Source: Ancylobacter lacus (lineage in GTDB: Bacteria > Pseudomonadota > Alphaproteobacteria > Rhizobiales > Xanthobacteraceae). From it: a stretch of DNA of 64,000 nt. Positions 1-64,000 of the stretch are shown here, in pieces; position 1 is the stretch's first letter, and every line of letters begins with the position of its first letter. The notes beneath the pieces are model-generated. The model ran no database searches, had not been told where the DNA came from, and saw only the letters and a program-made list of their open reading frames with translations. Location of the stretch: NCBI RefSeq assembly GCF_018390635.1, contig NZ_JAHBGE010000044.1:124001-188000 (forward strand). Direction: 5' to 3'. The translations under genes were made by a program, and so were the position numbers.

Positions 1-16
1 GGCCGAGGCGCCGGCC

Positions 17-577
17 GTGCCGGCCTCGCCCGGGCAGCCCGGCGCGCGACCGGCCGCCGCTCCGCCCTTGACCACCTCCCGGCCGGAGCTTCTGCCGGAC
101 GGCAGCGACCTGCGCTTCCGCGAGCTGGTGCGCGATCTCGTCGATTTCTCCGCCCGGCTTCAGGAAATCCGCGAGGGCATCGCCCGGGCCATGGGCGTCA
201 CCCCGCCGCAGTACAACATCCTGATGACGCTCTCGCAGCTCGGGGCCGACGTCACCGTGGCCGACGTCACCGTGGGCGACCTCGCCGAGCGGCTGCGCGT
301 GAGCGTGCCCTTCGTCGTCACCGAGACCCGGCGGCTGGTGGCGCTGGGCCTGCTGGAGAAGCGCCCCGACAAGGTCGACCGCCGCCGGGTGATGCTGCTG
401 CTGACCGCGCGGGCACGGGCGCTGCTGCACGACATCGCGCCGCTGCAGGTGAGCGTCAACGACGTGCTGTTCAGCTCGCTGGGCCCGCACGACCTCGGCG
501 AACTGACGCGGCTGACGCGCGGCCTGCTCGCCTCCTGCGCCGGGGCGCTGGCGAAAACCCGGCTGCCGCCGTCGTGA
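17..577 (+). CDS. MarR-family transcriptional regulator
   Basis: Winged helix-turn-helix regulator of the MarR family, normally a dimer that releases DNA on binding a small, often aromatic, ligand. The core (about residues 35-175) has the usual helix pattern: a dimerisation helix rich in Leu/Val, a recognition region around LAERLRVSVPFVVTETRRL, and the beta-wing with the conserved DKVDRRRVML stretch. The frame stays open to the left window edge and the listed start is a GTG, so the true start may lie outside the window. It ends 15 bp before the convergent stop of the flavin monooxygenase gene and is the obvious candidate to regulate that gene through the palindrome at 2079-2093. Family assignment is firm; the ligand is unknown. 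Confidence 0.85.
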   Translation: MPASPGQPGARPAAAPPLTTSRPELLPDGSDLRFRELVRDLVDFSARLQEIREGIARAMGVTPPQYNILMTLSQLGADVTVADVTVGDLAERLRVSVPFVVTETRRLVALGLLEKRPDKVDRRRVMLLLTARARALLHDIAPLQVSVNDVLFSSLGPHDLGELTRLTRGLLASCAGALAKTRLPPS

Positions 578-592
578 GCGGATCGGTCAGCC

Positions 593-2038
593 TCACCCCG
601 CCGCCGGCGCCAGCGCCGCGTCGAGCAGCCGCCGCGCCCCGGCCCAGTCGAAGGTGCGGAACATGTGGGCGTGGTTCACATAGGACGCGCCGCCGTAGAA
701 CATCTCGTACTGCAGGTGCCGCGAGGCGTATTCCGAGCCGAGCGCGTCCCAGGCGAGCTTGAACAGCCGCACCCGCTCCACCGGCTCGGCGACCGAGGAG
801 ATTTGTGTCGCCTCGACCAGCGCGCGGGTGTGCGGGCTGGTGAGGTCGCGCTCGGAGGAGGGCAGCATGATCACCCCGCCCCCGGCGAGATCGCGCACCG
901 CCAGCACGAACTGGGGGTAGAGCTCCTGGGTCAGGGTCTGCGCGGCGTAGAGCAGGTGGGCCGACGGCACGAAATAGTCGCCGACGTGGCGGCCCTCCGC
1001 CTCCATGCCCGCCACCATGCCCTCGACCAGCGAAGCCTGCGCCGCCAGCCGGCCCAGCACGCCGCGGATCTGGGGAATGTCGAGGGAGCCGTTGATCTCG
1101 GCGATGCGGCGGGCGAGGCCGGCGAGAAAGCGCATCTTCACCATCAGCCGGATCTGCGACTGGTAGTTCTGCATCACATGGGCAGGGGTGCCGTGCCACT
1201 GCGCCGCCGCGGCCTCGATGCTGCCGCAGACGAAGACCCGGCTCCACGGCACGCGGACCTCGTCGAAGAAGACGACCGCGTCGTTTTCGTCGAAGCGGCT
1301 GGCGAGCGGCTGGTCGAACGCCGAGGCGGCGTGCTGTTCATAGGAGCGGCGCGACAGCAGCGAGACGCCGGGGTGGTTCACCGGCACGGCGAAGCTCAGC
1401 GCATAGCGCTCCTCGCCGGGCCGCAGCGGCTGGATGGTACCGACGAAAATCTCGTCCGCCATCACCGCGCTGGTGCCCAGCATCTTGGCGCCGCTCACCA
1501 CGATGCCGTCGGCGTCCTGCGACACCAGATGCGCCACCACGTCCCGCGCCTGTTCGGAGGCGCCCTTCGCCTTGTTGGCCTGCGGGTTCTGGATGACATA
1601 GGTGACGAACAGGTCGTTCGCGCGCACATGCTCGAAATAGGCGGCGAAGGCGTCGGCCCGGGCGGCATCGAAGCCGCGCAGCACCGGCAGCCCGATCATG
1701 ATGCCGCTCAGCGTGGTGGCGAGGTGATCCGGCGAGCGGCCGAGAAAGCCGAGATGGAGCGCCGACCATTCGGCAATGGCGTGGCGGCGCGCCACGAGTT
1801 CGGCATGCGAGCGCGGCAGCGACCAGGCGAGATGCACGCGGGCATCCCCGACCGGGAAGGTCACGCGCCCGGTATTGGCCGGGTCGGCCTGATGGTCGTA
1901 GAGCCGGGCGAAGGAGGCGACCGCGTTGCGGAACGCCGGGTGGGTCGTCACGTCCTCGACCGGTTCGCCGTCCAGCAGCACCCGCCGGCCGTCCCGCAGG
2001 CTCCGCACATAGCTCGCGCCGTCCCGCATCCGCATCAT
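593..2038 (-). CDS. HpaB-type flavin-dependent monooxygenase (4-hydroxyphenylacetate 3-hydroxylase family)
   Basis: A 481-residue protein of the two-component, reduced-flavin-dependent aromatic hydroxylase family (HpaB/PvcC/TftD relatives). The N-terminal part (YVRSLRDGRRVLLDGEPVEDVTTHPAF) and a C-terminal HpaB domain with DLAGGGVIMLPSS are recognisable, and length fits the family. The start is the ATG at 2038, chosen because GGAGG sits a few bases upstream; the open frame extends further but that part does not resemble the family. Such enzymes need a separate flavin reductase, and none is encoded nearby. It is divergent from the PuuE-like deacetylase gene and convergent with the MarR gene. 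The substrate cannot be read from the sequence; phenolic or heterocyclic compounds are the family norm. Confidence 0.85.
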   Translation of the reverse strand: MMRMRDGASYVRSLRDGRRVLLDGEPVEDVTTHPAFRNAVASFARLYDHQADPANTGRVTFPVGDARVHLAWSLPRSHAELVARRHAIAEWSALHLGFLGRSPDHLATTLSGIMIGLPVLRGFDAARADAFAAYFEHVRANDLFVTYVIQNPQANKAKGASEQARDVVAHLVSQDADGIVVSGAKMLGTSAVMADEIFVGTIQPLRPGEERYALSFAVPVNHPGVSLLSRRSYEQHAASAFDQPLASRFDENDAVVFFDEVRVPWSRVFVCGSIEAAAAQWHGTPAHVMQNYQSQIRLMVKMRFLAGLARRIAEINGSLDIPQIRGVLGRLAAQASLVEGMVAGMEAEGRHVGDYFVPSAHLLYAAQTLTQELYPQFVLAVRDLAGGGVIMLPSSERDLTSPHTRALVEATQISSVAEPVERVRLFKLAWDALGSEYASRHLQYEMFYGGASYVNHAHMFRTFDWAGARRLLDAALAPAAG

Positions 2039-2078
2039 CGTGCCTCCGCCCGAAACCATCTCGTGGCTAACACGCCGA

Positions 2079-2093
2079 TTGCATGTTATGCAA
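2079..2093. promoter_or_regulatory. Palindromic operator candidate in a divergent promoter region
   Basis: A perfect inverted repeat, TTGCAT-GTT-ATGCAA, lies between the monooxygenase gene (start 2038, minus) and the deacetylase gene (start 2151, plus). A further TTGCAT half-site follows at 2099-2104. Size and symmetry suit a MarR-type dimer. Assignment to the MarR protein at the window start is inference from proximity. Confidence 0.5.
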
Positions 2094-2150
2094 CTGGCTT
2101 GCATGAATGGGGATGGGCGCCGCTCGGGGCGCCCGGCGAGAGGATGCTGC

Positions 2151-3047
2151 ATGTCGCCACGCGATTTCCGGGGGTACGGCGCGTTTCCCCCGCACGCCAA
2201 CTGGCCGGACGGGGCGCGGATCGCGCTCAACATCAACGTGAATTTCGAAGGCGGCGGCGAGCGCTCGATTCTGGCCGGCGACGGCGAATCCGAGAGCGTG
2301 CTCAACGATATCGGCCAGCCGGCGCTGGCCGGGCTGCGCAGCCCGCTGGTGGAGAGCGTGTTCGAATACGGCTCGCGCGTCGGCGGCTGGCGGCTGCTGC
2401 GGCTGTTCCGCGAGCGGGGCATCAAGGTCAGCCTGCTGGCGGTGGCCGCCGCCGCCGAGGCCAATCCCGACCTTGCCCGCGCCTTCGTCGCGGAGGGCCA
2501 TGAGCTGGTCTCCCACGGCTATCGCTGGCTCGACTATCAGGTGATGCCGGAAGCCGAGGAGCGGGCGCATGTCCGGCTCGCCCTCGACACGCTGGAGCGG
2601 GTCACCGGCGTGCGCCCCATCGGCTGGATGACCGGCCGGCCGAGCGCCCAGACCCGCCGTCTGCTGGTGGAGCACGGCGGCATCGCCTATGACCGCGACG
2701 CATTGAACGACGAGCTGCCCTATTGGGTCGAGGTGGCGGGCCGCCCGCATCTGGTGGTGCCCTATTCCTTCGAGACCAACGACAACCGCTTCAACGAGAA
2801 CAGCGGCTTTTCCTCCGGCGACGATTTCGCCCGCTACATGTGCGACTGCTTCGACGTGATGTATGCCGAGGGCGCCGTCTCGCCCCGGCTGATGTCGCTG
2901 GCGCTGCACGACCGGCTGATCGGCCGGCCGGGCCGCATCACCGGGCTGATGCGCTTTCTCGACCATGTCGCGCGCTTTCCCGATGTGTGGATCTGCACCG
3001 GCGCCGAGGTCGCCGCCCACTGGCGCCGGGAGCACCCCGCGCCATGA
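2151..3047 (+). CDS. PuuE-type polysaccharide deacetylase-fold hydrolase
   Basis: A 298-residue member of the polysaccharide deacetylase (NodB/CE4) superfamily, closest in motif pattern to cofactor-independent allantoinase PuuE. The N-terminal strand reads LNINVNFEGGGE, with Glu where classical CE4 enzymes carry the metal-binding Asp; the metal-His region reads SHGYRWLDY, followed by GWMTGRPS, and a late LHDRLIGRPGRI segment. Start ATG 2151 is preceded by GAGAGGA and skips an in-frame extension with no family resemblance. The stop overlaps the ATG of the next gene (ATGA), so the two are translationally coupled. Substrate unknown: cyclic ureides or N-acyl compounds are possible. No other ureide-pathway gene is present. 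Confidence 0.75.
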   Translation: MSPRDFRGYGAFPPHANWPDGARIALNINVNFEGGGERSILAGDGESESVLNDIGQPALAGLRSPLVESVFEYGSRVGGWRLLRLFRERGIKVSLLAVAAAAEANPDLARAFVAEGHELVSHGYRWLDYQVMPEAEERAHVRLALDTLERVTGVRPIGWMTGRPSAQTRRLLVEHGGIAYDRDALNDELPYWVEVAGRPHLVVPYSFETNDNRFNENSGFSSGDDFARYMCDCFDVMYAEGAVSPRLMSLALHDRLIGRPGRITGLMRFLDHVARFPDVWICTGAEVAAHWRREHPAP

Positions 3048-3955
3048 GCCCCCCGATCAGCCGCATCCATCTCACCGGCGCCAATGGCTTCATCGGCCGG
3101 GCCGTCCTCGCCGGGCTGCGCGCGGCGGGCCACGAGGTGTCGGGCAGCGATCTCGCCGCCGACCCGGACGCGGTGCCGCTCGACCTGCGCGACCGCGCCG
3201 CCGTGGTGGCGCTGCTGGCGGCGCAGCGGCCGGAACTGGTGGTGCATGGCGGCGCCATTTCCGGCGCCATGCTGGCGACCGATGATCCCGCGCGGATGTT
3301 CGACGTCAATGTCGCGGGCACGCTCAATGTGGCGGAGGCCATGCGGCGGGCCGGGGTGTCGCGGCTGGTGTTTCTGTCCTCAAACGCGGTCTATGCCCCC
3401 GCGCCGACCCGCGACCCCGTGGGCGAGGACGCCCCGCTCGGCGCCGCCGACGCCTATGGCGCCAGCAAGCTCGCCGCCGAGAGCGTGCTGCGCGCCTATG
3501 CCGAAAGCCACGGCATCGCCACGCTGGCGCTGCGGATTTCCTCGGTGTTCGGCCCCGGCCGGGTGACGCCCTATCTCGTCTCGCAGACGCTGGAGGCGGC
3601 GCGCCGCGGCGTGCCCATCGAGGTCACCGACGCCCGCTCCAACATGCGCCAGTTCGTCCATGTGCAGGACGTCGTCCGCGCGGTCGTGCGGGCGGTCGAC
3701 GCGGTGCGGCCCGGCTTCACCCCGGTCAACATCACCGGCGGCACCTATCTCTCGGAGGAGGAGGTGGTGCGCCTGCTGCTGGCGCCGGTCGGGGTGCCGC
3801 CGCTGACGGTGATCGCCAGCCGCGGCCGGCACGATGACGGCGCGGTCGGGCCGCTCGACCTGTCCCGCGCCGCGGCGCTGCTCGGCTACCGGCCGCGCGT
3901 CGACCTCGCGTCGGCGCTGGCCGAGCTCGCCTGCCCGCCGGGCCCCCTAACCTGA
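3044..3955 (+). CDS. NAD(P)-dependent epimerase/dehydratase (extended SDR)
   Basis: A 303-residue extended short-chain dehydrogenase with the N-terminal Rossmann motif TGANGFIGRAVLAGL, the SSNAVYAP strand carrying the catalytic Ser/Thr region, and the active-site pair YGASK. These proteins act on nucleotide sugars or on related hydroxy-acids and lactones. It starts in the stop codon of the deacetylase gene (4-base overlap), so both belong to one operon. The family match is clear; the substrate is not. An N-terminal dehydrogenase role in catabolism of the product of the neighbouring monooxygenase/deacetylase is a guess from context only. Confidence 0.8.
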   Translation: MSPPISRIHLTGANGFIGRAVLAGLRAAGHEVSGSDLAADPDAVPLDLRDRAAVVALLAAQRPELVVHGGAISGAMLATDDPARMFDVNVAGTLNVAEAMRRAGVSRLVFLSSNAVYAPAPTRDPVGEDAPLGAADAYGASKLAAESVLRAYAESHGIATLALRISSVFGPGRVTPYLVSQTLEAARRGVPIEVTDARSNMRQFVHVQDVVRAVVRAVDAVRPGFTPVNITGGTYLSEEEVVRLLLAPVGVPPLTVIASRGRHDDGAVGPLDLSRAAALLGYRPRVDLASALAELACPPGPLT

Positions 3956-4133
3956 GGGGCCGCTCCATCTCGTGGCGCCGTCCCGGCCGCCCGTCCCCGC
4001 CGGGCCGGGTTGAAAGGGCGGCGCCCGCCCGGCACAGTCGGCGGCGGCCCGTCGGCCGCAGGCGCCCGATGTCGTCCGGTCCCGTCCGTCCGCGCCACCC
4101 GCGCGTGTCTTTGCCGAACCCAGGAGAAAAGCC

Positions 4134-5306
4134 GTGCCCCTCGTCGACGAGATCGTGGAACGCCAGCGCGAGATGACCGAATGGCGGCGTGCGCTGCATG
4201 CCATGCCGGAAACCGCCTTCGAGGAGCACCGCACCGCCGCCTTCATCGCGGAGAAGCTGGAGAGCTTCGGCATTCCCCATGTCACCGGCCTCGCCGGCAC
4301 CGGCATCGTCGCCACGCTGCACGGCCGGGGCGAGGGCCCGGCGATCGGGCTGCGGGCCGACATGGACGCGCTGGACATCGAGGAAACCACCAATCTGCCG
4401 TACCGCTCCACGGTGCCGGGCAAGATGCACGCCTGCGGCCATGACGGGCACATGGTCATGCTGCTCGGCGCCGCCCGCCACCTCGCCCGGACCCGCAACT
4501 TCGCCGGCACGGTGCATTTCATCTTCCAGCCGGCGGAGGAGATGGCCGGCGGCGGCAAGGTGATGGTGGAACAGGGGCTGTTCGAGCGCTTTCCGATGCA
4601 GCAGGTGTTCGGCCTGCACAACTGGCCGGGCCAGCGCTTCGGCAGCTTCTCCGGCAAGCCGGGGCCGATGCTGGCGGCGTCCGACGTGTTCGAGATCACC
4701 CTTACCGGCCGCGGCGCCCATGGCGCCATGCCGCATCTCGGCATCGACCCCATCCTCGTCGCGGCGGAACTGGTGTCGGCGCTGCAGTCCATCGCCAGCC
4801 GAACGGTCGATCCGCAGGATTCGGCGGTGGTGAGCGTCACCCAGATCCATGCCGGCGACGCCTGGAACATCATTCCCGGCGAGGCGGTGCTGCGCGGCAC
4901 GGTGCGCTGCTTCCGCCCCGAGGTGCGGGCGCTGGTGGAGGCGCGGCTTCGCGCGATCACCCAGGGCATCTGCCTCGCCCACGGCGCGGAAGGCCGGGTC
5001 TGGTACGATTACCGCTACCCCCCCACGGTCAACAGCGCGGAGGAGACCGCGCTGGCGCTGGCGGCGGCCGGCGAGGTGGCGGATGGCGACGTCATCCCTG
5101 ACCCCGCCTCCTCCATGGCATCGGAAGACTTCGCCTACATGCTGGAGGCGCGGCCCGGCGCCTATCTCTGGCTGGGCAGCGGCGAGGGCATCGGCCTCCA
5201 CAATGCCGGCTACGATTTCAACGACGCGCTCCTGCCGGTCGGTGCCTCCTACTGGGTACGGCTGACCGAGAGCCTGCTGCGGGCGGAGAGCCTGCACAAG
5301 GCCTGA
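4134..5306 (+). CDS. M20D-family amidohydrolase (aminoacylase/hippurate hydrolase-like)
   Basis: A 390-residue cytoplasmic metallopeptidase-fold amidohydrolase. The metal-binding motifs are present: GLRADMDALDI and HACGHDGHMVML near residues 70-110, the FIFQPAEE stretch with the catalytic Glu pair, and a C-terminal SEDFAYML with a late HNAGYDFND. Length matches M20D proteins that hydrolyse N-acyl amino acids or amides. The start is GTG 4134 behind a good AGGAG at 4122-4126. It lies 178 bp downstream of the epimerase gene, in the same direction, and may belong to the same pathway. The acyl donor is unknown. Confidence 0.85.
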   Translation: MPLVDEIVERQREMTEWRRALHAMPETAFEEHRTAAFIAEKLESFGIPHVTGLAGTGIVATLHGRGEGPAIGLRADMDALDIEETTNLPYRSTVPGKMHACGHDGHMVMLLGAARHLARTRNFAGTVHFIFQPAEEMAGGGKVMVEQGLFERFPMQQVFGLHNWPGQRFGSFSGKPGPMLAASDVFEITLTGRGAHGAMPHLGIDPILVAAELVSALQSIASRTVDPQDSAVVSVTQIHAGDAWNIIPGEAVLRGTVRCFRPEVRALVEARLRAITQGICLAHGAEGRVWYDYRYPPTVNSAEETALALAAAGEVADGDVIPDPASSMASEDFAYMLEARPGAYLWLGSGEGIGLHNAGYDFNDALLPVGASYWVRLTESLLRAESLHKA

Positions 5307-5400
5307 CGGCGCCGCGCCCGCGCGGCGGTTCACCAGGCGGCTTCATGAGCGAACAGGACGCATCCGTGACGCACGCGCACAAGTCCTGATGCGGCGCCGT

Positions 5401-6552
5401 TCAGTGAAAAATGGCCTGATCCCGACCGGCCCTCTTCGCTTCGTAGAGAGCAAGATCACACCGGCGCACAATGGCCTGGAGGTCTTTCTCCATATGAGGA
5501 GCGGAAACCGTACCGCCGATGCTTACCGTACATGAGAACTGCGGATGATCCGCCAGACGGACGGTGGTCACGGCACCCCGAAGTCTCTCGGCGGCTGTTT
5601 GGGCCTCGGCCGGGCCGCCGGACAACAGCACGGCGAATTCCTCGCCTCCCACCCGGCCGAGCAGGGAGTTCGCGTCGAGGTTTGCGGCGATGGCAGCCGT
5701 GACGCCGCGCAACACTTCGTCGCCGGCCTGATGACCATAGGTGTCGTTCACCGCTTTGAAGTGGTCGAGGTCGAGGAACAGCATCGAGATGGGCTGCTCC
5801 GACAGCACGGTTTGACCGAGCCGGTCGCGGGCGGCGTCGAAGAACGCGCGGTGATTGAGAAGGCCGGTGAGGGAGTCCGTCATCGCGTCCCGGCGAAGCC
5901 GATCGTCGTCATCTTCCTTCAGCATCAGCAGGAACCCGACGCCGCCTCCGACGCAGTACATGTAGGAGACGACCAGCGCCGACATTTGTATCGCGGTCTT
6001 GTTGTCGACCGACATGCCGGCGAGCAGCCCTCCATAGCCACGTATAAGGCTGAACAGACCTACCGCCAGATACATCGCAACGATAAGCCAGACTAGGCGA
6101 CTGCGCCCGCCGGCGCTCATCAGCGCGACGGCACCGGACGTGAACAACAGGCCAATCGTCGTGCTGGAAATCCCCACGAAATCGGCTCCTGTCCGAGCGA
6201 CGAAGATGAAAAGCAGGGAACCGGCCACGGCAATGGCACCGGGTATGATCAGCATCAGCCATCCGGGTCGACGCAGGCGAGCGACGGTTGCGACCTCAAG
6301 CGCGAGGCCGGCGAAGGCCATGATGTTGGACATATAGGGCGACAGCCAGAGCGGCGTCTCTCCGCGGAAGCTGATCAGTAAGCATGCCGCGCCGTGCAGG
6401 CTGCGCGCCATCACAAAAAAGCGGATCGCCGCAGCTTTCCCGGCCTCCTCGCGATAGCTCAGCAGAAGAAGGCAGACCGCGACATCTGCCAAGAACATCA
6501 AGCGGAAGAGCGTGCGGATGTCGAGGGATGTAACGAACTCCGTTGGATCCAT
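5401..6552 (-). CDS. Membrane-anchored diguanylate cyclase (GGDEF)
   Basis: A 383-residue protein predicted to make cyclic di-GMP at the inner membrane. The first ~200 residues hold about six hydrophobic segments forming a sensor-like membrane domain; a GGDEF domain follows (DSLTGLLNHRAFFD entry motif, FLDLDHFKAVND, then GGEEF at 302-306). The signature GGEEF is intact, so catalysis is expected. The inhibitory I-site RxxD that normally sits just before it is not present (DxxS at that place), so product inhibition is probably lost. The start at ATG 6552 is chosen because the hydrophobic region begins directly after it; the ribosome site is weak. It is a single-gene unit with no linked partner. 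Confidence 0.85.
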   Translation of the reverse strand: MDPTEFVTSLDIRTLFRLMFLADVAVCLLLLSYREEAGKAAAIRFFVMARSLHGAACLLISFRGETPLWLSPYMSNIMAFAGLALEVATVARLRRPGWLMLIIPGAIAVAGSLLFIFVARTGADFVGISSTTIGLLFTSGAVALMSAGGRSRLVWLIVAMYLAVGLFSLIRGYGGLLAGMSVDNKTAIQMSALVVSYMYCVGGGVGFLLMLKEDDDDRLRRDAMTDSLTGLLNHRAFFDAARDRLGQTVLSEQPISMLFLDLDHFKAVNDTYGHQAGDEVLRGVTAAIAANLDANSLLGRVGGEEFAVLLSGGPAEAQTAAERLRGAVTTVRLADHPQFSCTVSIGGTVSAPHMEKDLQAIVRRCDLALYEAKRAGRDQAIFH

Positions 6553-6666
6553 GGGAAAATCTTTATGAAGCCAATAAAGACGCGCTAGAGGCGGGCGGCA
6601 TATCCGAGGCTGCCAGCGGCACAGCCGATCGCCCGCGTCTCCACGCACTGCAAAGGAGGGACGATC

Positions 6667-6765
6667 ATGATCATCAAAGCCGAACCCGACGCCCTGGCGC
6701 AACCCAAGGCGCGCAGCGCACTCCGCACCGTCAGCTCGACGGGCCTAACGTTATCATTTCCTTAA
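6667..6765 (+). CDS. Possible small protein (32 aa), unrecognised
   Basis: A short open frame preceded by an unusually good ribosome site, AAAGGAGGG at 6651-6660, and ending just before the 3' end of the convergent tRNA-Phe gene. The peptide begins MIIKAEPDALAQ and has no signal peptide or membrane segment. I do not recognise it. The Shine-Dalgarno match is the only support, and chance is a real possibility. Confidence 0.25.
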   Translation: MIIKAEPDALAQPKARSALRTVSSTGLTLSFP

Positions 6766-6769
6766 AAAA

Positions 6770-6845
6770 TGGTGCCCAGGGACGGAGTCGAACCGCCGAC
6801 ACTGCGATTTTCAGTCGCATGCTCTACCAACTGAGCTACCTGGGC
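6770..6845 (-). tRNA. tRNA-Phe (GAA)
   Basis: A full 76-nt cloverleaf on the minus strand. The acceptor stem is GCCCAGG/CCTGGGC with discriminator A and encoded CCA; the anticodon loop reads CTGAAAAT with anticodon GAA; the T arm carries GGTTCGACTCC. A run of T follows the CCA directly and may end transcription. It closes the conserved yacG-side end of the housekeeping block. Confidence 0.97.
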
Positions 6846-6880
6846 GCTGCGGCCGGGTCATGACCGGCTGAGCGGGGCGG

Positions 6881-6909
6881 GTTATAGTGGCTCGGCTTCC
6901 GGCTGTCCA
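6881..6909 (-). promoter_or_regulatory. Probable tRNA-Phe promoter
   Basis: Read on the minus strand, TGGACA (6909-6904) and TATAAC (6886-6881) are separated by 17 bp, about 35 bp upstream of the mature tRNA 5' end. This is a good sigma-70-type match and would let the tRNA be transcribed independently of yacG. Confidence 0.5.
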
Positions 6910-7005
6910 TATGCCTGCCTGTGGAAATCATCGGCTGTCCCGCGCCGAAGCGGAGGGAGGGCCGGGCCATCCGGCTCGGGCGCGTTCGTATCCGGTCGGA
7001 CCCGC

Positions 7006-7230
7006 TCAGCCCTCGCGGGGCGGGCGCGGCGCCAGCGGGGCGTCGCCGTCCTCGTCGTCCTCCTCGCTCGCGGGAATCGCGTAGGAGCCGGAGAGCCAGC
7101 GGTGCAGGTCGATGTCGGCGCAGCGGCTGGAGCAGAACGGGCGATAGGCCGCGCTCGCCGGCCGCCCGCAGATCGGGCAGGGCTTTTCCGGCGGCGACGG
7201 CGGGGTGCCGGCCTTGTCTGCCCCGCTCAT
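7006..7230 (-). CDS. yacG: DNA gyrase inhibitor/zinc-binding protein YacG
   Basis: A 74-residue zinc-finger protein of the YacG family, which binds GyrB and inhibits gyrase in Escherichia coli. The four zinc-ligand cysteines are seen in CPICGRP...CSSRC near residues 18-40, followed by the family's [13 protein letters not shown] segment and an acidic tail. The start ATG overlaps the stop codon of maf (ATGA), so the two genes are coupled. Its position after maf and before tRNA-Phe is the usual order in Hyphomicrobiales. Confidence 0.92.
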
Positions 7231-7850
7231 GCGCCGGTGCTCCAGCGCGCGTGCAGCGGGTAGCCTTCGCCGACCAGCAGCGCCGCGGTCTCGGCCAGCG
7301 GCAGCCCGACGACATTGGAATAGGAACCCACCAGCTTCACCGCGAACAGGCCGGCGATGCCCTGTATGGCGTAGCCGCCCGCCTTGCCGCGCCATTCGCC
7401 GGAATCGAGATAGGCGCCGATCTCCTCCCGTCCCAGCCGCTTGAAGCGCACCCGGCTTTCGACGATCCGGGTGCGCACCGCGCCCTTCGGGGTCACCAGC
7501 GCGATCCCGGTGTGGACCCGGTGGGCCCGGCCGGACAGAAGGCGCAGGCAATCCTCCGCCTCGTCGGAAAGCTCCGGCTTGGGCAGGATGCGCCGGCCCA
7601 CCGAAACCACGGTGTCGGCGGCGAGCAGATAGGCGCCGGCATGGGTGCCGGCCTTGTCGGCGCGGGCGCGGGCGGTCACGGCCTTGGCCTCGGCGAGGCG
7701 CAGGGCGAGCCGCCTCGGCAGTTCGCCGCGCTCGGGCGTCTCGTCGATGTCCGCCGGCAGCAGCGCGTCGGGTTCGAGACCGATCTGCGCCAGCAATGCC
7801 AGCCGGCGCGGCGATCCCGACGCCAGCACCAGAGTGGGATGGCCGTTCAC
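7227..7850 (-). CDS. maf: Maf-family nucleoside triphosphate pyrophosphatase
   Basis: A 207-residue Maf protein, a house-cleaning pyrophosphatase acting on dTTP/UTP or modified nucleotides. The N-terminal phosphate-binding signature [16 protein letters not shown] is intact, with the ADIDETP motif and the later [18 protein letters not shown] catalytic segment. Start is GTG 7850 with GAGGAGA upstream. In related genomes infA directly precedes maf; here only about 160 bp of non-coding DNA separates maf from the phosphatase gene. Confidence 0.93.
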
Positions 7851-7962
7851 GTGCTGAAATCTCCTCGTGGCGCCGCCGGGGGCGGGCAGGGCAGGGCGCG
7901 CACGCTACTTGAAACCGCCGGCGCTGTGAACGGGCGGCGGGTCCGTTCGCGGCGGGCGAAGG

Positions 7963-7994
7963 GCGCCCGGCGGGCGGATGCGCCCGCCCGGCGC
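7963..7994 (-). terminator. Strong GC hairpin downstream of the phosphatase gene
   Basis: Positions 7963-7976 pair with 7981-7994 (one mismatch, GATG loop), 20 bp after the phosphatase stop on the minus strand. It has no T-run, so it is either a Rho-assisted or stability hairpin. It sits exactly where infA is expected in relatives and may separate the phosphatase transcript from maf-yacG. Confidence 0.4.
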
Positions 7995-8013
7995 GCTGCG
8001 CGCGGAAGCGCTC

Positions 8014-8487
8014 TCAACTGCGGAAACGGGCGCGGATGCGCGTTTCCAGCTCGTCACGCACCGCGCGGTAGGCGTCCATCCGTTGCTCGCGATTGCCGGA
8101 GGCGAGCGTGGGGTCGGCGGTCGGCCAGTATTCGACCCCGATGGCGTTGGCCCGGGTCAGTTCCAGCGCGCGGTGATGGGCGTCGGGCGAGAGGGTGATG
8201 ACGAGGTCGAAGCCGAGGCCCTCGTCCTCCTCCAGCTCCTCCAGCGTGCGGGGGCGGTGGCGGTGGATGTCGAGCCCGATCTCGTCCAGCGCCGCGGCGA
8301 CGAAGGGGTCGTTCTCGCCCTTCATCACCCCGGCCGAGCCGACATAGAGCGAGCGGCCGAACAGGTGCTTCGCCAGCGCCGCCGCCATGGGCGAGCGCAC
8401 GCAGTTCTGCCCGCACATGAAGAGCACCGATTGCGGCCGCGCGGTGCGCGGCGGCGCGGGTCCCGGGCCGGGCAGCGGGCGTTCCAT
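8014..8487 (-). CDS. Low-molecular-weight protein tyrosine phosphatase-family protein
   Basis: A 157-residue cytoplasmic phosphatase of the LMW-PTP/arsenate-reductase superfamily. The active-site P-loop reads CGQNCVRSPMAA, fitting C-x5-R-S, and a late acidic motif EYWPTADPT supplies the general-acid Asp region (DP). It starts one base after the stop of the UPF0262 gene, with AAGGGGTGAG as ribosome site; a longer in-frame start exists inside the upstream gene but is less likely. Physiological substrate unknown. The gene is a standard member of this housekeeping block. Confidence 0.85.
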   Translation of the reverse strand: MERPLPGPGPAPPRTARPQSVLFMCGQNCVRSPMAAALAKHLFGRSLYVGSAGVMKGENDPFVAAALDEIGLDIHRHRPRTLEELEEDEGLGFDLVITLSPDAHHRALELTRANAIGVEYWPTADPTLASGNREQRMDAYRAVRDELETRIRARFRS

Positions 8488-8488
8488 C

Positions 8489-9001
8489 TCACCCCTTCCA
8501 GTGGAGGGCGCAGACGAGGGTGAAGATGCGGCGGGCGGTGCCAAAATCGAGCTGCACCTTGTCCTTCAGCCGGGCCCGCAGCAGTTCCGAGCCCTCGTTG
8601 TGCAGGCCGCGCCGGCCCATGTCGATCGCCTCGATCTGCGCCCGGCTGGCGGTGCGGATGGCGGCGTAGTAGCTCTCGCAGACCAGGAAATAATCCTTCA
8701 CCACCTTGCGCAGCGGGGTGAGCGAGAGGTGGTGCGACACCACCGGGCTGCCGTCGGGCCGGGCGATGTCCAGCACCAGCCGGTTGTCGGCGAGGCTCAC
8801 CATCAGGTCATAGGGCCCCGGCTCCGGGTCGCCGACGGGGCAGAAGCTGTTCTCCTCCAGCAGGTCGTGGATCGCCACCGCCCGCTCATGCTCGATGTCG
8901 CGGGAGGCGCGGCCGATGGAGGAGGAATCCAGCCGCACCGCCACCAGCCGCCGGGTGGCGGCGTGGGGATCGGGCGGGGAATCGGCCTCCGGCTCGGCCA
9001 T
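8489..9001 (-). CDS. UPF0262 family protein
   Basis: A 170-residue cytoplasmic protein of unknown function found almost only in alphaproteobacteria, next to hisD. Recognisable conserved stretches are [34 protein letters not shown] and the C-terminal [17 protein letters not shown]. No catalytic motif is apparent. It lies 21 bp downstream of hisD and one base upstream of the phosphatase gene, so the three are probably co-transcribed. Confidence 0.88.
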
Positions 9002-9022
9002 GGCGGCAGCGGCCCCGGCGCG

Positions 9023-10315
9023 TCAGAGGTTGAGGCGGATGGCGACGGAGCGGGCATGGGCGTGCAGCCCCTCCGCCGTGCCGATGGCGATGGCGGCGGG
9101 GCCGAGCGCGCGCAGCTGCTCCGGGCCGCATTTCAGGATCGAGGTGCGCTTCATGAAGTCCAGCACGTTGAGGCCGGAGGAAAACCGGGCCGAGCGCGCG
9201 GTCGGCAGCACATGGTTGGAGCCGCCGACATAGTCGCCGATCGCTTCCGGCGTGTAGCCGCCGAGGAAGATCGCGCCGGCATGGCGGATGCGCGCCGCCA
9301 GCGCCTCGGCGTCGGCGGCCATGATCTCGAGATGCTCGGGGGCGACCCGGTCGACCAGCGCCGGCGCCTCGTCCAGCGAGGCGAGGCGGATGACGGCGCC
9401 GAAGTCCCGCCAGCTCGCGCCGGCGATCTCCGCGCGCGGCAGGGTGGCGAGCTGGCGCTCGACGGCGGCGATCACCGCCTCGGCGAGCGCGTCGTCGTCG
9501 GTCATGAGGATGGACTGGGCGGCGGTGTCGTGCTCGGCCTGCGCCAGCAGGTCGGCGGCGATCCAGTCCGGGTTCTGCGCCCCGTCGGCCACCACCAGCA
9601 CCTCGGAGGGGCCGGCGATCATGTCGATGCCCACCGTGCCGAAGACGTGGCGCTTGGCGGCGGCGACATAGGCGTTGCCGGGGCCGACGATCTTGGCGAC
9701 CGGGGGAATGGTCTCAGTGCCATAGGCGAGCGCGGCGACCGCCTGCGCCCCGCCGATGCGGTAGATCTCGTCGACGCCGGCGAGCCGCGCGGCGGCCAGC
9801 ACCAGCGGGTTCAGCACCCCGTCCGGGGCCGGCACCACCATGGCGAGGCGGCCGACGCCGGCCACCTTGGCCGGCACCGCGTTCATCAGCACCGAGGAGG
9901 GATAGGCGGCGGTGCCGCCCGGCACATAGAGCCCGACCGCGTCCACCGGGGTCCAGCGGTGGCCGAGCTCGACCCCCAGCGCGTCGGTGTAGCGCCCGTC
10001 CTCGGGAAGCTGGCGGGCATGGTGGGCGCGGATGCGCTCATGGGCGAGGGCGAGGGCCTCAACCGTCGCGGGATCGGCGCCGGCCACCGCCGCCTCGATC
10101 TCCGCCGCGCTCACCCGGATGCCGAGCGCGCCGAGATCGACCCGGTCGAAGCGGCGGGAGAGCTCGACCAGCGCCGCGTCGCCGCGATTGCGCACGTCCT
10201 CGACGATCGCGGCCACCGCCTCGGCGACGTCCTGCGAGACTTCGCGCTTGGTGGCGAGGAAGGCGCGGAAGGCGCTGGCGAAGTCCGGCGCGCGGGTGTC
10301 GAGGCGAAGCGGCAT
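9023..10315 (-). CDS. hisD: Histidinol dehydrogenase
   Basis: A 430-residue enzyme catalysing the last two oxidation steps of histidine synthesis, L-histidinol to L-histidine with two NAD+ and a zinc ion. Visible family features are the [28 protein letters not shown] segment (quoted in part as [14 protein letters not shown]), [11 protein letters not shown], the IAGPSEVLV strand, QAEHD with the zinc/catalytic residues, and APEHLEI with the catalytic Glu-His pair. Length is normal. The start ATG 10315 (MPLRLDTR) fits the family; the longer open frame upstream is not coding. Other his genes are not adjacent. Confidence 0.96.
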
Positions 10316-10452
10316 GGTGTGTTCCTGCGGATGCGGCCGGCGGCGTCGCCGGCCCCGCGACCTATCGCAACCGATACCACGGAACACAAGAGCCCGGGCG
10401 CCGCAGGGCCGTGGCGCCGGGTGCGGCCCGAGACCGGGCGGGTGCGATGGTG

Positions 10453-10995
10453 TCAGGCGCTGGCGTCGTGGCAGGGCACCCCGGCGGCGTCCCACGCCGG
10501 GCCGAGATCCTGGAGGCAGGATTCGAGGCATTCCACCGTGAGCTGAACCTCGCCGCCGCCGGAGAACAGGAAGGTCACCGTGCCCGAGGGGGATTCGGTC
10601 TCCTCGAAGGTCAGGGCCAGCAGGTTCAGCACCGCTTCCTTGTCGGTGAGGTCGATGCCGCGCACCCGGGCGTTCAGCACCCGCTCGAAATGCATGCCGG
10701 CGCGGCGGCGCAGGCAGGGCCCGGCGACGCGGGCGGGCTTCCGGCGGCCCCTTGCGGCGGGCGCCGCGGCCGGGGCGAAGCCGGCCATAACAGGTGAAGG
10801 GGCGAAGGCCGCTGCGGGCGTGGCGGCCTCCGCCGTCACCGCCGCCTCCCAGTCGAACCGGTTGGTCAGCAGGGCGAAGCGGTGCTCGCGGGGCAGGAAG
10901 GCCATGTCGCCGACCCGCACCACCGCATCCTGCAGATGCGCGGAGATGACCGCGAGGTCCTCGACGTCGAGCGCGATCAGCTTAAGCCCACCCAT
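10453..10995 (-). CDS. DUF2948 family protein
   Basis: A 180-residue cytoplasmic protein of the DUF2948 family, conserved between murA and hisD in Hyphomicrobiales. The N-terminus [23 protein letters not shown] and the [18 protein letters not shown] block are typical, as is the C-terminal [20 protein letters not shown] low-complexity Ala/Pro insert of about 40 residues separates the two conserved halves. Function unknown. Start ATG 10995 is the only good family-consistent start. Confidence 0.85.
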
Positions 10996-11171
10996 GATTC
11001 CGCCTCTCGGTCCGGTTGCACAGTCCTCGTCTGTGGCTCGCAGATGGCGTTGCCCGGCCGCTGGCGCAAGGGGAGGCGGGTGCGAGAGGAGGTGGGTGCA
11101 ACGGGAGGGCTGCGCACGGCCGGCCCGTGCGACGCGCGCCACCGCGTACGGGCCCGCCCGTCGAGGCGCCG

Positions 11172-12461
<1,290 letters not shown>

Positions 12462-12589
12462 GTGGCTCGTTGCCTCCTGAAGATCGGCGGACCCAGCCGC
12501 CCGCGGGGCGGCTGGGATGATGCACGGCCGGCGCCGCGGCAGCATGTTCGTCTAGCGCGTGCGGGCGGGCGAGACAACGCGTCGCGCGT

Positions 12590-12769
12590 TCAATCCACGT
12601 CGGCCCGGCCGGGCGGCGGTGCGGGGGGAGGGGACGGGCCGTCCCCGGCCCCGCCCGCCACCGAGCGGCCGCGGGCCTGCGCCTTGCGGCGCCTCAGATT
12701 TTCCCTGAGGGCGGCGGCGAGGCGCTCGGCCCGTTCGCGGGCGGCATCGGTGTCGTCGGGTGCGGCCAT
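12590..12769 (-). CDS. Small conserved basic protein upstream of murA
   Basis: A 59-residue protein that lies just upstream of murA. The central region RLAAALRENLRRRKAQARGR is strongly basic and helical, and I recall similar short proteins with this motif beside murA in other Hyphomicrobiales; the tail is Pro/Gly-rich. No named function. The start ATG at 12769 gives a compact protein; longer open frames reach across the tRNA-Thr region and are not credible. Confidence 0.65.
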   Translation of the reverse strand: MAAPDDTDAARERAERLAAALRENLRRRKAQARGRSVAGGAGDGPSPPPAPPPGRADVD

Positions 12770-13105
12770 GGCGGGGCGGGGGCTGGAGAAGGGAGCGACA
12801 GCTTCGCCGGCATCTGTGGCTGATTCGCGTCGCCCGCACACCTCGCCGGTGGCCGCGGGAGCGGCGGGCCGTCCCCTGCGAACCCTGCTCGGCGTTGGTG
12901 GTGGCCGGGGGGCCGCCGGCGGGTTGGGGATGGGGCCGTGGCGGGGCGCCGGTTGTGGCGGACACCCGCCCGTGGCTGGCGCGAGGCTGGAGGTTCTGCA
13001 CAGGAACGGGGATAGAGTGCGGGCTTCTCGCCACAGACGCTTGCGCCGCCCGATCGTCTGTGGCAAACGTCCGCCCGCTCCGGGGCTGCAGCGCACCCCG
13101 ACGGC
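12770..13105. other. Non-coding region upstream of tRNA-Thr with a 10-bp inverted repeat
   Basis: No gene is supported in these 336 bp. The one clear structure is a perfect inverted repeat, GCCACAGACG (13030-13039) and CGTCTGTGGC (13055-13064), separated by 15 bp and lying about 40 bp upstream of tRNA-Thr. It could be a terminator-like hairpin or an operator; neither is proven. Confidence 0.45.
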
Positions 13106-13180
<75 letters not shown>

Positions 13181-13580
13181 GTTGTTCCAGGAAACATCAG
13201 CGAGAAGCCTGTACCCTCTCCCCCATGCGTTGGAGCGGAACGAACCGGGTTTGCTGTGTCAGGGCTGGGAGAGAATCCGGGGCGTTGCTCCAGGCGCCGG
13301 ATAGCCATCCAGAGCCTGAGACGACCCGCGCGGAGGCCGCTCTCGGTCGCCTCAACGACAGAGACGGCACCCGCTGCCGTGAGAGCAAGGCGCTGGGCAT
13401 CGAGCGTCTGCCCATCCTTTAGAGACCCGCGCATAGCCGAAAACGGTCGTCTTCGCCGCACATTATTCGCACCCGAATTCTGCACGGCTCGAGACGCTGA
13501 ATTCGTTCACGCGAGGTTGGCATGGCGCGCGTGGCGAACGGCCGACAAGGGAACGGCACCCGCGCCAGACCCCGCGCTGC
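13181..13580. other. Gap between tRNA-Thr and the HigBA module
   Basis: About 400 bp without a convincing gene. Base composition becomes more AT-rich towards the right end (for example around 13455-13500) than in neighbouring genes. Position directly after a tRNA 3' end and before a toxin-antitoxin pair is compatible with an old integration site, but I see no integrase and no second copy of the tRNA end within the window. Confidence 0.4.
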
Positions 13581-13597
13581 GTATCATGAAACGATAC
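13581..13597. promoter_or_regulatory. Operator 1 of higBA
   Basis: A 17-bp imperfect palindrome GTATC-N7-GATAC just upstream of the -35 box of the higBA promoter. A second copy with the same geometry overlaps the -10 box, centre to centre 36 bp. HigA, which carries the DNA-binding domain, is the likely binder. Confidence 0.55.
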
Positions 13598-13603
13598 ATC
13601 CCG

Positions 13604-13631
13604 TTGACATCGCGGTGTATCAATATATGAT
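13604..13631 (+). promoter_or_regulatory. higBA promoter
   Basis: TTGACA (13604-13609) and TATGAT (13626-13631) with a 16-bp spacer, a near-consensus sigma-70 promoter, 22 bp before the higB start codon. It is flanked and overlapped by the two GTATC-N7-GATAC sites, so autorepression is expected. Confidence 0.75.
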
Positions 13632-13633
13632 AC
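13617..13633. promoter_or_regulatory. Operator 2 of higBA
   Basis: GTATCA-N5-TGATAC, a perfect 6-bp-arm inverted repeat overlapping the -10 box of the higBA promoter. It shares the GTATC-N7-GATAC frame with operator 1. Binding here would block RNA polymerase. Confidence 0.6.
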
Positions 13634-13652
13634 GTGCATCGCGAGGGCGGCA

Positions 13653-13934
13653 ATGATCGTTTCGACCAAAGGCAAGTTCGTCGAAGCGGTCATCGCCGGC
13701 AAGGCGCCGAAGGGTTTCACCGCCGATATCCTCCGAAGCGCCGAGCGCCGCCTGCGTGCCGTTGATGCCGCCGTCGTGCTGGATGATCTGCGCTCCCCGC
13801 CGGGCAACCATCTGGAAGCCCTCTCGGGGGATAGAGCCGGCCAGCATTCGATCCGCATCAACGATCAATGGCGCATTTGCTTCCGCTGGACCGAGGCAGG
13901 CCCCGCGGATGTTGAGATTACCGACTACCACTAG
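13653..13934 (+). CDS. higB: HigB-type toxin (RelE superfamily mRNA interferase)
   Basis: A 93-residue small basic protein of the RelE/HigB superfamily, expected to cleave mRNA on the ribosome. The fold is recognisable from KAPKGFTADILRSAERRLRAVDAA at the start and the family's C-terminal pattern HSIRINDQWRICFRW followed by EITDYH, with the Arg, Trp and terminal Tyr-His residues typical of the active HigB subgroup. It comes first in the operon, toxin before antitoxin, as usual for higBA. GAGG lies upstream of ATG 13653. The gene is intact, so the module may be functional. Confidence 0.9.
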   Translation: MIVSTKGKFVEAVIAGKAPKGFTADILRSAERRLRAVDAAVVLDDLRSPPGNHLEALSGDRAGQHSIRINDQWRICFRWTEAGPADVEITDYH

Positions 13935-13950
13935 ACCAAGGAGGGTCGCC

Positions 13951-14262
13951 GTGGCTGTGAACTTCGCTCGTCCCATGCATCCTGGAGAATTTCTCCGGGA
14001 AGAGTACCTCGTTCCGCTCGGCATGAGCCCCGGCAAGCTCGCCAAGGCCCTTGGTCTGCCGCGCACGCGCATCGAGCGTATCGCGCGCGAGGAGATTGGC
14101 ATCTCGACCGACACCGCGCTCCGGCTTGCCCGCTTCTTCTCGACGACGCCGGGTTTCTGGCTCAACCTCCAGCAGGCCTATAACGTCGAGACCGAGGCGC
14201 CGAAGCTGGCGGATGATATCGCCAGGATCGAGCCTTACGCCCCGGTTGGACAGGCGGCCTGA
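13951..14262 (+). CDS. higA: HigA-type antitoxin (XRE family)
   Basis: A 103-residue antitoxin with one Xre-type helix-turn-helix. The family signature MHPGEFLREEYLVPLGMS opens the domain, followed by KLAKALGLPRTRIERI as the DNA-binding helices and FFSTTPGFWLNLQQAYN at the end. It neutralises HigB and represses the operon through the palindromes at 13581-13633. The start is taken as GTG 13951 because AAGGAGGG lies six bases upstream; an ATG nine residues in is the alternative. The gap to higB is 16 bp. Confidence 0.9.
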   Translation: MAVNFARPMHPGEFLREEYLVPLGMSPGKLAKALGLPRTRIERIAREEIGISTDTALRLARFFSTTPGFWLNLQQAYNVETEAPKLADDIARIEPYAPVGQAA

Positions 14263-14533
14263 GGCCGGCTCCAGGCTCCCTGTGTCGCCCGGCCTGCCGG
14301 CGGGCGGCGCGCGTTCCGACCGCCCGTCATCGGCAGAGCCCCGCTCCGAAATCCCGCCCCGCTCACATCAACCCGCCCATCAACCGCCGGCCGTGGTCCT
14401 CGGTGATGTCCACCAGCCCCAGACGGGCGAGGATCGAAAGACCCGCCGCCTCCGCAGAAGCGCGGGCGACCGGCGCGCGCCACGGCCGCCCCGGGCCCCG
14501 CGGGCGTGAGGCCGCCCGTGCGGCAGTCTCGAC

Positions 14534-15268
14534 CTATCGCTCCCCCATCCACGGAAAGGCCAGCACGGCGCGGGTGTAGCGTTCGATCAGGGTGCTGAAG
14601 GGGGTGCCGTCGGGCGTCGTCAGCACCGCTCGGTGTTCCAGCACCAGGGGCGGCACTGCGAGCGGGGCGGCGGGCGCCTCGCCGGGAGGTGCCGCGCCGC
14701 CGGGCGCGGACGTTGCGGGCGCCATTTCCCACCCCTCCGGCAGCGGCCGCCACAGCAGCTGGGCGGAGAGGGTGCGGCGGCGGAAGTCGAGCGGCGCCAC
14801 CACCCGGCCGAAGGCGGTGTCGGTGGTCTCCAGCGTGCGGTTCATCTCCGGCGTCAGCCGCTCCGGCAGGTACCAGTTGTCGGCCTCCGAGAGCACCAGC
14901 GTGCCGCAGCGCAGCTGCACGCGGCGGTGATTCACCGGCGCGTCGGGGCCGACCTTCAGCAGGTCGCGGATTTCCGTGCCCGGCGCGTCCCCCGCATCCG
15001 GCAGGCGGTCGGCGACGATCTTGGTGCCGTCCGGGGCGAGGCGATGGGCGCCGCACCAGCGGTCGAGCGTCAGCGTGGCGCTGGCATTGGCAAGGAGGTC
15101 GGCATTGAGGCCCTGCAGCAGCGCCAGCGCCTGAAGCCGGGCAGCCCGGCTGTCGGGCCAGTCCGGCCCGGCCGGCTCCAGCGCCCGGGCCGCCGTCGCG
15201 CCGGCGAGCAGCGCGGGTGGCCCGCCCGCCAGCAGCGCCAGCAGAAGCGCCACCGCGAGCCGGCGCAT
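14534..15268 (-). CDS. Exported protein with chorismate-lyase-like pattern
   Basis: A 244-residue protein with a clear signal peptide (MRRLAVALLLALLAGG... ending in an Ala-rich region near residue 30). The mature part has a pattern resembling the UbiC/DUF98 chorismate-lyase-like fold: RRVQLRCGTLVLSEADNWY, then LTPEMNRTLETTDTAFGRVV and a C-terminal LEHRAVLTTPDGTPFSTLIE strand pair. A classical cytoplasmic chorismate lyase is not exported, so the role must differ, and the similarity is tentative. Start ATG 15268 was chosen because the signal peptide then begins at once; ATG 15307 is an alternative. Single gene, no obvious partner. Confidence 0.55.
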   Translation of the reverse strand: MRRLAVALLLALLAGGPPALLAGATAARALEPAGPDWPDSRAARLQALALLQGLNADLLANASATLTLDRWCGAHRLAPDGTKIVADRLPDAGDAPGTEIRDLLKVGPDAPVNHRRVQLRCGTLVLSEADNWYLPERLTPEMNRTLETTDTAFGRVVAPLDFRRRTLSAQLLWRPLPEGWEMAPATSAPGGAAPPGEAPAAPLAVPPLVLEHRAVLTTPDGTPFSTLIERYTRAVLAFPWMGER

Positions 15269-15591
15269 GCCGGTTGCGGGGCCGCCGACGCTTCCGGCGC
15301 CTGTCATGCCCGTTCCCGCGCCTCTCGCTCCCCCACCTTCGAAATCCGCGTCGTGGCGACGAACCTTCGCCCCGGTCCGCGCCGGCGGCGCGGTCTGCCC
15401 GGCGCGCGGCGCCTCCTCTCGCCGGCGGTGTGAAGGGCCGTCTTTCCGGGGGAAGCCGGCGCGGCGGCCCGGCGGGCGAGGCAGAAGGGCGCGGTTCGGC
15501 ATGGAAAATCTCCGGCGAGGCGGAAAGGCTGCCACGTCGCGGCGGCCGGGGAAACCCGTCCCGTGGCCGGCGGGATGGAACCTTCCGCTCG

Positions 15592-15616
15592 GGAACGGAC
15601 GGGGGTCTGCACCGTT
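15592..15616 (+). promoter_or_regulatory. EcfG-type general stress promoter
   Basis: GGAAC (15592-15596) and CGTT (15613-15616) are separated by 16 bp, an exact match to the alphaproteobacterial EcfG consensus. The expected start point is about 45 bp upstream of the ATG of the proline-rich protein. The surrounding 401-bp gap (15269-15669) holds no other gene. Confidence 0.6.
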
Positions 15617-15669
15617 GACCCCGGCGCACCGGGTCCCTCCCGCGTGCCGAGGCAACGGAGCACCGCCCC

Positions 15670-15915
15670 ATGGCCATCGTCCCCACCCCGCCGCAGACCC
15701 CGACCCCCGGTCCCGACATTCCGCCCCCGGCGGATTCCCCGGAATCGGAGCCGACCCCGATCGAGGATCCGATGCCCCCGCCCGGTCAGGCGCCCGACAT
15801 CGTGCCCAATCGCGACGTGCCGGAGATCATGCCGGGCGAGACCCCGCCGGAGCTGCCGCCGGGAACCCCGCCGCCCGACATCGTGCCGCCCGACCAGCCG
15901 ACGCCGACATTTTGA
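15670..15915 (+). CDS. Small proline-rich acidic protein
   Basis: An 81-residue protein made up almost wholly of Pro, Thr, Glu, Asp and Gly, with repeats of the type PPG-x-x-P and IVP (DIVPNRDVPEIMPGE, then DIVPPDQPTPTF). It has no signal peptide and no hydrophobic segment and should be unfolded. I do not recognise a named function. The upstream EcfG-like promoter suggests induction in the general stress response. Its strong codon bias in this frame and the promoter argue that it is a real gene despite the low complexity. Confidence 0.6.
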   Translation: MAIVPTPPQTPTPGPDIPPPADSPESEPTPIEDPMPPPGQAPDIVPNRDVPEIMPGETPPELPPGTPPPDIVPPDQPTPTF

Positions 15916-15920
15916 GACGG

Positions 15921-17729
15921 TCAGGCCGCCTGCCGCAGCGGGTCGCCCGTAGCGGCGGGCGGCTCTGCCGTGGGCGCGGCGCGGGCGGCGATCTCCTCGG
16001 GAATGGCGCACCACAGCCGGCGCTGCAGGAAGGCGCCGAGGTCGGGCCGCGCGGTGACGACGGTCAGCGGCACGGCGAGCAGCAGCCCGGCATAGGCCGG
16101 CGCGGCGAGAAGTGGCGCCAGCGGGTCGAGCGCGGCCAGCGCCAGCGCCGCCGCCGCCCCGGTCAGCGTCTCCGGCCAGAAGCGCCGCAATGCCTCCCGC
16201 CAGCCCACGGTGTGGCTGTCGCGGGCCTGCCCGCCCCAGCCGGCGCGGCGCCCGGCCAGCATCCGCCCGAGCGTGACGGTGTTGCCGAAGGCGGCGATGG
16301 GGGTGAACAGCAGGGCGAACACGGTTTCCGCCGCGCAGCCGGCGAGGAAGCGCCCGGCGCCGCCGAACCGCGCCCGCTCGGCCGGGCGGGCCAGCACGTC
16401 CAGCGCGGCGGCGATCTTCGGGGCGAACAGCACGAGAAAGCCGCAGCCCAGCAGGACGAGCGCCGGGCCGGACGCCAGCCAGCCGGCCGCCCCGTCGTGG
16501 CGCAGCGCCTGCACCAGCAGCAGCGTCCACAGCGCGAGATAGAGCGGCGAGCCGAGGAACATCAGCACCGCCAGCACCAGTTGAAGGCGGCTCACCGCCC
16601 GCAGCCCCGGCAGGCCGAGCAGGGCGAGATATTGCAGATTGCCCCGGCACCAGCGGGCGTCGCGGCGCATGTGCTCGATCAGCTCGGTCGGGTTCTCCTC
16701 GAAGCTGCCGGTCTCGTCCGGCTCCACCCGCACCTCGTAGCCGGCGCGGCGCATCAGCACCGCCTCGATCTGGTCGTGGGAGAGGATGGGCCCGGCAAGC
16801 GGGCCACGGCCGGCGATTTCCGGCAGGTCGCAATGGGCGAGGAAGGGCGCGAGCCGCAGCAGGGCGTTGTGGCCCCAATAGGGGCCGCAGTCGGCCTGCC
16901 ACCAGGCGCTGCCCAGCGTGTAGGAGCGCATGCCGAGCCGCATGCCGAACTGGAACAGCCGCGCCAGCGGGCTCGCCGAGGGCCGCCCCACCGCGAGGCT
17001 CTGCAGGATGCCGAGCCGCGGCGTCGCCTCCATGACGCGCGCCATCCGCACCATGCGGGCGCCGGTCATCAGGCTGTCGGCGTCCAGCACGAGGATGAAG
17101 TCGATGCCGGCGAGCGTGGCGCAATGCGCGCGGATATTGCCGGCCTTGAAGCCGGCATTGTCGCGGCGGCGGCGGTAGCGCAGGGCGAGCGGGCTCGCCG
17201 CCGCCAGCGCCGCGGCGCCGGCCTCTTCCGCCGCGGCGAGCGCGGGGTCGTCGGTGTCGGAGAGGATATGCAGCTCGAAGCGCCCGCCCTCCGGCAGGCT
17301 GGCGAGGTCCGCCAGCATCTGCCGGGCATTGCCGAACACCCGGGCGGGGTCCTCGTTGCGGATGCACAGCAGGATCGCGGTGCGCGCCGTCAGCGGCGTG
17401 GCCGTGTCGGCGCCGTGCCGGGCCGGCGGGCACACCGCCGCCACCGGATCGGCCGAGAGCCGCATCAGCGCGAGGCCGACCAGCGCGTTGCCCAGACCGA
17501 GCAGCGGCCAGGGCAGATAGAGCACGAAGGCCAGCAGGAGAGCGATGTCGACCCCGTCGAAGCCGCCCGGCGCCAGCGTCGCGGCGAACAGCGCGACGAG
17601 CCCGGCGCCGGCCGCGGCGAGGCCCAGCGCGAAGCCGCGCCGCCGCCACGCCACCGCGCGCTCGCCGGCTTGTGTTGCCCCGGCGGTGGAGCCGGGTCCG
17701 CCGGTCGGGGTAGGGTGGCTGGCATGCAT
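15921..17729 (-). CDS. mdoH: Glucans biosynthesis glucosyltransferase H
   Basis: A 602-residue inner-membrane glycosyltransferase (family GT2) that polymerises UDP-glucose into the backbone of osmoregulated periplasmic glucans. The catalytic domain sits between membrane segments: ILLCIRNEDPARVF, then LVLDADSLM with the DxD, SHDQIEAVLMRRAGYEV, and RWCRGNLQYL as the QxxRW equivalent. Hydrophobic segments lie at about 30-85 and again throughout the C-terminal 250 residues. The partner mdoG/opgG is not in the window. The ribosome site before ATG 17729 is poor. It is divergent from the next gene, sharing a 98-bp promoter region. Confidence 0.92.
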   Translation of the reverse strand: MHASHPTPTGGPGSTAGATQAGERAVAWRRRGFALGLAAAGAGLVALFAATLAPGGFDGVDIALLLAFVLYLPWPLLGLGNALVGLALMRLSADPVAAVCPPARHGADTATPLTARTAILLCIRNEDPARVFGNARQMLADLASLPEGGRFELHILSDTDDPALAAAEEAGAAALAAASPLALRYRRRRDNAGFKAGNIRAHCATLAGIDFILVLDADSLMTGARMVRMARVMEATPRLGILQSLAVGRPSASPLARLFQFGMRLGMRSYTLGSAWWQADCGPYWGHNALLRLAPFLAHCDLPEIAGRGPLAGPILSHDQIEAVLMRRAGYEVRVEPDETGSFEENPTELIEHMRRDARWCRGNLQYLALLGLPGLRAVSRLQLVLAVLMFLGSPLYLALWTLLLVQALRHDGAAGWLASGPALVLLGCGFLVLFAPKIAAALDVLARPAERARFGGAGRFLAGCAAETVFALLFTPIAAFGNTVTLGRMLAGRRAGWGGQARDSHTVGWREALRRFWPETLTGAAAALALAALDPLAPLLAAPAYAGLLLAVPLTVVTARPDLGAFLQRRLWCAIPEEIAARAAPTAEPPAATGDPLRQAA

Positions 17730-17827
17730 GAGCGGGATTCGCCGGTGGGAGAGGTGACCTATGACCGACTTTACGGCGGAACCGGGTCGGCGGATGCCCG
17801 CGCCGGGAGCGATGACGGAGCCGTGAG

Positions 17828-18805
17828 ATGAACGGATCGGACACCGCCCGCGCCTTCTGGACCGTCGCCCGCCAGCGCGGCGAGCTGCGGGCGGCCGCGC
17901 TCGCCCCGGCGGGTGAGGACGAAGTGATGGTGCGCACGCTCTTCAGCGGCATCAGCCGCGGCACCGAGCGGCTGATCTTCGAGGGGCGGGTGCCGGTCTC
18001 GGAGCAGGGCCGCATGCGCGCCCCGTTCCAGGGCGGGGATTTCCCGTTCCCGGTGAAATATGGCTATGCCGCCGTCGGCGTGGTCGAGGCGGGGGAGGCG
18101 GCGCTGCTGGGGCGCACCGTCTTCGTGCTGCACCCGCATCAGGACCGCTTCGTGGTGCCGGCCGAGGCGGCGCGGCTGCTGCCCGCCGGCCTGCCGCCGC
18201 GCCGGGCCGTGCTCGCCGCCAACATGGAGACGGCGCTGAACGGGCTGTGGGATTCCGGCGCCGGGCCGGGCGACCGCATCGTCGTGGTGGGGGGCGGCGC
18301 GGTCGGGCTGCTGGTCGCCCATCTCGCCGGCCGCCTGCCGGGAACCGAGACCGTGCTGGTGGATGTCGATGCCGCCCGGGCGCCGCTGGCCCGGGCGCTC
18401 GGCGTCGGCTTCGCCGCGCCCGACGCGGTGCCCTCGGGCGCCGATGTGGTGTTCCACGCCAGCGCCAGCGACGCCGGCCTCGCCACCGCGCTCGCCGTTG
18501 CCGGCGACGAGGCGAGCGTGGTGGAAATGAGCTGGTACGGCGCCGGCGCGGTCGCGGCCCCGCTCGGCGGCGCCTTCCATGCCGGCCGGCTGCGGCTGAT
18601 CTCCAGCCAGGTCGGGCGCATCTCGCCCGGACGGCGGCCGCGCTGGTCCTATGCCCGCCGGCTGTCCAAGGCGCTGGAGCTGCTGGAGGACCCCCGGCTC
18701 GACGCGCTGCTGGGCCAGCCCGTGCCGTTCGCGCAGATGCCCGACCGGATGGCGGAGCTGCTCGCCGGGCCGGCGCCGTGCCCGGTCATCGCCTATCCCG
18801 AGTGA
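17828..18805 (+). CDS. Zinc-type alcohol dehydrogenase-like (MDR) oxidoreductase
   Basis: A 325-residue medium-chain dehydrogenase/reductase. The nucleotide-binding motif [18 protein letters not shown] lies at about 152-170, preceded by the substrate-domain segment [13 protein letters not shown]. The usual zinc motif GHE is absent (KYGYA at its place), so it may work without catalytic zinc. It is the first gene of a four-gene plus-strand group (MDR, PTPS-like, glycosyltransferase, methyltransferase). Context suggests a redox step on a pteridine-like or polyol intermediate; the substrate is unknown. A bacteriochlorophyll-type BchC role is unlikely because no photosynthesis genes are present. 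Confidence 0.75.
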
Positions 18806-18866
18806 ACAGGCCGGCGTTCCGTTGCGTAGACAGAACGCGAGGCCGGCGAAAAGGAGAGACCCGCCC

Positions 18867-19268
18867 ATGTACGCCATCGAGGTGCGCGACCACATCATGA
18901 TCGCCCATTCCTTCCGGGGGGCGGTGTTCGGCCCGGCGCAGGCGCTGCACGGCGCGACCTTCGTGGTCGACGTCGCCTTCTTCCGGGAGGAGCTGGACGC
19001 CGACGGCATCGTGGTCGACATCGGCCTCGCCCATGAGGCGCTGAAGGCGGTGCTGGCGCCGCTGAACTACCGCAACCTCGACGAGGTGCCGGCCTTCGCC
19101 GGCCGCAACACCACCACCGAGTTCCTCGCCCGCCACATCTTCGACAGCCTCGCCGCGGCGATCCGTGACGGCCGGCTGGGGGAGGGCGCCCGGGCGATCG
19201 GCCGGCTGCGGGTGAACCTGCACGAAAGCCATGTCGCCCGCGCCTGGTACGAGGCGGAGCTGGATTGA
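18867..19268 (+). CDS. Divergent 6-pyruvoyltetrahydropterin synthase-fold protein
   Basis: A 133-residue member of the PTPS/QueD (T-fold) superfamily. The overall pattern is clear: HSF with His14, the HG motif (His28-Gly29), [13 protein letters not shown], the NTTTEFLA helix and a C-terminal [10 protein letters not shown] with Glu120. Yet key residues differ from active PTPS/QueD: Ala24 replaces the catalytic Cys, Ala30 the third zinc His, and Asn67-Tyr68 the catalytic Asp-His pair. It thus probably catalyses a different reaction or binds a pterin without turnover. AAGGAGAG at 18851-18858 supports ATG 18867. It ends four bases before the glycosyltransferase ATG. Confidence 0.8.
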
Positions 19269-19272
19269 GCCG

Positions 19273-20319
19273 ATGCGGCGGCTCGCCTTTGCCATTCCCG
19301 GCGATCTCGCCCTCCCCACCGGGGGCTATGGCTATGACCGCCGGCTCATCGCCGGGCTGGCCGGGCTCGGCTGGGAGGTGGAGCACGTCGCCCTGCCGGC
19401 CGGCTATCCCGAGCCGGACGAGGCCGCCCGCGCCGCCACCCGCGAGCGGCTCGCCCGCATCGCCCCCGGCGTGCCGGTGATGGTCGACGGGCTGGCCTTC
19501 GGTGTGATGGCGGAGGAGGCGGCGGTGCTCTCGCGGCTGCGCCCGCTGGTGGCGCTGGTGCACCACCCGCTCGCCCACGAGACCGGGCTGCCGGCCACCC
19601 GCGCCGCCCGGCTGCGGGCGAGCGAGACCGCCGCCCTCGCCCATGCCGCCGCCGTGGTGGTGACGAGCCCGGCCACCGCCGCGGCCCTCGCCGCCGACTT
19701 CGCGGTGCCGCCGGGGCGCATCACCGTGGCGGTGCCGGGCACCGACCGCGCCGCCCCGGCGCGCGGCTCGGGCGGGCCGGGGGTGCGGCTGCTGAGCGTG
19801 GGCTCGCTGCTGCCGCGCAAGGGCCATGGCGATCTCGTCGCGGCGCTGGCCGGCCTCGCCGCGCTGGACTGGAGCCTCGACATCGTCGGCGACGACACGC
19901 TGGACCCCGCCCATGCCGCGCAACTGCGGGCCGGGGTGGCGGCGCGGGGGCTGGGCGCGCGCATCCGGCTGCACGGCGCGCTGCCCCGCGCGGCGCTGGA
20001 GACGTTCTATGACGGGGCCGATCTCTTCGTCCTCGCCTCGCATTATGAAGGCTACGGCATGGCCTATGCCGAGGCGCTGGCCCACGGCCTGCCGGTGGTC
20101 GGCACCACCGGCGGCGCGGTGGCGCAGACGGTGGGGGAGGGCGGCACGCTGGTCGCCCCCGGCGATGTCGCGGCCCTTGCCGGTGTGCTGCGCCGGCTGA
20201 TCGCCGATGCGCCGTTCCGGGCGGAGCGGGCGGCGGCGGCGCGCCGGGCCGGCGCCGCCCTGCCGGACTGGGACCAGACCGCGGCCCGCGTCGCCGCCAC
20301 CCTCGGGAGCCTTTCATGA
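19273..20319 (+). CDS. GT-B glycosyltransferase (GT4-like)
   Basis: A 348-residue retaining-type glycosyltransferase. The N-terminal GDLALPTGGYGYDRRLIAGL strand and glycine-rich loop bind the acceptor side; the C-terminal Rossmann domain starts at LLSVGSLLPRKGH and ends with ASHYEGYGMAYAEALAHG, which holds the E-x7-E donor-site motif. No membrane segment or signal peptide is seen, so it is cytoplasmic or peripheral. It sits between the PTPS-like gene (4-bp gap) and the methyltransferase gene (4-bp overlap). This suggests transfer of a sugar to a pteridine-like product, as bacterial pterin glucosides are known; that assignment is inference. Confidence 0.8.
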   Translation: MRRLAFAIPGDLALPTGGYGYDRRLIAGLAGLGWEVEHVALPAGYPEPDEAARAATRERLARIAPGVPVMVDGLAFGVMAEEAAVLSRLRPLVALVHHPLAHETGLPATRAARLRASETAALAHAAAVVVTSPATAAALAADFAVPPGRITVAVPGTDRAAPARGSGGPGVRLLSVGSLLPRKGHGDLVAALAGLAALDWSLDIVGDDTLDPAHAAQLRAGVAARGLGARIRLHGALPRAALETFYDGADLFVLASHYEGYGMAYAEALAHGLPVVGTTGGAVAQTVGEGGTLVAPGDVAALAGVLRRLIADAPFRAERAAAARRAGAALPDWDQTAARVAATLGSLS

Positions 20320-21131
20320 GTTTTTCCGCCGACTGGCTCGCCCTGCGCGAGCCCGCCGACAACCGTGCCCGCAGCGCCGCGCTGGCGGCGCGGCTGGCGA
20401 TCCGGCTGGGGCTGCGCCGCCCGCTGGTGGTGGTCGATCTCGGCGCCGGCACCGGCGCCAATCTGCGGGCGCTGGCGCCGCATCTGCCGGGGCCGCAGCG
20501 CTGGCGGCTGCTCGACAACGATGCCGGCCTGCTGGAACAGGCGGCGGCCGCCGCCTTCGCCGTGCGCGATGCCACCGGCGGCCCGGTGGAGGTGGAGACC
20601 TGCCTCACCGACCTCGCCGCGCCCGGCTGGGAGGCGCTGGCCGGGGGTGCCGACCTTCTCACCTGCTCGGCCCTGCTGGACCTCGCCGGGCTCGACGTCA
20701 TCGGCCGGATCGCCGCCGCCGCCGCCGGCCGGGCCGCGGTGCTGGCGGTGCTGAGCGTGGACGGGCGCGACGCCATCGCCCCGGAGGACCCGCTCGACGC
20801 CGAGCTGTTCGCCGCCTTCCACGCCCATATGCGCCGGGACAAGGGCCTTGGCCCGGCGCTGGGGTCGCTGGCGCCGGAGGCGCTGGCCGGCCGGCTGGAG
20901 CGCGCCGGCTACGGCGTCGTCACCGCCCGCTCCGACTGGCAGATCGACGCCGCGCGCGAGCCGGCCCTCGCCCGGGAGCTGCTCACCGGCTGGGTCGCGG
21001 CGGTGCGGGAGACGGGGCGCATCGACCCGGCCGCGCTGGATGGGTGGGCATCGCGGCGGCTGGCCGCGGCCGCCGCCGGCTCACTCCACCTGCGGGTCGG
21101 CCATCTCGACCTGCTGGCGCTGCCCGGCTGA
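20316..21131 (+). CDS. Class I SAM-dependent methyltransferase
   Basis: A 271-residue methyltransferase with the Rossmann-fold motif I VVDLGAGTGANLRAL at about 38-52, an acidic motif II (LLDNDAGLLEQA) that binds the ribose, and motif IV-like DLLTCSALLDLAG. The C-terminal half (EALAGRLERAGYGVVTA) covers the substrate side. It overlaps the glycosyltransferase stop (ATGA), so it belongs to the same operon. Its 3' end overlaps the convergent RibD-like gene by 51 bp. Methyl acceptor unknown. Confidence 0.8.
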   Translation: MSFSADWLALREPADNRARSAALAARLAIRLGLRRPLVVVDLGAGTGANLRALAPHLPGPQRWRLLDNDAGLLEQAAAAAFAVRDATGGPVEVETCLTDLAAPGWEALAGGADLLTCSALLDLAGLDVIGRIAAAAAGRAAVLAVLSVDGRDAIAPEDPLDAELFAAFHAHMRRDKGLGPALGSLAPEALAGRLERAGYGVVTARSDWQIDAAREPALARELLTGWVAAVRETGRIDPAALDGWASRRLAAAAAGSLHLRVGHLDLLALPG

Positions 21132-21968
21132 GCCGGCGTCGGAGAAGTCGCAGTCGAACAGCACGTCGCCGCCCAGCGCGTAGATGCGGGTGGGCGGGCG
21201 GTCGCAGTCGGACAGCCGGCGCGGCCGCTTCAGGCTGAAGCCGGTCGGCCCGTCGCCGAGCAGCACCGGGGCGACGATGAGGTGCAGCCGGTCGAGCGCC
21301 CCGGCGTCGATGAAGCGCGACACGGTCTCGGCCCCGCCCTCGATGAGCTGCCGCCGCAGCCCGGCGGCGTGCAGCGCCGCGACCAGATCGGCGGGGGCGA
21401 AGCCGTCCGCGTCCTCCCGCACCCGCAGCACCTCCACCCCCGGCGCATGCGCCACCCGGGCGCCGGCGCCCACCACCACCACCCGCCGCGCGCCGTCGGC
21501 GCGGAACAGCCGGAGCGTCGGCGGAACCCGGCCGCGACGGTCGATCACCACCCGCGCCGGGTTGTCGCCCTCGACATGGCGGACGTCGAGGCCGGGGTCA
21601 TCGGCGATGGCGGTGGAGGCGCCGATCACCACCGCATCCACCAGCGCCCGCAGCCGGTGCAGGTGGGTGAGGCCGCGGCGACCGTTGATGTAGCGGGATT
21701 CGCCGAGCCCGTCGGCGATGCGCCCGTCCAGCGACTGGCCGAGCTGCGCCACCACGAAGGGGCGCGCCGGGTCGCTGTGCAGCAGCGGGGCGAACAGCGT
21801 GTCGGGCGGGATCGCGATGGCAGGCCGTGCGGCGCGGCCGGGGGCGCCGACCGGCGGCAGGCCGGGCTCCCCATCGGAAAGCTCGCGCGCCGCGCGCCGG
21901 GCGCCCAGCAGGGCGCGCCAGGCCTCGGTGCTCTCGTCGCGGGCGCTTCGGTCGACGTCAAACGGCAT
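21081..21968 (-). CDS. Stand-alone RibD C-terminal-type reductase
   Basis: A 295-residue protein carrying the riboflavin-specific reductase/dihydrofolate-reductase-like domain (RibD_C) from about residue 75: FVVAQLGQSLDGRIA, YINGRRGLTHLHRLRAL, VIGASTAIADDP, then LIEGGAETVSRFIDAG and APVLLGDG. The zinc deaminase half of RibD (HAE, PCxxC) is absent; instead there is an unrelated 70-residue N-terminal region. It therefore probably reduces a pteridine or pyrimidine intermediate rather than serving in riboflavin synthesis. It converges on the PTPS-like/glycosyltransferase/methyltransferase group. Start ATG 21968 has a GGGGA upstream; ATG 21989 is possible. Confidence 0.8.
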   Translation of the reverse strand: MPFDVDRSARDESTEAWRALLGARRAARELSDGEPGLPPVGAPGRAARPAIAIPPDTLFAPLLHSDPARPFVVAQLGQSLDGRIADGLGESRYINGRRGLTHLHRLRALVDAVVIGASTAIADDPGLDVRHVEGDNPARVVIDRRGRVPPTLRLFRADGARRVVVVGAGARVAHAPGVEVLRVREDADGFAPADLVAALHAAGLRRQLIEGGAETVSRFIDAGALDRLHLIVAPVLLGDGPTGFSLKRPRRLSDCDRPPTRIYALGGDVLFDCDFSDAGSAGQRQQVEMADPQVE

Positions 21969-22203
21969 GTCGGTCCCCGGTGGTGGCATCGGGCGGCGAT
22001 TGTCGGGTCGGCCTCGGCGTGGTCTGATCTGGAATCGTTATACGGTCCGGTCGCGCGGCGCTCCACCATGGGTGGCGTGCCGTTCCGGTAAGCTTCCCGT
22101 GATCGGGGGGCCGCCGCCGCGACCGGCGGCGTAGAAGGCAGGCGGCGCCGCAATGGCCGCTCCGCGCGGCGCGGGCGCCGCGCCAGCCGGGAGGAACGTC
22201 GCC

Positions 22204-22833
22204 ATGGCTCGCACCGAGAAGACCCGGATTGAGAAGGCCCGCCCTCAACGGCCCGGCACCGCCGGCGCCCGCGCCGGCAAGGGACCGCACCCGCCGCCCG
22301 GCGCGGAGCCGGCGCGCTACGCCCGTCCGGCCCGGCTGCTGCACTGGGTGATGGCGGTTTTCGTCGTCGGCCTCATACCGGCCGGGCTGATCATGGCGAA
22401 CATGGACAGCGGCCCGCTGCAGGACCGGCTGTTCGTGCTGCACGAATCCTTCGGGGCGCTGGTTCTCGTTCTGGCGCTGGTGCGGCTCGGCTATCGGCTG
22501 CGCCACCCGCCGCCGCCCCTGCCGCCGGAGGTGCCGGCGTGGCAGCGCCGCGCGGCGGGCGCGGTGCATGCGCTCATCTATGCCGCGCTCATCGCCATGC
22601 CGCTGACCGGCTGGGCCGGCACCCATGCCTTCGGCGCGCCGGTGACGATCTTCTGGCTGTTCGACCTGCCGGCCTTCATCGGCAAGGACGAGGCGCTGGC
22701 CGGCCGGCTGTTCAGCCTGCACCTCGCGCTCGGCCTCGCTCTGGGCGGGCTGGTGGTGCTCCACGCCGGGGCGGCGCTGGGCCACCGTTTCCTGCGGCGC
22801 GACACGGTGCTGGCGCGGATGTGGCCACCCTGA
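22204..22833 (+). CDS. Cytochrome b561-family protein
   Basis: A 209-residue inner-membrane di-haem b cytochrome. After a basic, Pro-rich cytoplasmic N-terminus of about 55 residues, four membrane helices follow, with haem-ligand candidates in RLLHWVMAV, VLHESFGAL, LHLALGLAL and LHAGAALGHRF. Such proteins pass electrons from quinol to periplasmic acceptors. GGGAGGAA precedes ATG 22204, which is favoured over an upstream in-frame ATG at 22153. No partner gene (such as a YceI-type periplasmic protein) is adjacent. Confidence 0.88.
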   Translation: MARTEKTRIEKARPQRPGTAGARAGKGPHPPPGAEPARYARPARLLHWVMAVFVVGLIPAGLIMANMDSGPLQDRLFVLHESFGALVLVLALVRLGYRLRHPPPPLPPEVPAWQRRAAGAVHALIYAALIAMPLTGWAGTHAFGAPVTIFWLFDLPAFIGKDEALAGRLFSLHLALGLALGGLVVLHAGAALGHRFLRRDTVLARMWPP

Positions 22834-22906
22834 GCCGGGCGGGATGCAGGGCGGGAGGGTCCACGGCCCGCCCGCCCCAGGCGCCCGCCTTCCGGCGCGG
22901 TGGGCC

Positions 22907-23779
22907 TCAGCCATTGACCACGGTGCCGCCATTGGGGTGCATCACCTGCCCGGTGATGTAGGAGGCCTCCTCGCTGGCGAGGAAGACGTGGCAGGAGGCG
23001 ACCTCGTTGGGCTGGCCGGGCCGCTGCATCGGCGCGCCGGAGCCGTGCCGGGCGGTGTGCTCGGCGTCGAAGGAGGCGGGGATCAGCGGCGTCCAGATCG
23101 GGCCCGGCGCCACCGCGTTCACCCGGATGCGCCGTTCCACCAGCGCCTGCGACAGCGCGCGGGTGAAGGCGACGATGGCCCCGCGGGTCGCGGAATAGTC
23201 GATCAGCGTCTTGTTGCCCTTGTAGGCGGTCACCGAGGTGGTGTTCACGATGGCGCTGCCTTCCGGCATGTGCCGAAGCGCCATCTTGGTGAGGTAGAAA
23301 TAGCCGAACACATTGGTGCGGAAGGTCCGTTCCAGTTGTTCCGCTGGAATTTCCAGCGGCTCCTCGACGACGTGCTGCTCGGCGGCGTTGTTGACGAGGA
23401 TGTCGAGCCGGCCGAACTGGGCGATCACCTTCCGCACGATCTCGGCGCAGAAGGATTCCGAGCCGATGTCGCCGGCAAGGCTCATGGCGCGGCGGCCTTC
23501 CGCCTCGATCAGCGCCAGGGTCCTGGCGGCGTCCTCGTGCTCGTCGAGATAGACGATGGCGACGTCCGCGCCCTCGCGCGCCATGCCGACCGCGACCGCC
23601 CGGCCGATGCCGCTGTCCCCGCCGGAGATCAGCGCGACCTTGCCTTTCAGCCGGTCGGCGCCGGGAAAGCGGGGCATGTACTCCGGCGCCGGCTGCATCT
23701 CGGCCTCGATGCCCGGCTGGTGGTCCTGCTTCTGCGGGGGAATCGTCTCCGGCGTCAGAACGGGGGTGTGCTCGTTCAT
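22907..23779 (-). CDS. SDR oxidoreductase of the YghA/general-stress-protein-39 group
   Basis: A 290-residue classical short-chain dehydrogenase with the long N-terminal extension typical of the YghA/GSP39 group (PGIEAEMQPAPEY). SGGDSGIGRAVA is the cofactor loop, LVNNAAEQ the NNA motif, and NTTSVTAY gives the catalytic Ser182. The active-site Tyr195 is present, but the usual lysine of YxxxK is Arg199 (YSATR). AAVAPGPIWTPL-like and NGGTVVNG segments complete the family. An EcfG-like stress promoter lies upstream at 23816-23840. Substrate unknown; aldehyde or sugar alcohol substrates are suggested for homologues. Confidence 0.88.
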   Translation of the reverse strand: MNEHTPVLTPETIPPQKQDHQPGIEAEMQPAPEYMPRFPGADRLKGKVALISGGDSGIGRAVAVGMAREGADVAIVYLDEHEDAARTLALIEAEGRRAMSLAGDIGSESFCAEIVRKVIAQFGRLDILVNNAAEQHVVEEPLEIPAEQLERTFRTNVFGYFYLTKMALRHMPEGSAIVNTTSVTAYKGNKTLIDYSATRGAIVAFTRALSQALVERRIRVNAVAPGPIWTPLIPASFDAEHTARHGSGAPMQRPGQPNEVASCHVFLASEEASYITGQVMHPNGGTVVNG

Positions 23780-23815
23780 GGAAGGCTCCTGCGATGTCGG
23801 GGTGTCATCGGAGCC

Positions 23816-23840
23816 AACTCGCGCCCCTGCGGCAGGTTCC
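23816..23840 (-). promoter_or_regulatory. EcfG-like stress promoter of the SDR gene
   Basis: On the minus strand GGAAC (23840-23836) is followed after 16 bp by AGTT (23819-23816), close to the EcfG consensus GGAAC-N16-CGTT. The inferred start lies about 30 bp upstream of the SDR start codon. Homologous SDR genes are known general-stress genes, which fits. Confidence 0.5.
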
Positions 23841-23949
23841 GGCCGTGCGATCCGGCTATTCGCGGCGGTGGTAAGCCGGGGATGGATTGAGATCAGCCGG
23901 CAAAATGGCGAAGATGCCGCCCCCGCGCGGTTCCCACCAGAGTGTGTGC

Positions 23950-24939
23950 ATGCTGTCCCGCCTGCTGAGCCACCCGGTCCGGTTCATCCTCGGCACCGTG
24001 CTGGCGCTGTTCGTGCTGTACGAGATCGGCGTCCAGATCTTCGCCTATACCGGCGACGCCTATGTCGACAGCGACATCGTGGTGCTGGCCTCGCAGATCG
24101 AGGGGCCGATCGCGCGCCTCGCGGTGCAGAACAACGCGGAGGTGAAGGCGGGCGACCTGCTGTTCGAGGTGGAGGCGACGCCGTTCCGCCTGCGCGTCCA
24201 GCAGACCGAGGCGGCGCTGTCGCAGGCCCGCTCGAACCTCGCCCTCGCCACGGATGAGGTGGCGGCGGCGCGGGCCACCCTGCAGGCGGCGCAGGCGGTG
24301 CAGACCAACGCCACCGAGGAGATGAACCGCACCCGCACCCTCTCCGGCGAGGGCTTCTCCTCCCAGGCCTCGCTCGACGAGGCCTCCAAGGACCTCGCCA
24401 AGGCCAGCGCCGACGTCATGGTGACGCAGGCCGGGCTCAATGTCGCCAGCCGCCGGGTCGCGGTGGCGGAAGCCGATGTGGTGTCGGCGCAGGCGGCGCT
24501 CGACCGCGCGCAGTACGACCTCACCAAGACGCAGGTGCGGGCGCCCGATGCCGGCCGGGTCGCGCCCTTCACCCTGCGCCAGGGCGACTACCTGCAGGTC
24601 GGCACCAAGGTGCTGGCCATCGTCACGGAGAAGCGGCTGCGGGTGGTCGCCAATGTGGCCGAGCGTCATCTCGGCCATGTCGCGCTCGGCCAGCGCGCCT
24701 TCGTCACGCTCGGCACCGACCCGTGGGTGCTGCACCGCGGCCGCGTCACCGGCATCGCCGCCGGCATCGCCCGCTCGCCCGACGCGCCGGACATCGTGCC
24801 CTATGTCGCCCCGACCACCGACTGGGTGCGCCTGCCGCGCCGCTTCCCGGTGGAGATCACGCTCGACGACTGGCCGGCGGGCCGCGCCCATTACACCGGC
24901 GCGGATGCCCGCGTCCTGATCTGGTTCCGGGCGCCGTGA
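23950..24939 (+). CDS. HlyD-family periplasmic adaptor subunit
   Basis: A 329-residue membrane-fusion protein of the EmrA/AaeA type. One N-terminal membrane anchor (residues about 10-30) is followed by the lipoyl-like half-motif YVDSDIVVLASQIEGPI, a long alpha-hairpin/coiled coil (about 85-190, rich in Ala, Glu and Gln), then the second lipoyl half VRAPDAGRVAPFTLRQGDY and a beta-barrel. It bridges an inner-membrane pump to the outside. The next gene starts in its stop codon. ATG 23950 is chosen because the anchor then starts at once; ATG 23905 is an alternative. Confidence 0.82.
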   Translation: MLSRLLSHPVRFILGTVLALFVLYEIGVQIFAYTGDAYVDSDIVVLASQIEGPIARLAVQNNAEVKAGDLLFEVEATPFRLRVQQTEAALSQARSNLALATDEVAAARATLQAAQAVQTNATEEMNRTRTLSGEGFSSQASLDEASKDLAKASADVMVTQAGLNVASRRVAVAEADVVSAQAALDRAQYDLTKTQVRAPDAGRVAPFTLRQGDYLQVGTKVLAIVTEKRLRVVANVAERHLGHVALGQRAFVTLGTDPWVLHRGRVTGIAAGIARSPDAPDIVPYVAPTTDWVRLPRRFPVEITLDDWPAGRAHYTGADARVLIWFRAP

Positions 24940-25934
24940 CCGACATCGACCGCCAGGCGCTCGCCACCGCGCTGGGGGTTCTGGCGGCGGTGCACATCGC
25001 GCTGGTGCTGGGGCTGCAGCAGCCCTACTGGGCGGCGCTGAGCGTGCTCATCATCTCCAATGTCGACCGCACCGCGCTGTTCACCAAGGGCGTGCTGCGC
25101 GTGGCCGGCACGCTGTTCGGGGTCGGCGCCGGCTATGTCGTGGCGATGCGGGTGGAGGGGCTGCCGGTCATCCAGGCGGTGCTGCTGATGATGGCGGCGG
25201 GGCTCGGCACCTATGCCCGGCAGCGCAGCGCCTATGCCTATGCGTGGTTCTACGGCGCGCTGAGCTTCATGCTGGTGCTGCTGTCCAGCATGACGGAGCC
25301 GGCGCAGCTCTACGACTTCATGGTGTATCGCTGCTCGGAAATCGTGATCGGCGTCGTCGCGGCGACGGTGGCGAACTGGGCGCTCGGCCCGCGTCCGGGC
25401 GAACTGCCGGCGGGGGTGGCGGCGGCGCCGTCCGCCGTGACGCCGGAGGAGGCCGCCCGCCACGCGCTGGCGGCCTCGGTCGGGGCGCTGTGCATCGTGC
25501 TGGCCTGGGTGGAGTTCGACCTGCCGCAGCTCATCCAGGTGCTGATCTCCAGCCTGATCGTGGTGGACATCAACGTCGCGGCCACCCGCCATCGCGGCTT
25601 CCAGCGCATCGCCGGCTGCCTCATCGGCGGGGCCGCCGGCCTGTCGGTCATCGTCATCGACGCGGTCGACCAGTTGTGGTGGACGGTGATGCTGTTCGTC
25701 GGCGTGCTGCTCTGCGCCCGGGTCCATCTCGGCCGCACGCCCTATGCCTATGTCGGCACCCAGGCGGCGATCGCCTTCCTCGTCACGCTGGTGGATGTCG
25801 GGCCGCCCGGCAGCATCATGCCGCCGCTCGACCGGCTGGTCGGCATCGTGCTCGGCGTGTCGCTGATGATGCTGGTGGTGTGGGCGCTGAACCCGCCCCG
25901 TCCGCTGCCGGCGGCGGCCGGGCCGGCGGGCTGA
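24936..25934 (+). CDS. FUSC-family inner-membrane efflux protein (AaeB-like)
   Basis: A 332-residue protein of the fusaric-acid-resistance/aromatic-acid exporter group. Two sets of hydrophobic segments are seen (about 5-130 and 190-320), with the family's QQPYWAALSVLIISN near the start and a repeat of the same topology in the second half. It starts at GTG 24936, overlapping the adaptor stop (GTGA). It lacks the large soluble domain of full-length AaeB (about 650 residues), so it is a short, half-size member. The substrate is probably an aromatic or other weak acid. Confidence 0.78.
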   Translation: MTDIDRQALATALGVLAAVHIALVLGLQQPYWAALSVLIISNVDRTALFTKGVLRVAGTLFGVGAGYVVAMRVEGLPVIQAVLLMMAAGLGTYARQRSAYAYAWFYGALSFMLVLLSSMTEPAQLYDFMVYRCSEIVIGVVAATVANWALGPRPGELPAGVAAAPSAVTPEEAARHALAASVGALCIVLAWVEFDLPQLIQVLISSLIVVDINVAATRHRGFQRIAGCLIGGAAGLSVIVIDAVDQLWWTVMLFVGVLLCARVHLGRTPYAYVGTQAAIAFLVTLVDVGPPGSIMPPLDRLVGIVLGVSLMMLVVWALNPPRPLPAAAGPAG

Positions 25935-25965
25935 CGGGGCGCGGCCGGCCGGTTCGCGCCGGGCC

Positions 25966-26949
25966 TCAGTGCAGCAGGCCGCGGCCGCGCAGATAGGTCT
26001 CCGCCACCGCGCGCGGCTCGCGGTTCTCGAACTGGACCTGCGCGTTCAGCGCCTGCAGCGCGTCCTGCGACAGCCCCTCGAAGGCGGGCGCCAGCAGCTC
26101 CGGCAGGCCGGGGCGGGCGGCCAGCACCTCGGCGCGGGTCACCGGCGCGGGCTGGTAGACCGGCTGCACCGCGCGGGTGTCGCGCAGCAGCTTCAGCCCC
26201 ATCGCGGCGATGCCGCCGTCGGTGCCGTAGACCATGGCGGCGTTGACGCCGTATTTGCCGACCGCAGCGGCGCGGATGGTCTCGGCGGTGTCGCCGCCCG
26301 AGACGATCATGATCTGGCGCTGGCTGAGGGTGAAGCCATAGGCTTTCTCGAAGGCGGGCAGCGCCAGCGGGTTCATGAGGAACTCGTTGGAGGCGGCGAG
26401 CTTCACCTTGCCGCCGGTCTTCACCCAGCGGGCGAAGTCCTCCAGCGTGGGGTCGCGGTTGGAGCCGGCGATCTCCCGCCGCACCGCGATCGCCCAGGCG
26501 TTGCTGGCCGGGGCCGGGGTGAGCCAGACCACGCCCTGCGGCCCGTCCAGCTCCCGCGCCCGGGCCAGCGCCGTCGCCGGCGCCTTCCAGGCGGGGTCGG
26601 CCGGGACGGCGTGGAACAGCCCGGCATTGCCGGTATATTCGGGATAGATGTCGATCCGCCCGGCCATCAGCGCGGCGCGGATGTCGAGCGTGGTGCCGTA
26701 GCCGATGCGGTAGCTCACCGGCACCCCGCCCTGCTCCAGCAGCAGCCCGATCATGTGGCCGAGGATCGCGCCCTCGGTGTCCGGCTTGGAGGCGACGACG
26801 ACGGTCGTGCCGGCAGCCTGCGCCGTGCCGGGCGGCGTGCCGTCCCCGGCCCGCGCGCGGCCCATGCCCAGCATCACCAGCCCGCCCAACAACCCGCCGA
26901 GCAGCAGCGCCGCGGCGGCCTTCGCGAGTCGACCGCCCCACCGGCTCAT
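25966..26949 (-). CDS. Glycine betaine/quaternary amine ABC substrate-binding protein
   Basis: A 327-residue periplasmic binding protein of the OpuAC/OsmF type. A signal peptide with a long hydrophobic core occupies residues 9-30. The mature domain starts VVVASKPDTEGAILGHMIG and carries the family marker IDIYPEYTGNAG, and a later GVNAAMVYGTDGGIAA. Ligand is likely a quaternary amine or related osmolyte. No permease or ATPase gene is adjacent, so it is an orphan here. Given methylated-amine genes 20 kb away, a role in uptake of such compounds is possible but unsupported. Confidence 0.82.
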   Translation of the reverse strand: MSRWGGRLAKAAAALLLGGLLGGLVMLGMGRARAGDGTPPGTAQAAGTTVVVASKPDTEGAILGHMIGLLLEQGGVPVSYRIGYGTTLDIRAALMAGRIDIYPEYTGNAGLFHAVPADPAWKAPATALARARELDGPQGVVWLTPAPASNAWAIAVRREIAGSNRDPTLEDFARWVKTGGKVKLAASNEFLMNPLALPAFEKAYGFTLSQRQIMIVSGGDTAETIRAAAVGKYGVNAAMVYGTDGGIAAMGLKLLRDTRAVQPVYQPAPVTRAEVLAARPGLPELLAPAFEGLSQDALQALNAQVQFENREPRAVAETYLRGRGLLH

Positions 26950-27043
26950 CGTTCGTTCCTGCCCCGCGCGGAGGCTAGCACGGCCGCGGCGCGCAACCGC
27001 CCTACCAGGGTGCTGCGGGCCTCACGCCGGGGGGTTGAAAACG

Positions 27044-27079
27044 CCGCCGGCCGCCACGCGCGAGGCGGGCGGCCGGCGG
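27044..27079 (-). terminator. Hairpin downstream of the RND operon
   Basis: A perfect 12-bp inverted repeat, CCGCCGGCCGCC (27044-27055) with GGCGGCCGGCGG (27068-27079), lies 63 bp after the RND transporter stop. There is no T-run. It is the only notable structure in the 192-bp gap and may end the efflux operon transcript. Confidence 0.4.
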
Positions 27080-27141
27080 GTCGGCAAAGGGTGGCTCGGC
27101 GTGGATGTGGGGGCGGGAATCCACGCCGAGCCGAGGCAGGC

Positions 27142-30100
27142 TCATTCTGCCGGCGCGGGAGCCGACAGGGCCTGGCCATGATGGGTGAGCTTGCGGTTGC
27201 CGGAGAGCCGCCGCAGCAGCACGTAGAAGACGGGCGTGAGGAACAGCCCGAAGAAGGTGACGCCGATCATGCCGGAGAACACCGCGACGCCCATGGCGTG
27301 GCGCATCTCGGCGCCGGCGCCGGTGGAGAGCACCAGCGGCAGCACGCCCATGATGAAGGCGAAGGAGGTCATCAGGATCGGGCGCAGCCGCAGCCGGCTG
27401 GCCTCGATCGCCGCTTCCACCGGGGTGCGGCCGGCGAATTCCAGCTCGCGGGCGAATTCCACGATCAGGATGGCGTTCTTCGCCGACAGGCCGACCAGCA
27501 CGACGAGGCCGATCTGGGTGAAGATGTTGTTGTCGCCGCCGCCCAGCCACACCCCGAACAGCGCCGCCAGAATGCCCATCGGCACGATGAGGATGATGGC
27601 GATGGGCAGGGTCAGGCTCTCGTACTGCGCCGCCAGCACCAGGAACACCAGCAGGATGGCGAGCGGGAACACCAGCGTGGCCGAATTGCCGGCGAGGATC
27701 TCCTGATAGGTCAGGTCGGTCCACTCATAGTCGAAGCCCGGCGGCAGCACCTCGGCGGCGATGCGCCGCGCCGCGTCCTGGGCCTGGCCGGAGGAGAAGC
27801 CGGGCGCGGGCGAGGCGTTGACGTCGGAGCTGAGGAAGCCGTTGTAGCGCATGGCGCGTTCCGGCCCGGCGGTGTTCTGCACCCGCAGCAGGGCGGAGAG
27901 CGGGATCATCTCGCCGGTGATCGAGCGCACCTTCAGCTTGCCGATGTCCTCCGGCCGCGCCCGGTAGGCCGCGTCGGCCTGCGCCCGCACCGAGTAGGTG
28001 CGGCCGAACTTGTTGAAGTCGTTGACGTAAAGCGAGCCGAGATAGACCTGCAGGGTCTCGAACACCGACTGGATCGGCACGCCGAGCTGGCGGGCCTTGG
28101 TGCGGTCGACGTCGGTGAAGATCTGCGGCACGTTGATCTGGTAGGTGGTGAACTGGCCGACCAGCTCCGGCGCCGCCATGGCCTTGGCCATGAAGGCGTT
28201 GGTCACGTCGTTCAGTGCCTCGTAGCCGCGCCCGGCGCGATCCTCGATCTGCAGCTTGAAGCCGCCCACCACGCCGAGGCCCTGCACCGGCGGCGGCGGG
28301 AACATGGCGATGAAGGCGTCCTTGATCACCGCGTATTTCTGGTTGAGCGCCATGGCGATGGCGCCGGCGCTCAGCTCGGGGCTCTTGCGCTCCTCGAAGG
28401 GCTTCAGCACCGAGAACACGATGCCGGCATTGGAGGAGTTGGAGAAGCCGGCGATGGACAGGCCGGGGAAGGCCACCGCGCTTTCCACGCCGGGCTGCTG
28501 CAGCGTGATCTCGCTCATGCGCCGGATCACCTCTTCGGTGCGGTCCAGCGTGGCGCCGTCGGGAAGCTGGGCGAAGCCGACCAGATACTGCTTGTCCTGC
28601 GCCGGCACGAAGCCGCCCGGCACCGCCTGGAACAGCCACCAGGTGGCCCCCAGCATCACCGCGTAGAAGATCATCACCAGCGACTTGACGTGCAGGATGC
28701 CGCGCACGCCGCGGCCATAGCCGCCCGAGCCGCGCGCGAACACCCAGTTGAAGCCGCGGAAGAACCAGCCGAACAGCGCGTTGATGATCCGCTGCAGCCG
28801 GTCCGGCGGGGCGTGGTGGCCCTTGAGCAGCAGCGCCGACAGCGCCGGCGACAGTGTCAGCGAGTTGATGGCGGAGATGACGGTGGAGATGGCGATGGTC
28901 AGCGCGAACTGGCGGTAGAACTGCCCGGTGAGGCCGGAGATGAAGGCCAGCGGCACGAACACCGCCACCAGCACCAGCGCGATGGCGACGATGGGGCCGG
29001 ACACCTCGCTCATCGCCTTGTAGGAGGCCTCGCGCGGGGAGAGCCCTTCCTCGATGTTGCGCTCCACATTCTCGACCACGACGATGGCGTCGTCCACCAC
29101 GATGCCGATGGCGAGCACGAGACCGAACAGCGTCAGCGCGTTGATGGAGAAGCCGAGCGTGTACATCACCGCGAAGGTGCCGACGATGGACACCGGCACG
29201 GCGAGCAGCGGGATGATGGACGCGCGCCAGGTCTGCAGGAACACCACCACGACGATGACGACCAGCAGCACCGCCTCGAACAGCGTGTGCACCACCGCCT
29301 CGATCGAGGCGCGCACGAAGGCCGTGGTGTCGTAGACGATGTCGTAGTCGACGCCTTCCGGCATCGTCTTCTTGATCTCCTCCATCGTCGCGCGGACGTT
29401 GTCGGCGATCTCCAGCGCGTTGGAGCCCGGCGCCTGGAACACGCCGATGCCCACCGCCGCCTTGTTGTCGAGCAGCGAGCGCAGCGCGTAGTCGGCCGCG
29501 CCCAGCTCCAGCCGGGCGACGTCGCGCAGCCGCACCACCTGGCCGTTGGCGCCGGTCTTCACCACGATGTCGCCGAATTCCTCCTCGGTCTCGAGCCGGC
29601 CCTGGGCGTTGATCGAGAGCTGGAGGTCGACCCCCGGCAGCGAGGGCGAGGCGCCGACGCTGCCGGCGGCGGCCTGCACGTTCTGGGCGCGGATCTCGGC
29701 CACCACGTCGCCGGCGGAAAGCCCGTGCTCGGCGATCTTCTGCGGGTCGAGCCACACCCGCATGGCGTAGTCACCGGCGCCGAAGATGTCGATCTGGCCG
29801 ACGCCGGGAATCCGGGCGAGCCGGTCCTTCACGTTCAGCACGCCGTAATTGCGGAGATAGGTGATGTCGTAGCGGTCGTTGGGCGACAGCAGGTGCACCA
29901 CCATGATGAAGTTGGGCGAGCTCTTGGCGGTGGTGACGCCGAGGCTGCGCACCTCCTCCGGCAGCCGCGGCTCGGCCTGCGACACCCGGTTCTGCACGAG
30001 CTGGGTGGCCTTGTCGGGGTCGGTGCCGAGCTTGAAGGTGACGGTCAGCGTCATCACGCCGTCGGTCGTCGCCTGGCTGGACATGTAGAGCATGTCCTCG

Positions 30101-30321
30101 ACGCCGTTGATCTGCTCCTCGATCGGCGTCGCCACCGTGGCGGCGATCACCTTCGGGTTGGCGCCGGGATACTGCGCCCGCACGATGACCTGCGGCGGCA
30201 CCACCTCGGGATATTCCGAGATCGGCATCACCCGCAGCGCCAGCAGGCCGGCGACGAAGATCAGGATCGACAGCACCGCGGCGAAGATCGGCCGGTCGAT
30301 GAAGAATTTGGACAGATTCAT
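27142..30321 (-). CDS. RND efflux transporter, inner-membrane HAE1/AcrB subunit
   Basis: A 1059-residue proton-driven multidrug pump subunit. The N-terminus MNLSKFFIDRPIFAAVLSI is the HAE1 signature, with twelve membrane helices in the usual 1+5, 1+5 pattern and two large periplasmic loops. The helix-4 proton-relay motif GIVVDDAIVVVENVERN holds the two Asp residues. Start ATG 30321 has GGAGG upstream. Third gene of an operon with the adaptor and an alpha/beta-hydrolase-like protein. No outer-membrane TolC-type gene is nearby, so it must share one. Exported compounds unknown. Confidence 0.95.
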   Translation of the reverse strand: MNLSKFFIDRPIFAAVLSILIFVAGLLALRVMPISEYPEVVPPQVIVRAQYPGANPKVIAATVATPIEEQINGVEDMLYMSSQATTDGVMTLTVTFKLGTDPDKATQLVQNRVSQAEPRLPEEVRSLGVTTAKSSPNFIMVVHLLSPNDRYDITYLRNYGVLNVKDRLARIPGVGQIDIFGAGDYAMRVWLDPQKIAEHGLSAGDVVAEIRAQNVQAAAGSVGASPSLPGVDLQLSINAQGRLETEEEFGDIVVKTGANGQVVRLRDVARLELGAADYALRSLLDNKAAVGIGVFQAPGSNALEIADNVRATMEEIKKTMPEGVDYDIVYDTTAFVRASIEAVVHTLFEAVLLVVIVVVVFLQTWRASIIPLLAVPVSIVGTFAVMYTLGFSINALTLFGLVLAIGIVVDDAIVVVENVERNIEEGLSPREASYKAMSEVSGPIVAIALVLVAVFVPLAFISGLTGQFYRQFALTIAISTVISAINSLTLSPALSALLLKGHHAPPDRLQRIINALFGWFFRGFNWVFARGSGGYGRGVRGILHVKSLVMIFYAVMLGATWWLFQAVPGGFVPAQDKQYLVGFAQLPDGATLDRTEEVIRRMSEITLQQPGVESAVAFPGLSIAGFSNSSNAGIVFSVLKPFEERKSPELSAGAIAMALNQKYAVIKDAFIAMFPPPPVQGLGVVGGFKLQIEDRAGRGYEALNDVTNAFMAKAMAAPELVGQFTTYQINVPQIFTDVDRTKARQLGVPIQSVFETLQVYLGSLYVNDFNKFGRTYSVRAQADAAYRARPEDIGKLKVRSITGEMIPLSALLRVQNTAGPERAMRYNGFLSSDVNASPAPGFSSGQAQDAARRIAAEVLPPGFDYEWTDLTYQEILAGNSATLVFPLAILLVFLVLAAQYESLTLPIAIILIVPMGILAALFGVWLGGGDNNIFTQIGLVVLVGLSAKNAILIVEFARELEFAGRTPVEAAIEASRLRLRPILMTSFAFIMGVLPLVLSTGAGAEMRHAMGVAVFSGMIGVTFFGLFLTPVFYVLLRRLSGNRKLTHHGQALSAPAPAE

Positions 30322-30373
30322 GGTGTCCTCCCCCCACGGGAGCAAAGGCTCTGGAACGGACCGGCGGGGCGCC

Positions 30374-31636
30374 TCAGCGTCCGGCGATGTCGGTGCGGGT
30401 CGCGTCCGCGGTGGTGGCGGTTTCCATCGGCACCCGCTCCGGCGCCAGCAGCGCGCCCGGGCGGACCCGCTGGAGGCCGTTGACCACGATCGTCTCGCCC
30501 GGCTTCAGCCCGGAGACCACCACGCGCAGCCCTTCCGCCGGCGGGCCGAGCTTGACCTCGCGATAGACCGCCTTGCTGTCGTCGCCGACCACGAAGACGA
30601 ACTTCTTGTCCTGGTCGGTGCCGATGGCGCGCTCGTTGACCACCAGCGCCGGCTCGGTCTTGGCCTTGCCCATCCGCACCCGGGCGAACTGGCCCGGCTT
30701 CAGCCGGCCGTCGGGATTGGCGAAGGTGGCGCGCAGCCGCAGCGTGCCGGTGGCCGCCTCGATCTCGTTGTTGACGAGCTGGAGCTGGCCGCGCGCCGGC
30801 TGGTCGCCGGAGGTGGCGGTGACGATCTCGACCGGGATCTGGTCGATCCGCTCCAGCGCGGCGTCGCCGCTGCCGATGGTGGCGAGGGCGTGCGCCACCG
30901 CGTTCTCGTCGGCGTCGAAGCTCACATAGATCGGGTCGACCGAGACGATGGTGGTCAGCACCGGGGCGGTGGCGCCGGCGGCGACGAGGTTGCCGGTGGT
31001 CACCTCCAGCCGGCCGACCCGGCCGGCGATCGGGGCGCGCACCTCGGTGTAGCCCAGATTCAGCCGGGCGGTCTGCACCGCGGCCTGCGCCGCCTTCAGA
31101 TTGGCCTGGGCTTCCTTGTAGTTGTTGGTGCGCTGGTCGAGGTCCTGCACCGAGACGACGCGGGCGTCGACCAGCTTCTGGCCGCGGTCCAGCTCGTTCT
31201 TGGTCAGGGCGAGCCGGGCCTCGGCGGCGGAGGCCTGGGCCTCGGCGCGGTCCAGCTCGGCCTTGAACGGCTCGGGGTCGATGGTGACCAGCAGGTCGCC
31301 CTTCTTCACCAGCGAGCCCTCGCGGAAATGCACCGACTCGACCTCGCCGGAGACGCGTGGCCGCACGGCGACGCGCTCCACCGCTTCCAGCCGGCCGGAG
31401 AAGGAATCCCAGTCCATGGCCGGGCGGGCCTCGACCACGGCGACCGAGACCGGCATGGCCGGCGGGCCGGCGGCGGCGGCCGGCGCGGGGTCCTCCGCGC
31501 CGGCGATGCCGCTCGGCCAGACCACGAAGGCGCCGCCGAGCGCGGTGACGACGGCCAGCACCAGCCCGGTCCCGAGCAGGGAGTGGCGGGTCCCGACGCG
31601 GCCGTCGGAACGGCTGTTGAGGATTGGATCACGCAT
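30374..31636 (-). CDS. RND efflux periplasmic adaptor subunit
   Basis: A 420-residue membrane-fusion protein of the AcrA/MexE type. It has an N-terminal membrane anchor (about 22-45), a lipoyl half RPRVSGEVESVHFREGSLV, a coiled-coil hairpin (about 125-195), the second lipoyl half YTEVRAPIAGRVGRLEV and C-terminal barrel and membrane-proximal domains. It overlaps the 3' end of the upstream alpha/beta-hydrolase-like gene by 8 bp and precedes the pump gene by 52 bp, so the three are one transcription unit controlled by the divergent LysR gene. Confidence 0.93.
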   Translation of the reverse strand: MRDPILNSRSDGRVGTRHSLLGTGLVLAVVTALGGAFVVWPSGIAGAEDPAPAAAAGPPAMPVSVAVVEARPAMDWDSFSGRLEAVERVAVRPRVSGEVESVHFREGSLVKKGDLLVTIDPEPFKAELDRAEAQASAAEARLALTKNELDRGQKLVDARVVSVQDLDQRTNNYKEAQANLKAAQAAVQTARLNLGYTEVRAPIAGRVGRLEVTTGNLVAAGATAPVLTTIVSVDPIYVSFDADENAVAHALATIGSGDAALERIDQIPVEIVTATSGDQPARGQLQLVNNEIEAATGTLRLRATFANPDGRLKPGQFARVRMGKAKTEPALVVNERAIGTDQDKKFVFVVGDDSKAVYREVKLGPPAEGLRVVVSGLKPGETIVVNGLQRVRPGALLAPERVPMETATTADATRTDIAGR

Positions 31637-32495
31637 CGATGTCTCCCCGGCCCGTCAGGGCCCCCACGACGTCAGAAGGACGTTCCAGCCCGCCGGATGC
31701 CGACGGGCTGGCCAGAAAAGTCGAAAAAATCGTTCGCAGCGACCCGATCCAGTCGGACGGCGCGCAGGCGGTCTCGCCCAGCGCGTCCGGCCAGCGGGTC
31801 GGGGCGGGCAGCACCCGCTCGCACACGGTACCGCCGCATTCCCGCAGCCGCGCGGCATAGGCGCGGCTCTCGTCGCGCATCGGGTCGTCCTCGGCGGTGA
31901 GGACGAGGGCGGGGGCGAGCCCGCCCAGCCGCCGCGCGCCGAGCGGCGCGGCATAGGGATGCGCCGCCTTGTCGGCGGTGCCGAGATAGCGGTGCCAGCC
32001 ATCGGCCCATTTGCAGCCCACCGGGCCCGCCTCCGCCTGCCGGATCGAGCAGGTGGCGAGGTTGGGGTCGAGCATGGGCGAGATCAGGATCTGCCCGGCC
32101 AGCGGCGGGCCGCCCTGGTCGCGCGCCATCATGGCGAGCGCGGCGGCGATGTTGGCACCGGCCTCCTCGCCGGCGACGAAGATCGGCGAGGCGCGCCGCC
32201 CCCAGGCCGCGCGCTCGCGGTGCAGCGTGCCGAGCCCGGCGAAGCACAGGTTCAGCGCCGCCGGGAAGGGGTGGGCGGGCGCCAGCGGGTAGTCCACCGA
32301 CAGCACCACCGCCCCGGCCTCGGCCAGCAGCCCGGCAATGCAGGCGCCGCACTCGCAGGAGCCGCCGGTGAAGGCGCCGCCATGCAGGTGGAACACCAGC
32401 GGCACCGCCCGGCCGGGCGCGGCGGGCCGGTGGAGCCGCAGCTTCAGCGTCCCCTGTTCCGTCTCCAGCCGTGTCACGTCGGCACCTACCGGCAT
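31629..32495 (-). CDS. Alpha/beta-hydrolase-fold protein lacking the catalytic serine and histidine
   Basis: A 288-residue protein of the hormone-sensitive-lipase family by sequence: the oxyanion motif HLHGGAFTGG (38-45) and VDYPLAPAHPFPAAL are typical, and the acid region LTAEDDPMRDES is present. However, the nucleophile motif GDSAG reads GEEAG (Glu111 in place of Ser), and the place of the catalytic His (VLPAPTRWPDAL) has none. It is therefore unlikely to be an esterase. It is the first gene of the RND efflux operon and overlaps the adaptor gene by 8 bp. A ligand-binding or drug-sequestering role is my speculation. Start ATG 32495 is likely; ATG 32567 is possible. Confidence 0.75.
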   Translation of the reverse strand: MPVGADVTRLETEQGTLKLRLHRPAAPGRAVPLVFHLHGGAFTGGSCECGACIAGLLAEAGAVVLSVDYPLAPAHPFPAALNLCFAGLGTLHRERAAWGRRASPIFVAGEEAGANIAAALAMMARDQGGPPLAGQILISPMLDPNLATCSIRQAEAGPVGCKWADGWHRYLGTADKAAHPYAAPLGARRLGGLAPALVLTAEDDPMRDESRAYAARLRECGGTVCERVLPAPTRWPDALGETACAPSDWIGSLRTIFSTFLASPSASGGLERPSDVVGALTGRGDIDA

Positions 32496-32577
32496 CTCGC
32501 TACCTTGCGTCAGCTCATGTTGCGGTGCGGACGCTAGTCCTTGAAAACTGGCGAATAAAGCCGGCATATGGCATTAC

Positions 32578-32599
32578 ATTATTCACAGATGGAAATAAT
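32578..32599. promoter_or_regulatory. LysR-type binding site candidate
   Basis: An inverted repeat ATTATT-N10-AATAAT containing a T-N11-A core, in the 157-bp divergent region between the efflux operon and the LysR gene. AT-rich content here contrasts with the GC-rich surroundings. Confidence 0.5.
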
Positions 32600-32652
32600 C
32601 GGCCCGGTAAATGCCCGGCATCAGCGGCGCTGAAGTCGGGGAAAGGCGCCTC

Positions 32653-33576
32653 ATGGATCAGATTGCTGCAATGCGGGCGTTCGTGCGGGTGGTGGAGGCG
32701 GGCAGCTTCAGCCGCGCCGCCGACCTCATGGACATGCCCAAGCCCACCGTCACCAAGCTGGTGCAGCAGCTCGAGGCGCGGCTGCGCACCCGGCTGCTCA
32801 ACCGCACCACCCGGCGGGTCGGTGTCACCCCGGACGGCGCCGCCTATTATGAGCGCGCGGTGGCGGTGCTGAGCGATTTCGACGAACTCGAGGCCAGCAT
32901 GGCCAACGCCGCCGCCGCCCCGCGCGGGCGGCTGCGGGTGGATGTCTCGACCGCGCTGGCCCTGCTGGTCATCATTCCCGCGCTGCCGGGCTTCCACGCC
33001 CGCTACCCCGACATCCGGCTCGATCTCGGCGTGTCCGACCGGCCGGTCGACCTCATTGCCGAGAGCGTGGATTGCGTGATCCGCGGCGGCGACCTGCTCG
33101 ACCCCACGCTGGTCGCCCGCCGCATCGCCGAGATCGAGATGATCACCTGCGCCACGCCGGGCTACGTCGCCCGCTACGGCGTGCCGGCCCATCCCCGCGA
33201 CCTCGAGGCCAACCATCTCGTGGTGACCTATTTCAGCCCCCGCACCGGGCGCAGCTTTCCCTTCGAATACAGCCGGGACGGCGAGACGGTGGTGGTGAGC
33301 CCGCCTTACGCGGTGTCGGTGAACGATTCCACCGCCTATGTCGCCGCCGCCCTCGCCGGGCTGGGGGTGGCGCAACTGCCGGTCTTCATGGTGCGCCAGC
33401 ACATGGCCGAGGGACGGCTGGTGCCGCTGCTGGAGGCATGGGAGACCGAGCCGATCGTCATCCATGTGGTGTTCCCGCCGAACCGCCACCTCGGCAACCG
33501 GGTGCGGGTCTTCGTCGACTGGATCGCCGAACTGTTCGCCACCTCGCCGCTGCTGAGCCCCGCCGTGCTGGCGTGA
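32653..33576 (+). CDS. LysR-family transcriptional regulator
   Basis: A 307-residue LysR-type regulator. The winged helix-turn-helix covers residues 1-60 (AMRAFVRVVEAGSFSRAADL, then KPTVTKLVQQLEARL), followed by a periplasmic-binding-protein-like effector domain (GRLRVDVSTALALLVIIPAL onwards). It is divergent from the efflux operon and very probably regulates it through the site at 32578-32599. AAAGG precedes ATG 32653. It belongs to the subgroup close to CrgA/DmlR by its PKPTVTKLVQQLE helix. Inducer unknown. Confidence 0.9.
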   Translation: MDQIAAMRAFVRVVEAGSFSRAADLMDMPKPTVTKLVQQLEARLRTRLLNRTTRRVGVTPDGAAYYERAVAVLSDFDELEASMANAAAAPRGRLRVDVSTALALLVIIPALPGFHARYPDIRLDLGVSDRPVDLIAESVDCVIRGGDLLDPTLVARRIAEIEMITCATPGYVARYGVPAHPRDLEANHLVVTYFSPRTGRSFPFEYSRDGETVVVSPPYAVSVNDSTAYVAAALAGLGVAQLPVFMVRQHMAEGRLVPLLEAWETEPIVIHVVFPPNRHLGNRVRVFVDWIAELFATSPLLSPAVLA

Positions 33577-34126
33577 GGCGGGGCGTGCCGGAGGTCGGTG
33601 CGGGTATCAGAAAATAATCCTAGACAAAAATCCTATCATCTGGAATTCTTGGCTCATCTGTCCCCGCCGAAGGGACGTTCCGGAGCGACCGGGGCGTGGG
33701 ATGGGTGCGGTGGCCGTGGCGGAGGGAGTAACGCACCCGAGGTCGCGGCGGCCCAAGCCGGATGCTCCCGGGCGGTGCCAGCACCGTTCGCTGGGCGAAG
33801 CGTACGTGGCCTCCCTTCGTTCGTCTGAAGGGAACGCGCGGCGTGAAGGGGCCCAAAAGTGGAGGATAACAAGATCGCTCCTCCAGGGGTCGTCCGGAGC
33901 AAGCCTCCAAACACCGCGTGCGGGGCGCCGGGAACGGCGCGTCGGTTGGCTGAGTGAAGGCTTGCACCACCTTCTAAAACAAAGGTGCGAGCGGCCGCCG
34001 GTGGCGTCCGCCCGGTGCCCCGCACGCCCTTCGACGGGCGAAGGGCCTGACCCACACCCCCGGCCGCTCGCGGCGCGGGGCTTTTGGTGCGGGGGGACCC
34101 GGCCGCGCGCGGCCGGGTCTTCCGGC
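33577..34126. other. 550-bp non-coding region with several stem-loops
   Basis: No gene is supported. Repeated hairpins are visible: CCCTTC/GAAGGG (33813-33832), GCTTGCACC/GGTGCGAGC (33960-33992) and GCCCTTC/GAAGGGC (34026-34046), in addition to the terminator at 34096-34119. The first part (33600-33650) is AT-rich. A structured RNA or a dispersed intergenic repeat is possible. Confidence 0.4.
34096..34119 (-). terminator. Terminator hairpin of the outer-membrane protein gene
   Basis: A perfect 24-bp palindrome (GACCCGGCCGCG and its complement) begins 8 bp after the porin stop codon on the minus strand. The T-run is missing, as is common in GC-rich genomes. Confidence 0.55.
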
Positions 34127-34909
34127 TCAGAAGCGGTAGTTGATGCCGGCCCGCACGACGCTGAAGGCATAGTCGGCATGGGCGCTCAGCGTGTAGTCGG
34201 GGATCGGGTTGCCGGCGCCGTTGGTCAGGTCGAAATTGCTGCTGCCGAGGTCGACATAGAGATATTCGATCTTGAACGACCAGTGCGGGTCGAACTGGGT
34301 CTCGACGCCGCCGCCGACGGTCCAGCCCCAGCGTGTGTCGCTCTCCGAGGCGTTCCAGGAATAATAGGGGCCGCCCTGCACGCTCACGCTCGCATCGGCC
34401 TGGCCAAAGGCGGCGCCGCCGGTGGCATAGATCAGCGAGGGCCCGACCGTGACGCCGAGCCGGGCGCGCAGCGTGCCGTACCAGTTGCCGTCCAGCGCAT
34501 AATGCTTGTCGATGGAGGTGCCGGACTGGGTGGTCGAGGCGATCGAGCTGTTGCCGGACTCGCTGCGATCGGCATAGGACAGGTCGGCTTCGACGCCGGC
34601 CACCACATTGTCCCACTGCCAGTTATAGCCCACCGTGCCGCCCACCGTCAGCCCGGTGGAGGAACCGCCGAAATCCTCGGTGTAGTTCCCGGCGACCGAG
34701 CTGTTGCTGAACCAGCCGCCGGCCTCGGTCGAGACGCTGGAATTGTCGATCGCCACGCCGGCGGTGCCGCCGACATAGAAGCCCTGCCAGGAAATGACGG
34801 GCGCCGCCGGCGTGGCGACGGCCGCCGGAGCCTTGGTGGCCATGTCGGCAGCAAAGGCCGGCACCGCCGTCGCGAGAAGGACCATCGCGGTCGTCACGTA
34901 CTTCATCAT
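34127..34909 (-). CDS. Outer-membrane beta-barrel protein (Omp25/Omp31-like)
   Basis: A 260-residue exported protein with signal peptide MMKYVTTAMVLLATAVPAFA and a small eight-stranded barrel typical of rhizobial Omp25/Omp31 proteins. The start of the mature part, WQGFYVGGTAGVAID, and the alternating strands ending in VRAGINYRF (terminal aromatic residue for BAM recognition) are diagnostic. One loop is rich in Ser/Asn/Gly. It is a single gene with its own terminator. Surface or cell-envelope stability role; specific function unknown. Confidence 0.9.
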   Translation of the reverse strand: MMKYVTTAMVLLATAVPAFAADMATKAPAAVATPAAPVISWQGFYVGGTAGVAIDNSSVSTEAGGWFSNSSVAGNYTEDFGGSSTGLTVGGTVGYNWQWDNVVAGVEADLSYADRSESGNSSIASTTQSGTSIDKHYALDGNWYGTLRARLGVTVGPSLIYATGGAAFGQADASVSVQGGPYYSWNASESDTRWGWTVGGGVETQFDPHWSFKIEYLYVDLGSSNFDLTNGAGNPIPDYTLSAHADYAFSVVRAGINYRF

Positions 34910-35018
34910 CCACCCCCGGTGAGAATCACCGAGGCGAGCCTAGGCAGCGGAGCGGGCGGAGTCGAGTACCCCGGCACCGTGCGACGGGCGGTGTGGCGGC
35001 GGGGCCGGCTTCTTCCGT

Positions 35019-37178
35019 TCAGGCGGCGACCTCGTCATGGCCCAGCCGGCGCGAGAGGCTGCGGACCAGCTCGCCCGCCGCCTCGGCGATCACCGTGCCG
35101 GGCGGGTAGATCGCCTCCGCCCCGGCGGCCCGCACCGCGGCGTAATCCTGCGGCGGCACCACGCCCCCGACCACGATCATGATGTCGCCGCGCCCTTCCG
35201 CCTCCAGCGCCGCCTTCACCTGCGGCACCAGCGTGAGGTGGCCGGCGGCGAGCGAGGAGATGCCGATGACGTGCACGTCGTTCTCCACCGCCTGCCGCGC
35301 CGCCTCTTCCGGCGTGGCGAACAGCGGGCCGATGTCGACGTCGAAGCCGAGATCGGCGAAGGCCGAGGCGATCACCTTCTGGCCGCGGTCGTGGCCGTCC
35401 TGCCCCAGCTTGGCGACCAGCAGGCGGGGACGCCGCCCCTCCTCGGCCTCGAACGCCTCGACCAGCGCCCGCACCTCCTCGACCTTGCCCGCCACCGCCG
35501 TCATCTCCCGCCGGTACACCCCAGTTATCGCCCGGATTTCCGCCCGGTGGCGGCCGAAGGCGCGCTCCAGCGCGTCCGACATCTCGCCGACCGTCGCCTT
35601 GGCCCGGGCCGCGTCGATGGCGAGCGCCAGCAGGTTGCCGCCGCCCCGGGCGCCGGCCTCCAGCGCCTCCAGCGCCGCCGCCACCGCCGCCGGGTCGCGC
35701 TCGGCCCGCAGGCGCCGCAGCTTCTCGATCTGCGCGGCGCGCACCGCGGAATTGTCGATCTTCAGCACGTCGAGCGGGGGCTCGTCGGCGATGCGGTAGC
35801 GGTTGACGCCGACCACCGTCTGCACCCCGGCGTCGATCCGGGCCTGGGTGACGGCGGCGGCTTCCTCGATCCGCAGCTTGGGGATGCCGGCTTCGATCGC
35901 CCTGGCCATGCCGCCGAGTTTCTCGACCTCGGCGATGTGGGCCCGTGCCCGCGCCGCGAGGTCGGCGGTGAGGCGCTCGACATGGAACGAGCCGCCCCAG
36001 GGGTCGATGGCCCGGGTGGTGCCGCTCTCCTGCTGCAGCACGATCTGGGTGTTGCGGGCGATGCGGGCGGAGAAGTCGGTGGGCAAGGCGAGGGCCTCGT
36101 CCAGCGCGTTGGTGTGCAGCGACTGGGTGTGGCCCTGCGTCGCCGCCATCGCCTCGACGCAGGTGCGCATGACGTTGTTGAACACGTCCTGCGCCGTCAG
36201 GCTCCAGCCGGAGGTCTGGCTGTGGGTGCGCAGCGGCAGCGACTTGGGGTTCTTCGCACCGAGACCCTGCATCAGCTCCGCCCAGATCAGCCGGGCCGCG
36301 CGCAGCTTGGCGATCTCCATGAAGAAGTTCATGCCGATCGCCCAGAAGAAGGAAAGCCGCGGCGCGAAGGCGTCGATGTCCAGCCCCGCCGCCATGCCGG
36401 CGCGGACATAGTCGACGCCGTCGGCCAGCGTATAGGCAAGCTCGAGGTCCGCCGTCGCCCCGGCCTCCTGCATGTGGTAGCCGGAGATCGAGATGGAGTT
36501 GAAGCGCGGCATCTCCCGCGAGGTGAAGGCGAAGATGTCGGAGATGATCCGCATCGAGGGCGCCGGCGGGTAGATGTAGGTGTTGCGGACCATGAACTCC
36601 TTGAGGATGTCGTTCTGGATGGTCCCGGAGAGCTGGCGGGCGGAAACGCCCTGCTCCTCCGCCGCCACGATGTAGAGCGCGAGGATCGGCAGCACCGCGC
36701 CGTTCATCGTCATCGACACGCTCATCTCGCCGAGCGGGATGCCCTCGAACAGGGTGCGCATGTCGTAGATGGAATCGATGGCGACGCCGGCCATGCCGAC
36801 ATCGCCGGCGACGCGCGGGTGGTCGCTGTCATAGCCGCGGTGGGTGGCGAGGTCGAAGGCGACGGAGAGGCCCTTCTGCCCGGCGGCGAGGTTGCGCCGG
36901 TAGAAGGCGTTGGAGGCTTCCGCCGTGGAGAAGCCGGCATATTGCCGGATGGTCCAGGGCTGGGTGACGTACATGGTGGGGTAGGGCCCGCGCAGGAACG
37001 GCGCGATGCCGGGAAAATGCCCGCCCACCCCGAGGCCCGCGATGTCGGCCGGCCCCGGTGCCGGCGCCACGGCGATGCCTTCGGGCGTGGCCCAGGGTTC
37101 GCCGCCGGCCGGTTCCGGCAGGGTCGGGCTGCGCCAGGGGAGGGTGGCGAAATCGGGAAGGCGGGGGCGTCCGGTCAT
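35019..37178 (-). CDS. mutB: Methylmalonyl-CoA mutase, catalytic (large) subunit
   Basis: A 719-residue adenosylcobalamin-dependent enzyme turning (R)-methylmalonyl-CoA into succinyl-CoA. The TIM barrel with the CoA channel is in the first 500 residues ([23 protein letters not shown] quoted in part as [12 protein letters not shown]). The C-terminal B12 domain carries [13 protein letters not shown], the DxHxxG motif at about 596-601 with the lower-ligand His. Last gene of the pcc/mut operon; gap of 28 bp to the small exported-protein gene. No meaB or epimerase gene is adjacent. Confidence 0.97.
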
Positions 37179-37206
37179 GGCCGGCCCCCGTTCATGGCTG
37201 CGAGGG

Positions 37207-37563
37207 TCAGCTCCGGCGCGCGACCCAGCTTCCCGTGCAGTTGCGGGTGAGCGAGACCCACCGCCCGGTGGCCTTGTCGCCCGCGGCCCGGCCCTCCGCC
37301 GTCACCGTCTCGTCGCCACGCTGCAACCGCAGCCTTATGGCGCCGGTCGGCTCCACCGAGCCGGTGGCGCTCACCATCCACAAGCCGCCATAGCTGATGG
37401 CGCCGTCCTCGATGACGAGATCGAATTCCATCGGCCGGCGGCAGGCTCCCGTGTCCGGCCGGGTGGCCACCGTCCAGGTGCCGTCGAACACATCGACCGC
37501 CTGCGGCAGCGCCGACCCGGGAAGAAGCAGGCTGAAGGCCGCGGCGAGGCACAAGCGTTTCAT
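37207..37563 (-). CDS. Small exported protein between mutA and mutB
   Basis: A 118-residue protein with a signal peptide ([21 protein letters not shown]) and a short beta-rich mature part, [19 protein letters not shown] and [19 protein letters not shown], with two Cys residues that could pair in the periplasm. Its place inside the propionyl-CoA operon is odd, as a periplasmic protein does not fit a cytosolic pathway. I do not recognise the family. Codon use matches its neighbours. The start has no strong ribosome site, but the signal peptide supports it. Confidence 0.7.
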
Positions 37564-37629
37564 CGTGCGTCGTCCTGCTGGAAACCGCGGCGATTGCGCC
37601 GCTCTCGCAGGAAAAACCGGGCAGGGTGC

Positions 37630-39494
37630 TCATGGTTCCGTGCCTCCCGTCGCCGTGATGCCGAGTGCGGCCTGCGCCATGTCCAGTGCCTCCAGCGCGT
37701 CGCAACCGGCGAAGACGAAGCCGTCGACGCCCGCGGCGCGCAGCGCGGCCTCGGCGGCGCCGGGGCGGCCGGCCAGCAGCAGGCGGCCGACGCCGACGGC
37801 CTTGAGCGCGGCGGCGAAGGCCGCGGCGCGCTCGGCATAGGCGGCGTCGGTGCCGCACAGGCAGATCAGTGCCGCCCCGGCGAGGTCGGCGGCCTGCGCC
37901 GCCTCGTCCTGCGCGGCCTCGCCGCCGGCGGTGCCGAGGCCTCCGGCCTCGAACAGAGTCCGGGCGAAGGCGACGCGCGGTGCGAATTCAGCGACGCTGC
38001 CGAGCGTGGCGAGGCGAACGGCGGGCGAGCCCGCCCGCAACCCCGCGGCCCGCCGCCGCTCGAACGGTTCGGCGAGCCGGCCCCGGGGCAGCGGTTCGCA
38101 CTGTATGGCGCCTTCCGCCGGCCCGGCCGGCGACGGATCGGGCGCGGGGGCCAGCACGGCGGGCACGCTCTCGCCGGCAAGAGGGAATTCGGAGGTGCCG
38201 GTGATCGGCAGGCGCCGGGTGGCGACGAGCTGGGCGCGCTCGTGGCGCGACCGGGCGAGCCGGCGCTGCCAGGTGCCCGCCGTGAGCGCCTCGACCAGCC
38301 CGCCCTCCGCCTCGATGCCGCGCACCAGCTCCCAGGCCGCGGCGGCGAAGCCCTCGGTCCGCTCCTCCAGCGCACCGGCCCCGGCGGCGGGATCAGCGAC
38401 GCGGTGGAGGTTCGATTCCTCGATCAGGAGCAACTGGGTGTTGCGGGCGAGCCGTCGGGCGAAGCCGTCCGGCAGGCCCAGCGCCTGGGTGAAGGGCAGC
38501 ACGGTGAGGCTGCTGGCGCCACCAGCCCCGGCCCCAAGCGCGGCGATGGTGCCGCGCAGCAGGTTCACATGCGGGTCGTGGCGGGTGAGGCTGCGCCACG
38601 CCGTCTCCATGTGCAGCGCCAGCGGCGGTGGCGCGGCAAGGCCGGCCTCCTCCAGCACGAAATGCCAGAGCCGGCGCATGGCCCGGGCCTTGGCGGTGGT
38701 GGCGAACTGGTCGGTGTCGGCCACCAGCGTCACCTCGATCAGCCCGGCCGCCTCGGCGAGGTCGAGCCCGGCCTCGTCCAGTGCCCGCAGATAGGCAAGG
38801 GCGGTGGCGAGGGTGCCGGCGAGTTCCTGCGCCTCGGTGGCGCCGGCGGCGTGGTGCAGGCGGCCGTCGGCGCGGACCATCGGCGCGGTGAGGCCGCGGG
38901 CGCGCAGCGCCGAGACGGTCTGTCCCAGCCGTGCCGACAGCGCCTCCCACTCGATCGGCGCCGCACCCCGCGCGGCAAGGTCGCCGATCGGGTCGAGCCC
39001 GACCCGCAGGTCGAGACGTGCGGGGTCGATCTCCCGGAGGTGGCGGGAAAGCGCCAGCGCGAGGTCCCGGCCGCGGAAGCCGCCGGTCTCCACCCGCAGC
39101 GTCACCAGCTCGGCCAGCACGCCGCGCAGCACCCGCTCGATCGCCTCCGACGTCTCCGGCAGGCCGAAGCCCTCGGCTGCCGGCGAGGAGCGGAACACCA
39201 GCGTGGCACCGTCGGCGCCGCCGTTCAGGTCCTCCAGAAGCTGGGCGTTGGCGGCGGCGGGGTCGACATGGTCGATGCGGGCGATGATCTTCCACGCCGC
39301 CCCGGCGGGGCGTCCGGCCATGGGGCGGGCGTCCGGCCGCGGCGCGGGCAGGGCGTCGAAGGCGATGCCGTCCAGGGTCGACGTCACCATCCGCGCGGCA
39401 TAGGGCGCCCCCTTCAGCACGCCGTCGACGAGGCGCAGCCACTCCTCCCGGGTCGCGGCGGGAAAGCCGGGCGGCGGGCTGGCGGCGGCGTCCA

Positions 39495-39495
<1 letters not shown>
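37630..39495 (-). CDS. mutA: Methylmalonyl-CoA mutase, small (beta) subunit
   Basis: A 621-residue non-catalytic partner of MutB. It shows the same barrel layout (EEWLRLVDGVLKGAPYAA start; AWRSLTRHDPHVNLLRGT; LPFTQALGLPDGFARRLARNTQ quoted in part), but the C-terminal domain lacks DxHxxG, as expected of the structural subunit. The start codon overlaps the pccA stop by one base. Together with mutB it gives the alpha-beta mutase found in many alphaproteobacteria. Length is normal. Confidence 0.95.
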
Positions 39496-41510
<2,015 letters not shown>

Positions 41511-41618
41511 GTCGGCGTTCCTTGGCCTTCGGGCTTTACTGTGTAACGGCGCCCGCGGGCCCGCCTTGCGCTGGGTCATGGCCGCTGCTGCGGGGCCGCC
41601 GTGGCGGGCGGCGAGCGC

Positions 41619-43151
<1,533 letters not shown>

Positions 43152-43263
43152 GAGGCGATACCGTGCGCGTGCAAATGGCCGCCGGGCTGCGGTCGGCTTT
43201 CGTCCAGACGTTCTAGGCCCTTGCCGGGCAAAAGATAAGATGTGAAAGTGTAGCGCGTGAACG

Positions 43264-43278
43264 TGTGAATTCTTCACA
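43264..43278. promoter_or_regulatory. Palindromic operator candidate for the PccR-type regulator
   Basis: A perfect inverted repeat TGTGAA-TTC-TTCACA in the divergent pccB/regulator region, with extra GTGAA half-sites at 43242 and 43257 upstream. It covers a potential GTG start of the regulator, which is one reason for choosing the later ATG as its start. Confidence 0.45.
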
Positions 43279-43306
43279 AATCGACGGTGGGTCGGCGCGG
43301 GCGGGC

Positions 43307-44740
43307 ATGTCCAAGAAGATCTTCGCCGGCCATGCCGTGCGCAATGTGCGGGAGCGGCTCGGCCTCACCCAGCTCGATTTTGCCCGGCGGCTGGCGCTCT
43401 CGCCGAGCTACATCAACCAGATCGAGAGCAACCAGCGCCCGGTGACAGCGGCGGTGCTGCTGGCCATCGGCCGCACTTTCGACGTCGACGTCACCCGCTT
43501 CAGCGCCGATGACCTCGACCGGGTGGTGGCCGACCTGCGCGAGGCGCTGGCCGATCCGGTGTTCCGCGGGCTGGAGCCGAGCCTTCAGGACCTGAAGAAC
43601 GCCACCACCCATGCGCCGTCCTTCGCCCATGCCTTCCTGCGCCTGCACGGGGCGATGCGGCGGATGGAGGAGCGGCGGGCGGCGCTCGACGACGCGGTGG
43701 TCTCGGTGGCGGGCGATCATGATGGCGGTGCCCGCCACCTGCCGCCCTATGAGGAGGTGCGCGACCATTTCCACTACATCGACAATTATGTCGACGGGCT
43801 GGACCGCGCCGCCGAAGCCCGCGCCGACGCGCTCGATCTCTTCGCCCGCGAGGACGCGGCGGCCCTGCTGGCGCGCCATCTGCGCGAGCGGCACGACATC
43901 GCGGTGGAGGCCGCCGCGGCCGGTGAGCCCGACGCGCCGCTGCTGAACTATGACCGGCACCGCCGCGTCGCGACGCTGGCCCGCACGCTCGACCCGGCGA
44001 GCCGCGCCTTCCGGCTCGCGGCGCTGCTCGCCCGGTTCGAACAGGACGAGCTGATCGACGGTCACGTCGCCGACGCCGGCTTCCGCAGCCAGACCGCGCG
44101 GGAGGTGTGCCGGCTCTCGCTGCAGAACTACTATGCCGGGGCGCTGATCCTGCCCTATCGTCGCTTCGCCCGGCTGGCGCGGGAGAAGCGCCACGATCTC
44201 GACCTCTTGAGCGTGATGACCGGCGCGAGCCTGGAGCAGGTCTGCCACCGCCTCTCCACGCTGCAGCGCCCGGGCGAGAAGGGGGTGCCGTTCTATTTCC
44301 TCAAAGTCGACCGGGCCGGCAACGTCATCAAGCGGCACAGCGCCACGCGCTTCCACTTTGCCCGCTATGGCGGGGCCTGCCCGGTGTGGAACGTGCACGA
44401 GGCGTTCGAGCAGCCCGCCCGCACGCTGGTGCAGGTGGGCGAGATGCCGGACGGGGTGCGCTATCTCTGCCTCGCCCGGGGCGCGGTGAAGCCGCCGGTG
44501 CGCCATGGCCAGCGCGAGCGCCGCTTCGCGCTCGGCATCGGCTGCGAGGCGTCCTATGCCGCCGAGCTGGTCTATGCCGACGGGCTCGATTTGCGCGCAG
44601 CGACGGTATCGCCGCTCGGCGTCAACTGCCGCATCTGCCCGCGCACCGCCTGTCCCGAGCGGGCCTATCCCCCGCTCGACCGCGACATCGTGCTGGACCC
44701 GGACCGCCGCGGCGTGGTGCCGTTCGCGGTCCGGGACTGA
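43307..44740 (+). CDS. pccR: Short-chain fatty acyl regulator of the PccR/MccR type
   Basis: A 477-residue regulator of the ScfR family: Xre helix-turn-helix at about 10-60 ([32 protein letters not shown]), an ImmA/IrrE-like central region, and a C-terminal domain with four Cys in [15 protein letters not shown]. In Rhodobacter sphaeroides the homologue PccR controls propionyl-CoA carboxylase; the divergent position next to pccB here fits well. The usual peptidase HExxH is not evident. Start ATG 43307 is chosen over GTG 43265 because the operator palindrome covers the latter. Confidence 0.88.
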
Positions 44741-44745
44741 GCGGC

Positions 44746-46047
44746 TCAGATGTCGAGCGTGTTGTCGCGTTCCCACTGGGTGAGGTGGCGGGAATAGGCG
44801 TTCCACTCCTCATGCTTCAGCTTGAGGTAGCCGTCGATCAGCGGGGCGCCCAGCGCGGTGCGCAGCACATTCGACTTCTCCAGTGACCGCAGCGCGTCGA
44901 GCAGGTTCAGCGGCAGCTTCTTGGCGCCGCGCACCTTGTGCCCGTCGGTGTACATGTTGATGTCGAGCCGCTTGCCGGGCTCGCGCTGGTTCTGGATGCC
45001 GTCGAGGCCGGCGGCGAGCACCGCGGCGGGGGCGAGATAGGGGTTCGCCGCCCCGTCCGGCAGGCGCAGCTCCAGCCGGCCCGCATCGGGGATGCGGATC
45101 ATGTGGGTGCGGTTGTTGCCGGTGTAGGTGACGGTGTTGGGCGCCCAGGTGGCGCCGGAGACGGTGCGCGGGGCGTTGATGCGCTTGTAGGAATTCACGG
45201 TCGGGTTGGTGAAGGCGCACAGCGCGTCGGCGCTGTGGATCAGGCCGCCGATGAAGTTGTAGCAGAGGTCGGAGACGCCGAGCTCGCCGTTGGGGTCCTC
45301 GAACAGGTTGGTGTCGCCCTGCCACAGCGAGGTGTGCATGTGGCAGCCCGAGCCGGTGAGATCGATGAAGGGCTTGGGCATGAAGGTGGCGCGCAGCCCG
45401 TGCTTTTCGGCGATGGAGCGCGCCATGTACTTGAAGAAGACGTGACGGTCCGCGGTGACCAGGGCGTCGTCGAAGTTCCAGTTCATCTCGAACTGGCCGT
45501 TGGCGTCCTCATGGTCGTTCTGATAGGGCCCCCAGCCGAGCGCCAGCATGCAATCGCAGATCTCCTTGATGACCTCGTAGCGGCGCATCAGGGCGGACTG
45601 GTCGTAGCAGGGCTTGGTGGCGTTGTCGGCGCCGTCCGAGATTTTCTGGCCGTCCGGCGTGGTGAGGAAGAACTCGCATTCCACGCCGGTCTTCATCTGG
45701 TAGCCGATGGATTCGGCACCGAGGATGGTGCTTTTCAGCACGTTGCGTGGGGCCTGGGCGACCAGCTCGTCGTTCATGACGAGATCGGAGGCGAGCCAGC
45801 CCACCTCCGGCTTCCACGGCAGCTGGATGAGGCTGTCGGGATCCGGCACCGCGAACAGGTCGGGATCGGCCGGGGTCATGTCGAGCCAGGTGGCGAAGCC
45901 GGCGAAGCCGGCGCCCGCCTTCTGCATGCCCCCGATGGCCGCGGCCGGCGCCAGCTTGGCGCGCAGCGAGCCGAACAGGTCGACATAGGAGATCAGGAAG
46001 TACTTGATGCCGAGCTCTTTGGCGGCATGGGCAAGATCATTGGCCAT
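44746..46047 (-). CDS. glnT: Type III glutamine synthetase-like ligase, probably gamma-glutamylmethylamide synthetase
   Basis: A 433-residue glutamine-synthetase-fold enzyme of the GlnT/GmaS group. The start KYFLISYVDLFGSLRAKLAP and FAGFATWLDMTPADPDLFAVPD are characteristic; the metal and ammonia sites appear in ECEFFL, GQFEMNWNFDDA and SGCHMHTSLW, and the ATP-side NRTHMIRIPDAGRLELR. In methylamine users GmaS joins methylamine to glutamate; GlnT makes glutamine. I cannot separate them by eye, but co-operon genes favour GmaS. It ends 5 bp from the convergent regulator stop and lies 95 bp after the FMN subunit gene. Confidence 0.85.
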   Translation of the reverse strand: MANDLAHAAKELGIKYFLISYVDLFGSLRAKLAPAAAIGGMQKAGAGFAGFATWLDMTPADPDLFAVPDPDSLIQLPWKPEVGWLASDLVMNDELVAQAPRNVLKSTILGAESIGYQMKTGVECEFFLTTPDGQKISDGADNATKPCYDQSALMRRYEVIKEICDCMLALGWGPYQNDHEDANGQFEMNWNFDDALVTADRHVFFKYMARSIAEKHGLRATFMPKPFIDLTGSGCHMHTSLWQGDTNLFEDPNGELGVSDLCYNFIGGLIHSADALCAFTNPTVNSYKRINAPRTVSGATWAPNTVTYTGNNRTHMIRIPDAGRLELRLPDGAANPYLAPAAVLAAGLDGIQNQREPGKRLDINMYTDGHKVRGAKKLPLNLLDALRSLEKSNVLRTALGAPLIDGYLKLKHEEWNAYSRHLTQWERDNTLDI

Positions 46048-46074
46048 TGCGATCCGGTTCCGTGCTGTTCCCCG

Positions 46075-46133
46075 GCCCCTTCGGGGCTCGTTGCGATGTC
46101 GTCGATGTGCAAACCCCGCGCCGGGGCGCGGGG
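46075..46133 (-). promoter_or_regulatory. Two hairpins between the FMN-synthase gene and glnT/gmaS
   Basis: CCCCGCGCC/GGCGCGGGG at 46114-46133 (9-bp arms) and GCCCC/GGGGC with loop TTC at 46075-46087 fill the 95-bp gap. They could protect the upstream mRNA or reduce read-through, so the ligase level may differ from the synthase subunits. Confidence 0.4.
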
Positions 46134-46142
46134 CTCGAAGGT

Positions 46143-47480
46143 TCAGAAGCTGCCGGTGCTGCCGGGAATCCAGTTGGTGCCGGCAAGAGGGACGTTCGCC
46201 ATCGCGGCGGCCTCGATGGTGAGGGCGACGAGGTCCTCCGGCTCGAGGTTGTGCACGTGGCTCTTGCCGCAGGCCCGCGCGATGGTCTGGCATTCCAGCG
46301 TCAGCACGGCGAGGTAGTTGGCGAGCCGGCGCCCGGCGGCGACCGGGTCCAGCCGCGCCATCAGCGCGGGGTCCTGGGTGGTGATGCCGGCGGGGTCGCG
46401 GCCCTCGTGCCAGTCGTCATAGGCGCCGGCCCGGGAGCCGAGCGCCTCGTATTCGGCGGCATAATGGGGGTCGTTGTCGCCGAGGGCGACGAGGGCCGCG
46501 GTGCCGATGGCGACGGCATCCGCGCCGAGCGCCAGAGCCTTGGCGACGTCGGCGCCGTTGCGGATGCCGCCGGAGACGATGAGCTGCACCTTGCGGTGCA
46601 TGCCGAGGTCCTGCAGCGCCTTCACCGCCTGCCGCACCGCCGCCAGCGTCGGGATGCCGACATTCTCGATGAAGACCTCCTGGGTGGCGGCGGTGCCGCC
46701 CTGCATGCCGTCCACCACCACCACGTCGGCGCCGGATTTCACCGCCAGAGCGGTGTCATAATAGGGTCGCGCGGCGCCGACCTTCACATAGATCGGCTTC
46801 TCCCAGTCGGTGATCTCGCGCAACTCCTCGATCTTGATCTCGAGGTCGTCGGGACCGGTCCAGTCCGGGTGGCGGCAGGCCGAGCGCTGGTCGATGCCGA
46901 CCGGCAGCGTGCGCATCTTCGCGACACGCTCGGTGATCTTCTGGCCGAGCAGCATGCCGCCGCCGCCGGGCTTGGCGCCCTGCCCGACCACCACCTCGAT
47001 GGCGTCGGCGCGCTTGAGGTCGTCGGGGTTCATGCCGTAGCGCGAGGGCAGATACTGGTAGACGAGCTGGGTGGAGTGCCCGCGCTCCTCATTGGTCATG
47101 CCACCGTCGCCGGTGGTGGTGGAGGTGCCCATGGCCGAGGCGCCACGCCCCAGCGCCTCCTTGGCGTTGGCGGAGAGCGAGCCGAAGCTCATGCCGGCGA
47201 TGGTGATCGGGATCTTCAGCTCGATCGGCTTCTTGGCGAACCGTGTGCCGAGGACCACCGAGGTGTCGCAGCGCTCGCGATAGCCTTCGAGCGGGTAGCG
47301 CGACATCGAGGCGCCGAGGAACAGAAGGTCGTCGAAATGCGGAACCTTGCGCTTCGCGCCGCCGCCGCGGATGTCGTAGATGCCGGTGGCGGCCGCGCGG
47401 CGGATCTCCGAGAGGGTGTACTCGTCGAAGGTCGCGGAGAAGCGGGGCGTCGTGCGCGGGGTGTTGGTGATGTCGTTCAT
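46143..47480 (-). CDS. glxD: FMN-binding glutamate synthase-family protein (GlxD/MgsC)
   Basis: A 445-residue FMN TIM-barrel domain of glutamate synthase, without the amidotransferase part. Diagnostic stretches are ITIAGMSFGSLSANAKEALG, TGDGGMTNEERGHS, KPGGGGMLLGQKI, VDGMQGGTAATQEVF, and SGGIRNGADVAKALALGADAV (quoted in part as GGIRNGADVAKAL). It transfers the ammonia, or in N-methylglutamate synthase the methylamino group, to 2-oxoglutarate. Third gene of the operon; 8 bp after the previous gene. Confidence 0.92.
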   Translation of the reverse strand: MNDITNTPRTTPRFSATFDEYTLSEIRRAAATGIYDIRGGGAKRKVPHFDDLLFLGASMSRYPLEGYRERCDTSVVLGTRFAKKPIELKIPITIAGMSFGSLSANAKEALGRGASAMGTSTTTGDGGMTNEERGHSTQLVYQYLPSRYGMNPDDLKRADAIEVVVGQGAKPGGGGMLLGQKITERVAKMRTLPVGIDQRSACRHPDWTGPDDLEIKIEELREITDWEKPIYVKVGAARPYYDTALAVKSGADVVVVDGMQGGTAATQEVFIENVGIPTLAAVRQAVKALQDLGMHRKVQLIVSGGIRNGADVAKALALGADAVAIGTAALVALGDNDPHYAAEYEALGSRAGAYDDWHEGRDPAGITTQDPALMARLDPVAAGRRLANYLAVLTLECQTIARACGKSHVHNLEPEDLVALTIEAAAMANVPLAGTNWIPGSTGSF

Positions 47481-47488
47481 CGCGCGCC

Positions 47489-48235
47489 TCAGTAGCTCGA
47501 CACGTTGTCGACGTGGAAATGGTAGAGGGTGCGGGCCGAGCCGTAGCGGCGGAACTCGCCGATATCGACCTGGCCGAGCGCGCCGGCGGCCTCCAGCCGG
47601 GCGGCGAGCAGGGCGCGGTGTTCCTCGCGCATCTCCTTCTCGATGCAGTCGGCGCCGAGGCTCGCGACCGAGCCGCGCACGAACAGCTTCGCCTCATAGA
47701 GGCTGTCGCCGAGCGCTTCGCCCGCGTCGCCGAACACGACGAGGCTGCCGGCCTGCGCCATGAAGGCACTCATATGGCCGATCGAGCCCTTCACCACGAT
47801 GTCGATGCCCTTCATCGAGATGCCGCAGCGCGCGGAGGCGTTGCCGTCGATGACCAGCAGCCCGCCGCAGCCGGTGGCGCCCGCCGCCTGGCTGGCGTCA
47901 CCCTTCACATGGATGAAGCCGCTCATCATGTTCTCGCCGACGCCGACGCCGGCATTGCCGTCGATGACGATGCGGGCCTGCTTGTTCATGCCGCCGCAGT
48001 AATAGCCGACATTGCCGGCGATCTCGATGGCGACGGGGGCATCGACGCCGGCCGCGATGGCGTGCAGGCCGCGGGGATTGGCGACGCGCCAGAGCGTCTC
48101 GTTGGTGGTGCCGAGCGCGTGCAGGGCGCCGTTGAGCGCGCGCACCGGCGAGGTGGCGAGGTCAATGAGGCGGGCGCCGTCGGCGTCGGTGGCGATCATG
48201 TTCATGTCGGGGCTCGTGTGCAGGGCGACGTTCAT
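47489..48235 (-). CDS. glxC: GXGXG-domain glutamate synthase-like subunit (GlxC/MgsB)
   Basis: A 248-residue beta-helix protein equal to the C-terminal GltB domain. It shows the repeating G-x-x-x-G pattern of that fold, NVGYYCGGMNKQARIVIDGNAGVG (quoted in part), with GATGCGGLLVIDGNA and GSLVVFGDAGEALGDS. It structurally links amidotransferase and FMN parts. Start ATG 48235 overlaps the amidotransferase stop by four bases, so the genes are coupled. Confidence 0.9.
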   Translation of the reverse strand: MNVALHTSPDMNMIATDADGARLIDLATSPVRALNGALHALGTTNETLWRVANPRGLHAIAAGVDAPVAIEIAGNVGYYCGGMNKQARIVIDGNAGVGVGENMMSGFIHVKGDASQAAGATGCGGLLVIDGNASARCGISMKGIDIVVKGSIGHMSAFMAQAGSLVVFGDAGEALGDSLYEAKLFVRGSVASLGADCIEKEMREEHRALLAARLEAAGALGQVDIGEFRRYGSARTLYHFHVDNVSSY

Positions 48236-49113
48236 GCCGCGCGGTCCCAGAAATAGACCCGCGCCGGTTCCGGCTCCCAGACCCGGGCGGTGTTGATGCC
48301 CGGCAGGTCGACCAGGGCGCGGTATTCCGAGCCGAAGGCGACATAGCCCTCGGTCTCGGCCATCACCGCCGGCTTGCAGGCGATGGGGTCGCGCAGCACG
48401 CCGAAGCCGCTCTCGGTGCCGACCACGAAGGTGTAGAAGCCGTCGAGATCGGCGAGCGAATGCTCCAGCGCGGCGCCGAGGCTGTCGCCGGCGCGCATGC
48501 GGTGGGTGAGATAGGCGGCGGCGACCTCGCTGTCGTTCTGGGTCGCGAGCCTCAGCCCCTCGCGCTCCAGCTCGCGGCGGACGCCCGCATGGTTGGACAG
48601 CGAGCCGTTGTGCACGAGGCACTGGTCCGGCCCGGTGGAGAAGGGGTGGGCGCCGTCGGTGGTCACCGCGCTCTCGGTCGCCATGCGGGTGTGGCCGATG
48701 GCGTGGGTGCCGGCCATCTCCGCCAGCTTGAAGCGGCGGGCGACGTCGGCGGGCAGGCCGACCTCCTTGTAGAGCTCCATGCGGCTGCCCGAGCTGATCA
48801 CCGCCACCTGGGGCGCGAGGGTGGCGAGCTGCGCCCGCACCGCCGCCTCGCGCTCCGCCGGAACGCTGACCACCGCGTGGGTGTCGCGGGGCACCACCGG
48901 CAGCCCGAGCGCGGCGCCGAGCGCGGCGAAATCCGTGCCCGCCGGGCCGCGCAGCGTGAGCTTCACCGCTCCCTTGGCGCCGTTGCCATAGACCGCGAAG
49001 CCGGCCGAATCCGGCCCGCGATCGCACATGACATCGAGCATGCCCGCAAGAAGCGCCCCCAGTTGGGGCTCCAGCTTGGGGTCTTTGATGAAGAGGCCGA
49101 CAATGCCGCACAT
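48232..49113 (-). CDS. glxB: Class II glutamine amidotransferase-like subunit (GlxB/MgsA)
   Basis: A 293-residue Ntn-type amidotransferase. The mature nucleophile is Cys2 (MCGIVGLFIK), followed by CDRGPDSAGFAVYG and the HTRMATESAV and HNGSLSNHAGVRREL motifs that bind glutamine. In N-methylglutamate synthase this subunit releases methylamine or ammonia from a gamma-glutamyl amide. It is the first gene of its operon and has a near-consensus promoter just upstream (49159-49187) with AAGGAG ribosome site. Confidence 0.92.
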   Translation of the reverse strand: MCGIVGLFIKDPKLEPQLGALLAGMLDVMCDRGPDSAGFAVYGNGAKGAVKLTLRGPAGTDFAALGAALGLPVVPRDTHAVVSVPAEREAAVRAQLATLAPQVAVISSGSRMELYKEVGLPADVARRFKLAEMAGTHAIGHTRMATESAVTTDGAHPFSTGPDQCLVHNGSLSNHAGVRRELEREGLRLATQNDSEVAAAYLTHRMRAGDSLGAALEHSLADLDGFYTFVVGTESGFGVLRDPIACKPAVMAETEGYVAFGSEYRALVDLPGINTARVWEPEPARVYFWDRAA

Positions 49114-49158
49114 GGCAGGACGCTCCTTGGATGGCCGGCGCCGGGCACCGTTTCCACC

Positions 49159-49187
49159 GTTCTAGGAGCGCGCGCGCGGGCTGTCAA
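49159..49187 (-). promoter_or_regulatory. Promoter of the glxBCD-glnT operon
   Basis: On the minus strand, TTGACA (49187-49182) and TAGAAC (49164-49159) are 17 bp apart, a close sigma-70 match about 45 bp before the amidotransferase ATG. Confidence 0.65.
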
Positions 49188-49191
49188 CGAA

Positions 49192-49218
49192 GGGAATAAA
49201 ATTTTCCCATCAGGAAAA
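49192..49218. promoter_or_regulatory. Overlapping inverted repeats upstream of the operon promoter
   Basis: GGGAA-N7-TTCCC (49192-49208) and TTTTCC-N5-GGAAAA (49202-49218) overlap and sit just upstream of the -35 box. They are AT-rich against a GC-rich background and suit a regulator binding as an activator. The XRE-cupin gene next door is the likely binder. Confidence 0.5.
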
Positions 49219-49242
49219 CATTGCCGCGCGATCGCCGCCACG

Positions 49243-49899
49243 TCAGCTTGGCTGGCGCGGGTACATGATGATCGAGAGATAGCGCATCGGCCGCACCACC
49301 AGCTCCTGCGGGCCGTGGCTGGCGGCGCTGTCGAACAGCAGCGAATCGCCGGGCCGCAGGTGATAGGAGCGGTCGCCGTGGCGGTAGATCACCTCGCCGC
49401 TCAGCATGTAGATGAACTCGACCCCGGCATGCTGGAAGCCGGTATAGGGCACGGCTTCCTCGCTCAGCGTGATCAGGTAGGGCTCGACCGCAACTTCCCC
49501 GCCGAGCGCGTGGCCGAGCAGTTCGTACTGGTGGCCGACCTTGGTGCCGCGCCGCTCGATGTGCACCCCCTGTCCCGCCGGCACGAAGGAGCAGTCGCGC
49601 TTCTCCTCGAAGCTGGCGAACAGGCTGGAGAGCGGCACGTTCAGCGCCGTGGCGATGGATTGCAGCGTGCCGAGCGAGGGCGAGATCAGGCCGTTCTCGA
49701 TCTTCGACAGCATGCCGACGGAAATGCCCGCCGCACTGGCGAGATCCGAGACCGTGAGGTCGAGGCTGCGGCGCGTCGAGCGGACCTGGAGCCCGAGGGC
49801 CTGTTCCAGCGTCCGCGCCCCGGTGGCCGGCGCCCCCGAGCCGGTGTGCAGCTCTTCCGTCGGCGTCTCGGCGGCGGCCTCGCTCTGCTTTCGGCGCAT
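49243..49899 (-). CDS. XRE-cupin transcriptional regulator
   Basis: A 218-residue regulator with an Xre helix-turn-helix (LDLTVSDLASAAGISVGMLSKIENG, quoted in part) at about 40-95 and a C-terminal cupin effector domain (VEFIYMLSGEVIYRHGDRSYHLRPGDSL). Such proteins, for example PuuR-like, sense small organic ligands. It lies 129 bp upstream of the glxB start in the same direction and is divergent from sthA. Start ATG 49899 has a GGGGAGAGAG ribosome site. Confidence 0.87.
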   Translation of the reverse strand: MRRKQSEAAAETPTEELHTGSGAPATGARTLEQALGLQVRSTRRSLDLTVSDLASAAGISVGMLSKIENGLISPSLGTLQSIATALNVPLSSLFASFEEKRDCSFVPAGQGVHIERRGTKVGHQYELLGHALGGEVAVEPYLITLSEEAVPYTGFQHAGVEFIYMLSGEVIYRHGDRSYHLRPGDSLLFDSAASHGPQELVVRPMRYLSIIMYPRQPS

Positions 49900-50040
49900 T
49901 CTCTCTCCCCGTGCGGCCCGGCCCGCCGTCACAATCTAGGACAAGTGCCGCGCCGTCGATACAGCCCCGCGTCATCTTGGCTTGGCATTGCTGATGCATT
50001 GCATGTCCCATCTTCCGTGGCGGCTCACCTCAAGAATCCC

Positions 50041-51435
50041 ATGCACAGCTTCGACATGATCGTTATCGGCAGCGGCCCCTCCGGCCGCCGTGCCGCCGTC
50101 CAGTCCGCCAAGCTCGGCAAGTCCGTCCTCGTCATCGAGAAAGGACGCCGCGTCGGGGGTGTCTCGGTGCATACCGGCACCATTCCCTCCAAGACCCTGC
50201 GCGAGACGGTGCTGAACCTCTCCGGCTGGCGCGAGCGCGGCTTCTATGGCCGCGGCTACCGGGTGAAGAAGGACATCGCCGCCTCCGACCTGATTTCCCG
50301 CCTGCACAAGACGCTGGACCACGAGGTCGAGGTCCTGGAGCACCAGTTCGGCCGCAACGGGGTGAAGACCGCGCGGGGCGAGGCCAGCTTCGTCTCGCCC
50401 CATGAGATCGAGATCGTCGGCGACACCGGCGAGCGCTCCTGCGTGCGCGGCGCGCACATCCTCATTGCCTGCGGCACCCGTCCGTTCCGGCCGGACTATG
50501 TGCCGTTCAACGGCACCACCGTGTTCGACAGCGACGAGATCGTGGAACTGCCGCGCCTGCCGCGCAGCCTCGCGGTCATCGGCGCCGGCGTGATCGGGGT
50601 GGAATATGCCACCATCTTCAGCGCCCTCGACGTGGCGGTGACGCTGATCGAGCCGCGCACCAGCTTTCTCGACTTCATCGACAAGGAGCTGATCGAGGAG
50701 TTCGTCCACGAGCTGCGGGACCGCAACGTGGCGCTGCGGCTCGGCGCTGCGGTGTCCTCGATCCAGCTCAGCGCCGAGGGGCGGCCGACCTGCCGGCTTG
50801 CCGACGGGCGCAGCGTCACCTCCGACATGCTGCTGTTCGCCGCCGGCCGGGTGGGCGCCACCGACCGGCTCAATCTCGGGGCGGCGGGGCTCGCCACCGA
50901 CCACCGCGGCCGCATCACCGTCGACCCCAAGACGCTGCAGACCGCGGTGCCGCACATCTATGCCGCCGGCGACGTCATCGGCTTTCCCAGCCTCGCCTCC
51001 ACCTCCATGGAGCAGGGCCGGCTCGCCGCCTGCCATGCCTTCGGGCTGGAGCCGCCGCCGCCGCCGGAGTTCTTTCCCTATGGCATCTATGCCGTGCCGG
51101 AAATCTCGACCGTCGGCATGAGCGAGGAGGAGGTGCGCAAGCGCGGCATACCCTATGAATGCGGCGTCGCCCGCTTCCGCGAGACCTCGCGCGGCCACAT
51201 CATGGGCCTCAACAACGGCATGATGAAAATGATCTTCTCCACCGAGACGCGGCATCTGCTCGGCGTCCACATCGTGGGCGAGGGCGCGACCGAGCTGATC
51301 CATATCGGCCAGGCGGTGCTGAACCTGAAGGGCACCATCGACTACTTCATCGAGAACACCTTCAATTACCCGACGCTGGCCGAGGCCTACAAGATCGCCG
51401 GCCTCGACGCCTGGAACCGGATGGTGCGGGCCTGA
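50041..51435 (+). CDS. sthA: Soluble pyridine nucleotide transhydrogenase (Sth-like)
   Basis: A 464-residue FAD flavoprotein of the pyridine nucleotide-disulfide oxidoreductase family. It moves reducing equivalents between NADPH and NAD+. FDMIVIGSGPSGRRAAVQ is the FAD loop, GAGVIGVEYATIF the NAD loop, and AAGDVIGFP the second FAD region. The SthA sequence HTGTIPSKTLRE is present, but Val41 stands where related proteins have the remaining active-site Cys (VGGV instead of GGC), so the disulfide is absent, consistent with transhydrogenase. The ribosome site is weak. Useful in balancing NADPH from one-carbon oxidation. Confidence 0.85.
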   Translation: MHSFDMIVIGSGPSGRRAAVQSAKLGKSVLVIEKGRRVGGVSVHTGTIPSKTLRETVLNLSGWRERGFYGRGYRVKKDIAASDLISRLHKTLDHEVEVLEHQFGRNGVKTARGEASFVSPHEIEIVGDTGERSCVRGAHILIACGTRPFRPDYVPFNGTTVFDSDEIVELPRLPRSLAVIGAGVIGVEYATIFSALDVAVTLIEPRTSFLDFIDKELIEEFVHELRDRNVALRLGAAVSSIQLSAEGRPTCRLADGRSVTSDMLLFAAGRVGATDRLNLGAAGLATDHRGRITVDPKTLQTAVPHIYAAGDVIGFPSLASTSMEQGRLAACHAFGLEPPPPPEFFPYGIYAVPEISTVGMSEEEVRKRGIPYECGVARFRETSRGHIMGLNNGMMKMIFSTETRHLLGVHIVGEGATELIHIGQAVLNLKGTIDYFIENTFNYPTLAEAYKIAGLDAWNRMVRA

Positions 51436-51525
51436 CATGCCGATTGCCCGGCCCCCACACCGCCGCGCCAGCGCGGCGGTGTGGGAGTGGATGGCGGCAT
51501 CAGGCTGTGGCCTCGCGGCCCGGCA

Positions 51526-52614
51526 TTACAGGCCCGTGGAGGGCAGGAAGGTGAAGGAGGGGGTGGTGACGAACTTGTCGGCGGCGTTGCCGGAATAGAC
51601 ATTGCCGCCGGCGATGGTCAGCTTCTTCACCGGCGCGCCTTCCTTGAGGTCGAGATCGGCGAGCGGCACCCAGAACGAGTTCGGGCTGGTGGCGCTGTCG
51701 AAGAAGTAGATCTTGTTGGTCTGGTCGGAAATGGTCCGCCAGAGGGTCGAGGAGATGTTGGGTTGGCCGGGCGTGGTGATGCCGAGCGGCACGCTGACGC
51801 TGCGCATGACGCTCAGCACGCTCGCGGCCGCCTGGTACTCGAACTTCTGGCTCGGAACCGCGGTGATGTAGCTCTTGTCGACCTTGGTCGGGATCGCATT
51901 GATGAGGAAGGAGGCGCGGGCGAAGCGGTCAGCGGCGCGATTGGTGCCGGGCAGGAAGGTCAGGCCGCCGATTCCCTGCCAATAGGCATTGAGCGCGAGC
52001 TGCTGGTCGAAGCTCGGCGAATTGGTCATCACGTTGTACTGCTTGCCGTGATGCACGACGAGCTTGCCGCCCAGATACTCGAAGATCGCCGAATCGCCGC
52101 TTGAATCGGAAATGGCGAGATGGAGCTGCGCGCCTTTCCCGTTCGGCAGCGTGGGGGCGACAACCTGGAACGAGTCCTTGGACAGGGCGTCGACCGCCTC
52201 GGCGACCGTGCCGAAATTGTCCAGCACATATTGTGCCCACAGGCTGATCGAGAGAACGGGCCTGCCATCGGGCTGGCCGTAATCGGATTCGGCGAGATAG
52301 AGCAGGTTGGTGACGAGCCCGGCCTCGTTCATCCCGTCGGCGGAGCCGACGTCATAGCCGCTGGCGATCACGCTGCCATATTTCGAGGTCCATGTCGGGG
52401 TCTTCGCACCGCCGGCCCCGTTGCGGGCGATGCCGCGGGGGAAGGCCCAGAGGTTGGTATGCATGTCCTCGGCCCAGTCCATCGAGCGGCCGGTGATGAC
52501 GAGCCCGTTCTCCGCGACATAAAGAGTGCGGGTGCAGGCCGCGGCCGGCCCTATGGCTGCCGCCGTCATGATGCCCGCGAGGACGACCGCGGCGCATTTC
52601 CTTATCCTGTTCAC
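51526..52614 (-). CDS. Exported choloylglycine hydrolase/penicillin V acylase-family protein
   Basis: A 362-residue Ntn-hydrolase with a signal peptide (residues 1-26, ending PAAA). Cleavage exposes Cys27, the catalytic nucleophile (CTRTLYV), followed by GRSMDWAEDMHTNLWAFPRG with the conserved Arg and Asp, and a GMNEAGLVTNLLYL segment. Family members hydrolyse linear amides: bile salts, penicillin V or acyl-homoserine lactones. It is likely periplasmic. Start is GTG 52614 with AAGGAAAC upstream. Position among methylamine and C1 genes is unexplained. Confidence 0.88.
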   Translation of the reverse strand: MNRIRKCAAVVLAGIMTAAAIGPAAACTRTLYVAENGLVITGRSMDWAEDMHTNLWAFPRGIARNGAGGAKTPTWTSKYGSVIASGYDVGSADGMNEAGLVTNLLYLAESDYGQPDGRPVLSISLWAQYVLDNFGTVAEAVDALSKDSFQVVAPTLPNGKGAQLHLAISDSSGDSAIFEYLGGKLVVHHGKQYNVMTNSPSFDQQLALNAYWQGIGGLTFLPGTNRAADRFARASFLINAIPTKVDKSYITAVPSQKFEYQAAASVLSVMRSVSVPLGITTPGQPNISSTLWRTISDQTNKIYFFDSATSPNSFWVPLADLDLKEGAPVKKLTIAGGNVYSGNAADKFVTTPSFTFLPSTGL

Positions 52615-52912
52615 CGGTTTGTTTCCTTTTTACAAAGGGTCGCCGGGCCGCTGCGGCCGGGACCCGACCCGAAGGTAGCAGGCTTTTACGCAGTGGTATC
52701 GGCGAACGGATGACATGGCCTCGCATATCCCCGGGACGGCCGGGAACAGCTCGCGGTGCGCCGGTCCTGAAGGGGACAGCGCGGCGTAAAAGGGTTCAAC
52801 CTGCCGCGGGTTCTGTATATGTCGATCCCGATGATCGGGAGAGCGGCCTGCGCCACCTCGACCGATCGATCCGCGAGGTCGTGCGCGGCCTTGCCGTCAC
52901 CGGAGTCCTGCC
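52615..52912. other. Intergenic region between the divergent hydrolase and transporter genes
   Basis: 298 bp holding the two promoters. A short hairpin (CCCGAT/ATCGGG) lies near 52828-52840. No other gene is convincing. Confidence 0.35.
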
Positions 52913-54268
52913 ATGCCGCCTACCGTCGCCGCCGCCGCGCCGGAATTCGCCGCCGTCGCCAATCCGCGCTCCCGCGTCATTCTCGCGAGCCTGATCGGCA
53001 CGACCATCGAGTTCTACGATTTCTATGTCTACGCCACCGCCGCGGTGCTGGTGTTTCCGCATCTGTTCTTCCCGGCCGGCGATGACACCGTGGCGCTGCT
53101 GGCCTCGCTCGCCATCTTCGGCGCGGCGATGGTGGCGCGCCCGCTCGGCGCGGTGTTCTTCGGCCATCTCGGCGACCGCCGCGGCCGCAAGGCGACGCTG
53201 GTCGGCGCGCTGCTGACCATGGGCGTCGCCACCTTCCTCATCGGCACGCTGCCGACCTATGCGGTGGCGGGCTGGATCGCCCCGGCCCTGCTGGTGGTGC
53301 TACGCCTCGCCCAGGGCTTCGCGCTGGGCGGGGAATGGAGCGGGGCGGCGCTGGTGGCGACGGAGAACGCCCCGGCGGGAAAGCGCGCGGTCTACGGCAC
53401 CTTTCCCCAGCTCGGCGCGCCGATCGGCTTCATCGTCGCCAATGGCCTGTTCCTCACCATCGCCGCGCTGATGCCCTCGGACGATCCCTCCCGCCCCTCG
53501 CTGGCCTTTCTCGACTGGGGCTGGCGCATCCCGTTCCTGTTCTCGGCCATCATGGTGGCGGTGGGGCTGTGGGTGCGGCTGAACCTGGTGGAAAGCACCG
53601 CCTTCGAGAAGACGGTGCAGGCCGGCAAGGTGAAGCGGTTGCCGCTGGCGGCGGTGTTCCGCCATCATTTCCGCGAGGTCGTGCTCGGCACCTTCTACAT
53701 GCTCGCGACCTATGTGCTGTTCTACCTGATGACGACCTTCTCGCTGAGCTATGGCCGCGCCTCCCCCACCGCCGCCGTGCCCGGCCTCGGCTATGACTAC
53801 CGCACCTTCGTGCTGATGATGATCGGGGGCGTGGTGTTCTTCGGCATCTTCACCCTGCTGTCCGGCCCGTGGGCGGACCGCTGGGGCCGCCGCCGCACGC
53901 TGATCTGGATCACGCTCGGCATCATCGCCTTCGGCTTCCTGTGGGTGCCGATGCTCGCCGCCGGCCCGGCGGGGGTGATGGCGTGGCTGGTGCTCGGCTT
54001 CACGCTGATGGGCATGACGTTCGGGCCGATGGGCGCGCTGCTGCCGGAGCTGTTTCCCGCCAGCATGCGCTACACCGGCTCGGGCATCGCCTACAACGTC
54101 TCCTCCATCCTCGGGGCGGCGGTGGCGCCGTTCATCGCGGTGGCGCTGTGGCAGGCCGGGCATGGCAGCCCGTTCTGGGTGGGGGTGTATCTCTCCGCCA
54201 TGGCCTGCATCACGCTCATCGCGCTGCTGCTGGGGCCGGAGACCCGCGACGTCGACATCGAGCACTGA
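52913..54268 (+). CDS. MHS-family MFS transporter (metabolite:proton symporter)
   Basis: A 451-residue twelve-helix transporter. The N-terminal GTTIEFYDFYVYATAAVLVF motif, the loop 2-3 motif GHLGDRRGRKATL and RLAQGFALGGEWSGAALVATE mark the metabolite:H+ symporter family (ProP, ShiA, KgtP). Substrates of relatives are betaine, dicarboxylates, shikimate; here a methylated amine or carboxylic acid is possible from context. It is convergent with folD and divergent from the choloylglycine hydrolase gene. Confidence 0.9.
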   Translation: MPPTVAAAAPEFAAVANPRSRVILASLIGTTIEFYDFYVYATAAVLVFPHLFFPAGDDTVALLASLAIFGAAMVARPLGAVFFGHLGDRRGRKATLVGALLTMGVATFLIGTLPTYAVAGWIAPALLVVLRLAQGFALGGEWSGAALVATENAPAGKRAVYGTFPQLGAPIGFIVANGLFLTIAALMPSDDPSRPSLAFLDWGWRIPFLFSAIMVAVGLWVRLNLVESTAFEKTVQAGKVKRLPLAAVFRHHFREVVLGTFYMLATYVLFYLMTTFSLSYGRASPTAAVPGLGYDYRTFVLMMIGGVVFFGIFTLLSGPWADRWGRRRTLIWITLGIIAFGFLWVPMLAAGPAGVMAWLVLGFTLMGMTFGPMGALLPELFPASMRYTGSGIAYNVSSILGAAVAPFIAVALWQAGHGSPFWVGVYLSAMACITLIALLLGPETRDVDIEH

Positions 54269-54358
54269 CGTCTCGCCCCTCCCGGTATCCACAGGGGCGG
54301 GCTTGGCAGCGCCCGCGCGGCCGGGTGGCCCGCCCGGCGCTTGTGGTGGGAGCGCCGC

Positions 54359-55234
54359 TCAGTCCTCGCCGCGCTGGCGGCGGGCGGCGGTGAGGGTGTT
54401 CGCCAGCAGGCAGGCGATGGTCATCGGCCCGACCCCGCCGGGCACCGGGGTGATGAGCCCGGCGATGCCCTGCGCCTCGGCGAAGGCGACATCGCCCACC
54501 AGCCGGTTCTTGCCGTCCGGGCCCGCCACCCGGTTGATGCCGACGTCGATGACGGTGGCGCCGGGCTTGATCCAGTCGCCGCGCACCATCTCCGGCCGAC
54601 CCACCGCGGCGATCAATATGTCCGCCTGCCGGCATTCGGCGGGCAGGTCCCGGGTGCGGGAATGGGCGATGGTGACGGTGCAGTCCTCGCGCAGCAGGAG
54701 CTGCGCGATCGGCTTGCCGACGATGTTGGAGCGCCCCACCACCACCGCCTTGAGCCCGGCCAGCGAACCGAGATGGTGCTTCAGCAGCATCACGCAGCCG
54801 AGCGGGGTGCAGGGCACCAGCGCGTCGAGCCCCACCGCGAGCCGGCCGGCATTGACCACGTGAAAGCCGTCGACATCCTTGGCCGGGTCCAGCGCCGCCA
54901 GCACCTTCTGGGTGTCGATATGGGCCGGCAGCGGCAATTGCACGAGGATGCCGTTGACGCCGGGATCGGCGTTCAGCCGCGCCAGCAGGGCGAGCAGTTC
55001 GTCCTCGCCGGTCTCCGCCGGCAGCAGGTGCTCGTAGGAGGCCATGCCGACCTCGACGGTCTGCCGCGCCTTGCTGCGGACATAGACCGAGCTGGCGGGG
55101 TCGCTGCCGACCAGCACCACCGCCAGCCCCGGCGCCGCCCCATGGCGGGCGGTGAAGGCCGCCACCTCGCCGGCGAGCCGCGCGCGCAGCCCCTCGGCAA
55201 ATCCCTTGCCGTCGATCAGCCGTGTCTCGATCAT
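54359..55234 (-). CDS. folD: Bifunctional methylenetetrahydrofolate dehydrogenase/cyclohydrolase
   Basis: A 291-residue FolD, interconverting 5,10-methylene- and 10-formyl-tetrahydrofolate with NADP+. Visible marks are [14 protein letters not shown] with the catalytic Lys, [37 protein letters not shown] and [15 protein letters not shown]. Normal length. It is the last gene of the sox-purU-folD cluster, 39 bp after purU, so it oxidises the methylene units released by the N-methyl oxidase. Confidence 0.96.
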
Positions 55235-55273
55235 CTCAAGGCTCCTCGAAATGGGGCGGCGGCCCGGGAAGCG

Positions 55274-56134
55274 TCAGTCGCGGAACACCACGGTCTTGTG
55301 GCCGTTCGGCAGCACCCGGTCGTCGAGATGCCAGGCCAATGCCCGCGCCAGCACCCGCCGCTCGATATCGCGGCCCTTGCGCACGAGGTCCTCGGCGGAA
55401 TCCTGGTGGCTAATGCGCTCGACGTCCTGCTCGATGATCGGCCCCTCGTCGAGATCGGAGGTGACGTAGTGCGCGGTCGCGCCGATCAGCTTCACGCCCC
55501 GCGAATGCGCCTGGTGGTAGGGCTTGGCGCCCTTGAAGCCGGGCAGGAAGGAGTGGTGGATGTTGATGCAGCGGCCGGCGAGCTTGGCCGAGAGCCCGTC
55601 CGAGAGCACCTGCATGTAGCGCGCCAGCACCGCGACCTCGGACCCCGTGCGCTGGAACAGGTCCCACAGCTCGGCCTCCTGCTCCATCTTGGTGGCCTTG
55701 GTCACCGGCAGATAGTGGAAGGGGATGCCGTCGAAATCGAGATGGGCGTAGGTCTCGCGCGGGTAGTTGGCGGCGATGGCGGTGATGTCCATCGGAATCT
55801 CGCCGATGCGCCAGCGGTACAGCAGGTCCGCGAGGCAATGGTCGAACTTCGAGACCAGCAGCATGACGCGGCGCTTCTCCGACCGCGGCCGCATCTGCCA
55901 GGCGAGGCCGAAGCGCTCGGCGACGGGGCCGAAACCGGCGCGCAGTTCCGCGATCGCCGCCTCGCCGCTGACCCGGTTGAACACCACGCGCATGAAGAAC
56001 CGGCCGCTCTCGACATCGTCGAACTGCTGCGCCTCGAGGATGTTGCAGCCCTGCTCGAACAGGAAGGTCGCGACGCCGGCGACGATGCCGGGGCGATCGG
56101 GGCAGGAAAGGGTGAGAACGTAGGTTTCGCTCAT
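55274..56134 (-). CDS. purU: Formyltetrahydrofolate deformylase
   Basis: A 286-residue PurU. An ACT domain covers residues 1-85 ([21 protein letters not shown]) and the hydrolase domain has the Asn, His and Asp catalytic set in [23 protein letters not shown] (quoted in part) and [17 protein letters not shown]. It releases formate from 10-formyl-THF. It sits between the sox genes (128-bp gap) and folD. Start ATG 56134 follows GAAGAGACAG. Confidence 0.96.
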
Positions 56135-56262
56135 GGCTGTCTCTTCGCTCGGCAGGGCCACGGCCGCGCCGCTCCCCCGATCGTCCCTGTGGCCCGGGCC
56201 GCAGTCCGGCCCGGCTATCTAGACAAAACACGCACGGCTGGAAAGCGCGCGAGGCGCGACGT

Positions 56263-56892
56263 TCAACCTCGCCCGGTACCTCGCCCGGCCTCCGGACCTC
56301 GCCCGGCGTCGGCGAGGTCGAGGCCGTATTCCGCCGCGGCCGCGAGCAGGGTGTGGGAGAAGGCGGCGGCGAAGCTGGTGCCCACCAGCAGGCGATAGGT
56401 GGGCTCCTCGCCGGTCTGCCACAGCACCGCGCCGATATGGGCGAGGCTGCTCGCCACCACGTCGCCGGTGGAGAAGACGGCGGGGTCGAGGTCGACCGCG
56501 ACGAGCTTGGCCAGCACCGCGCGGACCTCGGGACCTGCAAGGTCGAGCACGGCATAGCCGTCGCTCTGCTCGGTCACGGCGCCGCCGCCAAGCCCGGCGA
56601 GTTCCGCCGCCAGTGCCGGGCGCTGCGAGGCAAGCACCAGCCAGCGCCGCGGGGCGAGGCCGAGCGCGCTGACGCCGTTCGCGCCCGCCGCCTTGGGGCC
56701 GGCCGGCAGGGCGAGGCCGAAGGCGGCGTCCATCGCCGCCGCCAGCGCCGCCTCGCCGCCGTGACGGGCGGCCAGCGTGGCGATGGCGAGATCCTCGCGC
56801 CAGCGCGCGACGACGCCGGCGGTGCCGGGCCGGCCGTGATGGCCGGCGGGGATGGGACGGGTGTGGCTCAGCGGGTGAGCCGGGCTCGACAT
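56263..56892 (-). CDS. soxG: Sarcosine oxidase gamma subunit/N-methylglutamate dehydrogenase small subunit
   Basis: A 209-residue member of the SoxG family. The typical C-terminal pattern is present: SDGYAVLDLAGPEVRAVLAKLVAVDLDPAVF and QTGEEPTYRLLVGTSFAAAFSHTLL (quoted in part), fitting a GcvT-like fold. It starts just one base before the soxA stop. The last residues are Gly/Arg-rich. Fourth gene of the operon, and the least conserved subunit generally. Confidence 0.85.
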   Translation of the reverse strand: MSSPAHPLSHTRPIPAGHHGRPGTAGVVARWREDLAIATLAARHGGEAALAAAMDAAFGLALPAGPKAAGANGVSALGLAPRRWLVLASQRPALAAELAGLGGGAVTEQSDGYAVLDLAGPEVRAVLAKLVAVDLDPAVFSTGDVVASSLAHIGAVLWQTGEEPTYRLLVGTSFAAAFSHTLLAAAAEYGLDLADAGRGPEAGRGTGRG

Positions 56893-56893
56893 C

Positions 56894-59887
56894 TCAGCCA
56901 CGCAGACGCTCTCCCTTGGGATCGAGGAAACAGGGCGCGCAGACCTCCACCTCGAGATCGCCGCCGCGGACCGGGTCGTAAGCCCGCACGCGCTCGCCGA
57001 GGCGTTGGGGGCCGCGCGCCAGCAGGCCGAGGCCGATCCAGTGGCCGAGATGCGGGGAATAGGCCACCGAGGTGATGTAGCCCTCGTCGTTCGCCGTCGT
57101 CGCCGGCACGCCAGGCGGCAGCAGATGCGCGCCCGCCCGCAGCCGCGCCGCGCCATCCACCGGCTTCAGCCCGACGAGGCTCGGGCGAGCCGGATCGGCA
57201 AGGCCCGGCCGGGCCGCCATGACCCGGCCGATATGGTCCTTCCTGGTCGAGGCCATGCGGCCGAGGCCGAGATCGGCGGCGGTGGTCTGGCCGGAAAGCT
57301 CGTTGCCGGAAACGTGGCCCTTCTCGATCCGCATCACCCCCAGCGCCTCGATGCCGTAGGGCGTGATGCCGAAGGGCGCGCCCGCCGCCATCAGCGCCTC
57401 GGCGAGGCGTTCGCCCTGCCGGGCCGGCACCGCGATCTCGTAGCCGAGCTCGCCGGAGAAGGAGACGCGGAAAAGCCGCGCCGGCACCCCGCCCAGCACC
57501 GTCGTGCCGAGCACGCCCATGAAGGGCAGCGCGGCGTCGGAGACGTCGGTGCCCGCGTCGACGATCCTCGCCAGCACCTCGCGCGCCTTCGGCCCGGCGA
57601 GGGCGATCTGGGCCCACTGCTCGGACACGGAGGCCATCTGCACGTCCAGCTCCGGCCACAGCACCTGGAGGCAGAACTCCAGATGCTGGAACACCTTGGC
57701 GGCATTGGCGGTGGTCGTGGTCATGACGTAGTGGCTCTCGCCGAGCCGCGCCGTGGTGCCGTCGTCCATCACCAGCCCGTCCTCGCGCAGCATCACGCCA
57801 TAGCGCGCCTTGCCGACCGGCAGGGTGGAGAAGGTGTTGATGTAGACGCGGTCGAGGAAGGCGCCGGCGTCGGGGCCCTGCAGGTCGATCTTGCCGAAGG
57901 TGGAGACGTCGATCATCCCCACCGAGGCGCGCACCGCCTTGACCTCGCGGTTCACGGTCTCCAGCCAGTCGGTCTCGCCCGGCCGGGGGAAATACTGCGC
58001 CCGCAGCCACGGCCCGGTCTCGATGAAGACGGCGCCCTGCCGCTCGGCCCAGCCATGGGTGGGGGTGAGCCGGACCGGGCGGAACTCCCGCCCGCGGTGG
58101 TGGCCGGCGAAAACCCCAAGCGCGACAGGGGTATAGGGCGGGCGGAAGATGGTGGTTCCGGTCGCCTCGATGCCCGCGCCGGTCAGTTCCGCCATGATGG
58201 CGAGGCCCGTGACGTTGGAGGTCTTGCCCTGGTCCGTCGCCATGCCGAGCGTGGTGTAGCGCTTCAGGTGCTCGACCGAGCGGAAGCCTTCCTTGTGGGC
58301 GAGGGCGATGTCCTTGGCCGTCACGTCGTTCTGCTGGTCGACGAAGGCGGGGCCGCGGCTTGCCGCGACGTGCCAGAAGGCGGCGATTCCGGCGGGCTCG
58401 TCCTCCGCCTTTGGCGGTTCGATGGGGTGGACGATGAGTCCGATATCGGCCACCGCGCGTGCGCCCGCCTCCAGCCCGTCGCGCAGCGCCGCGCCGAGCG
58501 TGAGGCGCCCCGCCGCCGCCCCGGCCGCCTCCAGCCCCGGAGGGGTGCTGCCGGGCACGAAGGCGGCGAGCCGGGGGTCCCACACCGGCCTGCCGCCATG
58601 GTGGCAGGTGAGGTGAAGGTTGGGCGACCAGCCGCCGGAGACGGCGAGGCCGTCCACCGCGATCTGCTCGCGCCGCCCGCCGACGGTGATCTCGATGCCG
58701 GCCAGCGTCCGGCCTCGGGTGGCGGTGACCACGCCGCCGGGGATGGCGCGGATGCCGAGCGCCTGCGCCCGCGCCAGCAGGGCGGGCGGCACCTCGCTGC
58801 GGACGTCGATGATGGCGGCGACGCCGAGCCCCGCCGTCCGGGCCTCGAAGGTGGCGCGCCAGGCGCCGTCATTATTGGCGAAGACCGCGACCTGCCGGGC
58901 CGCGGCGACGCCGAAGCGGTTGGCATAGGCCTGCACCGCGCCGGCCGCCATCACCCCCGGGCGGTCGTTGCCGCCGAACACGATGGGGCGCTCGGTGGCG
59001 CCGGCGGCGAGGATGGCGCGGCGGGCCACGATGCGCCACAGCCGCTGCCGCGGCTGGAAGGGGCCCGGCTCGGGCAGGTGGTCGCTCACCTTCTCGACCG
59101 CGCCATAGGTGCCGCCGTCATACACGCCGAACACCGTGGTGCGGGTCATGAGCCGCACATTGGGCAGGCCTGCCAGCTCGGCGAGGGTGCGGGCGGCGAA
59201 GAGATGGCCCGGCGCGCCGTCCACCTCCAGCGCCTCGGCGTTCAGCCGGCCACCGGGCAGGAAGTCCTCCTCGGCGAGGATGACGCGGGCCCCGGCGCGG
59301 GCGGCGGTGCGGGCCGCCATCAGCCCGGCGGGGCCGGAGCCGATCACCAGCAGGTCGCAGAAGGCGTTGACCTTCTCGTAGCTGTCGGGGTCGGCGGCCT
59401 CGGCGGCGCGGCCGAGGCCGGCCGCACGGCGGATCGCCGGCTCGTACAGCTTCTCCCACAGCGCGGCGGGCCACATGAAGGTCTTGTAGTAGAAGCCGGC
59501 GCCGAGGAAGGGGGCCAGCAGCCCGTTGACCGACAGAAGGTCGAGGGCGAGCGAGGGCCAGCGGTTCTGGCTCGTCGCCTCCAGCCCGTCGAACAGCTCG
59601 GTCACGGTGGCCCGGCTGTTCGGCTCGCGGCGGGCGCCGCCACGCAGCTCCACCAGCGCGTTCGGCTCCTCCGGCCCGGCCGAGACGATGCCGCGCGGGC
59701 GGTGATACTTGAAGGAGCGGCCGACCAGCTTCACCCCGTTGGCCAGCAGCGCCGACGCCAGCGTGTCGCCGGGGTGGCCGTCGAGGCGGCGCCCGTCGAA
59801 GCTGAAGGCGAGGGTGCGGGAACGGTCGATGCGCCCGCCGGCGGCAAGCCGGTTCGCAGCCCGCCGGTTCGCAGGAAGGGGGCTCAT
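56894..59887 (-). CDS. soxA: Sarcosine oxidase alpha subunit/N-methylglutamate dehydrogenase large subunit
   Basis: A 997-residue subunit with three parts: an N-terminal ferredoxin-like region (FSFDGRRLDGHPGDTLASALLANG), an FAD/NAD-binding disulfide-oxidoreductase-like domain with CDLLVIGSGPAGLMAARTAAR (quoted in part) and a C-terminal GcvT-type tetrahydrofolate domain (GMIDVSTFGKIDLQGPDAGAFL). The folate domain takes methylene from the substrate, giving 5,10-methylene-THF. It overlaps soxD by four bases. Confidence 0.93.
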   Translation of the reverse strand: MSPLPANRRAANRLAAGGRIDRSRTLAFSFDGRRLDGHPGDTLASALLANGVKLVGRSFKYHRPRGIVSAGPEEPNALVELRGGARREPNSRATVTELFDGLEATSQNRWPSLALDLLSVNGLLAPFLGAGFYYKTFMWPAALWEKLYEPAIRRAAGLGRAAEAADPDSYEKVNAFCDLLVIGSGPAGLMAARTAARAGARVILAEEDFLPGGRLNAEALEVDGAPGHLFAARTLAELAGLPNVRLMTRTTVFGVYDGGTYGAVEKVSDHLPEPGPFQPRQRLWRIVARRAILAAGATERPIVFGGNDRPGVMAAGAVQAYANRFGVAAARQVAVFANNDGAWRATFEARTAGLGVAAIIDVRSEVPPALLARAQALGIRAIPGGVVTATRGRTLAGIEITVGGRREQIAVDGLAVSGGWSPNLHLTCHHGGRPVWDPRLAAFVPGSTPPGLEAAGAAAGRLTLGAALRDGLEAGARAVADIGLIVHPIEPPKAEDEPAGIAAFWHVAASRGPAFVDQQNDVTAKDIALAHKEGFRSVEHLKRYTTLGMATDQGKTSNVTGLAIMAELTGAGIEATGTTIFRPPYTPVALGVFAGHHRGREFRPVRLTPTHGWAERQGAVFIETGPWLRAQYFPRPGETDWLETVNREVKAVRASVGMIDVSTFGKIDLQGPDAGAFLDRVYINTFSTLPVGKARYGVMLREDGLVMDDGTTARLGESHYVMTTTTANAAKVFQHLEFCLQVLWPELDVQMASVSEQWAQIALAGPKAREVLARIVDAGTDVSDAALPFMGVLGTTVLGGVPARLFRVSFSGELGYEIAVPARQGERLAEALMAAGAPFGITPYGIEALGVMRIEKGHVSGNELSGQTTAADLGLGRMASTRKDHIGRVMAARPGLADPARPSLVGLKPVDGAARLRAGAHLLPPGVPATTANDEGYITSVAYSPHLGHWIGLGLLARGPQRLGERVRAYDPVRGGDLEVEVCAPCFLDPKGERLRG

Positions 59888-60189
59888 CGCGCGGTCTCCC
59901 CTCCGGCCGGGGTGGGGGCGGCCGGGGCGGCGACGTCGCGCGCCAGCACCGCGCCGGTGATGGCGTGGGTGCGGGTGTCGCGCGCCACCTTCAGCCACTG
60001 GCGGCAGCCGGCGGCGTGGTACCACCACTCCTCGAAGGCGCCGGCCGGGTTGTCGCGCAGATAGACGTAGTCGAAGAACGCCGCCTCGGCGCCCGGCGCG
60101 GCGGGGTCGGGCCGGCGCGGGGTGGCATCGCCGAGATAGCTGAACTCGTGGGCGTCGCGGGAACCGCAGAAGGGGCAGGGGATGCGCAT
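59884..60189 (-). CDS. soxD: Sarcosine oxidase delta subunit
   Basis: A 101-residue SoxD-type zinc subunit. CPFCGSRDAHEFSYLGDA at the start and YHAAGCRQWLKVARDT later give the Cys/His zinc ligands. It fits between soxB (one-base overlap) and soxA (four-base overlap). Its C-terminus is Ala/Pro-rich. Start ATG 60189 matches homologues (MRIPCPFCG). Confidence 0.92.
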   Translation of the reverse strand: MRIPCPFCGSRDAHEFSYLGDATPRRPDPAAPGAEAAFFDYVYLRDNPAGAFEEWWYHAAGCRQWLKVARDTRTHAITGAVLARDVAAPAAPTPAGGETAR

Positions 60190-61439
60190 CAGTGCAGGTT
60201 CGGCTGGGCGCCGACTCCCTTCTCGTCGATCAGGTGGCCGGTGCGGAAGCGGTCGAGCCGCATGGCGCGGGCGGTCTCGTGGGCCTCGTCGCGCGCCAGC
60301 AGGTGGGCGAAGCACCAGCCGGAGGCCGGGGTCGCCTTGAAACCGCCATAGCACCAGCCGGCATTGAGATAGAGCCCCGGGCGGGGGGTGCGGTCGATGA
60401 TCGGCGAGCCGTCCATCGACATGTCCATGATGCCGCCCCAGTGCCGCAGCAGCCGCACCCGGCCGAGCCGCGGCATCAGCGCCATGCCGCCCTCGCAGAC
60501 ATCCTCGATCACCGGCAGGTTGCCGCGCTGGGCGTAGGAATTGTAGCCGTCAATGTCGCCGCCGAAGACGAGGCCGCCCTTGTCGGACTGGCTGATGTAG
60601 AAATGCCCGGCGCCGAAGGTGACGACGCCGTCGATCAGCGGCTTCAGCCCTTCCGAGACGAAGGCCTGCAGCACATGGCTTTCGATCGGCAGCCGCAGCC
60701 CGGCCTTGCCGGCGACGCGCGAGGTGCTGCCGGCCACCGCGAGGCCCACCTTCTTCGCGCGGACCGGCCCGCGCGTGGTCTCGACCCCGGTGATGGCGTC
60801 GCCCTCGGAGAGGAAGCCGGTCACCTCGCAGTTCTGCAGGATGTCGACGCCGAGCGCGTCGGCCGCGCGGGCATAGCCCCACACCACTGCATCGTGCCGG
60901 GCGGTGCCGCCGCGCCGCTGCAGCAGGCCGCCGCGAATGGGGAAACGGGCGTTCGCGAAGTCGAGGAAGGGATACATCGCCCGCACGCCCTCGGCGTCGA
61001 GCAGCTCGGAATCGACCCCGTGGAGCCGCATGGCGTTGCCGCGCCGGGCATAGGCGTCGCGCTGGGCGTCGGAATGATAGAGGTTCAGCACGCCGCGCTG
61101 GCTGACCATCGCGTTGTAGTTCAGCTCCTGCTCCAGCCCTTCCCAGAGCTTCATCGACCATTCGTAGAACGGCTCGTTGCCCGGCAGCAGGTAGTTGGAG
61201 CGGATGATGGTGGTGTTCCGCCCGGCATTGCCGGAGCCGATATAGCCCTTCTCGATCACCGCCACGTTGCGGATGCCGTGCTGGCGGGCGAGGTAATAGG
61301 CGGTGGCCAGCCCATGGCCGCCGCCGCCGACGATGATGACGTCATAGGCCGGCTTCGGGTTCGGCTCGCGCCAGGCCGGGCGCCAGCCGCGCTGGCCGGT
61401 GAGGCCGTTGAGGAGGAGGCTGAGCACGGAATAGCGCAT
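60189..61439 (-). CDS. soxB: Sarcosine oxidase beta subunit/N-methylglutamate dehydrogenase FMN subunit
   Basis: A 416-residue DAAO-type flavoprotein that oxidises the N-methyl group. YDVIIVGGGGHGLATAYYLA is the FAD loop, and the ARHDAV motif carries the His that binds FMN covalently in heterotetrameric sarcosine oxidase. HWGGIMDMSMDGSPII and AGWCYGGFKATPASG complete the family. It is the first gene of the operon and faces the divergent LysR gene across 154 bp. Whether the substrate is sarcosine or N-methylglutamate cannot be told by sequence alone. Confidence 0.95.
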   Translation of the reverse strand: MRYSVLSLLLNGLTGQRGWRPAWREPNPKPAYDVIIVGGGGHGLATAYYLARQHGIRNVAVIEKGYIGSGNAGRNTTIIRSNYLLPGNEPFYEWSMKLWEGLEQELNYNAMVSQRGVLNLYHSDAQRDAYARRGNAMRLHGVDSELLDAEGVRAMYPFLDFANARFPIRGGLLQRRGGTARHDAVVWGYARAADALGVDILQNCEVTGFLSEGDAITGVETTRGPVRAKKVGLAVAGSTSRVAGKAGLRLPIESHVLQAFVSEGLKPLIDGVVTFGAGHFYISQSDKGGLVFGGDIDGYNSYAQRGNLPVIEDVCEGGMALMPRLGRVRLLRHWGGIMDMSMDGSPIIDRTPRPGLYLNAGWCYGGFKATPASGWCFAHLLARDEAHETARAMRLDRFRTGHLIDEKGVGAQPNLH

Positions 61440-61478
61440 GGGGGAGACCGCCGCCGCAGGGAACGGCCTAAGCTGTAA

Positions 61479-61506
61479 TTGACGGCGAAAAGGGAGGTAA
61501 TATAAA
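61479..61506 (+). promoter_or_regulatory. Promoter of the LysR gene
   Basis: TTGACG (61479-61484) and TATAAA (61501-61506) are 16 bp apart, directed towards the LysR gene, which starts about 90 bp further on. The -10 box overlaps the palindrome at 61502-61516. Confidence 0.5.
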
Positions 61507-61516
61507 TTTATCTTAT
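61502..61516. promoter_or_regulatory. LysR box candidate in the sox/LysR divergent region
   Basis: ATAA-N7-TTAT with a T-N11-A core, next to ATAAATTTAT, in a notably AT-rich stretch of a GC-rich genome. It overlaps the -10 box of the LysR gene, which would allow autoregulation as well as control of soxB. Confidence 0.5.
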
Positions 61517-61593
61517 AGTATGGCCGTCCCGCCCCCCGCCGCGCCGCGGCGTCGCCTGTCCGTGGCGGCAGGGAGGCGCCCAGGGAGACGCCG

Positions 61594-62565
61594 ATGGCCG
61601 ACCCGCTTCCCTTCGACCTGCGCGCGCTGGAAGCCTTCCTCGCGGTGTGCGAGACCGGCGGCATGGCGCAGGCGGCGCGCCGGCTGGGGCTGACCCAGCC
61701 CGCGGTGTCGCAGACCATCGCCGATCTGGAGCGCCGCACCGGCGTGACCCTGTTCGACCGCGGCGCCCGCCCGCTCGCGCTCACCGCCGCCGGCGGCGTG
61801 CTGCGGCAGCGGGCGGGGGCGCTGCTGTCGGAGGCGCGGCAGATCGCGCCTCTGCTGCGCGAGAGCGAGCATGGCCGGCTGCCGCTGCTGCGGGCCGGGC
61901 TGGTCGATTCGCTGTCCCGGGTGCTGATGGCGCCGCTGGCCGGCCGGCTGCGGCAGGCGGCGGACGAGGTGTCGATCCTCTCCGGCCTCACCGCCTCGCA
62001 TGCCTCGGCGCTGCTGACGCGCCGGCTCGACCTGCTGGTGGGCACCTCGGAGCTGGAGGAGATCGAGGGGCTGGAGCGCTGGCCGCTGGCGAGCGAGCCC
62101 TATCTGCTGCTGATGCCGGCGGACCTGCCGGCGCCGGCGGACCCGGCGGCGCTGGGCGAGCTGGCCGGCCGCGCCACGCTGGTGCGCTACAGCGCCCGCT
62201 CGCAGACCGGCATGGAGATCGAGCGGCACCTGCGCCGGCTGCGGCTCGATCTGCCGCGCCACATCGAATTCGACACCCCCTTCGGCGTCACCGCCGCGGT
62301 GGCGGCGGGCGGGGGGTTCGCCATCACCACCCCGCTCTGCCTCATCGAGGCCGGGCTGGGGCTGGAGGGGCTCGCCTGCCGGCCGCTGCCCGGGCCGGGG
62401 CTGGCGCGCCAGCTCATCCTCATCGCCCGGCGGCAGGAATTCGGCCGGCTGCCCGGCGAGATCGCGGCGTTCTGCCGGGCGCGGCTGCGCGAAGCCGAGG
62501 GCCGCATCGCCGCGCTGGCGGGGCCGGCGGCGGCCGGCTTCGCGGTGGCGGGGCCGGCGGGGTGA
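61594..62565 (+). CDS. LysR-family transcriptional regulator of the sox operon
   Basis: A 323-residue LysR protein. The N-terminal helix-turn-helix (FDLRALEAFLAVCETGGMAQAARRLGLTQPAVSQTIADLE, quoted in part) is typical, followed by an effector domain. The C-terminal tail is Ala/Gly-rich. It is divergent from soxB, the usual layout for a LysR activator. It ends 18 bp from the convergent stop of the ketoacyl synthase gene. Effector is likely an intermediate of methylated-amine breakdown; this is inference from position. Confidence 0.9.
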   Translation: MADPLPFDLRALEAFLAVCETGGMAQAARRLGLTQPAVSQTIADLERRTGVTLFDRGARPLALTAAGGVLRQRAGALLSEARQIAPLLRESEHGRLPLLRAGLVDSLSRVLMAPLAGRLRQAADEVSILSGLTASHASALLTRRLDLLVGTSELEEIEGLERWPLASEPYLLLMPADLPAPADPAALGELAGRATLVRYSARSQTGMEIERHLRRLRLDLPRHIEFDTPFGVTAAVAAGGGFAITTPLCLIEAGLGLEGLACRPLPGPGLARQLILIARRQEFGRLPGEIAAFCRARLREAEGRIAALAGPAAAGFAVAGPAG

Positions 62566-62583
62566 GGCCGCGCCCGAGTGCGC

Positions 62584-63795
62584 TCAGCCCGCCTTGCGCA
62601 GCGCCAGCACGGCGTTGAGGCCGCCGAAGGCGAAGCTGGAGGAGAGTGCGGCGCCGATCGCCGCCGGGCGGCTGGCGTTGGCGACGCAGTCGAGGTCGCA
62701 CTCCGGGTCCGGCTCGTTGAAGCCCATGGTGGGCGGCAGGAAGCCCTCGCGCAGCGCCAGCACGGTCGTGATGAAGTCGAGCGCGCCCGAGGCGTTCATG
62801 GTGTGGCCGTATTGCGACTTCGACGACGACACCGGCAGCGCCCGCAGATGCGGGCCGAATACCTCGTGCAGCGCGGCGGTCTCGGTGCGGTCGTTCAGCG
62901 CGGTGGCGGTGCCGTGGGCGCTGACATACTCCACCGCCTCCGGGGCGAGGCCGGCATCCTCCAGCGCGAAGCGCATCGCGGCGGCGGCGCTGTCGCGGTC
63001 CGGTGCGGTGATGTCGCGCCCGTCGGCGGTCATGCCGAAGCCGACCAGCTCGGCGTGGATGGTGGCGCCACGGGCGAGCGCGTGGTCCAGGTTCTCCAGC
63101 ACCACCGCCCCGGCGCCCTCGCCGATGACGAGGCCGGAACGGTCCTTCGAGAAGGGGCGGCAGGCGTCGGGCGCCAGCACGCGCAGCGCCTCCCAGCTCT
63201 TCAGCATGCCGTAGGTGATCTGCGATTCGCCGCCGCCGGCCAGCGCGACGTCCAGCATGCCGCCGCGGATCATCTGGAACGCGGTGCCGATGGCGTGGGC
63301 GGCGGAGGAGCAGGCCGAGGCGATGGCGAAGGACGGGCCGTGGATGCCGAGATCCATGGTGACATGGCTCACCTGCGCGCTCGGCATGGCGCGGGGCACG
63401 GTGAAGGGGTGGGGGCGCGGGGCCTGCTCGGCGTAGAGCTTGCGGTAGCTCTCGTCCACCGCGTGGAAGCCGACCGAGGCGGCGAAGATGGCGCCGACCC
63501 GATGCAGCGGCAGCGCCTGCAGCGTCACGCCCGCCGCCGCCACCGCCTGGCGGGCGGCGACCACGGCGAGCTGCGAGGTGCGGTCCATGAGGCCGAGCTG
63601 GCGCGGGTCGAAATGCTGTTCCGGCACGAAGTCCCGCACCTCGGCGGAGATCTTCGTCTTCATGGCGGAAACGTCGATGCCCTGGGTCGGCCCGATGCCC
63701 ACCGTGCCGGCGCGCAGCCCCGCGAGATGGGCGGCAACGTCGTTGCCGAGCGCGGAGAGCGAGCCGAGCCCGGTGACGGCGACGCGATGGGCCAT
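62584..63795 (-). CDS. Beta-ketoacyl-ACP synthase (FabF/NodE-like)
   Basis: A 403-residue thiolase-fold condensing enzyme with the Cys-His-His catalytic set: SACSSAAHAIGTAF (Cys), SAHGTATALND (His) and SKSQYGHTMNASG (His). AFGGLNAVLALRKAG closes the family. It is coupled to an ACP gene by a one-base overlap. It may extend an acyl chain for a special lipid or polyketide rather than act as housekeeping FabF. Length is normal. Confidence 0.92.
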   Translation of the reverse strand: MAHRVAVTGLGSLSALGNDVAAHLAGLRAGTVGIGPTQGIDVSAMKTKISAEVRDFVPEQHFDPRQLGLMDRTSQLAVVAARQAVAAAGVTLQALPLHRVGAIFAASVGFHAVDESYRKLYAEQAPRPHPFTVPRAMPSAQVSHVTMDLGIHGPSFAIASACSSAAHAIGTAFQMIRGGMLDVALAGGGESQITYGMLKSWEALRVLAPDACRPFSKDRSGLVIGEGAGAVVLENLDHALARGATIHAELVGFGMTADGRDITAPDRDSAAAAMRFALEDAGLAPEAVEYVSAHGTATALNDRTETAALHEVFGPHLRALPVSSSKSQYGHTMNASGALDFITTVLALREGFLPPTMGFNEPDPECDLDCVANASRPAAIGAALSSSFAFGGLNAVLALRKAG

Positions 63796-64000
63796 CAGCC
63801 CCGGGCCTGCTTGGCCGCCAGCAGCGCGGCGACATGGTCCACCAGCACGCCGACCGTGACGTCGTTGCCGTTCAGCGGGCCGTCATTGGGAATCTCGATG
63901 TCGAACCGGCTTTCGAGCTTGAAGATCGTCTCGATCAGGTCGAGCGAGGAAATGCCGAGATCGGCCACCGGGGTCGTGGCCGCGAGCAGGCCGCGGTCCA
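63795..64000 (-). CDS. Acyl carrier protein, 5' end outside window
   Basis: The last 68 codons of an acyl carrier protein. The phosphopantetheine site is LGISSLDLIE, where the second Ser equals the DSL serine. The C-terminal helix ends VDHVAALLAAKQARG. Its stop overlaps the ketoacyl-synthase start, so the two form one unit. It resembles neither the standard FabD-region AcpP nor AcpXL closely, pointing to a specialised pathway. The N-terminus is beyond position 64000. Confidence 0.85.
   Translation of the reverse strand, partial: DRGLLAATTPVADLGISSLDLIETIFKLESRFDIEIPNDGPLNGNDVTVGVLVDHVAALLAAKQARG

Follow-up and report, generated by a model that had tools for sequence, protein, structure and literature searches.

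Organisation of the locus

The window, a stretch of 64,000 nucleotides from Ancylobacter lacus, contains a run of four genes encoding, in order, an MDR-family dehydrogenase, a PTPS-like T-fold protein, a glycosyltransferase and a SAM-dependent methyltransferase, on which a gene for a free-standing RibD_C protein converges (Table 1). Open reading frames and profile matches confirm that all five genes are real and are located where a sequence-only reading of this DNA had placed them, and also that the methyltransferase and RibD_C genes overlap at their 3' ends by 51 bp (21081-21131). The RibD_C gene is present and convergent as that reading described, but the end given for it, position 21968, is an internal ATG at codon 8, and the frame reaches 21989. 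The MdoH-type protein and the cytochrome b561 encoded on either side, a likely membrane part, had been overlooked.

Table 1. Coordinates and assignments of the genes at the locus (positions within the window)
Gene product	Position	Strand	Length (aa)	Remarks
MdoH-type membrane glucosyltransferase	15921-17729	-		divergent from MDR gene; MdoH models
MDR-family dehydrogenase	17828-18805	+	325	BchC-like rather than zinc alcohol dehydrogenase
PTPS-like T-fold protein, SCO6650 subfamily	18867-19268	+	133	PF01242, 85 bits
GT4/GT-B glycosyltransferase	19273-20319	+	348	PF00534, 94 bits
Class I SAM-dependent methyltransferase	20316-21131	+	271	weak PF13649 match, 21 bits (cut-off 27)
Free-standing RibD_C protein	21081-21989	-	302	convergent with operon; PF01872, 127.5 bits
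Cytochrome b561 (Ni_hydr_CYTB)	22153-22833	+		probable accessory gene; 112 bits

Conservation and distribution of the gene set

Of 121 genomes sampled across the order, the same 33 contain the MDR (E ≤ 3e-79) and PTPS-like (E ≤ 4e-28) proteins, with the two genes adjacent in each, and the gene order MDR-PTPS-glycosyltransferase was seen in 29/29 loci, excluding that of A. lacus itself. By this co-occurrence (33/33) and order (29/29) the genes form one conserved unit. The separation of the genes in relatives, which the sequence-only reading had named as grounds for abandoning its proposal, was looked for, and linkage was found instead. Among sampled genomes the PTPS-like marker occurs in 33/121 of the order, in 29/197 of the class of Pseudonocardia and in 27/398 at the level of the phylum; the set as such was found in Alpha-, Beta- and Gammaproteobacteria and Actinobacteria, and in metagenome-assembled genomes of Acidobacteria and Gemmatimonadetes.

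Neighbours were counted in 143 deduplicated loci, which are the 153 collected minus six without a PTPS-like gene (L061-L066) and four duplicates (L096, L111, L131 and L163). Of the six, L061 runs into the end of a contig, L062 holds pieces only, and L063-L066 have weak MDR matches and other surroundings. Some of the counted loci had also served to build the neighbour HMMs. On this basis MDR was present in 138 loci, the glycosyltransferase in 136, the methyltransferase in 128 and RibD_C in 85, and the glycosyltransferase gene lay on the same strand as, and at most 700 bp downstream of, the PTPS gene in 133/143. Further neighbours were GTP cyclohydrolase II (GCHII, 67 loci), an MdoH-type protein (69), cytochrome b561 (48), CDP-alcohol transferase (42), a flippase-like protein (41), a sulfatase-fold protein (33) and creatininase (21). 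The earlier remark on the absence of riboflavin genes is true of the window, but not of those 67 loci with GCHII.

Forty arbitrary 18-kb control stretches from set-bearing genomes contained no MDR, PTPS, glycosyltransferase or methyltransferase of these families. The counted neighbours other than IMPase were far rarer there than near the set, at 0/40 except for RibD_C, for which there was one weak match (102 bits; 1/40). GCHII (57/111 loci) and RibD_C (67/111) are strongly enriched over these controls; IMPase is not (5/111 loci against 1/40).

The PTPS-like protein

The best PDB match of the PTPS-like protein is Streptomyces SCO6650 (3d7j; E = 8.7e-50), aligned over residues 1-130, its full length. 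With QueD and 6-pyruvoyl-tetrahydropterin synthase it shares the T-fold family PF01242 and the two pterin-anchoring glutamate positions, but it differs from them in having alanine at one of the three zinc-binding histidines and in the loss of the catalytic Cys, Asp and His positions. These features are shared by its relatives: H14, G22, H28, A30 and E85 are kept in 143/143 and E120 in 142, with one gap, so that two zinc ligands are retained and the third is alanine throughout. No cysteine occurs between H14 and position 32 in any of the 143, and at the Asp and His sites of the triad (N67 and Y68) the canonical residue is found in only 2/143 and 1/143 respectively. The QueD model scores 41.2 bits, below its cut-off of 89.25.

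Judged by its residues, then, the protein lies outside canonical QueD/PTPS, and its full-length similarity, lost zinc site and triad and kept glutamates assign it to the SCO6650 subfamily. The 2008 structural study of SCO6650 reportedly found a protein without zinc and triad that retains the pterin-binding site. Because the zinc ligand and catalytic residues are lost, PTPS/QueD chemistry cannot be assumed. The protein is the sole PF01242 match in its own genome; three other genomes (G043, G083 and G118) hold a second, ordinary-looking PTPS match besides it. In plasmid records the gene is annotated as 6-carboxytetrahydropterin synthase and carries a GO term for queuosine.

The RibD_C protein and the remaining enzymes of the set

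A deaminase domain was absent from all 44 RibD_C proteins scanned, namely the window protein and 43 of the 84 available non-window relatives. The nearest PDB structures are the DARPP reductases 6p8c and 2azn, and the model for archaeal-type DARPP reductase (TIGR01508) gives 99.4 bits, below its cut-off of 186. The archaeal and fungal DARPP reductases (2azn, 6p8c, Rib7, ArfC) are likewise free-standing RibD_C proteins without a deaminase, but the window protein has about 75 extra N-terminal residues and lies in no riboflavin operon, and such an activity is putative. Since the deaminase is missing, the 2-amino group of the substrate should stay in place, which points to a pterin-like rather than a flavin-like product. 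Contig C1 of the same genome has a 466-residue frame that encodes a further RibD_C protein.

The MDR protein has no Pfam match at 0.001, and its best NCBIfam match, BchC (TIGR01202), reaches 44.8 bits, far under the cut-off of 291. Across 135 relatives no cysteine is found among the positions conserved at 95% or above; the GxGxxG nucleotide site and the Asp that follows it (D179) are retained. In the methyltransferase, D41, G45, G47 and D67 are conserved among relatives; the protein gave no meaningful PDB match and is weakly related to known families.

GTP cyclohydrolase II and creatininase

In Acidobacteria, Gammaproteobacteria and Actinobacteria, GCHII and RibD_C share a run with the set. 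Variation in the GCHII proteins was followed at what we take to be the switch position, located by counting along the E. coli enzyme, and this separated the loci; the Tyr before Q-E-G-R had been considered for this role and was rejected, being Tyr in all rows read there. After removal of duplicates the switch residue is Met, His or Leu in 15 actinobacterial loci, all 15 of which have a creatininase and 13 of which have no local RibD_C; it is Tyr in 50 loci, five of them with a creatininase. The Met-type/creatininase loci constitute one clade in the GCHII tree, so their association counts as about one event. L054, with Leu at the switch and no creatininase, has a different, lower-scoring GCHII. 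Scored against family models, the creatininases fit MftE and creatininase better than the deformylase ArfB. SCO6655 is said to be a GCHII that halts at the formyl compound and has Met in place of Tyr.

No GCHII was found near the set in the window, and no recognisable canonical GCHII in the A. lacus genome. Two proteins of that genome match PF00925, one a RibB in which the GCHII half lacks the cysteines, the other resembling uracil-catabolism proteins and encoded next to a UPRT-like ORF, and nothing better was recovered with the cluster-type GCHII of a genome of the same genus (G077) as query. Eleven of 29 genomes checked had no GCHII match above 160 bits.

Two alternative membrane modules

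Relatives of the locus carry a membrane module of one of two kinds. The first is an MdoH-type glucosyltransferase; the second combines a CDP-alcohol transferase with a flippase-like and a sulfatase-fold protein. On the MDR tree, no more than about two changes are needed to account for this split. The MdoH-type protein of the window exceeds the cut-offs of NF003958 (478 bits against 419) and NF003962 (467 against 328) and falls under that of NF003963 (683 against 884). A second MdoH relative, 38% identical, is encoded on contig C48 of the same genome. Given its presence in 69/143 loci and 0/40 controls, the MdoH-type protein is probably the membrane part of the unit in this lineage. Over the 143 loci it was associated neither with FkbM (p 0.49) nor with cytochrome b561 (p 0.51), the latter being found in 48/143 loci, none of the 32 actinobacterial ones, and in 0/40 controls. 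In the other module the catalytic motif of the CDP-alcohol transferase was intact in 5/5 examined; the sulfatase-fold protein had no PDB match at E 0.1.

A proposed pathway and its alternatives

Taken together, the GCHII, free-standing RibD_C and creatininase of relatives suggest a glycosylated and methylated molecule derived from GTP, either a 2-amino-4-oxopyrimidine or a compound of pterin type. On balance we favour the view that the window carries a conserved biosynthetic unit in its MdoH-type form, and that the pterin-type product of this unit is delivered to the membrane or envelope. The conserved unit and its GTP-related neighbours uphold in outline the idea of a pathway in the sequence-only reading; the pterin end product we infer. 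To go by the relatives, GTP would be opened by GCHII to yield the diaminopyrimidine APy. In one actinobacterial clade the enzyme probably halts at the formyl stage, and a hydrolase of creatininase type would take the formyl group off. The free-standing RibD_C would reduce the ribosyl side chain to ribityl, and, with the 2-amino group retained for want of a deaminase, the product would be of pterin rather than lumazine or flavin type. The PTPS-like protein, devoid of a metal site, may bind the 2-amino-4-oxo ring by means of its two invariant glutamates; it would close or rearrange the second ring, while the MDR enzyme would oxidise or reduce the side chain. Addition of a sugar by the GT4 enzyme and methylation by the methyltransferase would follow, after which the product would reach the membrane or envelope through the MdoH-type glucosyltransferase in the window, or elsewhere through the CDP-alcohol transferase, flippase-like and sulfatase-fold proteins. 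The cytochrome b561 suggests a redox role. A further-reaching proposal, which is unlikely, is that several phyla produce a previously unknown pterin, glycosylated, methylated and anchored in the membrane as a pterin glycolipid or as a glucan with a pterin cap. GCHII would open GTP for it, a metal-free T-fold enzyme would close the second ring, and the product would act as a redox carrier of the envelope, with cytochrome b561 serving it.

It appears unlikely that the unit instead modifies an envelope glycan or lipid with a non-pterin core. The T-fold would then have been taken over to bind a different ligand of purine or pyrimidine character, or to play a structural part, and GCHII and RibD_C would be frequent neighbours that the unit can do without. 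The frequency of MdoH-type proteins and CDP-alcohol transferases, the lost catalytic site of the PTPS-like protein, and the many loci without GCHII, with none recognisable in A. lacus, would all fit; but the pterin-anchoring glutamates are invariant, and GCHII and RibD_C are both strongly enriched over the controls and lie in the same run as the set in three phylum- or class-level groups. Quite improbable is a soluble, secreted pterin glycoside of the cyanobacterial or Chlorobium type, with dihydroneopterin triphosphate from the folate branch as its precursor and the membrane genes serving another purpose. Glycosyltransferase, PTPS fold and methyltransferase do occur together, and pterin glycosides of cyanobacteria (PMC13259868) and a pteridine glycosyltransferase of Chlorobium tepidum (PMC5683033) are reported; the PTPS-like protein, however, is without the zinc site and triad needed for dihydroneopterin triphosphate, and the linked cyclohydrolase is GTP cyclohydrolase II, not I.

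That the locus is a misread queuosine (QueD) or riboflavin gene group is most improbable, even though the PTPS-like protein is annotated as 6-carboxytetrahydropterin synthase and is the only member of its family in the genome. The queuosine reading was rejected on the sub-threshold QueD score, the loss of zinc ligand and triad in 143/143 and the ordinary PTPS held by other genomes besides, and the riboflavin reading on the missing deaminase and the further RibD_C protein elsewhere in the genome. A chance neighbourhood without joint function can practically be dismissed in view of the complete co-occurrence and constant order, the recurrence across several phyla and the empty controls.

Relation to known systems and implications

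Toxoflavin-type pathways combine GCHII, RibD and a methyltransferase. As described, they resemble the favoured GTP-to-pterin scheme in that a special metabolite is made with a GCHII product, a RibD-type protein and a methylation step, but the present set has no deaminase and has PTPS-like, glycosyltransferase, MDR and membrane genes instead. Likewise by description, the likeness to the C. tepidum pteridine glycosyltransferase (PMC5683033) lies in pterin glycosylation; the window cluster is unlike a biopterin route. A further parallel is the SCO6650-SCO6655 region of Streptomyces coelicolor, which encodes the nearest solved relative of the PTPS-like protein; compared with that region as it is described, the window has RibD_C, MdoH-type and cytochrome b561 genes and is without creatininase, CDP-alcohol transferase or a local GCHII. 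The set, with creatininase and GCHII, is also present on a Streptomyces fungicidicus plasmid. Methylosinus trichosporium OB3b has the set on a plasmid as well, and Xanthobacter autotrophicus DSM 432 has an MdoH-type locus (L073). Our search of the open-access literature, most subscription papers being outside its scope, found no paper on the gene set and one that names SCO6655. An excerpt of PMC3509567 cites a 2006 study of a Streptomyces GCHII.

To call the pathway undescribed, as had been done, is nonetheless an overstatement, because the structure of SCO6650 (3d7j) has been solved and its neighbour SCO6655 has reportedly been studied as an odd GTP cyclohydrolase II. The cluster is an orphan that was partly described before, and the window holds its MdoH-type form. 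The set is systematically misannotated as queuosine synthesis. If the proposed pathway is right, the unexplained Streptomyces enzymes SCO6650 and SCO6655 would gain context; a sizeable, unassigned cofactor- or lipid-like pathway would be present in the 33/121, 29/197 and 27/398 sampled genomes; and the alternative of MdoH-type and CDP-alcohol modules would link pterin chemistry to the cell envelope.

Organisation and linkage of the gene set

The window spans positions 124001-188000 of contig C40 in a 4.6-Mb source genome made up of 90 contigs. The run of five genes read from the sequence alone, with its convergent overlap, is present as proposed (Table). Spacing within the run (61 bp between the MDR and PTPS-like genes, 4 bp between the PTPS-like and GT genes, and a 4-bp overlap of GT and methyltransferase) matches operon expectation.

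Table. Position of the gene set, its neighbours and the own-genome PF00925 loci (window coordinates unless a contig is named)
Feature	Position	Strand	Remark
MdoH-type glucosyltransferase	15921-17729		upstream of MDR, divergent
MDR dehydrogenase	17828-18805	+	
PTPS-like protein	18867-19268	+	
GT4 glycosyltransferase	19273-20319	+	
Methyltransferase	20316-21131	+	
RibD_C	21081-21989	-	51-bp convergent overlap with methyltransferase
Cytochrome b561	22153-22833		downstream of the five-gene set
PF00925 locus L070	G000:C33:18600-20000		
PF00925 locus L071	G000:C40:21700-23500		

Downstream of the MdoH-type gene, an ORF at 14534-15655 (-), read from an inner ATG, gave no Pfam match, and no common family for it was found at relatives' loci. 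At 13653-14262 (+) are a HigB-like toxin gene (PF05015, 54.5 bits) and, overlapping it, a next ORF that resembles a HigA antitoxin.

The linkage of the unit is firm. Unlinked genes in relatives, which the sequence-only reading had named as evidence against itself, were looked for, and the genes stay linked: strong MDR matches (E ≤ 3e-79) occur in 33 of 121 genomes of the order, own genome counted, an alignment search of the same sample with the PTPS-like protein gave strong matches (E ≤ 4e-28) in the identical 33, the two genes lie at adjoining coordinates in all of these, and the one-strand order MDR-PTPS-GT holds in 29/29 fetched loci, own locus left out. One further genome, G111, carries only an MDR fragment and a RibD_C fragment, without the PTPS-like gene, and looks as it would after a deletion; its locus L062 (G111:C12:180000-198000) is a remnant of the unit that has lost the PTPS-like, GT and methyltransferase genes and retained the MdoH type.

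Among named GTDB genomes the PTPS-like marker has at least 585 relatives. Alphaproteobacteria dominate the best 80 of these, the remainder including Burkholderiales, Thauera, Polynucleobacter, Xanthomonas, Wenzhouxiangellaceae, Pseudonocardia, one Acidobacteria MAG and one Gemmatimonadetes MAG, though many of the 80 are MAGs whose taxon labels may be wrong. The marker was found in 27 of 398 genomes sampled from the window's phylum (E ≤ 1e-20), and in 29 of 197 from the class of the Pseudonocardia (E ≤ 1e-28; 30 at E 0.001). It is also present in 21 plasmid records, and MDR adjoins it in seven of eight plasmid loci inspected, the exception (L153, Streptomyces plasmid NZ_CP108294.1) having a solitary PTPS-like gene with no partner gene within 10 kb.

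Profiles derived from neighbouring genes were searched against 153 loci, of which 143 were counted after removal of six without a PTPS-like gene and four duplicates. MDR was found in 138, in every case on the same strand and at most 600 bp upstream of the PTPS-like gene; GT in 136 (133 at most 700 bp downstream); methyltransferase in 128; RibD_C in 85; MdoH type in 69; GTP cyclohydrolase II (GCHII) in 67; cytochrome b561 in 48; CDP-alcohol transferase in 42; flippase-like LPG_synthase_TM in 41; FkbM methyltransferase in 37; a sulfatase fold in 33; creatininase in 21; and an inositol-monophosphatase type in six. In forty arbitrary 18-kb control stretches from carrier genomes the only matches to these families were a single weak RibD_C hit and a single weak phosphatase hit. 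All the families are enriched over the controls except phosphatase (5/111 loci against 1/40 stretches); the p-values take no account of relatedness, and some of the counted loci had served to train the profiles, so these statistics show homology, not independence.

The PTPS-like protein and its partners

The closest solved structure to the PTPS-like protein is Streptomyces coelicolor SCO6650 (3d7j, E 8.7e-50), with ordinary PTPS and QueD structures ranking far behind; given this precedent, the description of the pathway as undescribed was mistaken. The alteration of the active site, whose residue roles are those of PTPS, is firm. Among 143 aligned relatives H14 and H28 are invariant, but the third zinc position is always Ala30, position 22 is always Gly, and the stretch from H14 to position 32 is free of cysteine throughout. 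The triad Asp and His positions are occupied by N67 (Asp in 2/143) and Y68 (His in 1/143), while both glutamates that hold the pterin in PTPS are retained: E85 in all 143, and E120 in 142, the remaining sequence having a gap. SCO6650 reportedly likewise lacks zinc and triad and retains the pterin site. The PTPS fold had been taken to imply working PTPS chemistry, which the lost zinc ligand and triad do not bear out. The database label, 6-carboxytetrahydropterin synthase with a queuosine term, is not supported by this site.

MDR relatives are annotated as zinc-binding alcohol dehydrogenases; no cysteine is among the positions conserved in 135 of them, and by sequence the protein looks more like BchC than an alcohol dehydrogenase. 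The GT is classed as a general GT4, and the methyltransferase found no informative relative in the PDB.

Proposed supply of a pterin-type precursor

RibD_C is the sole domain in 44/44 proteins scanned, free of deaminase. Its profile is closest to the DARPP reductases 6p8c and 2azn, and it scores under the cut-off of the archaeal DARPP reductase model. If the GCHII product is its substrate, a RibD_C acting without deaminase would leave in place the 2-amino group, which is needed for a pterin and not for a flavin.

At the GCHII switch position we take Tyr to mark removal of the formyl group and Met, as in S. coelicolor SCO6655, its retention. Among 66 loci read, duplicates excluded, 50 have Tyr, five of them with creatininase; 15 actinobacterial loci have Met, His or Leu, all with creatininase; and L054 has Leu without creatininase and a GCHII of a different, lower-scoring sort. 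The 24 actinobacterial GCHII loci divide cleanly into these 15, with a local RibD_C in two, and nine Tyr loci, all with RibD_C and without creatininase. The pairing is consistent with a GCHII that stops at the formyl stage and relies on a separate deformylase. Against this, the non-Tyr GCHIIs form one clade in the GCHII tree, the creatininases are closer to MftE and creatininase than to ArfB, and the five Tyr-type loci carry creatininase too.

The own genome, 99.6% complete by computed estimate, contains no canonical GCHII among its two PF00925 matches. One is a RibB protein whose fused GCHII half lacks the zinc cysteines; the other adjoins a uracil-phosphoribosyltransferase-like ORF and resembles the uracil-catabolism type. 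The cluster-type GCHII located beyond RibD_C in G077, of the same genus, retrieved at best the latter protein (25 bits). Strong GCHIIs (> 160 bits) occur in 18 of 29 carrier genomes, and 11, the own genome among them, have none. Either the assembly lacks the gene, or the degenerate protein is functional, or an unknown enzyme opens GTP.

Membrane modules and the likely product

Of the 84 loci from outside the Actinobacteria that are at least 17 kb long, the MdoH type alone is found in 50, the CDP-alcohol transferase alone in 20, both in one (L127) and neither in 13 (p 9e-10). This split requires only about two changes on the MDR tree, which points to an old division into two lineages, with a swap once or twice, and not to repeated independent replacement. 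Flippase-like and sulfatase-fold genes accompany the CDP-alcohol transferase, whose catalytic motif is intact in 5/5 examined and whose best models, weakly matched, are phosphatidyl- and archaetidyl-transferases. We infer that the two modules are alternative ways to hand the product to the membrane or envelope.

A second MdoH relative (G000:C48:34454-36196) is 38% identical to that in the window, which is therefore probably a specialised paralogue. At five Burkholderiales loci (L126, L143, L120, L115 and L086) the methyltransferase is on the opposite side and an ABC exporter-like gene adjoins the MdoH type, a hint that a glucan-like product may be exported.

The sequence-only reading was right that the genes form one unit, as linkage, order and co-occurrence attest, and, PTPS catalysis apart, its chemistry appears broadly right. 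On balance the unit is likely to make a GTP-derived, pterin-type compound that is glycosylated and methylated, and our guess is that this product may be membrane-bound and redox-active.
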